From assembly GCA_019116965.1 (NCBI GenBank), contig DXAT01000070.1:1-37948 (forward strand): 37,948 nt of DNA, read 5' to 3'. The translations under genes were made by a program, and so were the position numbers. The DNA comes from Candidatus Coprenecus pullistercoris. GTDB lineage: Bacteria > Bacteroidota > Bacteroidia > Bacteroidales > UBA932. Numbering within the stretch: position 1 is the first letter of the stretch; each line of letters opens with the position of its first letter. Positions 1-37,948 of the stretch are shown one piece after another. The notes below the pieces were generated by a model. It did no database searches and had not been told where the DNA came from. It saw nothing but the letters and a program-made list of their open reading frames with translations.

Positions 1-854
1 GCGTGCATTTCACCGGTTCCAGCGCCACATTCAATACCCTGTGGCGTCAGGTGGGCGAGAATATTGCCAACTACCGCTCCTATCCCCGTCTGGTGGGTGA
101 GACCGGAGGCAAGGACTTCATCTTCGTGCATCCTTCGGCAGTGGCCGAGGAAGTAGGCAATGCGGCTTACTGCGGTGCCTTCGAGTACCAGGGCCAGAAA
201 TGCTCTGCCGCTTCCCGTATGTACGTGCCCAAGTCCCTGTGGCCTGCTGTCCTTGAGAAGATCAAGGATACGGCAGCCCAGGTCAGGATGGGTGATGTCT
301 GCGATCCGATGAATTTCATCAACGCTGTCATCGATGAGACGTCCTTCGACAATATCGCTTCCTACATCGACTACGCCAAGGCATCCAAAGACGCAGAGAT
401 CGTGCTCGGCGGCGGATACGACAAGTCCAAGGGCTACTTCGTGGAGCCGACAGTCATCGTCACCACCGACCCTCATTTCAAGAGCATGGAAGAGGAGATC
501 TTCGGTCCCGTCCTCACAGTCTATGTCTACGATGACGCCGATGTGGACAAGGCCGTCGAGCTCTGCGACACCACCTCGCCTTACGGCCTGACCGGAGCCA
601 TCTGGGGCCGTGACCGTCTGGCACTCGAGAAGATTTCCCGCAAGTTGAAATACGCAGCCGGCAACTTCTACATCAACGACAAGCCCACCGGAGCCGTAGT
701 CGGCATGCAGCCTTTCGGCGGAGCCCGTGCTTCAGGCACCAATGACAAGGCCGGCGGTGAGTTCAATCTTATCCGCTGGGTGCTGCCGCGTGCCGTGAAG
801 GAGACTCTGGTGCCTCCAACCGACCACCGCTATACCTACATGAAAGAGGAATAA
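1..854 (+). CDS. pruA: L-glutamate gamma-semialdehyde (1-pyrroline-5-carboxylate) dehydrogenase, C-terminal part
   Basis: The enzyme oxidises glutamate semialdehyde to glutamate with NAD, the last step of proline breakdown in the cytoplasm. About 283 codons are visible and the frame is open to the left edge, so this is the C-terminal half or so of a protein usually near 540 residues. The first visible codon (GTG at 3) is probably an internal valine. In visible numbering, GETGGKD carries the general-base Glu33 and EYQGQKCSAAS carries the catalytic Cys67; EEEIFGPVL and PFGGARASGTNDKAGG are typical of the PruA branch of aldehyde dehydrogenases. It ends before a strong bidirectional terminator and converges on parE. 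The assignment to the aldehyde dehydrogenase superfamily is secure and the PruA branch is very likely. Confidence 0.9.
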   Translation, partial: VHFTGSSATFNTLWRQVGENIANYRSYPRLVGETGGKDFIFVHPSAVAEEVGNAAYCGAFEYQGQKCSAASRMYVPKSLWPAVLEKIKDTAAQVRMGDVCDPMNFINAVIDETSFDNIASYIDYAKASKDAEIVLGGGYDKSKGYFVEPTVIVTTDPHFKSMEEEIFGPVLTVYVYDDADVDKAVELCDTTSPYGLTGAIWGRDRLALEKISRKLKYAAGNFYINDKPTGAVVGMQPFGGARASGTNDKAGGEFNLIRWVLPRAVKETLVPPTDHRYTYMKEE

Positions 855-898
855 CAGTGCGTCATAGCGGGCAGACTGCTGCGTTATGATGAAATAAG

Positions 899-939
899 AA
901 TCCCCGTCGCATTTGCTTTTCGTGACGGGGATTTTGTTT
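899..939. terminator. Bidirectional intrinsic terminator between pruA and parE
   Basis: A perfect 10-bp inverted repeat (AATCCCCGTC at 899-908, GACGGGGATT at 924-933) encloses a 15-nt loop and is followed by a T-rich tract. On the minus strand the hairpin is followed by CTTATTTC, a weaker tail. It can serve both pruA (plus) and parDE (minus), which converge here. Confidence 0.8.
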
Positions 940-1237
940 ATCTGAGCCGCTGCCGCACATCCATCCGTTCGTGCAGGATGCGGATTATTGTTACGTCTCC
1001 GCTTTCGGAAATGGTGTGGAATATGATGTGACGGCCTGTTTTAATTCCGAGCAGACCGGGCATGATGTCATCGTAGTGCCGACATATATCCGGGCCCGGT
1101 TCAGTGAGACCGCCGCATGCGTTCATGAGCATGTTGTAGTATGTTTCAGCCTGCTGCACAGACCATGTCCGTACAGTATAGTTCCAGATGGACGTGAGGT
1201 CGCCGACTGCCCTGTTGGTGAAGCGGAGCTTACTCAT
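938..1237 (-). CDS. parE: ParE/RelE-superfamily toxin
   Basis: A 99-residue basic protein with the ParE layout: N-terminal FTNRAVGDL..IWNYTVRTW helices, a central EPGPDICRHYDDIMPGL segment, and the C-terminal beta strands GRHIIFHTISESGDVTIIRILHERMDVRQRL. The ILHERMD ending is characteristic of ParE-type type II toxins; family members usually poison DNA gyrase. The start overlaps the upstream antitoxin by 8 bp (1230-1237), so the pair is translationally coupled. The reading frame is intact, so the module could be active. Confidence 0.88.
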   Translation of the reverse strand: MSKLRFTNRAVGDLTSIWNYTVRTWSVQQAETYYNMLMNACGGLTEPGPDICRHYDDIMPGLLGIKTGRHIIFHTISESGDVTIIRILHERMDVRQRLR

Positions 1238-1475
1238 CGGGCAGTCCTGTTTTCAGTCTGGCGAGGTGTGCGACGGGGTCGAAGTTGGTGGCGATGCCGC
1301 TGTTCAGACCGTCATTGATGGCACATCTGAGTGCATTGACGCGCAGTTCTTCCTCCTCGAGAAGGCGCAGTCCAGCGCGGACAATCTCACTGGCATTGCC
1401 GTAGCGTCCCGTTTCTAAGGAGACCTGAATAAAATTGTCAAAATGAGGGCCGAGGGCCACTGATGTGTTTTTCAT
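1230..1475 (-). CDS. parD: ParD-family antitoxin
   Basis: An 81-residue protein. The N-terminal half (SVALGPHFDNFIQVSLETGRYGNASEIVRAGLRLLEEEE) is a ribbon-helix-helix DNA-binding domain of the ParD/CopG type; the flexible C-terminal half would wrap the toxin. It precedes parE with an 8-bp overlap, the usual antitoxin-first order. Two AT-rich palindromes directly upstream (1498-1533) fit the autoregulation known for ParD. The start at 1475 gives a normal family length. Confidence 0.88.
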   Translation of the reverse strand: MKNTSVALGPHFDNFIQVSLETGRYGNASEIVRAGLRLLEEEELRVNALRCAINDGLNSGIATNFDPVAHLARLKTGLPDE

Positions 1476-1497
1476 CCTTTTCTAAATTTTCCGCAAG

Positions 1498-1533
1498 TTA
1501 CCAAATTTTGGTAATATGCCAAAATTTATTTGG
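1498..1533. promoter_or_regulatory. Candidate ParD operator: two adjacent palindromes
   Basis: TTACCAAA-T-TTTGGTAA (1498-1514) is a perfect 8-bp inverted repeat. CCAAA-ATTTA-TTTGG (1519-1533) is a second one sharing the CCAAA/TTTGG half-site. They begin 22 bp upstream of the parD start codon, and the second overlaps the stop codon of the upstream peptidase gene. Ribbon-helix-helix antitoxins commonly bind such paired palindromes to repress their own operon. The operator role is inferred; the repeats themselves are plain. Confidence 0.55.
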
Positions 1534-3580
1534 AAAAGATTGTGCTGACGGCTTCGAGGAGCGGATCCACGCTGACCTCGGAGCCGACGGCCTGCTGCAT
1601 CCAGATATGAGGGGTCAGGCGGCCGAGGGTGTAGATGCGGCGCAGCTCTGATGCGAATTCAGTCTTGGTACGGCACTTGGCTAGATGGCATTCGAGCTGG
1701 TATTCGATGATGTGGCCGAAAGGATAGTATGGCAGGTACATCGGGGAGTTGACCATGTGCGAGTAGACGGCCAGCAGGGGGCAGTCGGGGGTGCCGAGCA
1801 TGGGGGCGTAGTACTTGTTCCATACGTCCTTGGCTATGCTGTTGACGGCATCGCGCAGCTCGGAGGCCGTAGCCTCGGGATGGCTGTAGAGCCACTGCCA
1901 GGTGTACATGTCCACCAGTGCGACACCCATGATCTCGTAGGCACCCCAGAAGATGTCCAGAGTGGTGTTGTCGTCCATCTCGTAGTCAAAGCCGAGGAGC
2001 TGGAGGTCCCGCTTCTGGAAGATGAAGGCCAGGGCTTCGGTGAAGGCGGTGTTGGGCACGCCGTTGAGCATGTAGTAGTCGATGTCGTAGAGGTCCAGAG
2101 TCTGCTCTACGTTGTGGCCGAACTCGTGGATTGCGATATTGTAACCCTTGTAGTCCATGCCCTTGTCTCCGATACGGGTGCGCAGACGGGCAGGCTCCCA
2201 GCGTCCCTGAGCTCCCCAGGCGTGGCCTGAGCCGCGGGCCGGTTCCACTACGATGCGGTCAGCGATGTATCCGGCATCATGGGCAGGGAATCCCAGGTAG
2301 CGGAGCATTCTGGGCATATCCTTAGCAAATGCCTGCGCGTCAGGATATTTGCGCCGGGTCATCTCGGTCAGCCTGTCCTCGGGCATGGCTGAACGGCTCT
2401 TGAATCCGTCGTACCAGATGTCGTAGGGTCTCAGGTCGCGGCCCAGACGCTCCTTGATGAGCGCGGCGACTTCCTTCACCTCACCGGAAGATATCAGGCG
2501 GATGAACAGCTCCTCGATGTCCTTAGCGGATACTTCCATGCCCTCCTCGAAGTTACGGGCGATGCCGGTGGGCAGCTCTGGGCTGTAGAGATCGATCTGC
2601 TCTTCCACGTGGAAGGTGTTGAGGATGTGCGAGTAGCGGACATCGGTCTCGGGCTGGAGCTGCACTTCCTTGCCGTCTTTCCATGTCTTGTTGGAATAGG
2701 GGGCCCAGTCGTATGCCGGATTGTTCACCACGTCCTTCGGGATGGTCTGGTCCACGATACGGAGCATTACCTGATATATCATCTCCTGCTTCTCGTTGGC
2801 ATCGGGAATGTCGGCGTAGTTGCTCTTGAGCTCGTCGCGCAGGTTCCAGTGCGAGAGCAGCACCATGTCCTCGGGGAAGAGACGGCGGCCGTCATCTGTG
2901 AGCAGATGTCCCATCATGATATTGTAGGAGGCGATGTAGTTCTCGCAGCCGCTGAGCACCTGGGCGTAACGGGCCTTGACTGCTGCCGGCACCCTGGTGG
3001 TGAATGCGTCTCCCATGCGGGCGTAGGCCCATTCGAGGCGGCTCCAGTCCTTTCCGAGGGTGTTTTTCTCCTCAAGGGTGTAGAAGGGGAAGTTGAGGAT
3101 GGTGACGAATGCTGTCTTGTTGGCGAAGAGGTCATCCGACAGGTGAGAATATGGGTCGAATGCTCCGAGGATGTAGTCTATATCGGTGAGCTCCGGGCCG
3201 GTCAGGTGCAGCGGAGCCTGCAGCCGCACGGCCACTTGGTTGGATGTGCCGTAAAGGGTCTCGAATGCCGCCGACAGTTTGTCGAACAGCACCTTGCGGT
3301 CTTCGGGCGTGGCAGCGTAACTTTCGGCGGCGAACTGCCCGAACTCCGCTTCAGTGCCGTCCTCAGTCCTCCACAGTGCTGCCGCCTGGGCCACGCCCTT
3401 CTGTACCAGTTCCTTGTCAGCCTGCGGACATTTTCCCATTATGGCCCGTACCGCCCTATTGACGGTTTCTTCCGAAATATTGCTCATGGTCTTCTGTTGA
3501 TTGCCGTTATTGTTTCCGTTACAGCCGCTCATAATCATCGTCGCCGCGGCCAGTATGGCAGTAGGTATCCGTTTCATCAT
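1526..3580 (-). CDS. Secreted HEXXH zinc metallopeptidase lipoprotein (gluzincin type)
   Basis: A 684-residue protein with a lipoprotein signal (MMKRIPTAILAAATMIMSGC; lipobox Cys20) and a low-complexity NGNNNGN stretch after it, so it is probably tethered to the outer membrane. The zinc motif HEFGH lies at residues 485-489 (Glu486 catalytic) and a probable third ligand, Glu515 in TEALAF, lies 26 residues on: the gluzincin arrangement. The mostly helical remainder and the C-terminal YYPFGHIIEYQL resemble M2/M3/M49-type peptidases. It lacks the HEXXXGH hexapeptide of classical dipeptidyl peptidase III, so I do not assign a subfamily. It has its own -33/-7 promoter (3609-3642). Substrate is unknown; peptides outside the inner membrane are likely. 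Confidence 0.75.
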   Translation of the reverse strand: MMKRIPTAILAAATMIMSGCNGNNNGNQQKTMSNISEETVNRAVRAIMGKCPQADKELVQKGVAQAAALWRTEDGTEAEFGQFAAESYAATPEDRKVLFDKLSAAFETLYGTSNQVAVRLQAPLHLTGPELTDIDYILGAFDPYSHLSDDLFANKTAFVTILNFPFYTLEEKNTLGKDWSRLEWAYARMGDAFTTRVPAAVKARYAQVLSGCENYIASYNIMMGHLLTDDGRRLFPEDMVLLSHWNLRDELKSNYADIPDANEKQEMIYQVMLRIVDQTIPKDVVNNPAYDWAPYSNKTWKDGKEVQLQPETDVRYSHILNTFHVEEQIDLYSPELPTGIARNFEEGMEVSAKDIEELFIRLISSGEVKEVAALIKERLGRDLRPYDIWYDGFKSRSAMPEDRLTEMTRRKYPDAQAFAKDMPRMLRYLGFPAHDAGYIADRIVVEPARGSGHAWGAQGRWEPARLRTRIGDKGMDYKGYNIAIHEFGHNVEQTLDLYDIDYYMLNGVPNTAFTEALAFIFQKRDLQLLGFDYEMDDNTTLDIFWGAYEIMGVALVDMYTWQWLYSHPEATASELRDAVNSIAKDVWNKYYAPMLGTPDCPLLAVYSHMVNSPMYLPYYPFGHIIEYQLECHLAKCRTKTEFASELRRIYTLGRLTPHIWMQQAVGSEVSVDPLLEAVSTIFSK

Positions 3581-3608
3581 ATTGCGCAGTGTTTAGCCAT
3601 TACGCAGA

Positions 3609-3642
3609 CAAAGGTATGAAAATAAAAATGACTATCCGCAAA
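3609..3642 (-). promoter_or_regulatory. Bacteroidales-type promoter of the metallopeptidase gene
   Basis: On the minus strand a TTTG (-33 element) at 3642-3639 is followed after 22 nt by TACCTTTG (3616-3609), an exact match to the TAnnTTTG -7 consensus of the Bacteroidota primary sigma factor. This would start transcription near 3602, about 20 nt upstream of the start codon at 3580. The spacer is slightly longer than usual. Confidence 0.6.
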
Positions 3643-3799
3643 GTCCCTTACGGCTGTCACCTTACCCTGAGGTGTACCAGAAAAAGTACCTCAGTATCTG
3701 TAATTTCGCTTTCTGCATAAGTCGCTATGTGATAAGCAAGTATGCAAAATACGGCAAAACAGATAAGGCCGGTTTGAAGCGGATTTCGTACAAAAGGCA

Positions 3800-3876
3800 C
3801 CGTATCTGTTATGCGGCTGCGACGGTAAGTGTATGAATATGTGTGCGTTATGATGATAGCCGCATTACAGATACGG
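3800..3876. repeat. Long inverted repeat, 17 of 18 paired, 41-nt loop
   Basis: CCGTATCTGTTATGCGGC (3800-3817) is the reverse complement of 3859-3876 with one mismatch. A third partial copy of the arm, GTATCTGTAAT, lies at 3694-3704. The arm length and reuse make chance unlikely, but there is no T-run to make it a terminator. Confidence 0.6.
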
Positions 3877-4090
3877 AAGTGGCCGATAAGTGAGCCGAAT
3901 AGATAATATGCTGCGGATAATTGATATGCCTCATCGCAGCATAGGGATAAGTGTCCTTGCGGCATCTGCATCAGCATACAGGCTCTCCAATGGTCGGGCC
4001 TATATCGTCAGCAGTCGTACTCTGCTGTTGACCATAAAGCAAGGGGTGTCTGGATAATGTGCTTGTAATCAGGTAGGTGCTGATTGACGG

Positions 4091-4128
4091 GTTGCTCTAT
4101 GGCTTGTTTTTTCAGGGCATAGAGCAAC
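4091..4128. repeat. Perfect 11-bp inverted repeat with 16-nt loop
   Basis: GTTGCTCTATG (4091-4101) and CATAGAGCAAC (4118-4128) are exact reverse complements around a T-rich 16-nt loop. It lies about 25 bp before the truncated hydrolase remnant, near the apparent left boundary of the foreign-looking stretch. Confidence 0.6.
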
Positions 4129-4152
4129 GAATCTATATGCAATTGATTGAAA

Positions 4153-4557
4153 ATGTGCTTGATAGCTCTGTGTCAGGTGCTTTATGGTGTTTCGGAATAT
4201 GTAGTTGAAGTCGCACCATATACTTATGGCAGCCGGCTGATTGAGACTCTGGGGCGGAACACGCTGTTTGGATTTTTTATAGGGCCGATGGCGGCGGATT
4301 TGGCACCGGAAGAAATAGCCAAGCTGCCGCAGATCAACAAACCCAAACCGGGGATTATCCTGAGCAACGAATCTTGGATTGGGCGGGTGCTGGCGTTTTT
4401 GACCCGCAGCCGAATGCCGCGACGCGAGGCGAGCGAGGTTAAGAAACACAGCGGTGCCAAAGAAGTGATTGATATTCGCGATCATCATTGGAATATTTTT
4501 CATAACACGGAAGTTTGTTATGAGGTTATGGAATTTTTGAAAACCGGACGGTTTTAG
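4153..4557 (+). pseudogene. C-terminal remnant of an alpha/beta hydrolase
   Basis: The frame from ATG 4153 (or TTG 4147) to 4557 reads as the last 134 or so residues of a larger protein. The ending IRDHHWNIFHNTEVCYEVMEFLKTGRF resembles the catalytic-His end of alpha/beta hydrolases whose C-termini read ..FL+.GRF. The nucleophile Ser elbow and the N-terminal half are absent, and an in-frame stop sits just before 4147. The codon style (GGCGGCGGATTTGG, AAACCCAAACCG) looks proteobacterial rather than like the flanking genes. It ends before a strong terminator. The hydrolase identity is moderate; that the piece is truncated and foreign is inference. Confidence 0.42.
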
Positions 4558-4572
4558 GGCATAACAAAAAAG

Positions 4573-4610
4573 AAAAACCGTTTGCCTCGGTTGAGGAAAA
4601 CGGTTTTTTT
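4573..4610. terminator. Strong bidirectional intrinsic terminator
   Basis: AAAAACCGTTT (4573-4583) pairs with AAACGGTTTTT (4598-4608), with an inner CCTC/GAGG stem closing a GGTT loop. A-run and T-run flanks make it usable in both directions. It sits between the hydrolase remnant (plus) and the WG-repeat lipoprotein gene (minus). Confidence 0.85.
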
Positions 4611-4623
4611 GTTGTCTGAATTT

Positions 4624-5418
4624 TTAAAGAAGCCACGTGTTACCTGTTCTAATTTTAATTTTTCTAAGCATATCTTTAGGTATGTCCTGTGTTTCTATAT
4701 GAAAACTATACGGAGAATATTGCTTGCTGACAAGAGGCATTAGTTCATCAATCTCTTGCTGATTTACAATGCCAATATAACTTAACTCATCGTAGTTGTA
4801 ATAATATAACTCATATTGATTATTTCTTTTTAGATAATAGAGACGTTCATAACAATCAAATATGTAAACTTGGTCGTATTTGGCCTCGGTGCCTTTGTTG
4901 CTGATATGTTTTACCCCCCATTTATCGCCGACGCGGAAAATCCACTCCTCAACGCCGGGGTAGACCTCGTCATACGGGCCGGATTTGTGGGGGCGGGCAA
5001 ACCGGTTGTAGACTTCTTTTTTGCCATCCGCCAACGTGCCGACATAGAGTTTTCTCGCGTTTCCGCTAAATCCATCCGGCCGAAGATCCAAAGGCTCAAT
5101 CTCCGGCGCCGAATAAAGCAGTACTTCCGACATACTGGTTCGGCCAATCCGCCACAGATCGCAACCGTCGGCTTTTTTGCCGATGACATAAGTATAGACG
5201 ATCTCGCGCGACGCAAAAAAATTTGACCTTGGCTCATCAACGACCTGAAAACTTTGATACTCCATCGGGACGACTTCTTCTTCACCACGATAGATACCGT
5301 GGTTGCCATCAGCATCGACCTTGACGCGCAGATAATCATTCAGTCCGTACCATTGCGTACATGATGTTGCAGACAACAGCGCCAACAGCGCTCCTGATAA
5401 TAATAAAAACTTTTTCAT
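4624..5418 (-). CDS. Hypothetical lipoprotein with WG-repeat-like segments
   Basis: A 264-residue protein with a lipoprotein signal, lipobox LSATSC (Cys20). Two segments look like WG/KWG beta repeats: DGNHGIYRGEEEVVPMEYQ near the N-terminus and GDKWGVKHISNKGTEAKYDQ near residues 165-185. A tyrosine-rich stretch follows (YYLKRNNQYELYYYNYDELSY). I do not recognise a specific family. It is the last gene of a minus-strand run (queH, 5501-6088 lipoprotein, this gene) and is closed by the terminator at 4573-4610. The sequence is AT-richer than the chromosome around it, so recent acquisition is possible. Function unknown. Confidence 0.7.
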   Translation of the reverse strand: MKKFLLLSGALLALLSATSCTQWYGLNDYLRVKVDADGNHGIYRGEEEVVPMEYQSFQVVDEPRSNFFASREIVYTYVIGKKADGCDLWRIGRTSMSEVLLYSAPEIEPLDLRPDGFSGNARKLYVGTLADGKKEVYNRFARPHKSGPYDEVYPGVEEWIFRVGDKWGVKHISNKGTEAKYDQVYIFDCYERLYYLKRNNQYELYYYNYDELSYIGIVNQQEIDELMPLVSKQYSPYSFHIETQDIPKDMLRKIKIRTGNTWLL

Positions 5419-5500
5419 ACTTTTTTGTTTTAAGTTGATTATTTTATGTCAGTTAATAACGCCGGCAGAAATGAAAAGACAGCGGGTAAAATTTTTTTCT

Positions 5501-6088
5501 TTAATCAATAATCCATCCTACTTCGTATTCATTACGCTTTGCTGATTTGAGAATTTCAGCAAGCTGTTCGTCTGAGAAAGTGGTTGAACGCCAATAATCG
5601 GCTGTAAATATGGTATGTAAGGGCCATGTTGAGTTATATTTCACGACCTTATCCAGAAACCATACATACTCTCGATGCTGGACGACATAAAGATATTCTT
5701 CCAGATGTTGGACATAGAATATGTATATACTATCAGTCGCCGAGCTGGGAGGGATTTGATCCCATGGCTGAACAACACCTACTGCGTCATCAGTATGAAC
5801 AAGAAATTGTTGACCGCCAAAATAAATTTTGTCATAAGCGTCTGTCAAGAAATTATATTTTGGAACATAGGCGCGCTGAGTACTATCAGGCAGATAAATA
5901 CGATAAAAACAGTCATAAAACCATTTTAGCGAATCGGCCCGAAGTTTAATCTTTTCGCCCTTTGGTGTTTTTAGGTCATATGTTCCGTCAGACCTTTGCA
6001 GAATGACGCAACCTTTTTCACCGGGGATTTTAGTTGTGCAAGCCGTAAATGCAGCGGCAAGGATTGCGATAATGATAAAATTTTTCAT
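5501..6088 (-). CDS. Hypothetical small lipoprotein
   Basis: A 195-residue protein beginning MKNFIIIAILAAAFTAC, a lipoprotein signal with Cys17. The mature part is rich in aromatic and charged residues with no motif I can name. It starts only 15 nt after the queH stop codon and has no clear promoter of its own, so it may be read through from queH; there are 82 nt between it and the next lipoprotein gene. Base composition is clearly AT-rich compared with queH, which suggests insertion behind queH. The ATG at 6086-6088 directly precedes the signal peptide. Confidence 0.68.
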   Translation of the reverse strand: MKNFIIIAILAAAFTACTTKIPGEKGCVILQRSDGTYDLKTPKGEKIKLRADSLKWFYDCFYRIYLPDSTQRAYVPKYNFLTDAYDKIYFGGQQFLVHTDDAVGVVQPWDQIPPSSATDSIYIFYVQHLEEYLYVVQHREYVWFLDKVVKYNSTWPLHTIFTADYWRSTTFSDEQLAEILKSAKRNEYEVGWIID

Positions 6089-6103
6089 TTTGTTTAAATT
6101 GTG

Positions 6104-6772
6104 TTAGTTAATAGTGTCGGAGGAATGGTTGCGGTGGGCGAGGCTGAATTCGCAGCCGCAGTACTGCTGGTTGTAGAACTGGCGGGCGAGGATGTTGCGG
6201 CGTTCGTAGAGGCCGCCCTTGCGCCAGTTGCGGTCCCAGAAGCGGGTCAGGCTGCGGCCGCAGTGCTCCTCGGCGTAGAAGCCGGCCTCGTTGATCTGCC
6301 GGATGTCCTTCCAGCGGGAGGAGGCGAGGGTGGTGGTGAAGAGGGGGAAGCCGTAATCTGCTGCGTAGGAGGCCGCAGTGCAGAGGCGGTGCTTGAAGCA
6401 GGCGAGGCAGCGTCCGCCCCGTTCCGGCTCATTCTCCAGTCCGACAGTGCATTTGAGCCACTGTGTGTGCTGCTGCTCCCAGAAATCACCGGCAGCGCCC
6501 TGTTGCTCCTCCGCATTGCCCGGTTCCGTCATCCCTGCCGTCAGTTCTCGCCCGGAGCGGATTTCCGCATTGCCTCCGTCTAAGTCAACTATGGCCACCC
6601 CGATTTCCTGAGCATACCTCACTATCTCATTTTTCCGCTTGAGATATTCCTCCTCGGGGAAGATGTTGGGGTTGTAGAAGAGGATGGTCGGTTCATAGCC
6701 GTTCTGCCCCATCCATTCGAGGATGGCGGCCGAGCAGGGGGCGCAGCAGGAGTGAAGCAGAACTTTTTCCAT
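6104..6772 (-). CDS. queH: Epoxyqueuosine reductase QueH (DUF208 family)
   Basis: QueH reduces epoxyqueuosine to queuosine in tRNA, the last step of making this wobble-position base, using Cys-bound metal and an Fe-S cluster. The start MEKVLLHSCCAPC places Cys9, Cys10 and Cys13 at the N-terminus as in the family. A second Cys cluster (LKCTVGLENEPERGGRCLACFKHRL) and the terminal YNQQYCGCEFSL are family hallmarks. I chose ATG 6772 (222 aa) because the open frame further upstream encodes nothing recognisable and would overlap the divergent ligase gene and its promoter. The gene is divergent from the 5-formyl-THF cyclo-ligase. Confidence 0.92.
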   Translation of the reverse strand: MEKVLLHSCCAPCSAAILEWMGQNGYEPTILFYNPNIFPEEEYLKRKNEIVRYAQEIGVAIVDLDGGNAEIRSGRELTAGMTEPGNAEEQQGAAGDFWEQQHTQWLKCTVGLENEPERGGRCLACFKHRLCTAASYAADYGFPLFTTTLASSRWKDIRQINEAGFYAEEHCGRSLTRFWDRNWRKGGLYERRNILARQFYNQQYCGCEFSLAHRNHSSDTIN

Positions 6773-6781
6773 CGTGTCGGA

Positions 6782-6797
6782 CAAAATTATATTTTTG
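6782..6797. promoter_or_regulatory. Back-to-back divergent -7 boxes for queH and the cyclo-ligase
   Basis: TAATTTTG reads on the minus strand at 6789-6782 and TATTTTTG on the plus strand at 6790-6797. Both match TAnnTTTG exactly and they abut with no gap inside the 42-bp intergenic region. No clear -33 TTTG is present on either side, so strength is uncertain. RNA polymerase probably cannot occupy both at once. Confidence 0.5.
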
Positions 6798-6814
6798 CGA
6801 AAATATTGAAAATT

Positions 6815-7426
6815 ATGGAAAGTAAGAAGGAACTTCGCAAATTGATATCGATGCGCAAGAAGCAGGTGCCCCTCGAGGAGCGTCTTCTCCGTTCTGTGCC
6901 GGTGATGGAGCGCCTGATGGCTGTGCCGGAATTCTGCAAGGCGGAGAATATCCTGTTTTATTGGGCAATGCCGGACGAGGTGCATACCCAGGAAGCTGTG
7001 ATGAAATGTGTTGCGGAGGGAAAGAATGTATTTCTGCCCGTGGTGGACGGAGATAATCTGAGGATAAGGCGTTTTTCCGGGAAGGCGTCGCTTGTGCCGG
7101 GGGAGTCGTATTCGATACCCGAGCCGGACTGCGGCTCCGAGGAGGTGCGGATTCAGGATATAGACTTAGTCGTGGTGCCGGGTGTTGCATTCGATGCCAC
7201 CGGTGGCCGGATGGGACGAGGCAAGGGCTTTTATGACAGACTCTTGGCCGGGGCTTCGGACAGCTGTCAGGGCGGGCCGTACAAGGTCGGGGTCTGCTTC
7301 GATTTCCAGATGGTGGATGCGGTGCCCCGGGAACCTCACGATATGCTGATGGACGCTGTGGTCTCCGAGACCGGAATTTGTATTGTGGAAAAAAGAACAG
7401 AATGTGTCAAAAACGGAACTCGTTAG
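6815..7426 (+). CDS. 5-formyltetrahydrofolate cyclo-ligase
   Basis: The enzyme converts 5-formyl-THF to 5,10-methenyl-THF with ATP, recycling a storage folate into one-carbon metabolism. The 203-residue protein starts MESKKELRKLISMRKK, typical of the family's N-terminal nucleotide-contacting helix, and carries the diagnostic GVAFDATGGRMGRGKGFYDRLL segment. ATG 6815 is chosen over the longer frame from 6752 because the -7 box at 6790-6797 lies inside that extension. The -24 element of the following efflux operon's promoter begins 4 nt after its stop codon. Confidence 0.92.
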   Translation: MESKKELRKLISMRKKQVPLEERLLRSVPVMERLMAVPEFCKAENILFYWAMPDEVHTQEAVMKCVAEGKNVFLPVVDGDNLRIRRFSGKASLVPGESYSIPEPDCGSEEVRIQDIDLVVVPGVAFDATGGRMGRGKGFYDRLLAGASDSCQGGPYKVGVCFDFQMVDAVPREPHDMLMDAVVSETGICIVEKRTECVKNGTR

Positions 7427-7430
7427 GTAT

Positions 7431-7447
7431 TTGGCACAATCGTTGCT
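7431..7447 (+). promoter_or_regulatory. Sigma-54 (RpoN) -24/-12 promoter of the efflux operon
   Basis: TTGGCACAATCGTTGCT matches the RpoN consensus YTGGCACG-N4-TTGCW at every position except the G after CAC. GG (7433-7434) and GC (7445-7446) are separated by exactly 10 bp. Transcription would start near 7458, about 32 nt before the adaptor gene. An AACG-N5-CGTT palindrome lies just upstream (7412-7424). No TAnnTTTG box is apparent in the gap. If real, the operon needs an AAA+ enhancer-binding activator, none of which is encoded in this window. Confidence 0.6.
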
Positions 7448-7489
7448 AACACGTACTCATATTTATAAAGTGTAAAAAGTATTAATATT

Positions 7490-8614
7490 ATGCGTTATCT
7501 GACAATTGCGGCTTTGGGACTGTGTGCCGTTTTAAGCATGACATCATGTAAGCAGAAGACTCAGGGCCAGGTAGAGGCGGTTACGTATCCGCTTCTGAAA
7601 GTGTTTCCCGAGGACAGGTCTTTGTCTGTGAGCTATTCTGCGGTGATAGAGGGAAAACAGGATGTAGAGGTGAGACCCCAGGTTTCAGGATTCATTACCG
7701 ACGTGCTGGTCCAGGAAGGGGCTAAAGTGAAAAAGGGGCAGACACTTTTCGTGATAGATACTATCCCTTATGCGGCCGCATACAGGCAGGCCAAGGCTAC
7801 TGTCGCTACAGCTGAGGCTCAGTTGGCGACTTCGGAACTTTCTTTGGAGGGAAGCGAGGATTTGTATGCGGAGAAAGTGATATCGGATTTCGAGCTTCAG
7901 ACGGCCCGTAACTCGTATAACAGCGCTGTAGCTGCTCTGCGTCAGGCTGAGGCTGCTGAGGCAAGTGCGGCTCAGAGTCTTTCATATGCCATAGTCAAGA
8001 GTCCGGTGAACGGCTCTGCCGGCATGACATCTGTCAGGGTGGGAGCTTTGGTAAGCGCATCCATGGCCGAGCCTCTGATAAGCGTTTCGGATAATTCTCA
8101 GATGTATGTATATTTCTCCCTGCCCGAGAAGGAGGTGCTTTCGATGACCCGTCAGTACGGCTCCATCGACAATACGGTGAAGTCTTTCCAGCCGGTGACG
8201 CTTACACTGGCTGACGGTACCGAGTATGAGCATCAGGGCCGTATCGACGTAATCAGCCGTATCGTGGACAAGGGAACCGGTACAGTGCGTGTCAGAGCTG
8301 TCTTCGACAATCCCGACGGCCGTCTGATGAGCGGTGGTTCAGGACGTATCAATGTGTCATATGACAGGAACGGCTGTATAGTAATCCCTCAGGAGGCTAC
8401 ATACGAGATTCAGGACAAGATATTCGTTTATAAGGTGGTTGACGGTAAGGCCGTGTCCAACGAGATAAAGGTGTTCCGTCTCAATGACGGCAGGGAATAT
8501 GTAGTCGAGAGCGGTCTGACCGAGGGTGACGTGATAGTCTCCAAGGGAGCCGGTCTGCTCAGGGAGGGAACTCCTGTCACAGGAACTCCCGTAAATTATA
8601 ACGAAGGAGAGTAA
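7490..8614 (+). CDS. RND efflux periplasmic adaptor (AcrA/MexA-type) lipoprotein
   Basis: The 374-residue adaptor links the inner-membrane pump to the outer-membrane channel. A lipoprotein signal (MRYLTIAALGLCAVLSMTSC) is followed by the membrane-fusion-protein layout: a first lipoyl half (VEVRPQVSGFITDVLVQEGAKVKKGQTLFVID), an alpha-helical hairpin with Ala/Glu-rich repeats, a second lipoyl half (YAIVKSPVNGSAG), and beta-barrel and membrane-proximal domains. Three nucleotides separate it from the pump gene. Substrate cannot be deduced. The first gene of an apparent four-gene operon. Confidence 0.93.
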   Translation: MRYLTIAALGLCAVLSMTSCKQKTQGQVEAVTYPLLKVFPEDRSLSVSYSAVIEGKQDVEVRPQVSGFITDVLVQEGAKVKKGQTLFVIDTIPYAAAYRQAKATVATAEAQLATSELSLEGSEDLYAEKVISDFELQTARNSYNSAVAALRQAEAAEASAAQSLSYAIVKSPVNGSAGMTSVRVGALVSASMAEPLISVSDNSQMYVYFSLPEKEVLSMTRQYGSIDNTVKSFQPVTLTLADGTEYEHQGRIDVISRIVDKGTGTVRVRAVFDNPDGRLMSGGSGRINVSYDRNGCIVIPQEATYEIQDKIFVYKVVDGKAVSNEIKVFRLNDGREYVVESGLTEGDVIVSKGAGLLREGTPVTGTPVNYNEGE

Positions 8615-8617
8615 CGT

Positions 8618-11600
8618 ATGAATCTAAAGACATTCATAGACCGGCCAATCCTGTCGGTCGCCATTTCTACGTTTTTAGTGCTTGTGGGTATTATCGCGCT
8701 GGCGATTCTGCCTATCGAGCAGTATCCGGACATTGCGCCTCCGACGATACATGTCTCGACCACATACAGCGGTGCGAATGCGACGGCGGTGCAGAATGCC
8801 GTGATTGCCCCTTTGGAGGAGGCCATCAACGGTGTTGAGGACATGACCTATATGACTTCCGAGGCAAGTAACTCCGGAAGCGCATCCATTACCGTATATT
8901 TCAAACAGGGTATCGACCCGGATATGGCTGCGGTCAATGTGCAGAACCGTGTGTCCAGGGCCACATCCCTGCTGCCGGCCGAGGTTACCAGGGTCGGTGT
9001 CGAGGTGTCCAAGCGTCAGAGCAGTACCCTTAAGGTATTCGCTCTTGTTTCGCCTGACAGCACTTATGACGAGACATTCCTCACCAACTATCTTTCCATC
9101 AATGTAAAACCTCAGATACAGCGTATCTCCGGAGTGGGTGACTGCAACGTGATGGGTGGTGACTATGCGATGCGTGTGTGGATGAAGCCCGACGTGATGG
9201 CTCAGTACAATCTGATACCTTCCGACGTCAGTGCGGCCCTGTCCAGTCAGAACATCGAGGCCTCGACCGGAGCTATCGGTGAGAACTCGGACAATGTGTT
9301 CCAGTATACTCTCCGCTACAAGGGCCGTCTGTCCACAGAAGAGGAGTTCGGCGAGATAGTTATCCGTGCCTATGATGACGGCCGGGTTCTTAAACTGAAG
9401 GATATCGCCGATATAGAGCTGGGTGCCGTCTCATATAATTACGAGGGTCGTGTAAAGGGTGCTTCAGGTGTTACCTGTATGATCAACCAGACAGCCGGAA
9501 GTAACGCCAATGAGATCATCAAGGAGATAGACGCATATCTGGAAACGGTGAAGGCTGATCTGCCTAAGGGTATTGAGATAGTGGACATCATGAGTACCAA
9601 GGATTTCCTTGATGCTTCCATCCACGAGGTGATAAAGACTCTCTTCGAGACTATTCTGCTCGTGGTCCTGGTGGTGTACATCTTCCTTCAGAGTCCGAGG
9701 GCGACCCTCATCCCTACTATCTGTATATTCGTCGCGCTGATTGCGACCTTCGCCTTCATGGTGGTGGCCGGATTTACCATCAACCTGATTACCCTTTTCG
9801 CATTGATTCTGGTTATCGGTACGGTGGTGGACGATGCCATAATCGTCGTCGAAGCGGTGCAGGCGCGCTTCGACATGGGATACAGGTCTGCATATAAGGC
9901 TGCCACAGACGGTGTCGAGGGTGTGTCCGCAGCGGTGGTGTCCGCGACTCTGGTGTTTATGGCGGTATTTATCCCCGTGTCCTTCCTGGGCGGTACATCC
10001 GGTTTGTTCTACAAGCAGTTCGGTCTGACCATGGCGGCTGCGGTGGGATTCTCAGCTATCAATGCCCTTACCCTGTCGCCAGCGCTCTGTGCTCTGATTA
10101 TGAAGCCCAACGAGCTTGTGGCCCCCGGTGAGAAACCCAAGCAGTTCTCAACCAAGTTCAGGATAGCGTTCGAGGCGGGCTTCGGCCGTCTGATCAGCAA
10201 GTACAAAGGCGGTGTCAAGTTCTTCATTAAACATAAGTGGGTAGGAGTCGGAAGTCTCGTACTTGCCTGCGGTTTGCTGGTTTACTTCATGGCCACAGCC
10301 AAGACATCCCTTGTGCCTAACGAGGATACAGGTTCGCTGTTCATCAGTGTGGATGCCGCTCCCGGTACCACTCTTGCCGAGACCAATGACATATTGACGG
10401 AGATGCAGCGCAGCATCAGCGGCATAGATGAGATTCAGACCTACAACCAGGTAGCCGGTTTCTCCTTCTCGGGAAGCGGTGCGTCGCACGCCATGATGAT
10501 GATTCGTCTCAAGGATTGGAGCCTGCGTCCCGACAAGGACCAGAGCTATACAGCGGTCATTGAGAAGATATATGCCAATACGGCCCATATCAAGAACGCG
10601 CAGATCTTCATCTTCGCACCTCCTATGATATCCGGTTACGGTACGGGTAACAGCTTCTTCGTAGACCTGCAGGACCGTTCGGGCCGTGGCATAGATGCGC
10701 TGGAGGAGGTGACCCAGGGCTTCATAGCCGCTCTCAATGAAAGACCAGAGGTGCAGATGGCCTATACCTCATTCAGCTCCAATTTCCCTCAGTACCAGAT
10801 AGATGTGGATGCCGCCAAATGTATCCGCGCCGGTACTTCCACCGATGAGGTGCTTTCTGTGCTCTCCGGTTATTATGGAAGTATGTATGTGTCCAACTTC
10901 AACCGTTTCACCAAGCTCTACCGTGTCATCCTGCAGGCCCCGCCCGAGTTCAGGGACAATATGCAGTCGCTCGATGATGTGTATGTGCGCACATCCAACG
11001 GTATGGCTCCGGTAAGCCAGTTCGTGACACTTACCAAGATATACGGAGCAGAGGTGCTCAACCGCTTCAATATGTTTACCTCCATCACTGTGCAGGGTAT
11101 GCCCAATCCGGGATACAGTTCCGGAGATATCATCGCTGCCATCGAGGAGGTCAGCAAGGAAGCCCTGCCTACCGGTTTCGGCTACGAGTTCTCAGGTATG
11201 ACGCGTGAGGAGGCCGAGCTGGCCGAGTCCAATACCACGGCCATAGTGTATGTGATCTGCGTGATATTCATCTACTTGATTCTCTGCGGTATGTACGAGA
11301 GCCTTTTCCTGCCGCTCGCGGTGCTCTGCTCTGTGCCTTTCGGTCTGATGGGAAGTTACTTCTTTACCAAGATGTGCGGAATGGAGAGCAACATCTACAC
11401 TCAGGTCGGTATGATCATGCTGATCGGTCTGTTGTCCAAGACGGCGATTCTGATTACCGAATACGGCTCGCAGCGTAGAAAGAGGGGCATGTCCCTCAGT
11501 GCGGCGGCTCTGTCCGCAGCCGGAGTGCGACTCAGGCCTATCCTTATGACGGTACTTACCATGGTGATCGGTCTGCTGCCTCTGATTACGGCTTCTGGTG

Positions 11601-11755
11601 TCGGAGCCAACGGTTACCGCTCCCTCGGTATCGGTACCGCAGGCGGTATGGTGGTCGGAACCATCGCCCTTATGTTCATCACACCTATGTTCTTCGTCAT
11701 CTTCCAGTATGTGGAGGAGAAGGTAATGGGTAAAAGAAAGGAGGAAAGAGCATGA
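8618..11755 (+). CDS. RND multidrug efflux pump, inner-membrane subunit (AcrB/MexB family)
   Basis: A 1045-residue proton-driven transporter of the HAE1 type, the usual length. It starts MNLKTFIDRPILSVAISTFLVLVG and has two sets of membrane helices with large periplasmic loops. The paired acidic residues of helix 4 (GTVVDDAIIVVE, Asp405-Asp406) correspond to the AcrB proton-relay Asp407/Asp408. The second half carries MIMLIGLLSKTAILITEYG, the equivalent helix without the acidic pair. The stop overlaps the outer-membrane-factor start by 4 bp, indicating coupled translation. Confidence 0.96.
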   Translation: MNLKTFIDRPILSVAISTFLVLVGIIALAILPIEQYPDIAPPTIHVSTTYSGANATAVQNAVIAPLEEAINGVEDMTYMTSEASNSGSASITVYFKQGIDPDMAAVNVQNRVSRATSLLPAEVTRVGVEVSKRQSSTLKVFALVSPDSTYDETFLTNYLSINVKPQIQRISGVGDCNVMGGDYAMRVWMKPDVMAQYNLIPSDVSAALSSQNIEASTGAIGENSDNVFQYTLRYKGRLSTEEEFGEIVIRAYDDGRVLKLKDIADIELGAVSYNYEGRVKGASGVTCMINQTAGSNANEIIKEIDAYLETVKADLPKGIEIVDIMSTKDFLDASIHEVIKTLFETILLVVLVVYIFLQSPRATLIPTICIFVALIATFAFMVVAGFTINLITLFALILVIGTVVDDAIIVVEAVQARFDMGYRSAYKAATDGVEGVSAAVVSATLVFMAVFIPVSFLGGTSGLFYKQFGLTMAAAVGFSAINALTLSPALCALIMKPNELVAPGEKPKQFSTKFRIAFEAGFGRLISKYKGGVKFFIKHKWVGVGSLVLACGLLVYFMATAKTSLVPNEDTGSLFISVDAAPGTTLAETNDILTEMQRSISGIDEIQTYNQVAGFSFSGSGASHAMMMIRLKDWSLRPDKDQSYTAVIEKIYANTAHIKNAQIFIFAPPMISGYGTGNSFFVDLQDRSGRGIDALEEVTQGFIAALNERPEVQMAYTSFSSNFPQYQIDVDAAKCIRAGTSTDEVLSVLSGYYGSMYVSNFNRFTKLYRVILQAPPEFRDNMQSLDDVYVRTSNGMAPVSQFVTLTKIYGAEVLNRFNMFTSITVQGMPNPGYSSGDIIAAIEEVSKEALPTGFGYEFSGMTREEAELAESNTTAIVYVICVIFIYLILCGMYESLFLPLAVLCSVPFGLMGSYFFTKMCGMESNIYTQVGMIMLIGLLSKTAILITEYGSQRRKRGMSLSAAALSAAGVRLRPILMTVLTMVIGLLPLITASGVGANGYRSLGIGTAGGMVVGTIALMFITPMFFVIFQYVEEKVMGKRKEERA

Positions 11756-13170
11756 TTATGAAAAAGATAATATTGACAGTGACAGCAGTTGCGGTTGTCA
11801 GCGGCTGTTCGATATACCGCAAATACGAGAGGCCTGAGAATATAGTCCCGATGGACAGTCTGTACAGGGCGGAGCTGGTGTCTCCGGAAGATACAGCAGC
11901 TGCGGCCGACAGTTCCTCTTTCGGCTACATGCCGTGGGAAGAGATGTTCACCGACGCTCATCTGCAGAAGCTTATCCGCACAGGTCTGGAGAACAACACC
12001 GACTTACTCAGTGCGGCGCTCCGTGTACAGCAGGCGCAGGCCCGTCTGAAAGCCTCGAAGTGGGCTTATTCCCCTTCGCTCAATCTGGCTCCTCAGGGAG
12101 GGTACAACTATACATTGGCCGATAATGGAGGACAGACGTCCACTTCAGGCTCATGGAGCTACAATATAGGCGTTTCAGCTAGCTGGGACATTGATCTGTT
12201 CGGTTCGCTGCTCAATGCCAAACGCGGGGCGCAGGCTGCTCTCCTGCAGCAGGAGGCATATCAGCAGGCCGTCCGTTCCCAGCTCATAGCCACTATCGCC
12301 AACACCTACTATTCGCTTCTGATGCTTGACGAGCAGGTCAGGGTAAGCGAGGAGAATGTGGCATTGTGGGCTGAGCAGATAAGGTCCATGGAGTCAATGC
12401 TGAAGGTGGGACGTGTCAATGAGAACGCAGTCACTCAGTCCCGCGCCCAGCTTTACGGACTTGAGGCATCGCTGGCCGATATGAAGCGTCAGCGCCAGGA
12501 GGCGGAGAACGCTCTATGCTCCATCCTGGGCTCTGTTTATACCAAGATAGAGAGGAGTACTATCGACGAGCAGAGCCTTCCTCAGGATTTCTCAGTGGGA
12601 GTGCCTTTGGAGCTGCTTTCCAACCGTCCTGATGTCTATCAGGCCGAGATGGCCCTGGCCAGCGCCTATTATTCGACCAATCAGGCCCGTTCGGCATTCT
12701 ATCCCAAGCTGACCCTTTCCGGCAGCGCCGGGTGGACCAACAGTGTCGGACAGGCAATCCTCAATCCCGGCGGCCTGATTGTCTCGGCAATAGCGCAGCT
12801 CGCCCAGCCCATATTCAATAAAGGGCAGCTGACGTCCAATCTGCGGGTGGCAAAGGCCGAGGAAGAGATAGCAAGACTGACCTACAAGCAGACTCTGCTC
12901 AATGCGGGAGAGGAAGTCAACAACAATCTTTACGCCCTTGAGGTATATGACCGGATGCTTCAGAAGCATGAGGCTCAGCGTAAGGAATTGGAGAGGACCG
13001 TGCAGACAGCGGAGTACCTGTACCAGAAGAGTTCCGGCACTACTTATCTTGAAGTGCTGACGGCCCGTCAGTCCCTGCTCAACGCTCAGCTGAATGTGGT
13101 GTCCGACAAGTATCTGCTTCTGCAGACTACCGTCAATCTGTACCGCTCCTTAGGAGGAGGAAGAGAGTAG
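11752..13170 (+). CDS. Outer-membrane efflux channel lipoprotein (OprM/TolC-like, NodT type)
   Basis: A 472-residue protein starting MIMKKIILTVTAVAVVSGC, with a lipoprotein signal and a mature N-terminus CSIYRKYERP typical of the OprM/NodT group. Two OEP repeats with long coiled-coil helices follow (ALRVQQAQARLKASKWAYSP and ALASAYYSTNQARSAFYPKL), and SNRPDVYQAE is the conserved segment at the start of the second repeat. It overlaps the pump gene by 4 bp (ATGA). ATG 11758 is an alternative start two codons in. It completes the tripartite efflux complex. Confidence 0.94.
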   Translation: MIMKKIILTVTAVAVVSGCSIYRKYERPENIVPMDSLYRAELVSPEDTAAAADSSSFGYMPWEEMFTDAHLQKLIRTGLENNTDLLSAALRVQQAQARLKASKWAYSPSLNLAPQGGYNYTLADNGGQTSTSGSWSYNIGVSASWDIDLFGSLLNAKRGAQAALLQQEAYQQAVRSQLIATIANTYYSLLMLDEQVRVSEENVALWAEQIRSMESMLKVGRVNENAVTQSRAQLYGLEASLADMKRQRQEAENALCSILGSVYTKIERSTIDEQSLPQDFSVGVPLELLSNRPDVYQAEMALASAYYSTNQARSAFYPKLTLSGSAGWTNSVGQAILNPGGLIVSAIAQLAQPIFNKGQLTSNLRVAKAEEEIARLTYKQTLLNAGEEVNNNLYALEVYDRMLQKHEAQRKELERTVQTAEYLYQKSSGTTYLEVLTARQSLLNAQLNVVSDKYLLLQTTVNLYRSLGGGRE

Positions 13171-13171
13171 T

Positions 13172-14596
13172 ATGAACCGTTTAGGACTATTGATCACAGC
13201 CGTTGCCATGATTGTGGTGACGGCTTCTTGCAATGATACCCCGGCGCCTGAGCCTTACGGACCTGTGCCTACTGACGCGCAGCTCAGGTGGCAGAAGATG
13301 GAGTATTATATGTTCGTGCATTTCGGTCCCAATACCTTTACTGACAGCGAGTGGGGTAGCGGTGACGAGGATCCTGGCGTATTCGCTCCCACGGCTTTGG
13401 ACTGTGACCAGTGGGCGAGTGTCGCCCGGCAGGCCGGTATGAAAGGCATTATCCTTACGGCCAAGCACCATGACGGTTTCTGCTTGTGGCCCAGTATGTA
13501 CAGCCGTCATACAGTGGCCCGGAGTCCTTGGATGGACGGAGAGGGAGATGTGCTTCGGGAACTGGCGGACGCCTGTCGGAAATACGGACTGAAGATGGGG
13601 GTGTATATCTCGCCATGGGACCGCAATCATCCGGCATACGGTACGGAGCGTTACAATGAGGTATTTGCCGGAACCATATCGGAGGTACTCAGTAATTACG
13701 GTGATATTTTTGAGCTTTGGCTGGACGGAGCTGATGACGGAACAGGAGACGCACCGAGTTTTTACAGATGGAAATATTTCCTGTCTACGGCTTTGACTCT
13801 TCAGCCTGAAGTAGTGATATTCAGTGATATCGGTCCCGGATGCCGCTGGGTGGGAAATGAAAGCGGCCATGCCGGCCAGACCAACTGGTCCAGACTCAAC
13901 ACGGCAGGGTTTGCTCCGGGCCGTCTGGCTCCTGACAGAGATACGCTCAGCTGCGGCAATGTGCACGGGAGTCAGTGGGTGCCGGCAGAGGCGGATGTGT
14001 CAATCCGTCCGGGCTGGTTCTACTCGCCTTCCACTGACGACGAGCTCAAGACAGTGGACGAGCTTATGGACATATATTATGCTTCGGTAGGCCGTAACGC
14101 CAATCTGCTGCTCAATGTTCCAGTAGACCGTACCGGACGGATCAACGCACTGGATTCTGCCAGACTGATGGAGTTCCGCGATGCCAGGGAAGAGGCTTTC
14201 CATATCGATTATGCCAAGATGTCCAGGGCCTATTCCGAGTCGGTCCGCGGCAATTCGCCCAAGTATGCCGCTGCCAATGCGGTGGACGGCCGCTATTCGA
14301 CTTATTGGACAACGGATGACAGTGTCACCTCGGCTTCATTTACAGTCTATTTCCGCAAGGACAGGGAGATAAGCGCCGTGATGATGCAGGAGTACATTCC
14401 CCTTGGTCAGAGAGTGAAGGAGTTCAGCGTTGAGTGCAGATTGGGCGGAACCGGGGAATGGGTGGAGGTCTGCCGCGGTACGACTATCGGTTACAAGCGC
14501 CTCATACCTTTTCCCCCGGTCGTGGCATCGGAGGTAAGATTCAATATAATAGACTCATACGCGTGCCCTGTAATCAATAATGTAGCGATATATTGA
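13172..14596 (+). CDS. Alpha-L-fucosidase (GH29) lipoprotein
   Basis: A 474-residue GH29 enzyme that would remove terminal alpha-L-fucose from glycans at the cell surface or in the periplasm. Lipobox VTASC gives Cys20. The catalytic barrel shows YYMFVHFGPNTF, ILTAKHHDGFCLWP (residues 94-107) and FELWLDGADDG with the probable nucleophile Asp185. The C-terminal part from about residue 345 (AANAVDGRYSTYWTTDD..FTVYFRKDREISAVMMQEY) looks like an F5/8-type C (discoidin) carbohydrate-binding domain. It begins one nucleotide after the efflux channel stop codon, so it appears to be the last gene of the efflux operon, an unusual partnership. Confidence 0.92.
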   Translation: MNRLGLLITAVAMIVVTASCNDTPAPEPYGPVPTDAQLRWQKMEYYMFVHFGPNTFTDSEWGSGDEDPGVFAPTALDCDQWASVARQAGMKGIILTAKHHDGFCLWPSMYSRHTVARSPWMDGEGDVLRELADACRKYGLKMGVYISPWDRNHPAYGTERYNEVFAGTISEVLSNYGDIFELWLDGADDGTGDAPSFYRWKYFLSTALTLQPEVVIFSDIGPGCRWVGNESGHAGQTNWSRLNTAGFAPGRLAPDRDTLSCGNVHGSQWVPAEADVSIRPGWFYSPSTDDELKTVDELMDIYYASVGRNANLLLNVPVDRTGRINALDSARLMEFRDAREEAFHIDYAKMSRAYSESVRGNSPKYAAANAVDGRYSTYWTTDDSVTSASFTVYFRKDREISAVMMQEYIPLGQRVKEFSVECRLGGTGEWVEVCRGTTIGYKRLIPFPPVVASEVRFNIIDSYACPVINNVAIY

Positions 14597-14599
14597 CGA

Positions 14600-14637
14600 A
14601 ATGTCGCAGGATTGTGACATTGTGGTGACAATATGTC
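14600..14637. repeat. Interlocking palindromes upstream of ferritin
   Basis: AATGTC-N10-GACATT (14600-14621) is a perfect 6-bp inverted repeat. Its right arm also starts a second one, GACATTGT-GGTG-ACAATATGTC (14616-14637), paired except for two extra bases. There is no T-run, so it is not a convincing terminator for the fucosidase gene. Lying 15-50 bp before the -24/-12-like sequence at 14652, it could be an activator or repressor site for ferritin. Confidence 0.45.
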
Positions 14638-14651
14638 CGTCAGACTTGCCG

Positions 14652-14667
14652 TGGTATCGGATTTGCA
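14652..14667 (+). promoter_or_regulatory. Sigma-54-like -24/-12 promoter of ferritin
   Basis: TGGTATCGGATTTGCA has GG (14653-14654) and GC (14665-14666) spaced by 10 bp, a perfect TTGCA -12 element and a degenerate -24 element (TGGTAT instead of TGGCAC). Transcription would begin near 14678, about 23 nt before the ferritin start. A weak primary-sigma reading (CGGATTTG as the -7 box) is the alternative. Confidence 0.42.
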
Positions 14668-14700
14668 GAGGAGTAAGTCAGAATTTAAAAATTTAAAGTT

Positions 14701-15183
14701 ATGATTACCGAAAAATTACAGAATGCGATCAATGATCAGATAATCGCCGAGATGTGGTCGGCCAACCTCTACCTTTCCATGTCTTTCTATCTTGAGAAAG
14801 AGGGTTACGACGGACTGTCGCACTGGATGAAGAGACAGTCGCAGGAAGAGCTTGAGCATGCATACGACATGGCCTCGTTCCTCCAGAAGAGAGGCGGTAC
14901 AGCCAAGGTCAGCATGATCGATGTAGTGCCTCAGGGCTGGGGCAGCGTTCAGGAAGTGTTCAAGCATGTCTATGAGCACGAGTGCCATGTGACTTCCTTG
15001 ATAGACAAGATTGTGGATATCGCCCGCGAGGAGAAGGACAAACCCTCTGAGGATTTCTTCATGGGATACATCCGCGAACAGGTGGAGGAAGAGGCAACCG
15101 CCCTCTCTATCTACGAGAAAGTTCAGAAAGCCGGCGAAGCCGGTCTCGTAATGCTTGACAGCAGGCTCGGCGAGCGTAAGTAG
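14701..15183 (+). CDS. ftnA: Bacterial ferritin (FtnA type)
   Basis: A 160-residue four-helix-bundle iron-storage protein; 24 subunits form a shell that oxidises Fe(II) and stores ferric mineral. The ferroxidase ligands are at canonical positions: Glu17 (DQIIAEMWSA), Glu50 and His53 (SQEELEHAYDM), and the EQVEEEATALSIYEK segment in helix D. No haem-binding Met of bacterioferritin is evident. It is monocistronic: a strong terminator follows and a palindrome-rich upstream region precedes it. In Bacteroides, ferritin is known to respond to oxygen and peroxide. Confidence 0.95.
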   Translation: MITEKLQNAINDQIIAEMWSANLYLSMSFYLEKEGYDGLSHWMKRQSQEELEHAYDMASFLQKRGGTAKVSMIDVVPQGWGSVQEVFKHVYEHECHVTSLIDKIVDIAREEKDKPSEDFFMGYIREQVEEEATALSIYEKVQKAGEAGLVMLDSRLGERK

Positions 15184-15200
15184 TCTGATATACAGTATAG

Positions 15201-15243
15201 AAAGGAGTTCCGGAAGACTGATGTTTTCCGGAACTCCTTTGTT
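15201..15243 (+). terminator. Intrinsic terminator after ferritin
   Basis: A perfect 15-bp inverted repeat (15201-15215 and 15226-15240, core GGAGTTCCGGAA) encloses a 10-nt loop; the arm ends in CTTT and is followed by GTTTTA. It begins 17 nt after the ferritin stop codon. Confidence 0.85.
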
Positions 15244-15302
15244 TTATGCCGTATAATTGGAATTGTAACAAAAATTTAAAATGCGTTAATTGTAAAAAGT
15301 TA

Positions 15303-15310
15303 TATCTTTG
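15303..15310 (+). promoter_or_regulatory. Promoter -7 box of the nuclease/TonB locus
   Basis: TATCTTTG matches TAnnTTTG exactly and would start transcription near 15316, about 45 nt before the first gene of the locus. The -33 position is only AT-rich (ATTTAAAATG), so the promoter may be weak or activator dependent. Confidence 0.55.
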
Positions 15311-15360
15311 CATCAACAAGAAGATAAAAGGAACACAGAATTAACCCTTTATAAAAAGGT

Positions 15361-17820
15361 ATGTTGAGACTTTTAATGAAATTGGCAGGTGCAGTCATGA
15401 TTCTGGCTGCTTTTGTTTCCTGCAAGAACAATGAGGAACCTGATTTGGGAGTTGCCAATATAGCGGCAAATACTAAATCCGTATCCTTTACTAAAGAGGC
15501 CGGCAAGCAGACTGTAAAGATTCTTGCCAGCCGTGATTGGGAAGCCAAGATTTCCAGTACGGAAGGAGAGGTGGACTGGCTTACCGTCTCCCCCGTCAAT
15601 GGAAAGGCATCTGCAGACTCTGTATCTGTGGATATTACAGTGCTTGCAAACAGCGGTGTGGACAGATATGCGACAGTGACTTTTGACGCCGGTGCAGTGA
15701 CCGCTTCGGTCTCGGTATCCCAGGCCGGAGAGATGCAGAAGCAGTATAACTCCATAGCTGATGTGAGAGCTCTGTATCAGGGCGAGAATGTTTCTGTCAG
15801 CGAGGACTGGACTATCTGCGGAACTGTCGTCAGCAACTACCGTCATAGCGGCAGCGGTGGTCTGAACAACGCTACATCCATGAAAACTGTGATTATTCAG
15901 GACGAGACGGCCGGTATATCCCTCTATCTTGTGGAGAATAATACTGAATATGCTGTGGGAGACAGGCTGGAGGTAAAGATACAGGGACTCACCCTTCAGC
16001 GTTTCCAGGGTGGTTCGCTCCAGATAGACGCAGTGCCTATGGACAGAGTCAACAAACTGACCAGCGGACAGCCGGTTGAGGCAAAGGCTATTTCGGCAGC
16101 CGACCTTCTCACAGGCGAGTACGAGTCGCAGTATGTGGCCGTAGCTGATGTGCAGGTGGTTGATGCGGATCTCGGCAAGACATTTGTCATCGGAGACAGC
16201 CATACCTCTATCAACATGATATCCAAGACAGGGGAGAGGTTTGTAATCTTCTCGTCCAAGTATGCTACATACGGCGGTGAGACCGTGCCTGAGGGCAGCG
16301 GAACTCTTAGAGGCATAGCGGCTGTTTACGGCAGCAGCAGTACCTATCAGATCAGCGTCACTTCTACCGATGACTATGCCGGTCTGACAGGAGAGCGTTT
16401 CGACACCAGCGAGATACCCGTCAACGGCAAGGTGGTCGGTGACTACAATACTTGGAACGCCGTAGGCCCTCTCGCCTCATTCTCAGATGACTTCTCTTCT
16501 GTTACTGACAGTTATGAGGAATACCGCAATGACAACTGGATGTTCTATACTTCTGACGGAACAAGTGTCAACACCGGTTTCAAAACCAATATATTTGATG
16601 CGGACAAGTATATAGACATAGCTCCCTATCAGTCTACAGCCGAGCAGGTCGTAGCATACGCCTTGCCTCCGAGAGCCGATATGACCAAGGCCGATCCCAA
16701 GCAGTTCTCGTTTAGAAAGGCCCTGTATTACAAGACTGAGGATGACTCGAAACTGGAAGTAGTGGTGTCCTCCGACTTTGCGGGCGACTTCGAGAAGGCT
16801 ACCTGGACTGTCGTGAAAGACTGCACCTTCCCTTCCGGCAGTGCTCTCAACGAGTGGACGGAGGAGACAGTGGATCTCTCATCTTACTCTTCCCAGACAT
16901 CTCTCGCTATAGCTATCCGCTATACAGGAAAGGCCAACACTTACCGTATAGACGATGTGGCTTTCGGCAACGGTGATAACCAGGGTGGCGGAGACGAGCC
17001 GGATGTTCCCGTAGATCCTACTCTTACGGTGGCAACTATCGACGAGTTCCTTGCAGCCGAAGTCAATGACAATGTCTGGTATCAGCTTACCGGAACAATC
17101 ACGAATATTGCAGACAGCTATTGGGGCAATATTACGATACAGGACGAGACAGGTTCCGTGTATGTATATGGCTTGACAAAGACCAAGGTAGATAAGAATG
17201 ACAACTCGTTCTCTTCTATTGGTCTGAAGGAGGGAGACATAGTTACCCTTGCCGGTACGAGGGACGAGTACAACGATGAGGCCCAGGTAGGCGGTCCCGC
17301 TTACTACATCTCGCATGAAGAAGGCGAGCTTCCCGAGAATCCTGCACTTATTGCAGGTACACAGGGTGACGGCATCTATACAAGTTCAGTAGACCTGACA
17401 CAGCCTTCTGTCAACAGTAATGATGCGAAATGGTATAATTACAAGTTCAATATAGGCGGAAATGATTATCCGGCCATCAAGCTTGGAACAGGCAGTGTGT
17501 CCGGGGCTTACTCTTTCAATCTCGGTAAGACGGGTTCATGCACCCTGACCATGTATGCTATCGCCTGGAACGGCAAAAAGACTCATGCGAAGGTGGAGAT
17601 ATCAGGAGGCGGAACCATTAACGGCATGTCGTATGTGGAACTGGACTGCCAGGCCAACAGCGGCCTTGCGGGCTCTGATACCACTTTGCCTATAACATTC
17701 GGGGCGAATGACTTTTACACCATGAGCATCGAGGGTGCTACTGAGACAACTGTCATAACAGTAACCACTGACGGTATGGCTAACGAGCGTATCGGCTTTA
17801 CAGGTGTCAATGTGAAATAA
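15361..17820 (+). CDS. Large modular surface lipoprotein: BACON, DUF5689-like, jelly-roll and OB-fold-like modules
   Basis: An 819-residue protein with a lipoprotein signal (lipobox FVSC, Cys21). In order: a BACON-like domain (about 34-125; KSVSFTKEAGKQTVKILASRDWEAKIS..WLTVSPVNGKAS); a DUF5689-like OB domain (about 128-345; WTICGTVVSNYRHSG, TVIIQDETAGISLYL, AVGDRLEVKIQGL); a choice-of-anchor/jelly-roll module (about 365-535; PLASFSDDFSS..YRIDDVAFG); a Gly/Pro linker near 540-556; a second OB-like domain (YQLTGTITNIADSYWGNITIQDETGSVYVYGL); and a C-terminal beta module. OB folds here could bind nucleic acid. It heads a seven-gene run with two nucleases and a TonB-dependent receptor, which suggests a surface capture role. 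Domain limits are by eye. Confidence 0.75.
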   Translation: MLRLLMKLAGAVMILAAFVSCKNNEEPDLGVANIAANTKSVSFTKEAGKQTVKILASRDWEAKISSTEGEVDWLTVSPVNGKASADSVSVDITVLANSGVDRYATVTFDAGAVTASVSVSQAGEMQKQYNSIADVRALYQGENVSVSEDWTICGTVVSNYRHSGSGGLNNATSMKTVIIQDETAGISLYLVENNTEYAVGDRLEVKIQGLTLQRFQGGSLQIDAVPMDRVNKLTSGQPVEAKAISAADLLTGEYESQYVAVADVQVVDADLGKTFVIGDSHTSINMISKTGERFVIFSSKYATYGGETVPEGSGTLRGIAAVYGSSSTYQISVTSTDDYAGLTGERFDTSEIPVNGKVVGDYNTWNAVGPLASFSDDFSSVTDSYEEYRNDNWMFYTSDGTSVNTGFKTNIFDADKYIDIAPYQSTAEQVVAYALPPRADMTKADPKQFSFRKALYYKTEDDSKLEVVVSSDFAGDFEKATWTVVKDCTFPSGSALNEWTEETVDLSSYSSQTSLAIAIRYTGKANTYRIDDVAFGNGDNQGGGDEPDVPVDPTLTVATIDEFLAAEVNDNVWYQLTGTITNIADSYWGNITIQDETGSVYVYGLTKTKVDKNDNSFSSIGLKEGDIVTLAGTRDEYNDEAQVGGPAYYISHEEGELPENPALIAGTQGDGIYTSSVDLTQPSVNSNDAKWYNYKFNIGGNDYPAIKLGTGSVSGAYSFNLGKTGSCTLTMYAIAWNGKKTHAKVEISGGGTINGMSYVELDCQANSGLAGSDTTLPITFGANDFYTMSIEGATETTVITVTTDGMANERIGFTGVNVK

Positions 17821-17832
17821 CCCGCCTGACGG

Positions 17833-19053
17833 ATGAGTTGTAAACATATAGTTTTGAGGATTGTGATACTGCTGGCAGCGATGCCGGCAGTATTACTCTC
17901 TTCATGTACCCGGCAGGAGGACAGGGAAGACAATGTGCTTCCCGTCGGGAATGCTGTCAGACTGACCTATGACTCGGTCGCTTATGACCATACATCCCAG
18001 TTTGTGACCGTGACTTCGGATCAGGACTGGACTATAACGCTCAGTTATGACGGGATTGACTCGGACTGGGCTTCGGTATCTCCTGCCTCGGGCAGCGGTA
18101 CCATGAATAATATCATACTGACCTATGAGGCTAACGACAGCGCCTATGTCAGGACGCTGACTCTTACAGTCGCTTTCTCCGGATCTGAGCCCATGACCAC
18201 AGTGATGCGCCAGGGTGGCAATCCCAATCTTCCCGGTGGAGGAACCGGTGGCAGTACCGGCGGTGAAGACCCGCTGTGGCCCGGCCTTAAATCCGATCCA
18301 TACCAGACCGGATGGCTTGAGCTTCCGTCTGTCGAGGAGGAGTCCGGCCGTGCGTTTGTCTTTCACATGACAGAAGTGGGCGGACGCACTAAGCGTAACT
18401 ATTCGATGCTTTACGATGCGGCCGGCAGGATAGCCCTATGGGTGGCGTATCCTTTGTGCAACGAGTATATGGGCAGTGGTCGTACCGATGCCTGGAGTTT
18501 CGACCCGAAGATTCCGGACGAGTATGAGCCGGTGCTGTTCCGGGGTTGGCCCGAGGGCGGTTTCGACAGGGGACATCAGATTCCCTCCGGTTCCCGCAAC
18601 TCCAATACAGCGATGAACAGGCAGACATTTTATTTTACCAACATGACGGCTCAGAACTCCCGGCTCAATCAGGAGGTGTGGGCTACATTGGAGAACAAAG
18701 TCAGGGGATATGCGAGTGTCTGCGATACGCTTTATGTGGTCACCGGTCCGATATTCGATTATGATGATCCGTCCCGGTGGCAGTATACCGAGGATAACAA
18801 CGGTAACAGTGTCGCGGTTCCGGACGGATACTTCAAGGTGTTGCTCAGATATACGGTATCCTCATCCACATATTATTCCGCTGCTTTTGTCTACGAGAAC
18901 CGGGACTATGGGCGCAGCGAACCTTCTGAGTCCGATATGAGGACTGTCGCAGATGTGGAGGAGATGACCGGAATAAAGTTTTTCAACAATCTGCCTCAGG
19001 ATGTGGCCTCATCTGTAAAGCAGCAGTATGAGCCGGGACGCTGGGGACTTTAA
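17833..19053 (+). CDS. Surface DNA/RNA non-specific endonuclease lipoprotein with BACON domain
   Basis: A 406-residue lipoprotein (signal ending LLSSC, Cys25). Residues about 40-130 form a BACON-like domain (FVTVTSDQDWTITLS..WASVSPASGSGT). A Gly-rich linker (LPGGGTGGSTGG) leads to a NUC-family nuclease domain. Its signature FDRGHQIPSGSR holds the catalytic DRGH at 245-248 (His248 general base), and FTNMTAQNSRLNQEVWATLE supplies the metal-binding Asn. Such beta-beta-alpha-metal nucleases cut single- and double-stranded DNA and RNA with Mg. It begins 12 nt after the first gene of the locus, and 19 nt separate it from the EEP gene. Confidence 0.9.
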   Translation: MSCKHIVLRIVILLAAMPAVLLSSCTRQEDREDNVLPVGNAVRLTYDSVAYDHTSQFVTVTSDQDWTITLSYDGIDSDWASVSPASGSGTMNNIILTYEANDSAYVRTLTLTVAFSGSEPMTTVMRQGGNPNLPGGGTGGSTGGEDPLWPGLKSDPYQTGWLELPSVEEESGRAFVFHMTEVGGRTKRNYSMLYDAAGRIALWVAYPLCNEYMGSGRTDAWSFDPKIPDEYEPVLFRGWPEGGFDRGHQIPSGSRNSNTAMNRQTFYFTNMTAQNSRLNQEVWATLENKVRGYASVCDTLYVVTGPIFDYDDPSRWQYTEDNNGNSVAVPDGYFKVLLRYTVSSSTYYSAAFVYENRDYGRSEPSESDMRTVADVEEMTGIKFFNNLPQDVASSVKQQYEPGRWGL

Positions 19054-19072
19054 CCGATAAACCTGACAAGAC

Positions 19073-20113
19073 ATGATGAGAAAATTGATTTTGATTGTAG
19101 TGCCGCTTCTTGTTTTCTTTTCTCTCAGGGCTGAGGAGAAGAGCTATATAGTGACATTCTACAATGTCGAGAACTTCTTCGACATCTACGACGATCCTTC
19201 TACCAGGGATGAGGAGTTTACCCCTGACGGTCCGAAAGAGTGGACGCAGGCGAAGTATGACAGGAAGATGGCCAATATCTCCCAGGTGCTTTTCGGTATA
19301 GCTGCTTCCAATAAGGATTATCCTGCGGTAATCGGGCTGTCGGAGGTGGAGAACCGCAGGGTGCTCGAGGACTTGGTGTCTACTGAGAAGCTGCAGCCTG
19401 CACGCTATCAGATAGTGCACTATGACTCTCCTGAGCCGCGGGGTATAGATGTGGCGCTGCTTTATCGTCCGGATGTGTTCAAGATAGAGTGGAGCGACGC
19501 TTTTCAGCCGGTGATTCCCGAGATTCCGGATTTCAAGACCCGTGACATCCTGGCCGTATGCGGCACTATAGAGGGTGAGAAGTTCTGTTTCTTTGTGAAC
19601 CACTGGTCTTCCCGCCGAGGAGGCTCGGCTGCGTCCGAGTATCTGAGAGTGGGGTGCGCCGAGACTGTGCGCCGCTATGCCGACTCGCTTCAGTCTGTAT
19701 ATCCGGACATCAACATAGTAATCATGGGTGACATGAATGATGACCCCTACAATAAAAGTCTCTCGGAGACGCTCGGTGCCAGAAGGGAGATATCCGAAGT
19801 GGAGCCGGGCGGATATTTCAACCCGTTTTGGAACATGTACAAGGCAGGTTACGGCACTTTGGGTTATCAGGATGCGTGGAATCTCTTTGACAACATCATT
19901 GTCAACTACAATCTCGTGAAGGAGGACGGTGGCAGTACCCTGCATATCCTTCCTTCCGAGCATAAGAATCTATACGGCAGGATATTCAAGCGCAGCTACA
20001 TGATACAGCAGAAGGGACGGTACAAGAACTATCCTCTGCGCTCGTTCAGCGGCAATTCTTTCCTCGGGGGATACAGCGACCATCTTCCGGTATATATAGT
20101 AATAGGTAAATAG
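19073..20113 (+). CDS. Secreted endonuclease/exonuclease/phosphatase-family protein
   Basis: A 346-residue protein with a cleavable signal peptide (MMRKLILIVVPLLVFFSLRAEE) and no lipobox, so probably periplasmic or released. EEP (DNase I-like) motifs are in order: FYNVENFFD, GLSEVENRRVLEDL (metal Glu), PRGIDVALLYR, FFVNHWSSRRGGSAAS (His), GDMNDDPYNKSL (Asp220, Asn222) and the C-terminal GYSDHLPVYI (Asp-His). The NHWSSRRGG pattern is common in Bacteroidota extracellular nucleases of this fold. Exact chemistry (exonuclease, endonuclease or phosphodiesterase) is not deducible. Next to the NUC gene it would shorten fragments further. Confidence 0.88.
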   Translation: MMRKLILIVVPLLVFFSLRAEEKSYIVTFYNVENFFDIYDDPSTRDEEFTPDGPKEWTQAKYDRKMANISQVLFGIAASNKDYPAVIGLSEVENRRVLEDLVSTEKLQPARYQIVHYDSPEPRGIDVALLYRPDVFKIEWSDAFQPVIPEIPDFKTRDILAVCGTIEGEKFCFFVNHWSSRRGGSAASEYLRVGCAETVRRYADSLQSVYPDINIVIMGDMNDDPYNKSLSETLGARREISEVEPGGYFNPFWNMYKAGYGTLGYQDAWNLFDNIIVNYNLVKEDGGSTLHILPSEHKNLYGRIFKRSYMIQQKGRYKNYPLRSFSGNSFLGGYSDHLPVYIVIGK

Positions 20114-20127
20114 AACAGACTACGATT

Positions 20128-22995
20128 ATGAAAATCAAGACAGCAATAGTTTCTTTAGTGATGATGCTGGCCGCTCTGCCCGTTCTGGCTCAGACCGGAG
20201 GGGTCAGGGGTGTGGTGACGGACCGTGCCGCATACCGCCCCGTAAAGGACGCGAAAGTCACACTGTACTGCGCCGGAGATGAACTCTTTGTATATACAGG
20301 AGAGGACGGTGTCTTTGAGTTCCATGATATTGATGACGGTGAGTATCGTCTGGATGTGTCTGCGGCCGGATATATCATGGCCCAGCTCAATGTCCGGATC
20401 AGCGGGGGAGAGATTTACGACCTTATGAATGTCTCTCTTACTCCCGATGTGCCCATGACGGATTTCATGAGCGATGACATGTTTGCGGACTTCGAGGTGG
20501 AGGACGAGTCCGGCTCGGGCTATGAGGACGTGCCTTCGGTGCTGTCCGCCTCGCAGGATGTATTCGACAATATAGCATCGTTCAGTTTCAGTGCGATGCG
20601 CTTTCTCAACCGCGGGTATGAGAGCGGCATGTCTGATATCTATATCAACGGAATCAGGTTCAACGACGCGTTGAGCGGCTACACTCCGTACTCTCTGTTC
20701 AGCGGTCTTAACGAGGCCACCAGGGAGAAGGAGGCTGTCGGAGGCATGGCGGTCTCAGATTATGGAGTGGGCGGTATCAACGGTCTGACCAATGTCAATG
20801 CATACGCGTCGACTGTGGCAAAGGGCTACCGTTTCAGTGTGCTGACCAACAGCTCCACTTACCGTCTGCGTCTGATGGCCACTTATGCCACCGGCCTGAT
20901 GGACAACGGCTGGGCTTTTGCAGCGTCCGTGTCTACCCGTTTGGGAGGCAATGACTACATCACCGGTGTCTACTACAATGCTTTCGCATATTTCCTGGCG
21001 GCTGAGAAGAGGCTGAATGACCAGCACCGCTTCTCGCTGACCCTCTTCGGTTCGCCTGTCCAGCGCGGAGCTCAGAACGCCTCTACCCAGGAGGTGTATG
21101 ATCTGGTGGGAACCAATTACTATAACTCCAACTGGGGTTATCAGAACGGTCAGGTGCGCAATGCCCGCGTGAGGAACAACCATGAGCCGGTACTTCTGTT
21201 CAACTATGAGTACACCCCGTTCGATGACCTGAAGGTCTCAGCAGGAGTGTCATGGCGTTTCGGACGCAACGGTTATTCGGCTCTCGACTGGTATGACGCT
21301 CCGGATCCCCGCCCCGACTATTACAAATACCTGCCCAGCAATTTCGAGGGCTCGTATTATGACCCTGTGGGCCAGATGTGGTCACATAACTCATATTACG
21401 ACCCTGCCAAGCAGGCCTGGGCGGAGGACGGCTGGCGTTATAACAGCAATGTAGCCCATATCAACTGGGACAGGCTCTATGATGTGAACCGCAACAGCTA
21501 TTTCGACGAGGGTATAGACTACAATCCGTCTATCGATGTAGCCAATGCCCACCGTTCTAAATACATCCTGGAGGAGAGACGCACCGATCAGAACGATGTC
21601 AATGTGAACGCTCAGGTAACCAAGAACTTCGGTTCTATCCTCAAAGGTTCGCTCGGCTACAATTTCCGCTGGAACAGGACTGAGTATTACAAGATAGTCA
21701 AGGACCTGATCGGAGGTGACTACTGGCTGAATATCGACCAGTTCGCGGAGAGGGATTTCGGTTCCGACCCCAATGCCTATCAGAATGACCTGGACAATCC
21801 CAACCGCGTGGTAAAGGAGGGAGAGAAGTACGGCTATGACTATTATGCCAATATCCATAACCACAAGGTATGGACATCGTGGGATCTTAATGTCGCAGGT
21901 TTTGAGGCTGTCCTGGGAGGCGAGCTCGGTTACAATACATTCTGGAGGGAGGGAATGATGCGCAAGGGACTTTTCCCCGATAACTCCCTCGGCAATTCGG
22001 AAAAGCTCGATTTCCTCACATACAAGGCCAAGCTCGGACTTTACTATAAGTTCTCGCCTCAGAACATGATTTATGCCAATGTCGGTTACATGACTCAGGC
22101 GCCTTATTTCGACGAAGCATTCCTCTCTCCGAGGACCCGTAATTCAGTCGTCGAGGGTCTTACGACCGAGAAGATATTCAGCGCTGACATCAATTACATG
22201 TTGAAGACCTCGTGGATTTCCCTCCGTGTGTCGGCTTTCTACACTACAATCAAAGACCAGACTGACCTGATCAGTTTCTACGATGATATCCAGAGGGCTT
22301 ACACCAACTTCTCCATGACAGGTATCGATCAGCGCAATGTGGGTATCGAGGCCGGTATCAAGGTACCCATCTATGCAGGACTGGCATTCGAGGGAGCGGT
22401 AAGCTGGGGCAACTACGAGTACACCTCCAACCCTAACTTTACGCAGACTGTGGACAACAGTGCCCGTACGGTGCTTGAGAACGAAACGGTGTACTGGAGC
22501 GGCTTCAAGGTGGCACGTACGCCTCATCTGGCTTCTTCCATAGGTCTGACATGGGCGGGCCCCGGCTATCTGTTCGCAGGACTCGAGCTCAACTACTTCG
22601 ACGGTATGTACATATCAATGAACCCCCTGCGCCGTACCGATTACGCTCTCGAGGGGCTTATCGGCAATGAACTCTGGTCATCCGGAGAGAATGCGCTTAT
22701 TGCACAGGAACTTATCAATGATATAAGGTCTCAGGAGAAGTTTCCCCATGCTTTTGTGCTCAACGCCAATATCGGAAAGTCCTGGTACATAGGCGGCAAG
22801 TATCTCCTCGGAGTCAGTGCCAATATCAACAACATCCTCAACAACCGCAATATCAAGACAGGCGGTTACGAGCAGATGAGACTTTCCCGCGTGTCGGACG
22901 CCCAGGGCGAGTTCTTGTATTACAAGCCGTTCGATTCGAGGTATTTCTACCTGCACGGTATCAACTATATGATCAATGTATATTTCAGATTCTAA
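20128..22995 (+). CDS. TonB-dependent outer-membrane receptor
   Basis: A 955-residue protein: signal peptide ending LPVLAQ, a carboxypeptidase-regulatory-like beta domain (about 23-115; GGVRGVVTDRAAYRPVKDAKVTLY..GEYRLDVSAAGY), an acidic linker, a plug-like region (about 180-270; VFDNIASFSFSAMRFLNRGYESGMSDIYINGIRFND) and a 22-strand-type barrel ending in the outer-membrane C-terminal signature MINVYFRF. The plug is somewhat divergent, and no SusD-type partner is encoded nearby. Set between two nuclease genes and a DUF5689-like lipoprotein, it is the probable importer of oligonucleotides or nucleosides, which is an inference from context. Confidence 0.85.
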   Translation: MKIKTAIVSLVMMLAALPVLAQTGGVRGVVTDRAAYRPVKDAKVTLYCAGDELFVYTGEDGVFEFHDIDDGEYRLDVSAAGYIMAQLNVRISGGEIYDLMNVSLTPDVPMTDFMSDDMFADFEVEDESGSGYEDVPSVLSASQDVFDNIASFSFSAMRFLNRGYESGMSDIYINGIRFNDALSGYTPYSLFSGLNEATREKEAVGGMAVSDYGVGGINGLTNVNAYASTVAKGYRFSVLTNSSTYRLRLMATYATGLMDNGWAFAASVSTRLGGNDYITGVYYNAFAYFLAAEKRLNDQHRFSLTLFGSPVQRGAQNASTQEVYDLVGTNYYNSNWGYQNGQVRNARVRNNHEPVLLFNYEYTPFDDLKVSAGVSWRFGRNGYSALDWYDAPDPRPDYYKYLPSNFEGSYYDPVGQMWSHNSYYDPAKQAWAEDGWRYNSNVAHINWDRLYDVNRNSYFDEGIDYNPSIDVANAHRSKYILEERRTDQNDVNVNAQVTKNFGSILKGSLGYNFRWNRTEYYKIVKDLIGGDYWLNIDQFAERDFGSDPNAYQNDLDNPNRVVKEGEKYGYDYYANIHNHKVWTSWDLNVAGFEAVLGGELGYNTFWREGMMRKGLFPDNSLGNSEKLDFLTYKAKLGLYYKFSPQNMIYANVGYMTQAPYFDEAFLSPRTRNSVVEGLTTEKIFSADINYMLKTSWISLRVSAFYTTIKDQTDLISFYDDIQRAYTNFSMTGIDQRNVGIEAGIKVPIYAGLAFEGAVSWGNYEYTSNPNFTQTVDNSARTVLENETVYWSGFKVARTPHLASSIGLTWAGPGYLFAGLELNYFDGMYISMNPLRRTDYALEGLIGNELWSSGENALIAQELINDIRSQEKFPHAFVLNANIGKSWYIGGKYLLGVSANINNILNNRNIKTGGYEQMRLSRVSDAQGEFLYYKPFDSRYFYLHGINYMINVYFRF

Positions 22996-23010
22996 AACGG
23001 AAAAGCTACA

Positions 23011-23832
23011 ATGAGAAATATTGTAAAATATTCAGCGGCACTGTTGCTCGCGGGTGCGGTTCTGTCGGGATGCAAGAAGTTTTCCGAACCGGAACCGTAT
23101 GAGTTTGCCCGGATGGAAGCCAACATGACACTTGCGGATTTCAAGGCCAAGTATGCCGGAGGGCCTACAGAGATAACAGAGTCCGATATCATCCTCGAGG
23201 GTAAAATTATCAGCTCGGACCGCAGCGGTAATATCTACAGGACACTCTACATTGAGGACAGCACTGCAGGACTGGAGGTGAAGATAGGCAAGACCGGTCT
23301 GTATAATGACTACAAGCTCGGTCAGACATTGTATATCAAACCACAAGGGCTGTGTCTCGGAGCATACGGCGGAAGCGTGCAGCTTGGAGCCAAATCCTAC
23401 AGCGACAGGTATGAGACGACCTGGCTGGATGTTCAGGCGCTTATCGACAGGACAATCTTCCGTGGGGAATTCGGAGACCCCCTGCCTCCTGCGGACATTA
23501 CCGATGCTGCTCAGATTACGGATGCCATGGTATGCCGTTATGTGCGTTTAGTAGGCTTCTCATATCAGGGAAGTCCCGACGGACTCCATACCTGGGCAGT
23601 GAGCAACGACCCTTATACTGGACGTGAGGCTGATTACGGTGAGCAGAATTTTTCCCTCGGTGATGTTACTGTTGTGGTGCGTTCCAGCGGGTACTCTTCT
23701 TTTGCTGATACTGAGGTGGGTCTGGAGATAGGTACCAAATGCAACCTGACCGGTATTCTTACAAAATACAATGACACATATCAGCTCGTCCTTTTGGATC
23801 TGGACGGAGTCGAGGTGGTTTCTGAACAATGA
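23011..23832 (+). CDS. DUF5689-like surface lipoprotein
   Basis: A 273-residue lipoprotein (signal ending AVLSGC, Cys20; mature CKKFSEPEPYEF). It resembles the DUF5689 family: an N-terminal TLADFKAKYAG..ITESDIILEGKIISSDRSGNIYRTLYIEDSTAGLEVKIG with TLYIKPQGLCLGAYGGSVQLGA, and a second OB-like half (MVCRYVRLVGFSY..EIGTKCNLTGILTKYNDTYQLVLLDLDGVEV). The same motif (GTVVSNYR..VIIQDETAGISLYL) occurs in the first gene of the locus, so the locus has two relatives. Its place right after the receptor gene is where SusD-like partners usually sit, suggesting it is the surface binding partner. It overlaps the next gene by 4 bp. Confidence 0.8.
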   Translation: MRNIVKYSAALLLAGAVLSGCKKFSEPEPYEFARMEANMTLADFKAKYAGGPTEITESDIILEGKIISSDRSGNIYRTLYIEDSTAGLEVKIGKTGLYNDYKLGQTLYIKPQGLCLGAYGGSVQLGAKSYSDRYETTWLDVQALIDRTIFRGEFGDPLPPADITDAAQITDAMVCRYVRLVGFSYQGSPDGLHTWAVSNDPYTGREADYGEQNFSLGDVTVVVRSSGYSSFADTEVGLEIGTKCNLTGILTKYNDTYQLVLLDLDGVEVVSEQ

Positions 23833-24239
23833 TGAGAAAGATATTTATGATTTTAGCCCTGGGAGCGGCAGCTGCTCTCCAGGGCTGTTCTGACCGCCGT
23901 GTCAGGGAGGCGGCCGATGTGGCGGACAGTTTTATTACGGCTTTCTTTGCGGCGGATTATGATAAGGCGGCTGCTCTGTGCTCGGACAGCATGAGGGCGA
24001 GAGTCGATGAATCGGCTGCAAGTGTGGATGCGATTTCTGACTCGCTCGAGAAAGCCGCTTTCCTTGAATTGTCAGCCGAACTTGAGATTCATGCCGGAGA
24101 GATCTACGAGATGGGACAGGATTCGGTCATCGTGGACTTCGACATCATGGTGCCGGATGAGCTCGAGCCCATGCGCAACTCTGTAGTAGTGGTGCTGGAC
24201 AAGGCCGCCGATGTGTGGAAAGTGGTCGGGATGAGATAA
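23829..24239 (+). CDS. Small lipoprotein with NTF2-like (DUF4878-type) fold
   Basis: A 136-residue lipoprotein (signal ending ALQGC, Cys20). The pattern AADVADSFITAFFAADYDKAAALCSDSMRARVDE, followed by beta strands and an ending DKAADVWKVVGMR, is typical of small NTF2-like/DUF4878 lipoproteins. Its start overlaps the preceding gene (ATGA) and the PHP gene starts 1 nt after its stop, so all three are translationally linked. Function unknown; a binding or scaffold role in the periplasm is possible. Confidence 0.72.
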   Translation: MMRKIFMILALGAAAALQGCSDRRVREAADVADSFITAFFAADYDKAAALCSDSMRARVDESAASVDAISDSLEKAAFLELSAELEIHAGEIYEMGQDSVIVDFDIMVPDELEPMRNSVVVVLDKAADVWKVVGMR

Positions 24240-24240
24240 G

Positions 24241-25080
24241 ATGAGCGGAAAACTTTTCGACAATCACAGTCACTCGTATTTCTCCGCTGACTCCCGCATG
24301 AATATAGTCGACGCGGTCAAGACTGCGTATGAGAGGGGACTTGGCGGTCTTTGTCTTACGGACCATCTTGATTTCGACCCTCCCGAGGGGGTGTCTGACT
24401 TTACTTTCGATGTGCCGTCCCAGCAGGCGGCCATAGACCGGGACGCGGAATTCCTGGGCCTCGGCCGTGAGGACGGAGGGTACGGCAGTTTCCAATTGCT
24501 CAAGGGAGTGGAGATAGGTCTGCAGGATAAAAGTATGCCTACTATACGCAGGATTCTTGCAGACAATAAGTTTGACTGTGTCATAGCCTCGTTGCATCTC
24601 GTGGACGGCCATGATCCGTATTTCGGTGACTATTACAGGCCGTACGACTACAAGTATGCCTACGGGCATTATCTGGAGGAGTTCGACCGTCTCATAAGGG
24701 TGATGCCGGACTTCGACATCCTCGGGCACTATGACTATATCGTCCGATATCCGGATTACAGGGAGGTGACGATATATTATTCGGAGTTCGGGGATGTGCT
24801 GGACTCAATCATGGCATTCCTGGTTCAGAACGGCAAGACCATGGAGATTAACACCAAGACCTATCAGCATTACCGGGGGCGGCATCCGGAACTGGACATC
24901 AATATCCTGAAGCGTTTCAGGGAACTCGGAGGCGAGGCAGTATCGTTCGGCTCGGACGCGCATGACATATCCCGTGTCGGAGACCGTTTTGACTGGTGCC
25001 GGGAGATGGCGCTGGCTGCCGGTCTGAAGTACGGAGTGTATTACAGGAACCGCCGGCCCTGTTTCATTGCCCTTGTCTAA
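24241..25080 (+). CDS. PHP-domain phosphoesterase (histidinol-phosphatase HisK-like)
   Basis: A 279-residue cytoplasmic protein without signal peptide. PHP metal-site motifs are clear: DNHSHSYFSADSRM (HxH), LCLTDHLDFD, LKGVEIGLQ (Glu), VIASLHLVDG (His), FDILGHYDYIVRY (His) and FGSDAHDISRVG (DxH). The family includes histidinol-phosphate phosphatase and related phosphoesterases. No histidine-biosynthesis gene is nearby; it is coupled to the nuclease/TonB locus, so a role on imported nucleotides or oligonucleotides is a reasonable alternative. Its stop overlaps the convergent gene's stop by 4 bp. Confidence 0.85.
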   Translation: MSGKLFDNHSHSYFSADSRMNIVDAVKTAYERGLGGLCLTDHLDFDPPEGVSDFTFDVPSQQAAIDRDAEFLGLGREDGGYGSFQLLKGVEIGLQDKSMPTIRRILADNKFDCVIASLHLVDGHDPYFGDYYRPYDYKYAYGHYLEEFDRLIRVMPDFDILGHYDYIVRYPDYREVTIYYSEFGDVLDSIMAFLVQNGKTMEINTKTYQHYRGRHPELDINILKRFRELGGEAVSFGSDAHDISRVGDRFDWCREMALAAGLKYGVYYRNRRPCFIALV

Positions 25081-25514
25081 TCCCTGGCCTTCCGGGCTTT
25101 TTTCTGCTCTTTTTCTATGGCTTTGAGGGCTTTCAGCTCTTCTTTGGTGAGCTTGCCCATATCCTTGCGGTAGATCAGCCACTGCTCCTCGGAGAGAATT
25201 TTCCTGTAGGAGTTTTCTATCTGTTCCAACCATTTCTCCTGTACCATACGGTATACGGTCTGCTCCTGTGTGCCGGACATCTCGAGGTTCATTATCTCGT
25301 CGTGAAGGGCCCTCATGTCGTGCTGCAGCGTGGAGTCGATGAAGAATGTCTGGTGCGGCTCGAGTTTAAGGAGTCCCTCAAGTCTCTCTGCCTCCTCGAA
25401 GGCGAGTTCTTCCGGAGATTTTTCCTCCTCCTGGTTATTCTGGGCGCTGAGGACTTGTGTGGAAAGTGCCATAGTCAGTATGGGAAGCACTATGGAGAGA
25501 ATCTTGCGGGTCAT
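25077..25514 (-). CDS. Small secreted charged helical protein
   Basis: A 145-residue protein starting MTRKILSIVLPILTMALSTQVLSAQ, a clear signal peptide. The mature part is almost all charged helix (QNNQEEEKSPEELAFEEAERLEGLLKLEP..KLTKEELKALKAIEKEQKKARKARD). EQTVYRMVQEKWLEQIENSYRKILSEEQWLIYRKDMG recalls LTxxQ/Spy-like periplasmic proteins, but I cannot name a family. ATG 25514 is chosen because it directly precedes the signal peptide; the longer frame runs into the divergent dipeptidase promoter and start. No terminator separates it from the convergent PHP gene. Confidence 0.7.
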   Translation of the reverse strand: MTRKILSIVLPILTMALSTQVLSAQNNQEEEKSPEELAFEEAERLEGLLKLEPHQTFFIDSTLQHDMRALHDEIMNLEMSGTQEQTVYRMVQEKWLEQIENSYRKILSEEQWLIYRKDMGKLTKEELKALKAIEKEQKKARKARD

Positions 25515-25541
25515 CTTGTTGGATATAAAATTTAAAATCAC

Positions 25542-25549
25542 TATTTTTG
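25542..25549 (+). promoter_or_regulatory. Promoter -7 box of the C69 dipeptidase gene
   Basis: TATTTTTG matches TAnnTTTG, giving a start near 25556 and a leader of about 33 nt. A TTGTT about 20 nt upstream is a partial -33 element. It probably also drives the downstream cdaA, mutS2 and comF genes, which have no visible promoter of their own. Confidence 0.5.
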
Positions 25550-25588
25550 AACTTATTTTGTGCAAATTTAATAAAATCAGACAGTACA

Positions 25589-27298
25589 ATGAATAAAATC
25601 CTGAAAACAGCACTATGCGCCGCCGCTGCCTGCCTTATCGCGCAGACCGGATACGCATGTACTAATGTCTTGGTAACCAAGGGGGCGTCGAAGGACGGCT
25701 CGGTGTTCGTCACCTATGCGGCTGACTCGCATCAGCTTTACGGAGAGCTTTATTTCTCTCCGGCCGGATTCTTCAAGCCGGGTACCATGCTCAATATAAC
25801 CGAGTGGGATACAGGGCGCTTCTTAGGTCAGATACCCCAGGTTGCCCGCACTTATCAGACAGTCGGCAACATGAACGAGCATCAGCTTATCATCACTGAG
25901 ACCACTTACGGAGGCCGTGGCGAACTTTATGACTCGACGGGCATAATGGATTACGGCTCGCTCATCTATATCACCCTTCAGCGTGCCAGGACTGCCCGTG
26001 AGGCCATACAGACCATCGTGGACCTGGCCAACGAATACGGCTATGCCTCCAGCGGAGAGTCTTTCTCGATAGCCGACAAGGACGAGGTGTGGATCATGGA
26101 GTTCATCGGCAAGGGCACCAAGCTGGACAAGAAGGGCCGCAATGTCAACAAGGGCATTGTATGGGTGGCCGCGCGTGTCCCTGACGGATATATCTGCGCC
26201 CATGCCAACCAGGCCCGCATCCGCCAGATAGACTTCAATGATCCTGAGAACTGGCTCTATTCCGAGGATGTGGTGGATTTCGCCCGTGAGATGGGATATT
26301 ATGAGGGCAGCGATGAGGATTTCAGCTTCTGCGACGCATACGCTCCGCTCAACTTCAGCGGTTTGAGAGGATGTGAGTCAAGGGTATGGTCTGCGTTCAA
26401 CATCCTCTGCGACGGTGTGATCGACGGCCGCCCCGCCGAGGAGTATCTCGACTATGCGATGGGCTACAACGCCGACAACCGCCTGCCTCTTTTCGTGAAG
26501 CCTGCCGAGAAAGTCAGCTTCAAGGAAGTGGCCGACGTGATGCGTGACCATTTCGAGGGCTCGCCCATGGATATGACGGTGGATGCCGGTGCGGGCGGAC
26601 ACCATACCCCCTACAGGTGGAGACCGATGGATTTCGAGTATGACGGAAAGACCTATGTCAACGAGAGGGCCATAGCCACTCAGCAGACCGGATTCTGGAT
26701 TGTATGTCAGAGCCGCAGCTGGCTGCCCGATGAGATCGGAGGAGTGCTCTGGTTCGGTGTGGATGATGCCGCTACCTCCTGCCTGACTCCTGTCTATACC
26801 AATGTTAGCGAGATACCCCAGTGCATCAAGGTCGGTAACGGAAGCCTCATAGAGTATTCGCCTACATCCCTTTTCTGGGTCACCAACCGTATAGCCAATT
26901 TCGCTTACATGCTTTATGACCGCATAGAGCCTGAGGTGCGTGCCGTTATCGACGAGAGGGAGGAATGGGCGCAGCGCTGGCTGTCCTCGGCAGACAATGC
27001 AGCTCTGCAGGCTCTCGGTGAGGAGCCTACGGAGGAAAGCATCCGGGAGGCCCGCGATTATATGACAAGATTCAGCATGAGTGCGGCACAAAGCCTCTTC
27101 GATACATGGAAAGAACTGGATATCTACCTGCTTGTCAAGTATATGGACGGTAATGTGAAGAAGATGAACGGTCACGGGACATTCCTCAACAACGGCTATT
27201 CGGACCGCATTCCCGCAGCTCCAGACCAGCCCGGTTACAGCGATAAGTGGAAGGAGGTCGTGGCAAAGGACGCAGGCGAGATACTTGAAGTCAGGTAA
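25589..27298 (+). CDS. C69-family (PepD-like) dipeptidase, secreted Ntn hydrolase
   Basis: A 569-residue protein with signal peptide MNKILKTALCAAAACLIAQTGYA followed at once by Cys24 in CTNVLVTKGASKDGSVFVTY. In C69 enzymes this Cys becomes the N-terminal nucleophile after processing; here signal cleavage could expose it directly. Other family features are EYGYASSGESFSIADKDEVWIMEFIGKGTK and VAARVPDGYICAHANQARI. It would release dipeptides in the periplasm or outside the cell. ATG 25589 is chosen because it begins the signal peptide. Seventeen nucleotides separate it from cdaA. Confidence 0.9.
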   Translation: MNKILKTALCAAAACLIAQTGYACTNVLVTKGASKDGSVFVTYAADSHQLYGELYFSPAGFFKPGTMLNITEWDTGRFLGQIPQVARTYQTVGNMNEHQLIITETTYGGRGELYDSTGIMDYGSLIYITLQRARTAREAIQTIVDLANEYGYASSGESFSIADKDEVWIMEFIGKGTKLDKKGRNVNKGIVWVAARVPDGYICAHANQARIRQIDFNDPENWLYSEDVVDFAREMGYYEGSDEDFSFCDAYAPLNFSGLRGCESRVWSAFNILCDGVIDGRPAEEYLDYAMGYNADNRLPLFVKPAEKVSFKEVADVMRDHFEGSPMDMTVDAGAGGHHTPYRWRPMDFEYDGKTYVNERAIATQQTGFWIVCQSRSWLPDEIGGVLWFGVDDAATSCLTPVYTNVSEIPQCIKVGNGSLIEYSPTSLFWVTNRIANFAYMLYDRIEPEVRAVIDEREEWAQRWLSSADNAALQALGEEPTEESIREARDYMTRFSMSAAQSLFDTWKELDIYLLVKYMDGNVKKMNGHGTFLNNGYSDRIPAAPDQPGYSDKWKEVVAKDAGEILEVR

Positions 27299-27315
27299 GG
27301 AGCTTTTGTATTCGG

Positions 27316-28110
27316 ATGTTGGACTTTATCAACATATCGGTCATCGATATTATCGACATCGCTCTGGTAGGTATTCTGATCTACCAGATGATTCGGATAA
27401 TACGCGGTACTTCTGTGTTCAATATCTTCACTGGGATTCTCCTTATCTATCTGCTGTGGATAGTGGTGAGGGCCTTGAATATGAAACTGCTGTCTTCGAT
27501 TCTCGGGCAGATTCTCGGAGTCGGAGTAGTAGCGCTGATAGTGATTTTCCAGCCTGAGATACGCCGTTTCCTGCTTCATATCGGCAGTAAATACCTGTCG
27601 TCTTCGCGCAACAATCTTGTGACGCGCCTGCTGCTCGGCCGCAATGACAAGGAGATGCAGGCGACATCCCTGGATGAGATTGCCCAGGCATGCCGCAGGA
27701 TGGCAGATACCCGTACGGGAGCGCTTATCGTTCTGCAGCACAATTCTTCCCTGGAATTTGTCACCGAGACAGGAGACCGTATAGATGCGGCCGTCAACCG
27801 TCGTCTTATAGAGAACATCTTCTACAAGAATACGCCGCTTCATGACGGGGCCATGGTGATTGACGCGGACCGTATAATAGCCGCCCGGTGTACCCTGCCT
27901 ATCGTGGATAATCCGGATATACCTCCTCAGTACGGTATGAGGCACAGGGCTGCTGTAAGTATCACCCAGGATACTGATGCGGATGCGATCGTGGTCTCTG
28001 AGGAGACAGGCAATATCTCTTATGTCAGCGGAGGCGAGATGAAGACCATCACCAGCATGAGTGAGCTCAAGCTCTCGATAGAGAATTCCTACCGGAAGGA
28101 CAATATATGA
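27316..28110 (+). CDS. cdaA: Diadenylate cyclase CdaA (c-di-AMP synthase)
   Basis: A 264-residue membrane enzyme that joins two ATP into c-di-AMP, which controls potassium, osmotic and wall homeostasis. Three N-terminal transmembrane helices (about 9-28, 35-53, 60-78) precede the DisA_N domain. Catalytic motifs are intact: DGA at 177-179 (PLHDGAMV) and RHR at 209-211 (YGMRHRAA). The stop overlaps the mutS2 start by 4 bp (ATGA). In many Bacteroidota it follows folP; here the upstream neighbour is a secreted dipeptidase. Confidence 0.95.
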   Translation: MLDFINISVIDIIDIALVGILIYQMIRIIRGTSVFNIFTGILLIYLLWIVVRALNMKLLSSILGQILGVGVVALIVIFQPEIRRFLLHIGSKYLSSSRNNLVTRLLLGRNDKEMQATSLDEIAQACRRMADTRTGALIVLQHNSSLEFVTETGDRIDAAVNRRLIENIFYKNTPLHDGAMVIDADRIIAARCTLPIVDNPDIPPQYGMRHRAAVSITQDTDADAIVVSEETGNISYVSGGEMKTITSMSELKLSIENSYRKDNI

Positions 28111-30638
28111 CGAACGAGGCCAAGATAGAGATAAAGCTGGGTTTTGACAAGCTCCGCGAGAGCGTTGCAGCCCGTTGTTCCACAGGTTATGGACGGGACA
28201 GGGCGGAGGATGAGCGTGTGTCCGTCGAGGCACCGGAGATAGAGCATCGTCTGGGTCTTACTGACGAGATGCGGGTAATCCTGATGTTCGAGACATCTTT
28301 CCCTACATCGGGTTTCGGGGACTGCATTCCTTTTTTAGTCCCTCTACGCAGTCCGTATTCGCACATAGATCTCCCGTCGCTGGTGGTATTGCGCAGTTCT
28401 CTGGACGCTCTCCGCAGGATTCTGGCTTTTTTCAGCGGATGCCGTGAAGGACAGTATCCGCTGTTGATGGATATGGCTTCGGCCGTACTCTCTTTTCCGG
28501 AGATACTCAGGCGGATAGATGAGATACTGGACAAATACGGGGAGGTGCGCGACAACGCCTCCGATGGACTGTATGCCATACGCCGGGCCATCAGGGATAA
28601 GGAGAGTGCGGTGTCGAGGCGTATTCAGGCTATCCTTCGCAAGGCACAGGATGATGGAGTGGCCGATGCCGATGCTTCTGTGTCGATACGCGAGGGGAAG
28701 GTACTTATACCGGTCTCGTCCGGAAACAAGCGTAAAGTTCCCGGTATAGTCTACGATGAGTCGGCTTCGGGTAAGACATCGTTTATCGAGCCGATGGAGG
28801 TGGTGGAGCTCAACAATCAGCTCCGGGAGCTGCATTTCGAGGAGCAGAGGGAGATTCTCCGGATTCTTACGGAGTTCACGGATTTCCTGCGGCCGTACGT
28901 TGACGATGTCATCGAGTCGCAGAAGTTTATGGGTGAGCTGGATTTCATCATGGCCAAGGCCTCGGTTGCCTCCCGCTTTAAGGGCGGCAAGCCGGTGCTG
29001 TCCGACAGGGGAGAGCTGATTCTGCGCCAGGCCCGTCATCCCTTGCTGGAGGAGGCTCTTGCCAAGGAGGGCAAAAAGATAGTGCCTCTGGATGTGTCGC
29101 TTACGCCGTCCAGGCGCATATTGCTCATCTCCGGTCCCAATGCAGGAGGCAAGTCTGTATGCCTCAAGACTGTAGGGCTGCTTCAGTATATGTTTCAATG
29201 GGGAATGCCGATACCGGCTTCGGAAAGTTCGGAGCTGACAGTGTTTCACGAGGTGTTCGTGGATATCGGTGACGACCAGTCGCTGGAGAACGACCTCAGT
29301 ACATACAGCTCTCATCTTCTGAATATGAAAGAGGCTGTGGCGCTGGCGGATGACAGGTCTCTGGTGCTTATTGACGAATTCGGCTCCGGTACGGAACCTG
29401 CGGCCGGAGGAGCCATTGCTGAGGAGGTTCTGAGTGTCTTTGAGGAGAAGGGCTGCTATGGTGTCATCACTACTCACTATACCAATCTTAAATTCTATGC
29501 CAGCAACAGCAGCCGTATAATAAACGGAGCCATGCAGTTCGATGTGCAGAAGATACAGCCGCTGTTCAAACTTGAGCCGGGTCTGCCCGGTAATTCCTTC
29601 GCCTTTGAGCTGGCCCGAAAGATAGGTCTGCCTGAGAATATAGTGCACGGGGCCGAAGAGAGGGCAGGAAAGGATTATGTCGCGGTGGAGCGGAATCTGC
29701 GCAAGATAGCCCGTAACAAGCGGGAACTGGAGGAGCGTCTGGTGAGGGTGAAGGCAGCGGACCGTACTCTCGATTCGATGACCGAGAAATATGAGAAGGA
29801 ACTTTCGGAGATAAAGGCGCTGCGCAAGAGTGTCCTCGATGAGGCGAAGGCCCAGGCGGCGGAGATTATAGCCCAGGCCAACAAGAAGATAGAGAACACC
29901 ATCCGTGAGATAAAGGAGTCCCAGGCGGAGAAACAGCGGACGCAGGAGGTACGGCAGGATCTCCGGGATTTTGCGGAGTCGATGGCCGGAGATGCGGCCG
30001 CCCGTAGTGAGCAGGAACAGAAGATAGAGAGGAAGATGGCTCAGATAGTGGAGCGCAAGAGGCGGCAGGAGGAACGTCGTGCCCGCCGCGCTGCCGGAGA
30101 GGCTGAGAAAGACAACGGTCGGCAGGACATCTCCGTGGAGAGACAGCATGTTCCGGTTCCTGACAGGATAGAGCCTGGAGTATATGTCCGCCTGGTGGAC
30201 AGCGGAATGACCGGGGAGGTGGTGCAGGTCTCCGGTAAGAAGGCGACCGTGGCCGTGGGCGAGATTCTGACCAAAGTGGATGTGTCGAAGCTCAGACCTT
30301 TGTCTGCCAATCAGTACCGTTCTTCGGTCAAGCCTTCCGCTCAGGTTAAGTCAAGTGTCCGGCTGTCATCCTCCATCTCGGAGCGTAAACTCAACTTCAA
30401 ACCGTCGATAGATATCCGGGGAATGCATTTGGAGGAGGCTATTCCCGTTGTCACCAATTTTATAGACGATGCCCTGATGCTTGGAGTGTCTGAGGTCTCA
30501 ATCCTCCACGGCAAGGGATCCGGTGTCCTGAAGGAGGAGATACGCAAGCTGCTGCGCATAACGCCGGGCGTAGTGTCTTTTGCGGACGAGCATGTCGAGC
30601 GCGGCGGAGCTGGCATTACTATAGTAAGACTGGATTGA
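28107..30638 (+). CDS. mutS2: Endonuclease MutS2
   Basis: An 843-residue MutS-family ATPase that lacks the mismatch-reading domain. It acts on branched DNA and, in some bacteria, on collided ribosomes. Walker A GPNAGGKS is at 343-350 and Walker B LVLIDEFGSGTEP around 419-431. A long coiled coil rich in Glu, Lys and Arg follows (about 515-690), then a KOW-like beta segment. The C-terminal Smr nuclease domain shows DIRGMHLEEA and ILHGKGSGVLKEEIRKLL near 800. The length is normal for the family. Overlap with cdaA implies coupled expression. Confidence 0.95.
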   Translation: MTNEAKIEIKLGFDKLRESVAARCSTGYGRDRAEDERVSVEAPEIEHRLGLTDEMRVILMFETSFPTSGFGDCIPFLVPLRSPYSHIDLPSLVVLRSSLDALRRILAFFSGCREGQYPLLMDMASAVLSFPEILRRIDEILDKYGEVRDNASDGLYAIRRAIRDKESAVSRRIQAILRKAQDDGVADADASVSIREGKVLIPVSSGNKRKVPGIVYDESASGKTSFIEPMEVVELNNQLRELHFEEQREILRILTEFTDFLRPYVDDVIESQKFMGELDFIMAKASVASRFKGGKPVLSDRGELILRQARHPLLEEALAKEGKKIVPLDVSLTPSRRILLISGPNAGGKSVCLKTVGLLQYMFQWGMPIPASESSELTVFHEVFVDIGDDQSLENDLSTYSSHLLNMKEAVALADDRSLVLIDEFGSGTEPAAGGAIAEEVLSVFEEKGCYGVITTHYTNLKFYASNSSRIINGAMQFDVQKIQPLFKLEPGLPGNSFAFELARKIGLPENIVHGAEERAGKDYVAVERNLRKIARNKRELEERLVRVKAADRTLDSMTEKYEKELSEIKALRKSVLDEAKAQAAEIIAQANKKIENTIREIKESQAEKQRTQEVRQDLRDFAESMAGDAAARSEQEQKIERKMAQIVERKRRQEERRARRAAGEAEKDNGRQDISVERQHVPVPDRIEPGVYVRLVDSGMTGEVVQVSGKKATVAVGEILTKVDVSKLRPLSANQYRSSVKPSAQVKSSVRLSSSISERKLNFKPSIDIRGMHLEEAIPVVTNFIDDALMLGVSEVSILHGKGSGVLKEEIRKLLRITPGVVSFADEHVERGGAGITIVRLD

Positions 30639-30660
30639 TGTGATTTTGAACTGAAGAGTG

Positions 30661-31374
30661 ATGGATTGGAAGAGGGGTTGGAAAGAGCTGGGAGACATGG
30701 TGTGGCCGAGGAAGTGCGGGGTATGCGGAGACTTTCTGGAGACAGACGAGCTGTATGTCTGCTCGGAATGCCTGGCGGATATGCCTTTGACTTATTTCTG
30801 GAGCTGGAGGGAGAATCCGGCCGAAAGGATGCTTTGGGGACGGACTTATCTGCAGGGAGTGGTGTCCCTGTTCTATTATTCGTATGACAATCAATACAAG
30901 GAACTTCTTCATGCCGTAAAATATGGAGGCGATATGGCTGCCGGACATTGGCTTGGCTGTATGCTGGGCCGGTATATGCGCGACAGTTATCCACTTCCTG
31001 ACATGATTGTTCCTGTGCCGCTGCACTGGAGGCGGAGATGGGAGCGCGGTTACAATCAGGCAGCAGTCATAGCCCGCGGTCTGGCTGAGGGAATGGGCGG
31101 CAGGCCTGTGGAAACAAGCCTGCTCCGGCGCCGGAAGTATTCCGCATCGCAGACCAGGATGCATGTCGGCAACAAGTGGGAGAATGTATCAGGGGCCTTT
31201 TCGCTCAGTCCTGAGGCTCCGGAGGTTCTTTGCGGCCGCCATGTCCTTGTAGTGGATGATGTTCTCACCACGGGAGCTACGGCCGAGGCCTGTTGGGATG
31301 CACTGCGTATAGTTCCGGATATAAAAATATCCTATGCCAGTATCGCTTTCGTGCAGCGTCCCGGCATAGGATAG
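30661..31374 (+). CDS. ComF-family phosphoribosyltransferase-like protein
   Basis: A 237-residue ComF protein. The N-terminal zinc knuckle has Cys19, Cys22, Cys34 and Cys37 (PRKCGVC..YVCSECL). The phosphoribosyltransferase-like domain has the PRPP-loop signature VLVVDDVLTTGAT and the ComF segment PVPLHWRRRWERGYNQAAVIA. Family members are linked to DNA uptake or recombination in competent bacteria, but the reaction is unknown. ATG 30661 is preferred to the GTG codon just before it. It lies 22 nt after mutS2. Its last 45 nt contain the terminator of the convergent metK. Confidence 0.9.
   Translation: MDWKRGWKELGDMVWPRKCGVCGDFLETDELYVCSECLADMPLTYFWSWRENPAERMLWGRTYLQGVVSLFYYSYDNQYKELLHAVKYGGDMAAGHWLGCMLGRYMRDSYPLPDMIVPVPLHWRRRWERGYNQAAVIARGLAEGMGGRPVETSLLRRRKYSASQTRMHVGNKWENVSGAFSLSPEAPEVLCGRHVLVVDDVLTTGATAEACWDALRIVPDIKISYASIAFVQRPGIG
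31325..31373 (-). terminator. metK terminator lying inside the 3' end of comF
   Basis: TATCCTATGCC (31328-31338) and GGCATAGGATA (31363-31373) form a perfect 11-bp stem. On the minus strand the hairpin is followed by TTTTTAT, which makes it a good terminator for metK, 23 nt past its stop. On the plus strand the stem overlaps the comF stop codon and lacks a T-run. Confidence 0.7.
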
Positions 31375-31395
31375 ATAAAGTCTGCCGTAGTCTGA

Positions 31396-32685
31396 CTAAA
31401 GACCGAATTCCTTATGTATCAGGTCTACGGAGTCGAGGAGTTCCCATCCGAAGAACTGGAGCTCTTTCTCCACTTTTCTGCCGTCGCGTATAAGCTCCAC
31501 CTTACGCTTGAAAGGATCGCGTCCGAAGTGGCCGTAGGATGCAGTAGGGAGGTAGATAGGGTTTCTGAGCCCGAAACGCTCTATGATTGCTGCTGGGCGC
31601 AGGTCAAACAGCGTGCGTATCCGTGCGGCAATCTCTCCGTCTGTAAGTCCGACCTTGGATGTGCCGTAAGTGTTGACGAAGATGCTCACAGGCTCGGCGA
31701 TTCCTATGGCGTAGGCCAGCTGGATGAGAATCTCGTCGGCGACTCCGGCTGCCACCATATTCTTGGCGATGTAGCGGGCTGCGTATGCGGCCGAGCGGTC
31801 CACCTTGCTGGGGTCCTTGCCTGAGAAGGCTCCGCCTCCGTGAGCCCCCTTGCCGCCGTATGTGTCCACGATAATCTTGCGGCCGGTGAGTCCTGTGTCT
31901 CCGTGAGGGCCTCCGATGACGAACTTGCCGGTAGGATTGACATGCAGGATGAAATTGCCGTCAAAGAGGCGGCGGGTCCTTTCTGGAAGACGGGAGATGA
32001 CTCTGGGGAGGAGGATTTTCTCTATATCCTCCTTTATCTTGCTCTGGATTGCCGCATCGTTTTCCGGTGTGCCGGGAATCATACCGTCGGCTGCCGGAAA
32101 GTCATCGTGCTGTGTGGAAACGACTATGGTGTGAACTCTGAGCGGATGATGGTTGTCATCGTATTCAATGGTGAACTGGGACTTGGCGTCCGGACGGAGG
32201 TAAGGCATAAGCTGCGGTTCCTCGCGGCGTATTTTAGCCAGCTCTATCAGAGTGATGTGTGCAAGAGTAAGAGGCAGAGGCATGTATTCTTCGGTGTCGT
32301 TGCAGGCGTATCCGAACATCATGCCCTGGTCTCCGGCACCCTGCTCTTCCCTGACCTCGTTGACGACTCCCCTGTTGATGTCGGGGGACTGCTCGTGCAG
32401 GGCCGAGAGTATGCCGCAGGACTTGGAATCGAACATATAGTCGGCCTTTGTGTAGCCGATACGGTCTATGACTCCTCGGGCCACATGCTGTATGTCCACA
32501 TATGCGTTCTCTGAGCGTACTTCGCCGCAGATGACGACGAGTCCTGTGCTGACAAAGGTCTCGCAAGCTACTTTCGCGTCCGGATCCTGGCGCAGGAAGT
32601 CATCGAGGATAGCGTCAGAAATCTGATCGGCCACTTTGTCAGGATGGCCCTCCGAAACAGATTCTGAAGTGAAAAAGTATGACAT
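31396..32685 (-). CDS. metK: S-adenosylmethionine synthetase
   Basis: MetK makes S-adenosylmethionine from methionine and ATP. The 429-residue protein begins [25 protein letters not shown], with the substrate-binding GHPDK, and has [15 protein letters not shown] and [23 protein letters not shown]. The start at 32685 matches the family N-terminus; the longer upstream frame runs into the attenuator hairpin. A roughly 150-nt leader holds a SAM-II-like aptamer and a terminator hairpin, so the product very probably shuts off its own gene. It converges with comF. Confidence 0.97.
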
Positions 32686-32701
32686 GATATAAGTGCTTAT
32701 A

Positions 32702-32743
32702 AAAAATAAATCTCTTCCGTGTGAGTTTACGGAGAGATTTGAC
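32702..32743 (-). terminator. Attenuator hairpin in the metK leader
   Basis: Minus strand: AAATCTCTCCGT (32740-32729) pairs with ACGGAAGAGATTT (32720-32708) with a single bulge, followed by ATTTTTTAT. It ends about 20 nt before the metK start codon, so it acts inside the leader rather than at a gene end. The 9 nt GTCAAATCT (32743-32735), covering the 5' half of the stem, are exactly complementary to AGATTTGAC in the upstream aptamer, giving mutually exclusive folds. Confidence 0.72.
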
Positions 32744-32761
32744 AAAACACTAACTGTATGA

Positions 32762-32818
32762 AAGATTCATTTTAGCATTTTTTACCGTGGTTGCAAGCAG
32801 TCAAATCTGTCCACAAAC
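32762..32818 (-). promoter_or_regulatory. SAM-II-type riboswitch aptamer upstream of metK
   Basis: On the minus strand UUGUGG (32816-32811) pairs with CCACGG (P1). The loop contains the SAM-II hallmarks GAUUUGA and CUUGCAA; after P1 come an A-rich segment and the conserved GCUAAAA (32776-32770). The UGC there can pair with GCA of the loop as the pseudoknot. Order and spacing match the SAM-II (metA) riboswitch as I remember its consensus. It lies between the metK promoter and the attenuator hairpin. No covariance-model search was possible, so the class call is by eye. Confidence 0.75.
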
Positions 32819-32842
32819 TCTGCTCTTCTCCCGAAAAGCGCC

Positions 32843-32880
32843 GCAAAGATGAAAACAATTTTCCAATTCTCCAAATTTTT
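32843..32880 (-). promoter_or_regulatory. metK promoter, near-copy of the tRNA-Gly promoter
   Basis: The minus strand has AATTTGG (-33 TTTG) and, after 20 nt, CATCTTTG, one mismatch from TAnnTTTG. The whole 38-nt block matches 37080-37117 on the plus strand with only 2 differences. Transcription would start near 32838, leaving about 150 nt of leader for the riboswitch. Confidence 0.75.
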
Positions 32881-32935
32881 TATTGTCTCTCTTCTTATTT
32901 TCATAGAGCCTGGCTCTGAATAGAAGTATTTTGGT

Positions 32936-32943
32936 TATCTTTG
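32936..32943 (+). promoter_or_regulatory. Promoter -7 box of the yraN-manC-arcA-pheS run
   Basis: TATCTTTG is an exact TAnnTTTG match, placing the start near 32950. This rules out the TTG at 32941 as start codon of yraN and favours ATG 32962. The -33 region is not clear. The four genes that follow are spaced 6-18 nt apart and probably share this promoter. Confidence 0.55.
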
Positions 32944-32961
32944 CACATTATACCGGAATGT

Positions 32962-33456
32962 ATGAGGAGAAGAAGGAGGATGCAGGGACCCGGACCGGTC
33001 AATGTGGGCGGAACGGGACGGAAGAGAAAGCCGGGGAGGGCGGTGACGGCATGCACTGTTCCGGCAGACAGCAGGCAGGCGGTCGGAAAATTGGGAGAGG
33101 ATACCGCTTTGGAATATCTTTTGCGGGATGGATTCAAGTTGCTTGAGAGGAACTGGCGCTGCCGCTACAAGGAAATCGACCTGATACTTGCCGATAAGGA
33201 CGGTCTCCATATCGTTGAGGTAAAGACGAGGACTCTTCCGCTTGCTGCCGACCCGGAACAGGCGGTGGACAGGTGCAAGCAGGCCAACCTTGAGGCCGCG
33301 GCAAGTGCGTATCTCAGGATGAGAAAACTGGACTGCGACATACATTTCGATATCATGTCCGTAGTCCTGGAACCGGAAGGAGGTGTCAGACACATCAGGT
33401 TTATCAGGGATGCTTTCCTGCCGATAAAGGATAGAAGACAAGACATTAACATATAA
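32962..33456 (+). CDS. yraN: YraN family (UPF0102) putative endonuclease
   Basis: A 164-residue protein whose core (from about residue 38) is YraN: RQAVGKLGEDTALEYLLRDGFKLLERNWRCRYKEIDLILADKDGLHIVEVKTR. The E-x-D-L-I..VEVKTR pattern is that of a restriction-endonuclease-like fold; family function is not established. The N-terminal 37 residues (Arg-rich, then Gly/Pro-rich) are longer than usual for a protein normally near 120 residues. ATG 32980 is an alternative start, but it too leaves an extension. Nine nucleotides separate it from the guanylyltransferase gene. Confidence 0.85.
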   Translation: MRRRRRMQGPGPVNVGGTGRKRKPGRAVTACTVPADSRQAVGKLGEDTALEYLLRDGFKLLERNWRCRYKEIDLILADKDGLHIVEVKTRTLPLAADPEQAVDRCKQANLEAAASAYLRMRKLDCDIHFDIMSVVLEPEGGVRHIRFIRDAFLPIKDRRQDINI

Positions 33457-33465
33457 AGATCAGAC

Positions 33466-34560
33466 ATGGACAAAAACTACTATTGCGTAATCATGGCCGG
33501 CGGCATAGGAAGCCGGTTCTGGCCTGTGAGCAGAAACGCTATGCCCAAACAGTTTCTCGATATCCTCGGAATAGGTAAAAGTTTTCTCCAGCTTACATAC
33601 GACCGTTTTGCCAGAATAGTGCCCGCCGAGAACATCATCGTAGTGACATCCCAGTCCTATGTGGATCTGGTGCGCAGGCAGTTGCCCCAACTTGCCGCAG
33701 AGAATATCCTGGCTGAGCCGTACCGGCGCAACACCGCCCCGTGCATAGCCTATGCTTCGACTAAAATACGCGCGGTGAATCCTGCCGCAACGATGGTGGT
33801 CGCTCCTTCCGACCACTTCATATCCAATGAGGCGCTTTTCGTGGATACCATATCCGCTGCCATGAAATATGCTTCGGAAAAAGATGAGCTGTTCACTCTC
33901 GGAATCGACCCTACACGCCCGGAGACAGGCTACGGCTATATACAGTGCAACATGAAGCAGTCCAAGACCATTGACGGCAATATCGCCTATAAGGTCAAGA
34001 CTTTCACAGAAAAACCCAACAGGGAGCTTGCCAAGGTGTTTGTGGAGAGCGGAGAATTTTTATGGAATTCCGGAATATTCGTGTGGAATGTCTCCGCTAT
34101 ATGCTCCGCGCTGGCAAAGTGGCTTCCGGAGGTATTTACTCTTTTCAATGACGGGGACAGATATTACGGTACGCCGCAGGAGCAGGATTTCATCACCAGG
34201 ATATACGAGGAATGTCCGGCCATATCCATTGATTACGGAGTGATGGAGAAAACCAGCAGGGCCTGGGTATTCCAGGCTTCTTTCGGGTGGTCTGACCTCG
34301 GTACATGGGAATCCCTTTATCTTCATGCCGCAAAGGACAGTGACCGCAACCTGGTCAAATGCACAGACACCATGATAGATTCCACCTCGGGATGCGTGGT
34401 GATATCTCAGGAAAAGGACAAGCTCGTGGTGGTGAAAGGCATGAAGGACTATCTTATAGTCAATACCGATGATGTACTTATGATATGTCCCCGTGATGAT
34501 TCGAAGTTCAAGGAGATACTTGCGGATCTTGCGGTCAATGAGAAATCCAGATTTATGTAA
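33466..34560 (+). CDS. manC: Mannose-1-phosphate guanylyltransferase
   Basis: The enzyme makes GDP-mannose from GTP and mannose-1-phosphate, feeding GDP-fucose, capsule and glycan synthesis. The 364-residue protein has the nucleotidyltransferase signature VIMAGGIGSRFWPVSRNAMPKQFLDI at the N-terminus, then APSDHFI, ETGYGYIQ, FTEKPN and LWNSGIFVWN. There is no fused phosphomannose isomerase domain, so it is the short, single-function form. The name manC is used for the activity; rfbM is a synonym in other systems. Confidence 0.93.
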   Translation: MDKNYYCVIMAGGIGSRFWPVSRNAMPKQFLDILGIGKSFLQLTYDRFARIVPAENIIVVTSQSYVDLVRRQLPQLAAENILAEPYRRNTAPCIAYASTKIRAVNPAATMVVAPSDHFISNEALFVDTISAAMKYASEKDELFTLGIDPTRPETGYGYIQCNMKQSKTIDGNIAYKVKTFTEKPNRELAKVFVESGEFLWNSGIFVWNVSAICSALAKWLPEVFTLFNDGDRYYGTPQEQDFITRIYEECPAISIDYGVMEKTSRAWVFQASFGWSDLGTWESLYLHAAKDSDRNLVKCTDTMIDSTSGCVVISQEKDKLVVVKGMKDYLIVNTDDVLMICPRDDSKFKEILADLAVNEKSRFM

Positions 34561-34578
34561 AACCAAAAAAACAATTAT

Positions 34579-35856
34579 ATGGCAGACAAAAAACCATTGA
34601 AGATAAACATCCAGTCGGAGATTGGAAATCTTGAGGCTGTCCTGCTCCACACTCCCGGAGCGGAGGTGGAGAACATGACTCCCAAGATGGCGCAGAGAGC
34701 TTTGTACAGCGATATCCTCAATCTGTCGATTGCACAGGAAGAATACAGGCAGCTGAGCGGAGTGCTCTCCAAGCTTGCAAAAGTGTACACGGTGCACGAC
34801 CTGCTTGTCAAGGTTCTTGATAATGGGGCTGAAAGAAAGGCTTTGGTCGGAAATATCTGCGCCATGGAACAGGTAACCGACTATTATGACATGCTCATGG
34901 ACATGTCTTCGGCAAGACTGGCAAAAGTCCTCATCGAAGGTCTGCCGGCCAAGATCAACACCCTGACATCATTCCTCAATGAGGACTATTACGCCCTTTT
35001 CCCTTTGTACAACTTCTATTTCACTCGCGACGCAGCTGTGACCATAGGCAACAACGCCCTTATCTGCAAGATGGCCAACCGCGTCAGGATGAGAGAGTCA
35101 ATCATCATGGAGGCCATCTACAAAGGCAGCGGGGAGTTTGAATGCGGCATCATCGACGCGTACGACCACAAGCCGCTCAGTCCGGACATCTACATGGAGG
35201 GAGGTGATATCCTTATTGCGCGTGACGACATCCTTCTTATCGGCAACGGTATGAGAACCAGTACTCAGGGTATCGATCTGCTGGCATCCAAACTCGGAGC
35301 GCTGCTTCCCGAGGGGCGCCGCCACATCATCATACAGCAGCTTCCCCACTCGCCGGAGTCATTCATTCACCTCGACATGGTGTTCACTCTGCTCGACAGG
35401 GACAAGTGCATGGTGTTTGAGCCGCTTATCCTCGGCGACAACCAGTATCAGACCGTCCATATCACCATGGAGAACGGCAAGGTGGTCAAGATCAACAGCG
35501 TGTCCAATATTCTTTCTGTCCTGCGTCGTCTCGGCATGGATCTCGAGCCTATCGTCTGCGGTGGAGCGGCCGATGAGTGGGACCAGGAGAGGGAGCAGTG
35601 GCACAGCGGTGCCAACTTCTTCGCGTTTGCTCCAGGCAAGGTTATTTCATATGCCCGCAATACACATACGCTCAATGAGCTTTCCAATCACGGATTTGAG
35701 ATTATTCCGGCCTGGGATGTCATTAACGGTAAGGCCTCGGTCGATGGCGACAAGCGCTGTGTCGTAACTATAGAGGGTTCCGAATTACCGCGTGGAGGCG
35801 GTGGAGCACGCTGCATGACCATGCCTTTGTCTCGTAAAGCTGTAAAATGGGAGTAG
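34579..35856 (+). CDS. arcA: Arginine deiminase
   Basis: Hydrolyses arginine to citrulline and ammonia. The 425-residue protein has the guanidino-group-modifying fold: EIGNLEAVLLHTPG at the N-terminus, FYFTRDAAVTIGN, YMEGGDILI (EGGD), SFIHLDMVFTLLD (His and Asp) and the C-terminal nucleophile Cys412 in GGGGARCMTMPL. No ornithine carbamoyltransferase, carbamate kinase or arginine/ornithine antiporter gene is adjacent, so this is a lone deiminase. It could serve acid tolerance, nitrogen supply or supply citrulline elsewhere. Confidence 0.93.
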   Translation: MADKKPLKINIQSEIGNLEAVLLHTPGAEVENMTPKMAQRALYSDILNLSIAQEEYRQLSGVLSKLAKVYTVHDLLVKVLDNGAERKALVGNICAMEQVTDYYDMLMDMSSARLAKVLIEGLPAKINTLTSFLNEDYYALFPLYNFYFTRDAAVTIGNNALICKMANRVRMRESIIMEAIYKGSGEFECGIIDAYDHKPLSPDIYMEGGDILIARDDILLIGNGMRTSTQGIDLLASKLGALLPEGRRHIIIQQLPHSPESFIHLDMVFTLLDRDKCMVFEPLILGDNQYQTVHITMENGKVVKINSVSNILSVLRRLGMDLEPIVCGGAADEWDQEREQWHSGANFFAFAPGKVISYARNTHTLNELSNHGFEIIPAWDVINGKASVDGDKRCVVTIEGSELPRGGGGARCMTMPLSRKAVKWE

Positions 35857-35862
35857 AAGGTC

Positions 35863-36891
35863 ATGCTTAACGAGAGAATCGAGAATATCCTGGCCGAGAT
35901 ACAGAGTGCCAAGGCCAGAAATGAAAAGGAAGTCGAGGAACTGAGAGTCCGTCTGCTCGGCAAGAAAGGCGAGATCACCCAGCTCTTCGATGAGTTCAAG
36001 ACCATATCGGCTGACCGCAAGAGGGAGTTCGGGCAGAAACTCAATAATCTCAAGAATGCTGCTGCTGCCAAAATAGAGGAGCTCAGGAGCAAGGCTGCGG
36101 AATCGCAGGACAGTACTGCCCCGTCTTTCGATATGACCATGCCGGGGGATCACTTCGAGCTGGGAACCCGTCACCCGATATCCATTACCCGCGAGGAGAT
36201 CATATCCATCTTCCGCAAGCAGGGTTATGCTCTTGCAGAAGGTCCGGAAATAGAAGACGATCACCATGTCTTCGAGGCCCTCAATTTCCCTCCGGACCAT
36301 CCGGCCAGGGACATGCAGGATACCTTCTTCATCTCCTCCGGAGTCAATCCGATACTGCTCCGCACCCACACCAGTTCCGTGCAGGTAAGGACTATGGAGA
36401 CCCGCAAGCCGCCCATAAGGGTCATCTGCCCGGGCAGAGTGTTCCGCAACGAGGCCATTTCCGCCCGCGCTCACTGCATCTTCCATCAGGTGGAAGGCCT
36501 TTATGTGGACAGGAATGTATCGTTCGCAGACCTCAAACAGACCCTGCTGATCTTCGTGCGCGAGATGTTCGGACCGGATACCAAGATCCGTATGCGTCCT
36601 TCCTACTTCCCCTTCACAGAACCGAGCACAGAGGTGGACATCAGCTGCAATATCTGCGGCGGCAAGGGCTGCAACATCTGTAAGGGCACCGGATGGCTGG
36701 AGATCATGGGTGCCGGCATGGTAGACCCTAATGTGCTGGAAGCCTGCGGCATCGATTCTAAGGAATATACCGGTTTCGCATTCGGGATGGGTGTGGAGCG
36801 CATCGCCATGCTCAAATGGCAGGTCAAGGATCTCCGTCTCTACTTCGAGAACGATGTCCGTTTCCTGCGTGAGTTCGAGACCTCGATATAG
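35863..36891 (+). CDS. pheS: Phenylalanine-tRNA ligase alpha subunit
   Basis: The catalytic subunit that charges tRNA-Phe, 342 residues. An N-terminal coiled coil ([39 protein letters not shown]) binds tRNA. Class II motifs follow: [13 protein letters not shown] (motif 1 region), [25 protein letters not shown] (motif 2) and [16 protein letters not shown] (motif 3). A Cys-rich insert [17 protein letters not shown] before motif 3 could bind zinc. pheT is not beside it; the gene is followed by hairpins and a terminator. It is six nucleotides after arcA. Confidence 0.96.
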
Positions 36892-36913
36892 TTTATGTAT
36901 GTCCTGGGTGCGT

Positions 36914-36945
36914 ATCCTTGGGAATATCGCTTGATATTCAAGGAT
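36914..36945 (+). terminator. First of two hairpins after pheS
   Basis: ATCCTTG..AATATC (36914-36928) pairs with GATATTCAAGGAT (36933-36945) around a GCTT loop, with a GG bulge. Only a short TTTGTG follows, so it may be a weak terminator or a transcript-stabilising stem ahead of the strong terminator at 36956. Confidence 0.5.
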
Positions 36946-36955
36946 TTGTGAAAAT

Positions 36956-37002
36956 AATCGCCCCCAATGTCGGTTTCTGACTGATGTTGGGGGCGATTTT
37001 GT
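36956..37002. terminator. Strong terminator after pheS
   Basis: AATCGCCCCCAA (36956-36967) and TTGGGGGCGATT (36987-36998) form a perfect 12-bp GC-rich stem followed by TTTTG. The region between here and 37080 holds nothing else I can identify. Confidence 0.85.
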
Positions 37003-37079
37003 AGACGGCAATGGGTGTAAACGGTTCTGAGTCAGTATATGTTGTTCCCGGTATACTCATGGAGAAAAATTAATGCGGC

Positions 37080-37117
37080 AAAAATTTGGAGATTTGAAAA
37101 ATTGTTTTCATCTTTGC
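37080..37117 (+). promoter_or_regulatory. tRNA-Gly promoter, near-copy of the metK promoter
   Basis: AATTTGG (-33) and CATCTTTG (-7) are separated by 20 nt; the block matches the metK promoter at 36 of 38 positions. Transcription would start near 37122, a few nucleotides before the mature tRNA 5' end at 37128. Confidence 0.75.
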
Positions 37118-37127
37118 CGTCCCAAAC

Positions 37128-37203
<76 letters not shown>

Positions 37204-37207
37204 GATT

Positions 37208-37233
37208 TAGCCTCGCTTCGGTGGGGCTATTTT
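37208..37233 (+). terminator. Terminator after tRNA-Gly
   Basis: TAGCCTCGC and GTGGGGCTA pair as 9 bp (two G-U) around a UUCG tetraloop, followed by TTTT. It is five nucleotides after the tRNA CCA. Confidence 0.75.
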
Positions 37234-37261
37234 CGTATATGTCAGTCTGTTATGTCGCTCT

Positions 37262-37292
37262 GACAAGGCTGTGACGCATCTGTGGCCTTGTC
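37262..37292. repeat. Perfect inverted repeat in the att/integrase leader
   Basis: GACAAGGC (37262-37269) and GCCTTGTC (37285-37292) flank 15 nt. It lies between the tRNA and the integrase gene and could be a core-type or regulatory site of the element; this is inference. Confidence 0.5.
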
Positions 37293-37351
37293 CGGAATAT
37301 CAGTGAACGGAGGTGGATTTCCGGTAAAATGAGGCTGATTTCGGGAGAATG

Positions 37352-37387
37352 TTTACCCCTGCATTTACCCCAATCTTTACCCCTGTC
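37352..37387 (+). repeat. Three direct repeats with exact 12-bp period, TTTACCCC core
   Basis: TTTACCCC occurs at 37352, 37364 and 37376, each followed by a variable tetranucleotide (TGCA, AATC, TGTC), giving a strict 12-bp period just over one helical turn. The array ends 38 bp before the integrase start codon. The position between the tRNA att site and int fits arm-type binding sites for the recombinase N-terminal domain or its accessory factor. Confidence 0.65.
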
Positions 37388-37424
37388 GGTATAGGGATAC
37401 ATCGTTTGCTCATATCGTAACAGT

Positions 37425-37948
37425 ATGAGTATCAATATAAAAATCATTCAAAGAAGAGACAAAGCCAGTAAAAGCAATACCGCTCCGATACATATAAGAT
37501 TTACCCTTAAAGGCAAAGTCCGCTATCTTGCGACAGGAGTTGTGCTTCCACTTGGCGCATGGGATGATACAGAACAGCATATAATCCCCACATATCCAGA
37601 TTCGGAAGTTCTCCATATGCAGATAACTGCAAAGAGACTGGAGATAGAGAAGAAGATTCAGCGGCTTGAAGCACTTGATGCGGAGGTCAGCTTTGATACC
37701 CTGTTCGGCCAGAAAAGCAGGTACATCAACTGCACTGTCTCCGAATACTTCCGGCAGCAGATAGACTATCTAAAGGGTATAGGCAAGGTCGGTTCGGCAG
37801 TCAAATATACCTCGTGCAAGCACCTGCTGGAACAATGCGGTCTGGGTAGAAAGAGGTTTGAGCAGATAGACATCCAGTATTTGCAGGACTTCGAGGCGTT
37901 TCTCATCCGTAAGGGCAATACCTCCAACAGCATAGCAACGAAGTTCAG
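37425..37948 (+). CDS. Tyrosine recombinase (integrase) of an integrated element, N-terminal part
   Basis: An open frame of 174 codons from ATG 37425 to the right edge. It starts MSINIKIIQRRDKASKSN and continues APIHIRFTLKGKVRYLATGV and VLPLGAWDDTEQHI, the arm-binding domain found at the N-terminus of Bacteroidota transposon and ICE integrases. From about residue 100 (VSEYFRQQIDYLKGIGKVGSAVKYTSCKHLLEQC) it enters the SAM-like core-binding domain. The catalytic domain with R..HxxR..Y lies outside the window. It reads away from the tRNA-Gly gene, the usual layout for an element inserted at a tRNA 3' end. Confidence 0.9.
   Translation, partial: MSINIKIIQRRDKASKSNTAPIHIRFTLKGKVRYLATGVVLPLGAWDDTEQHIIPTYPDSEVLHMQITAKRLEIEKKIQRLEALDAEVSFDTLFGQKSRYINCTVSEYFRQQIDYLKGIGKVGSAVKYTSCKHLLEQCGLGRKRFEQIDIQYLQDFEAFLIRKGNTSNSIATKF

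Follow-up and report, generated by a model that had tools for sequence, protein, structure and literature searches.

The window analysed here is the whole 37,948-nt stretch of Candidatus Coprenecus pullistercoris contig DXAT01000070.1. On its minus strand it carries, in this order, a Bacteroidetes-type promoter, a 5' hairpin (P0), a SAM-II aptamer, an anti-aptamer segment, an intrinsic terminator and metK, as read from the sequence and the list of open reading frames (Table 1). Both promoter elements were named after TTTG / TAnnTTTG, which we take to be the Bacteroidetes promoter consensus. Across the intergenic stretch lies an open reading frame on the plus strand (32941-33456), presumably YraN-like, and since it is directed away from metK, metK is most likely the gene served by this leader.

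Table 1. Features of the metK leader in the window, in order of transcription
Feature	Position	Strand	Evidence
-33-like element TTTG, Bacteroidetes-type promoter, separated by 20 nt from the -7-like element	32872..32875	-	sequence
-7-like element CATCTTTG, 7/8 match to TAnnTTTG	32844..32851	-	sequence
5' hairpin P0, GCUUUUC / GAAGAGC	32822..32839	-	folding, genus leaders
SAM-II aptamer RF01726; P1 32815-32811 with 32790-32786; GCUAAA 32776-32771	32762..32820	-	covariance model
Antiterminator 5' strand: 5' flank GAGUUU, P1 5' strand and GAUUUGA core	32800..32820	-	folding, comparative
UUAGUGUUUU, pairs in the antiterminated fold with aptamer AAAAUGCUAA (32781-32772)	32744..32753	-	folding
Antiterminator 3' strand, overlapping terminator 5' arm and loop	32723..32743	-	folding
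Intrinsic terminator hairpin, 12 bp, one bulge, loop AAACUCAC	32708..32740	-	folding, -12.7 kcal/mol
U-tract AUUUUUU	32701..32707	-	sequence, folding
metK, S-adenosylmethionine synthetase, 429 aa and stop; ATG at 32685-32683	31396..32685	-	ORF list; NCBIfam TIGR01034 match, 507.7 bits

Related leaders were compared at the level of genus, family and order. The genus set comprised 18 leaders from 19 genomes searched, the one genome lacking a match being 87% complete. Family leaders came from 107 listed places in 102 of 119 genomes, with 10 further genus leaders added, and the order leaders were 74 of the best-scoring places outside the family (genome G088 left out) and not a random sample. We searched 160 nt of leader for terminators and duplexes and 130 nt for antisense matches. 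A terminator was called where the stem reached -6 kcal/mol or better and was more stable than all of 20 shuffles; near misses, for example L040, L051 and L027, were counted as having none.

The promoter element differed in prevalence between these groups. Within the 65 nt around the aptamer 5' end, exact TAnnTTTG was present in 96 of the 99 other family leaders and in 60 of the 74 from the order, compared with 5% in shuffles, and in only one of the 18 genus leaders. P0 probably lies close to where the transcript begins and is perhaps a 5'-end stabiliser. Double changes that keep pairing were found at two of its five consensus pairs (13 leaders), and the same two pairs were broken in three leaders each. 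The stems of P0 were changed yet mostly still pairing in most genus leaders, for example GCUUUUC/GAAGAGC in the window and ACAUUUCC/GGGAAUGU in L048.

The aptamer is a member of the SAM-II family. Rfam model RF01726 ("SAM-II long loop") matched full length at 32820-32762 on the minus strand; it scored 61.7 bits, well above the gathering score of 44 (E-value 1.1e-9 when the whole window was scanned), no non-standard pairs were flagged, and this was the single match in the source assembly (91.7% complete). GAUUUGA, UUGCAA and GCUAAA stand in SAM-II order around P1. A preliminary description, made from the letters of the window, had placed SAM-II motifs in the metK leader and had named the covariance model as a check; the motifs lie on the minus strand where it had put them, and the model agrees. 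Among the eight matches from a scan of 32500-33000 (E <= 10), RF01726 was the best and the SAM-V family was absent, and SAM_alpha (RF00521) was rejected as a better family at 18 bits against a cut-off of 36.

One helix of the aptamer is weak across the genus. In 14 of 18 genus leaders the distal P2b pairs CUG with UGA through two wobbles, while the GCA/UGC side of the P2 pseudoknot is present by sequence. Three Watson-Crick pairs in distal P2b were found in none of the 18 genus leaders and none of the 98 other family leaders scored, compared with 36 of 74 order leaders; CUG/CAG, UUG/CAA or UUG/CAG stood there in 46 of 74 order leaders. Most of these 98 family and 18 genus leaders read CUGCUUG in the loop. 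SAM-V is a related pseudoknot which, according to PMC2704228, lacks the final 3' pairing, and that pairing is weak in the window too. The genus alignment shows an aptamer core that is largely invariant and flanks that are variable. SAM binding by this aptamer, the direction of the switch and the efficiency of termination are inferred.

The terminator (32740-32701) lies between the aptamer and metK. None of 20 shuffles was as stable as the native stem. Its 5' arm is 12 nt long (32740-32729), and the metK ATG lies 22 nt past the hairpin end at 32708, a little beyond the spacing of about 20 nt first given for this hairpin, and 76 nt past the end of the aptamer model. A pattern scan for terminators did not list the window hairpin, probably because of its bulge.

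The same 119 nt, from aptamer to U-tract, can fold in a second way. The minimum free energy (MFE) structure is one long hairpin of -30.7 kcal/mol (z -3.37; none of 200 shuffles as stable) that contains a 20-bp antiterminator, formed by 32820-32810 with 32733-32723 and by 32808-32800 with 32743-32735. The second of these blocks is the complementarity reported in the preliminary description, AGATTTGAC with GTCAAATCT, which is exact over its 9 nt. That account had the 9-mer covering the 5' half of the terminator stem; it does overlap the arm but takes up only six of the 12 nt of 32740-32729. It also understated the extent of the antiterminator, which keeps the nine core pairs and is about twice as long, using the aptamer 5' flank and 3' strand as well. 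Within the aptamer, the antiterminated fold dismantles P1, the core and the 3' strand; within the terminator, it occupies 11 of the 12 nt of the 5' arm together with six loop bases. In the window, the duplex between leader and aptamer had a z of -2.6 against shuffles, with one in 100 as good.

These are two mutually exclusive folds, and their energies are unequal. With P1 and the terminator enforced, the leader reached -24.3 kcal/mol, a value that includes the AAAAUGCUAA/UUAGUGUUUU hairpin and excludes the pseudoknot and SAM, so that the MFE prefers the antiterminator by 6.4 kcal/mol. With the MFE favouring the antiterminator, the OFF state would rest on SAM and on the order of folding, neither of which is part of these folds. 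In folds of the growing chain, the antiterminator started at 85 nt and was full length at 98-100 nt. The folds give no support for an early P1: the MFE at 60 nt (-5.2) is a weak local hairpin other than P1, with -4.2 when P1 is enforced. Folds of growing length give two exclusive end states, and an aptamer-first order would follow from the order of transcription and from SAM, judging by the riboswitch class and the target gene.

The alternative pairing is conserved and co-varies in relatives. A terminator was called in 18/18 genus leaders, each a stem followed immediately by a tail with at least six T in eight. At least seven contiguous Watson-Crick pairs linked terminator and aptamer region in all 18, and at least nine did so in 12; in the remaining six, an A-to-C change in the aptamer shortens the 9-mer to seven. 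Loss of the complementarity in relatives had been named in the preliminary description as evidence against its reading, and what we find is that the link and the terminator are kept throughout the genus, the full nine pairs in only two-thirds of it (12/18). UUAGUGUUU was found in 18/18 genus leaders. Exact 7-mers antisense to the aptamer core were present in 11 of 11 distinct genus leaders, compared with 0.5 in shuffles. The MFE of the whole leader was the antiterminator in 13 of 18 genus leaders and the terminator in five (L050, L076, L077, L188 and L190), and each of these five has a mismatch in the helix between aptamer flank and terminator loop.

Co-variation was seen in that flank-loop helix, whose two sides are constrained neither by the core of the aptamer nor by the stem of the terminator. 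GAGUUU pairs with AAACUC in the window, AACAGAUU with AAUCUGUU in L048, GACGAAUU with AAUUCGUU in L183 and AACGAGUUUU with GAAACUCGUU in L075, and changes on both sides keep the helix between the window, L048 and L183. Flank and loop registers appear to shift between leaders in the MAFFT alignment (A1), so pairs were not counted on it. Loops and flanks were permuted. For 12 distinct pairs the summed energy was -65.2 against a permuted mean of -43.6, with 23 of 100,000 permutations as good by energy and 66 by helix length; when each distinct loop was entered once (10 rows), these became 45 and 327 per 100,000, in a permutation that ignores kinship. In the metK tree, the closest rows to L048 and to L183 carry a different flank as well as a different loop, some of the branches concerned being weakly supported. 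As a model the leader is concrete and mutable, and the co-variation of flank and loop separates antiterminator from aptamer function.

This match has exceptions: besides the five leaders with a mismatch, four genus leaders (L060, L186, L182 and L194) have a flank-loop helix of only 2-3 bp, and in these four the antiterminator is still the MFE structure, through the core. The P0-like hairpin is missing in L060, L186 and L182, and L194 folds otherwise, across the promoter element. The short helix combined with the lack of P0 in these leaders (and the different fold of L194) suggests that the antiterminator was once shorter and gained its 5' extension later.

Swapping aptamers between leaders gave a different picture for the core, the only region covered by this energy test of 162 leaders. 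In the genus, the own aptamer was not preferred over others (-14.31 own, -14.43 others) and the own leader was (-11.56 for other leaders); wherever the aptamer does not vary, the core pairing has no room to co-vary. A mild preference for the own partner appeared among the remaining family leaders (-12.94 own, -12.04 with other aptamers, -12.69 with other leaders) and in the order (-12.29 own, -11.48 with other aptamers and -11.48 with other leaders).

The match between terminator and aptamer could be an accident, with the arm of an ordinary terminator looking by chance like a complement of the aptamer. We matched 495 distinct terminator-like hairpins from elsewhere in 151 sequences (436 kb, both strands) to the window leader; 10 reached at least eight contiguous Watson-Crick pairs and five at least nine, in a scan that trimmed the window's own hairpin to a score of 8 (9 with the full arm). 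Hairpins behind TGCTAAA did so more often, with at least eight in 13 of 53 and at least nine in 5 of 53. Five of the 10 matches (L009, L045, L058, L205 and L214) read as antisense strands of SAM-II leaders, and discounting these gives a chance rate of about 1% at eight pairs (2% before the discount) and about 0.2% at nine. Against an accident stand the conservation in 18/18 genus leaders and, with changed sequences, in several other genera, the 20-bp extent in the window and the co-variation of loop with flank, on which grounds we rejected it as barely credible.

We propose, with a probability of roughly 0.84, that the window leader is a SAM-II (long-loop) riboswitch acting as a transcriptional OFF switch on metK, with SAM binding and termination predicted from the leader. 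At low SAM, 32743-32723 would pair with the aptamer 5' flank, the P1 5' strand and the GAUUUGA core, and UUAGUGUUUU with AAAAUGCUAA, leaving the leader as one long hairpin that would sequester the terminator 5' arm and part of its loop, so that metK is transcribed. At high SAM, the aptamer, which is transcribed first, would fold as a pseudoknot around SAM and withhold both strands; the terminator could then form and end transcription upstream of metK. The preliminary description had likewise set aptamer and terminator against core-arm pairing, and folding, conservation and co-variation support this exclusivity. Its observation is confirmed as real and is stronger than first reported, and its interpretation (aptamer class, terminator and exclusive pairing) is supported.

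Two other readings differ on what the leader does. The switch might work mainly on translation or mRNA stability, with a hairpin 22 nt upstream of the start hindering the ribosome rather than ending transcription. The hairpin is indeed close to the metK start, many relatives keep the aptamer without a terminator and 27 of 107 family leaders have the start codon directly behind it, and a 2024 review places SAM-II under direct occlusion (PMC10907184). However, occlusion would not need the stem and T-rich tail found in every genus leader, and the metK start codon lies outside the hairpin, so we consider this reading rather unlikely. Alternatively, the aptamer may have decayed or no longer bind SAM, leaving a constitutive attenuator, which would fit the weak distal P2b of the genus and the antiterminator fold being the MFE in the window. 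Such decay is unlikely, and decidedly so, given a match of 61.7 bits with core residues kept, an aptamer in 18 of 19 genus genomes (the exception 87% complete) and a genus alignment in which much of the core is invariant while the flanks change.

The riboswitch reading of the window has precedents in part. The preliminary description called SAM-II best known from proteobacterial leaders; surprise at finding it in Bacteroidales does not hold, since Rfam already covers SAM-II of Bacteroidetes and it was in print in 2005, 2007 and 2010 (PMC1273637, PMC2258182, PMC2864571). Corbino 2005 (PMC1273637) reports SAM-II from the Bacteroides group, B. thetaiotaomicron among its members, and notes that many SAM-II RNAs are followed by putative terminators. 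Weinberg 2010 (PMC2864571) lists RF01726 for "Bacteroidetes, marine", with the same aptamer sequence, layout and Bacteroidetes host as the window; its accessible text gives the family and taxa and refers details to an additional file, without the terminator/antiterminator pair that the window has. In Alphaproteobacteria (PMC9373788), as for SAM-II more broadly (PMC1273637), SAM-II aptamers followed by a putative or predicted terminator have the OFF logic proposed for the window. Of these, metZ of S. meliloti is predicted to terminate on SAM binding, and a short RNA whose size would fit was observed (Scheuer 2022, PMC9373788); it stands in another phylum and has another target gene. Direct-occlusion SAM-II of the metX type (PMC10907184) shares the aptamer class and resembles family members with the start behind the aptamer, unlike the window, where metK starts well downstream, behind a terminator. 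Within the open literature searched, we found no description of how a Bacteroidetes SAM-II controls its gene, nor of an antiterminator design or platform change in Bacteroidales, and the term SAM-II occurs zero times in the main text of an RNA-seq survey with Bacteroides data. Bacteroidales SAM-II and, in Proteobacteria, terminator-coupled SAM-II are already known, and the variety of outputs is more interesting.

What follows the aptamer differed among relatives that share it. Of 99 other family leaders, 23 had a terminator, 27 had the metK start against the aptamer, 48 had neither and one was not scorable, and no terminator was called in any of the 74 order leaders (best-scoring places; one not scorable). 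Among the leaders sampled, the terminator form is restricted to the genus and part of the family. The 5' arm shared eight or nine contiguous Watson-Crick pairs with the aptamer region in 11 of the 23 non-genus terminators (L081 and L082 among them being identical copies from one genome); the other 12 had no eight-pair Watson-Crick link to it, and seven of these reached at least eight when G-U pairs were allowed. Changes on both sides also occurred outside the genus, with GTTCAAATC facing GATTTGAAC in L114 and, in L101, GTCAAATCC facing GGATTTGAC (GGAUUU with AAAUCC).

In the 27 leaders where metK abuts the aptamer (L036, L034, L128 and 24 others), the start codon followed GCUAAA at 0 nt in nine, at 1-4 nt in 16, and at 11 and 14 nt in two. 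GCUAAA presumably contacts SAM, and with the start codon directly behind the aptamer, ligand binding would itself cover the start. The host organisms are said to use few Shine-Dalgarno sites. On well-supported branches of a metK tree of 113 rows, at least five changes were needed for the abutting type and at least two for the aptamer-matched terminator type, a label assigned by hand on a tree whose bootstrap is unsettled.

Terminator-less leaders may carry an anti-aptamer strand as well. Exact 7-mers antisense to the core were found in 31 of 72 order leaders, compared with 14.1 (sd 3.1) in shuffles, and in 32 of 70 family leaders outside the genus, counting those with a terminator, compared with 14.3 (sd 3.0). 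The order leaders are C-rich and G-poor, with C exceeding G in the first 45 nt in 69 of 73. We note that in order leaders L002-L031 and L138-L181 no terminator was called, yet antisense 7-mers were enriched. It is possible, as speculation, that SAM binding exposes a Rho site in the terminator-less order leaders.

We tentatively suggest, at somewhat short of even odds, that one Bacteroidales SAM-II aptamer has been wired to at least three outputs that were repeatedly interchanged. These would be a terminator with an antiterminator complementary to the aptamer, occlusion of a start mostly 0-4 nt behind GCUAAA, and terminator-less leaders that keep an antisense strand to the core. The anti-aptamer strand common to them would be ancestral, and where there is no terminator, SAM binding would lay bare a strand rich in C and poor in G, to which Rho could be recruited. 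The family offers a natural series, with the same aptamer coupled to termination, start-codon occlusion or neither, in which the evolution of riboswitch output is testable. A phylum sample of 148 genomes gave RF01726 in 21, every one of them in the class of the window.

Two smaller observations concern what follows the aptamer. A six-codon frame, MNLSYS or MILSYS, stands directly after GCUAAA in 14 of 18 genus leaders (window 32770-32750, minus strand), and its start is at the spot of the metK start in some other genera; since its bases also serve the inner hairpin, conservation alone is no proof of translation. Finally, metK lay downstream in 179 of 181 leaders (107 family and 74 order), one miss being a contig end. 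The other is L175 (G083:C269), from a genome with a second SAM-II match; here the aptamer precedes an open reading frame other than metK, whose N-terminus reads like that of methionine synthase MetH.
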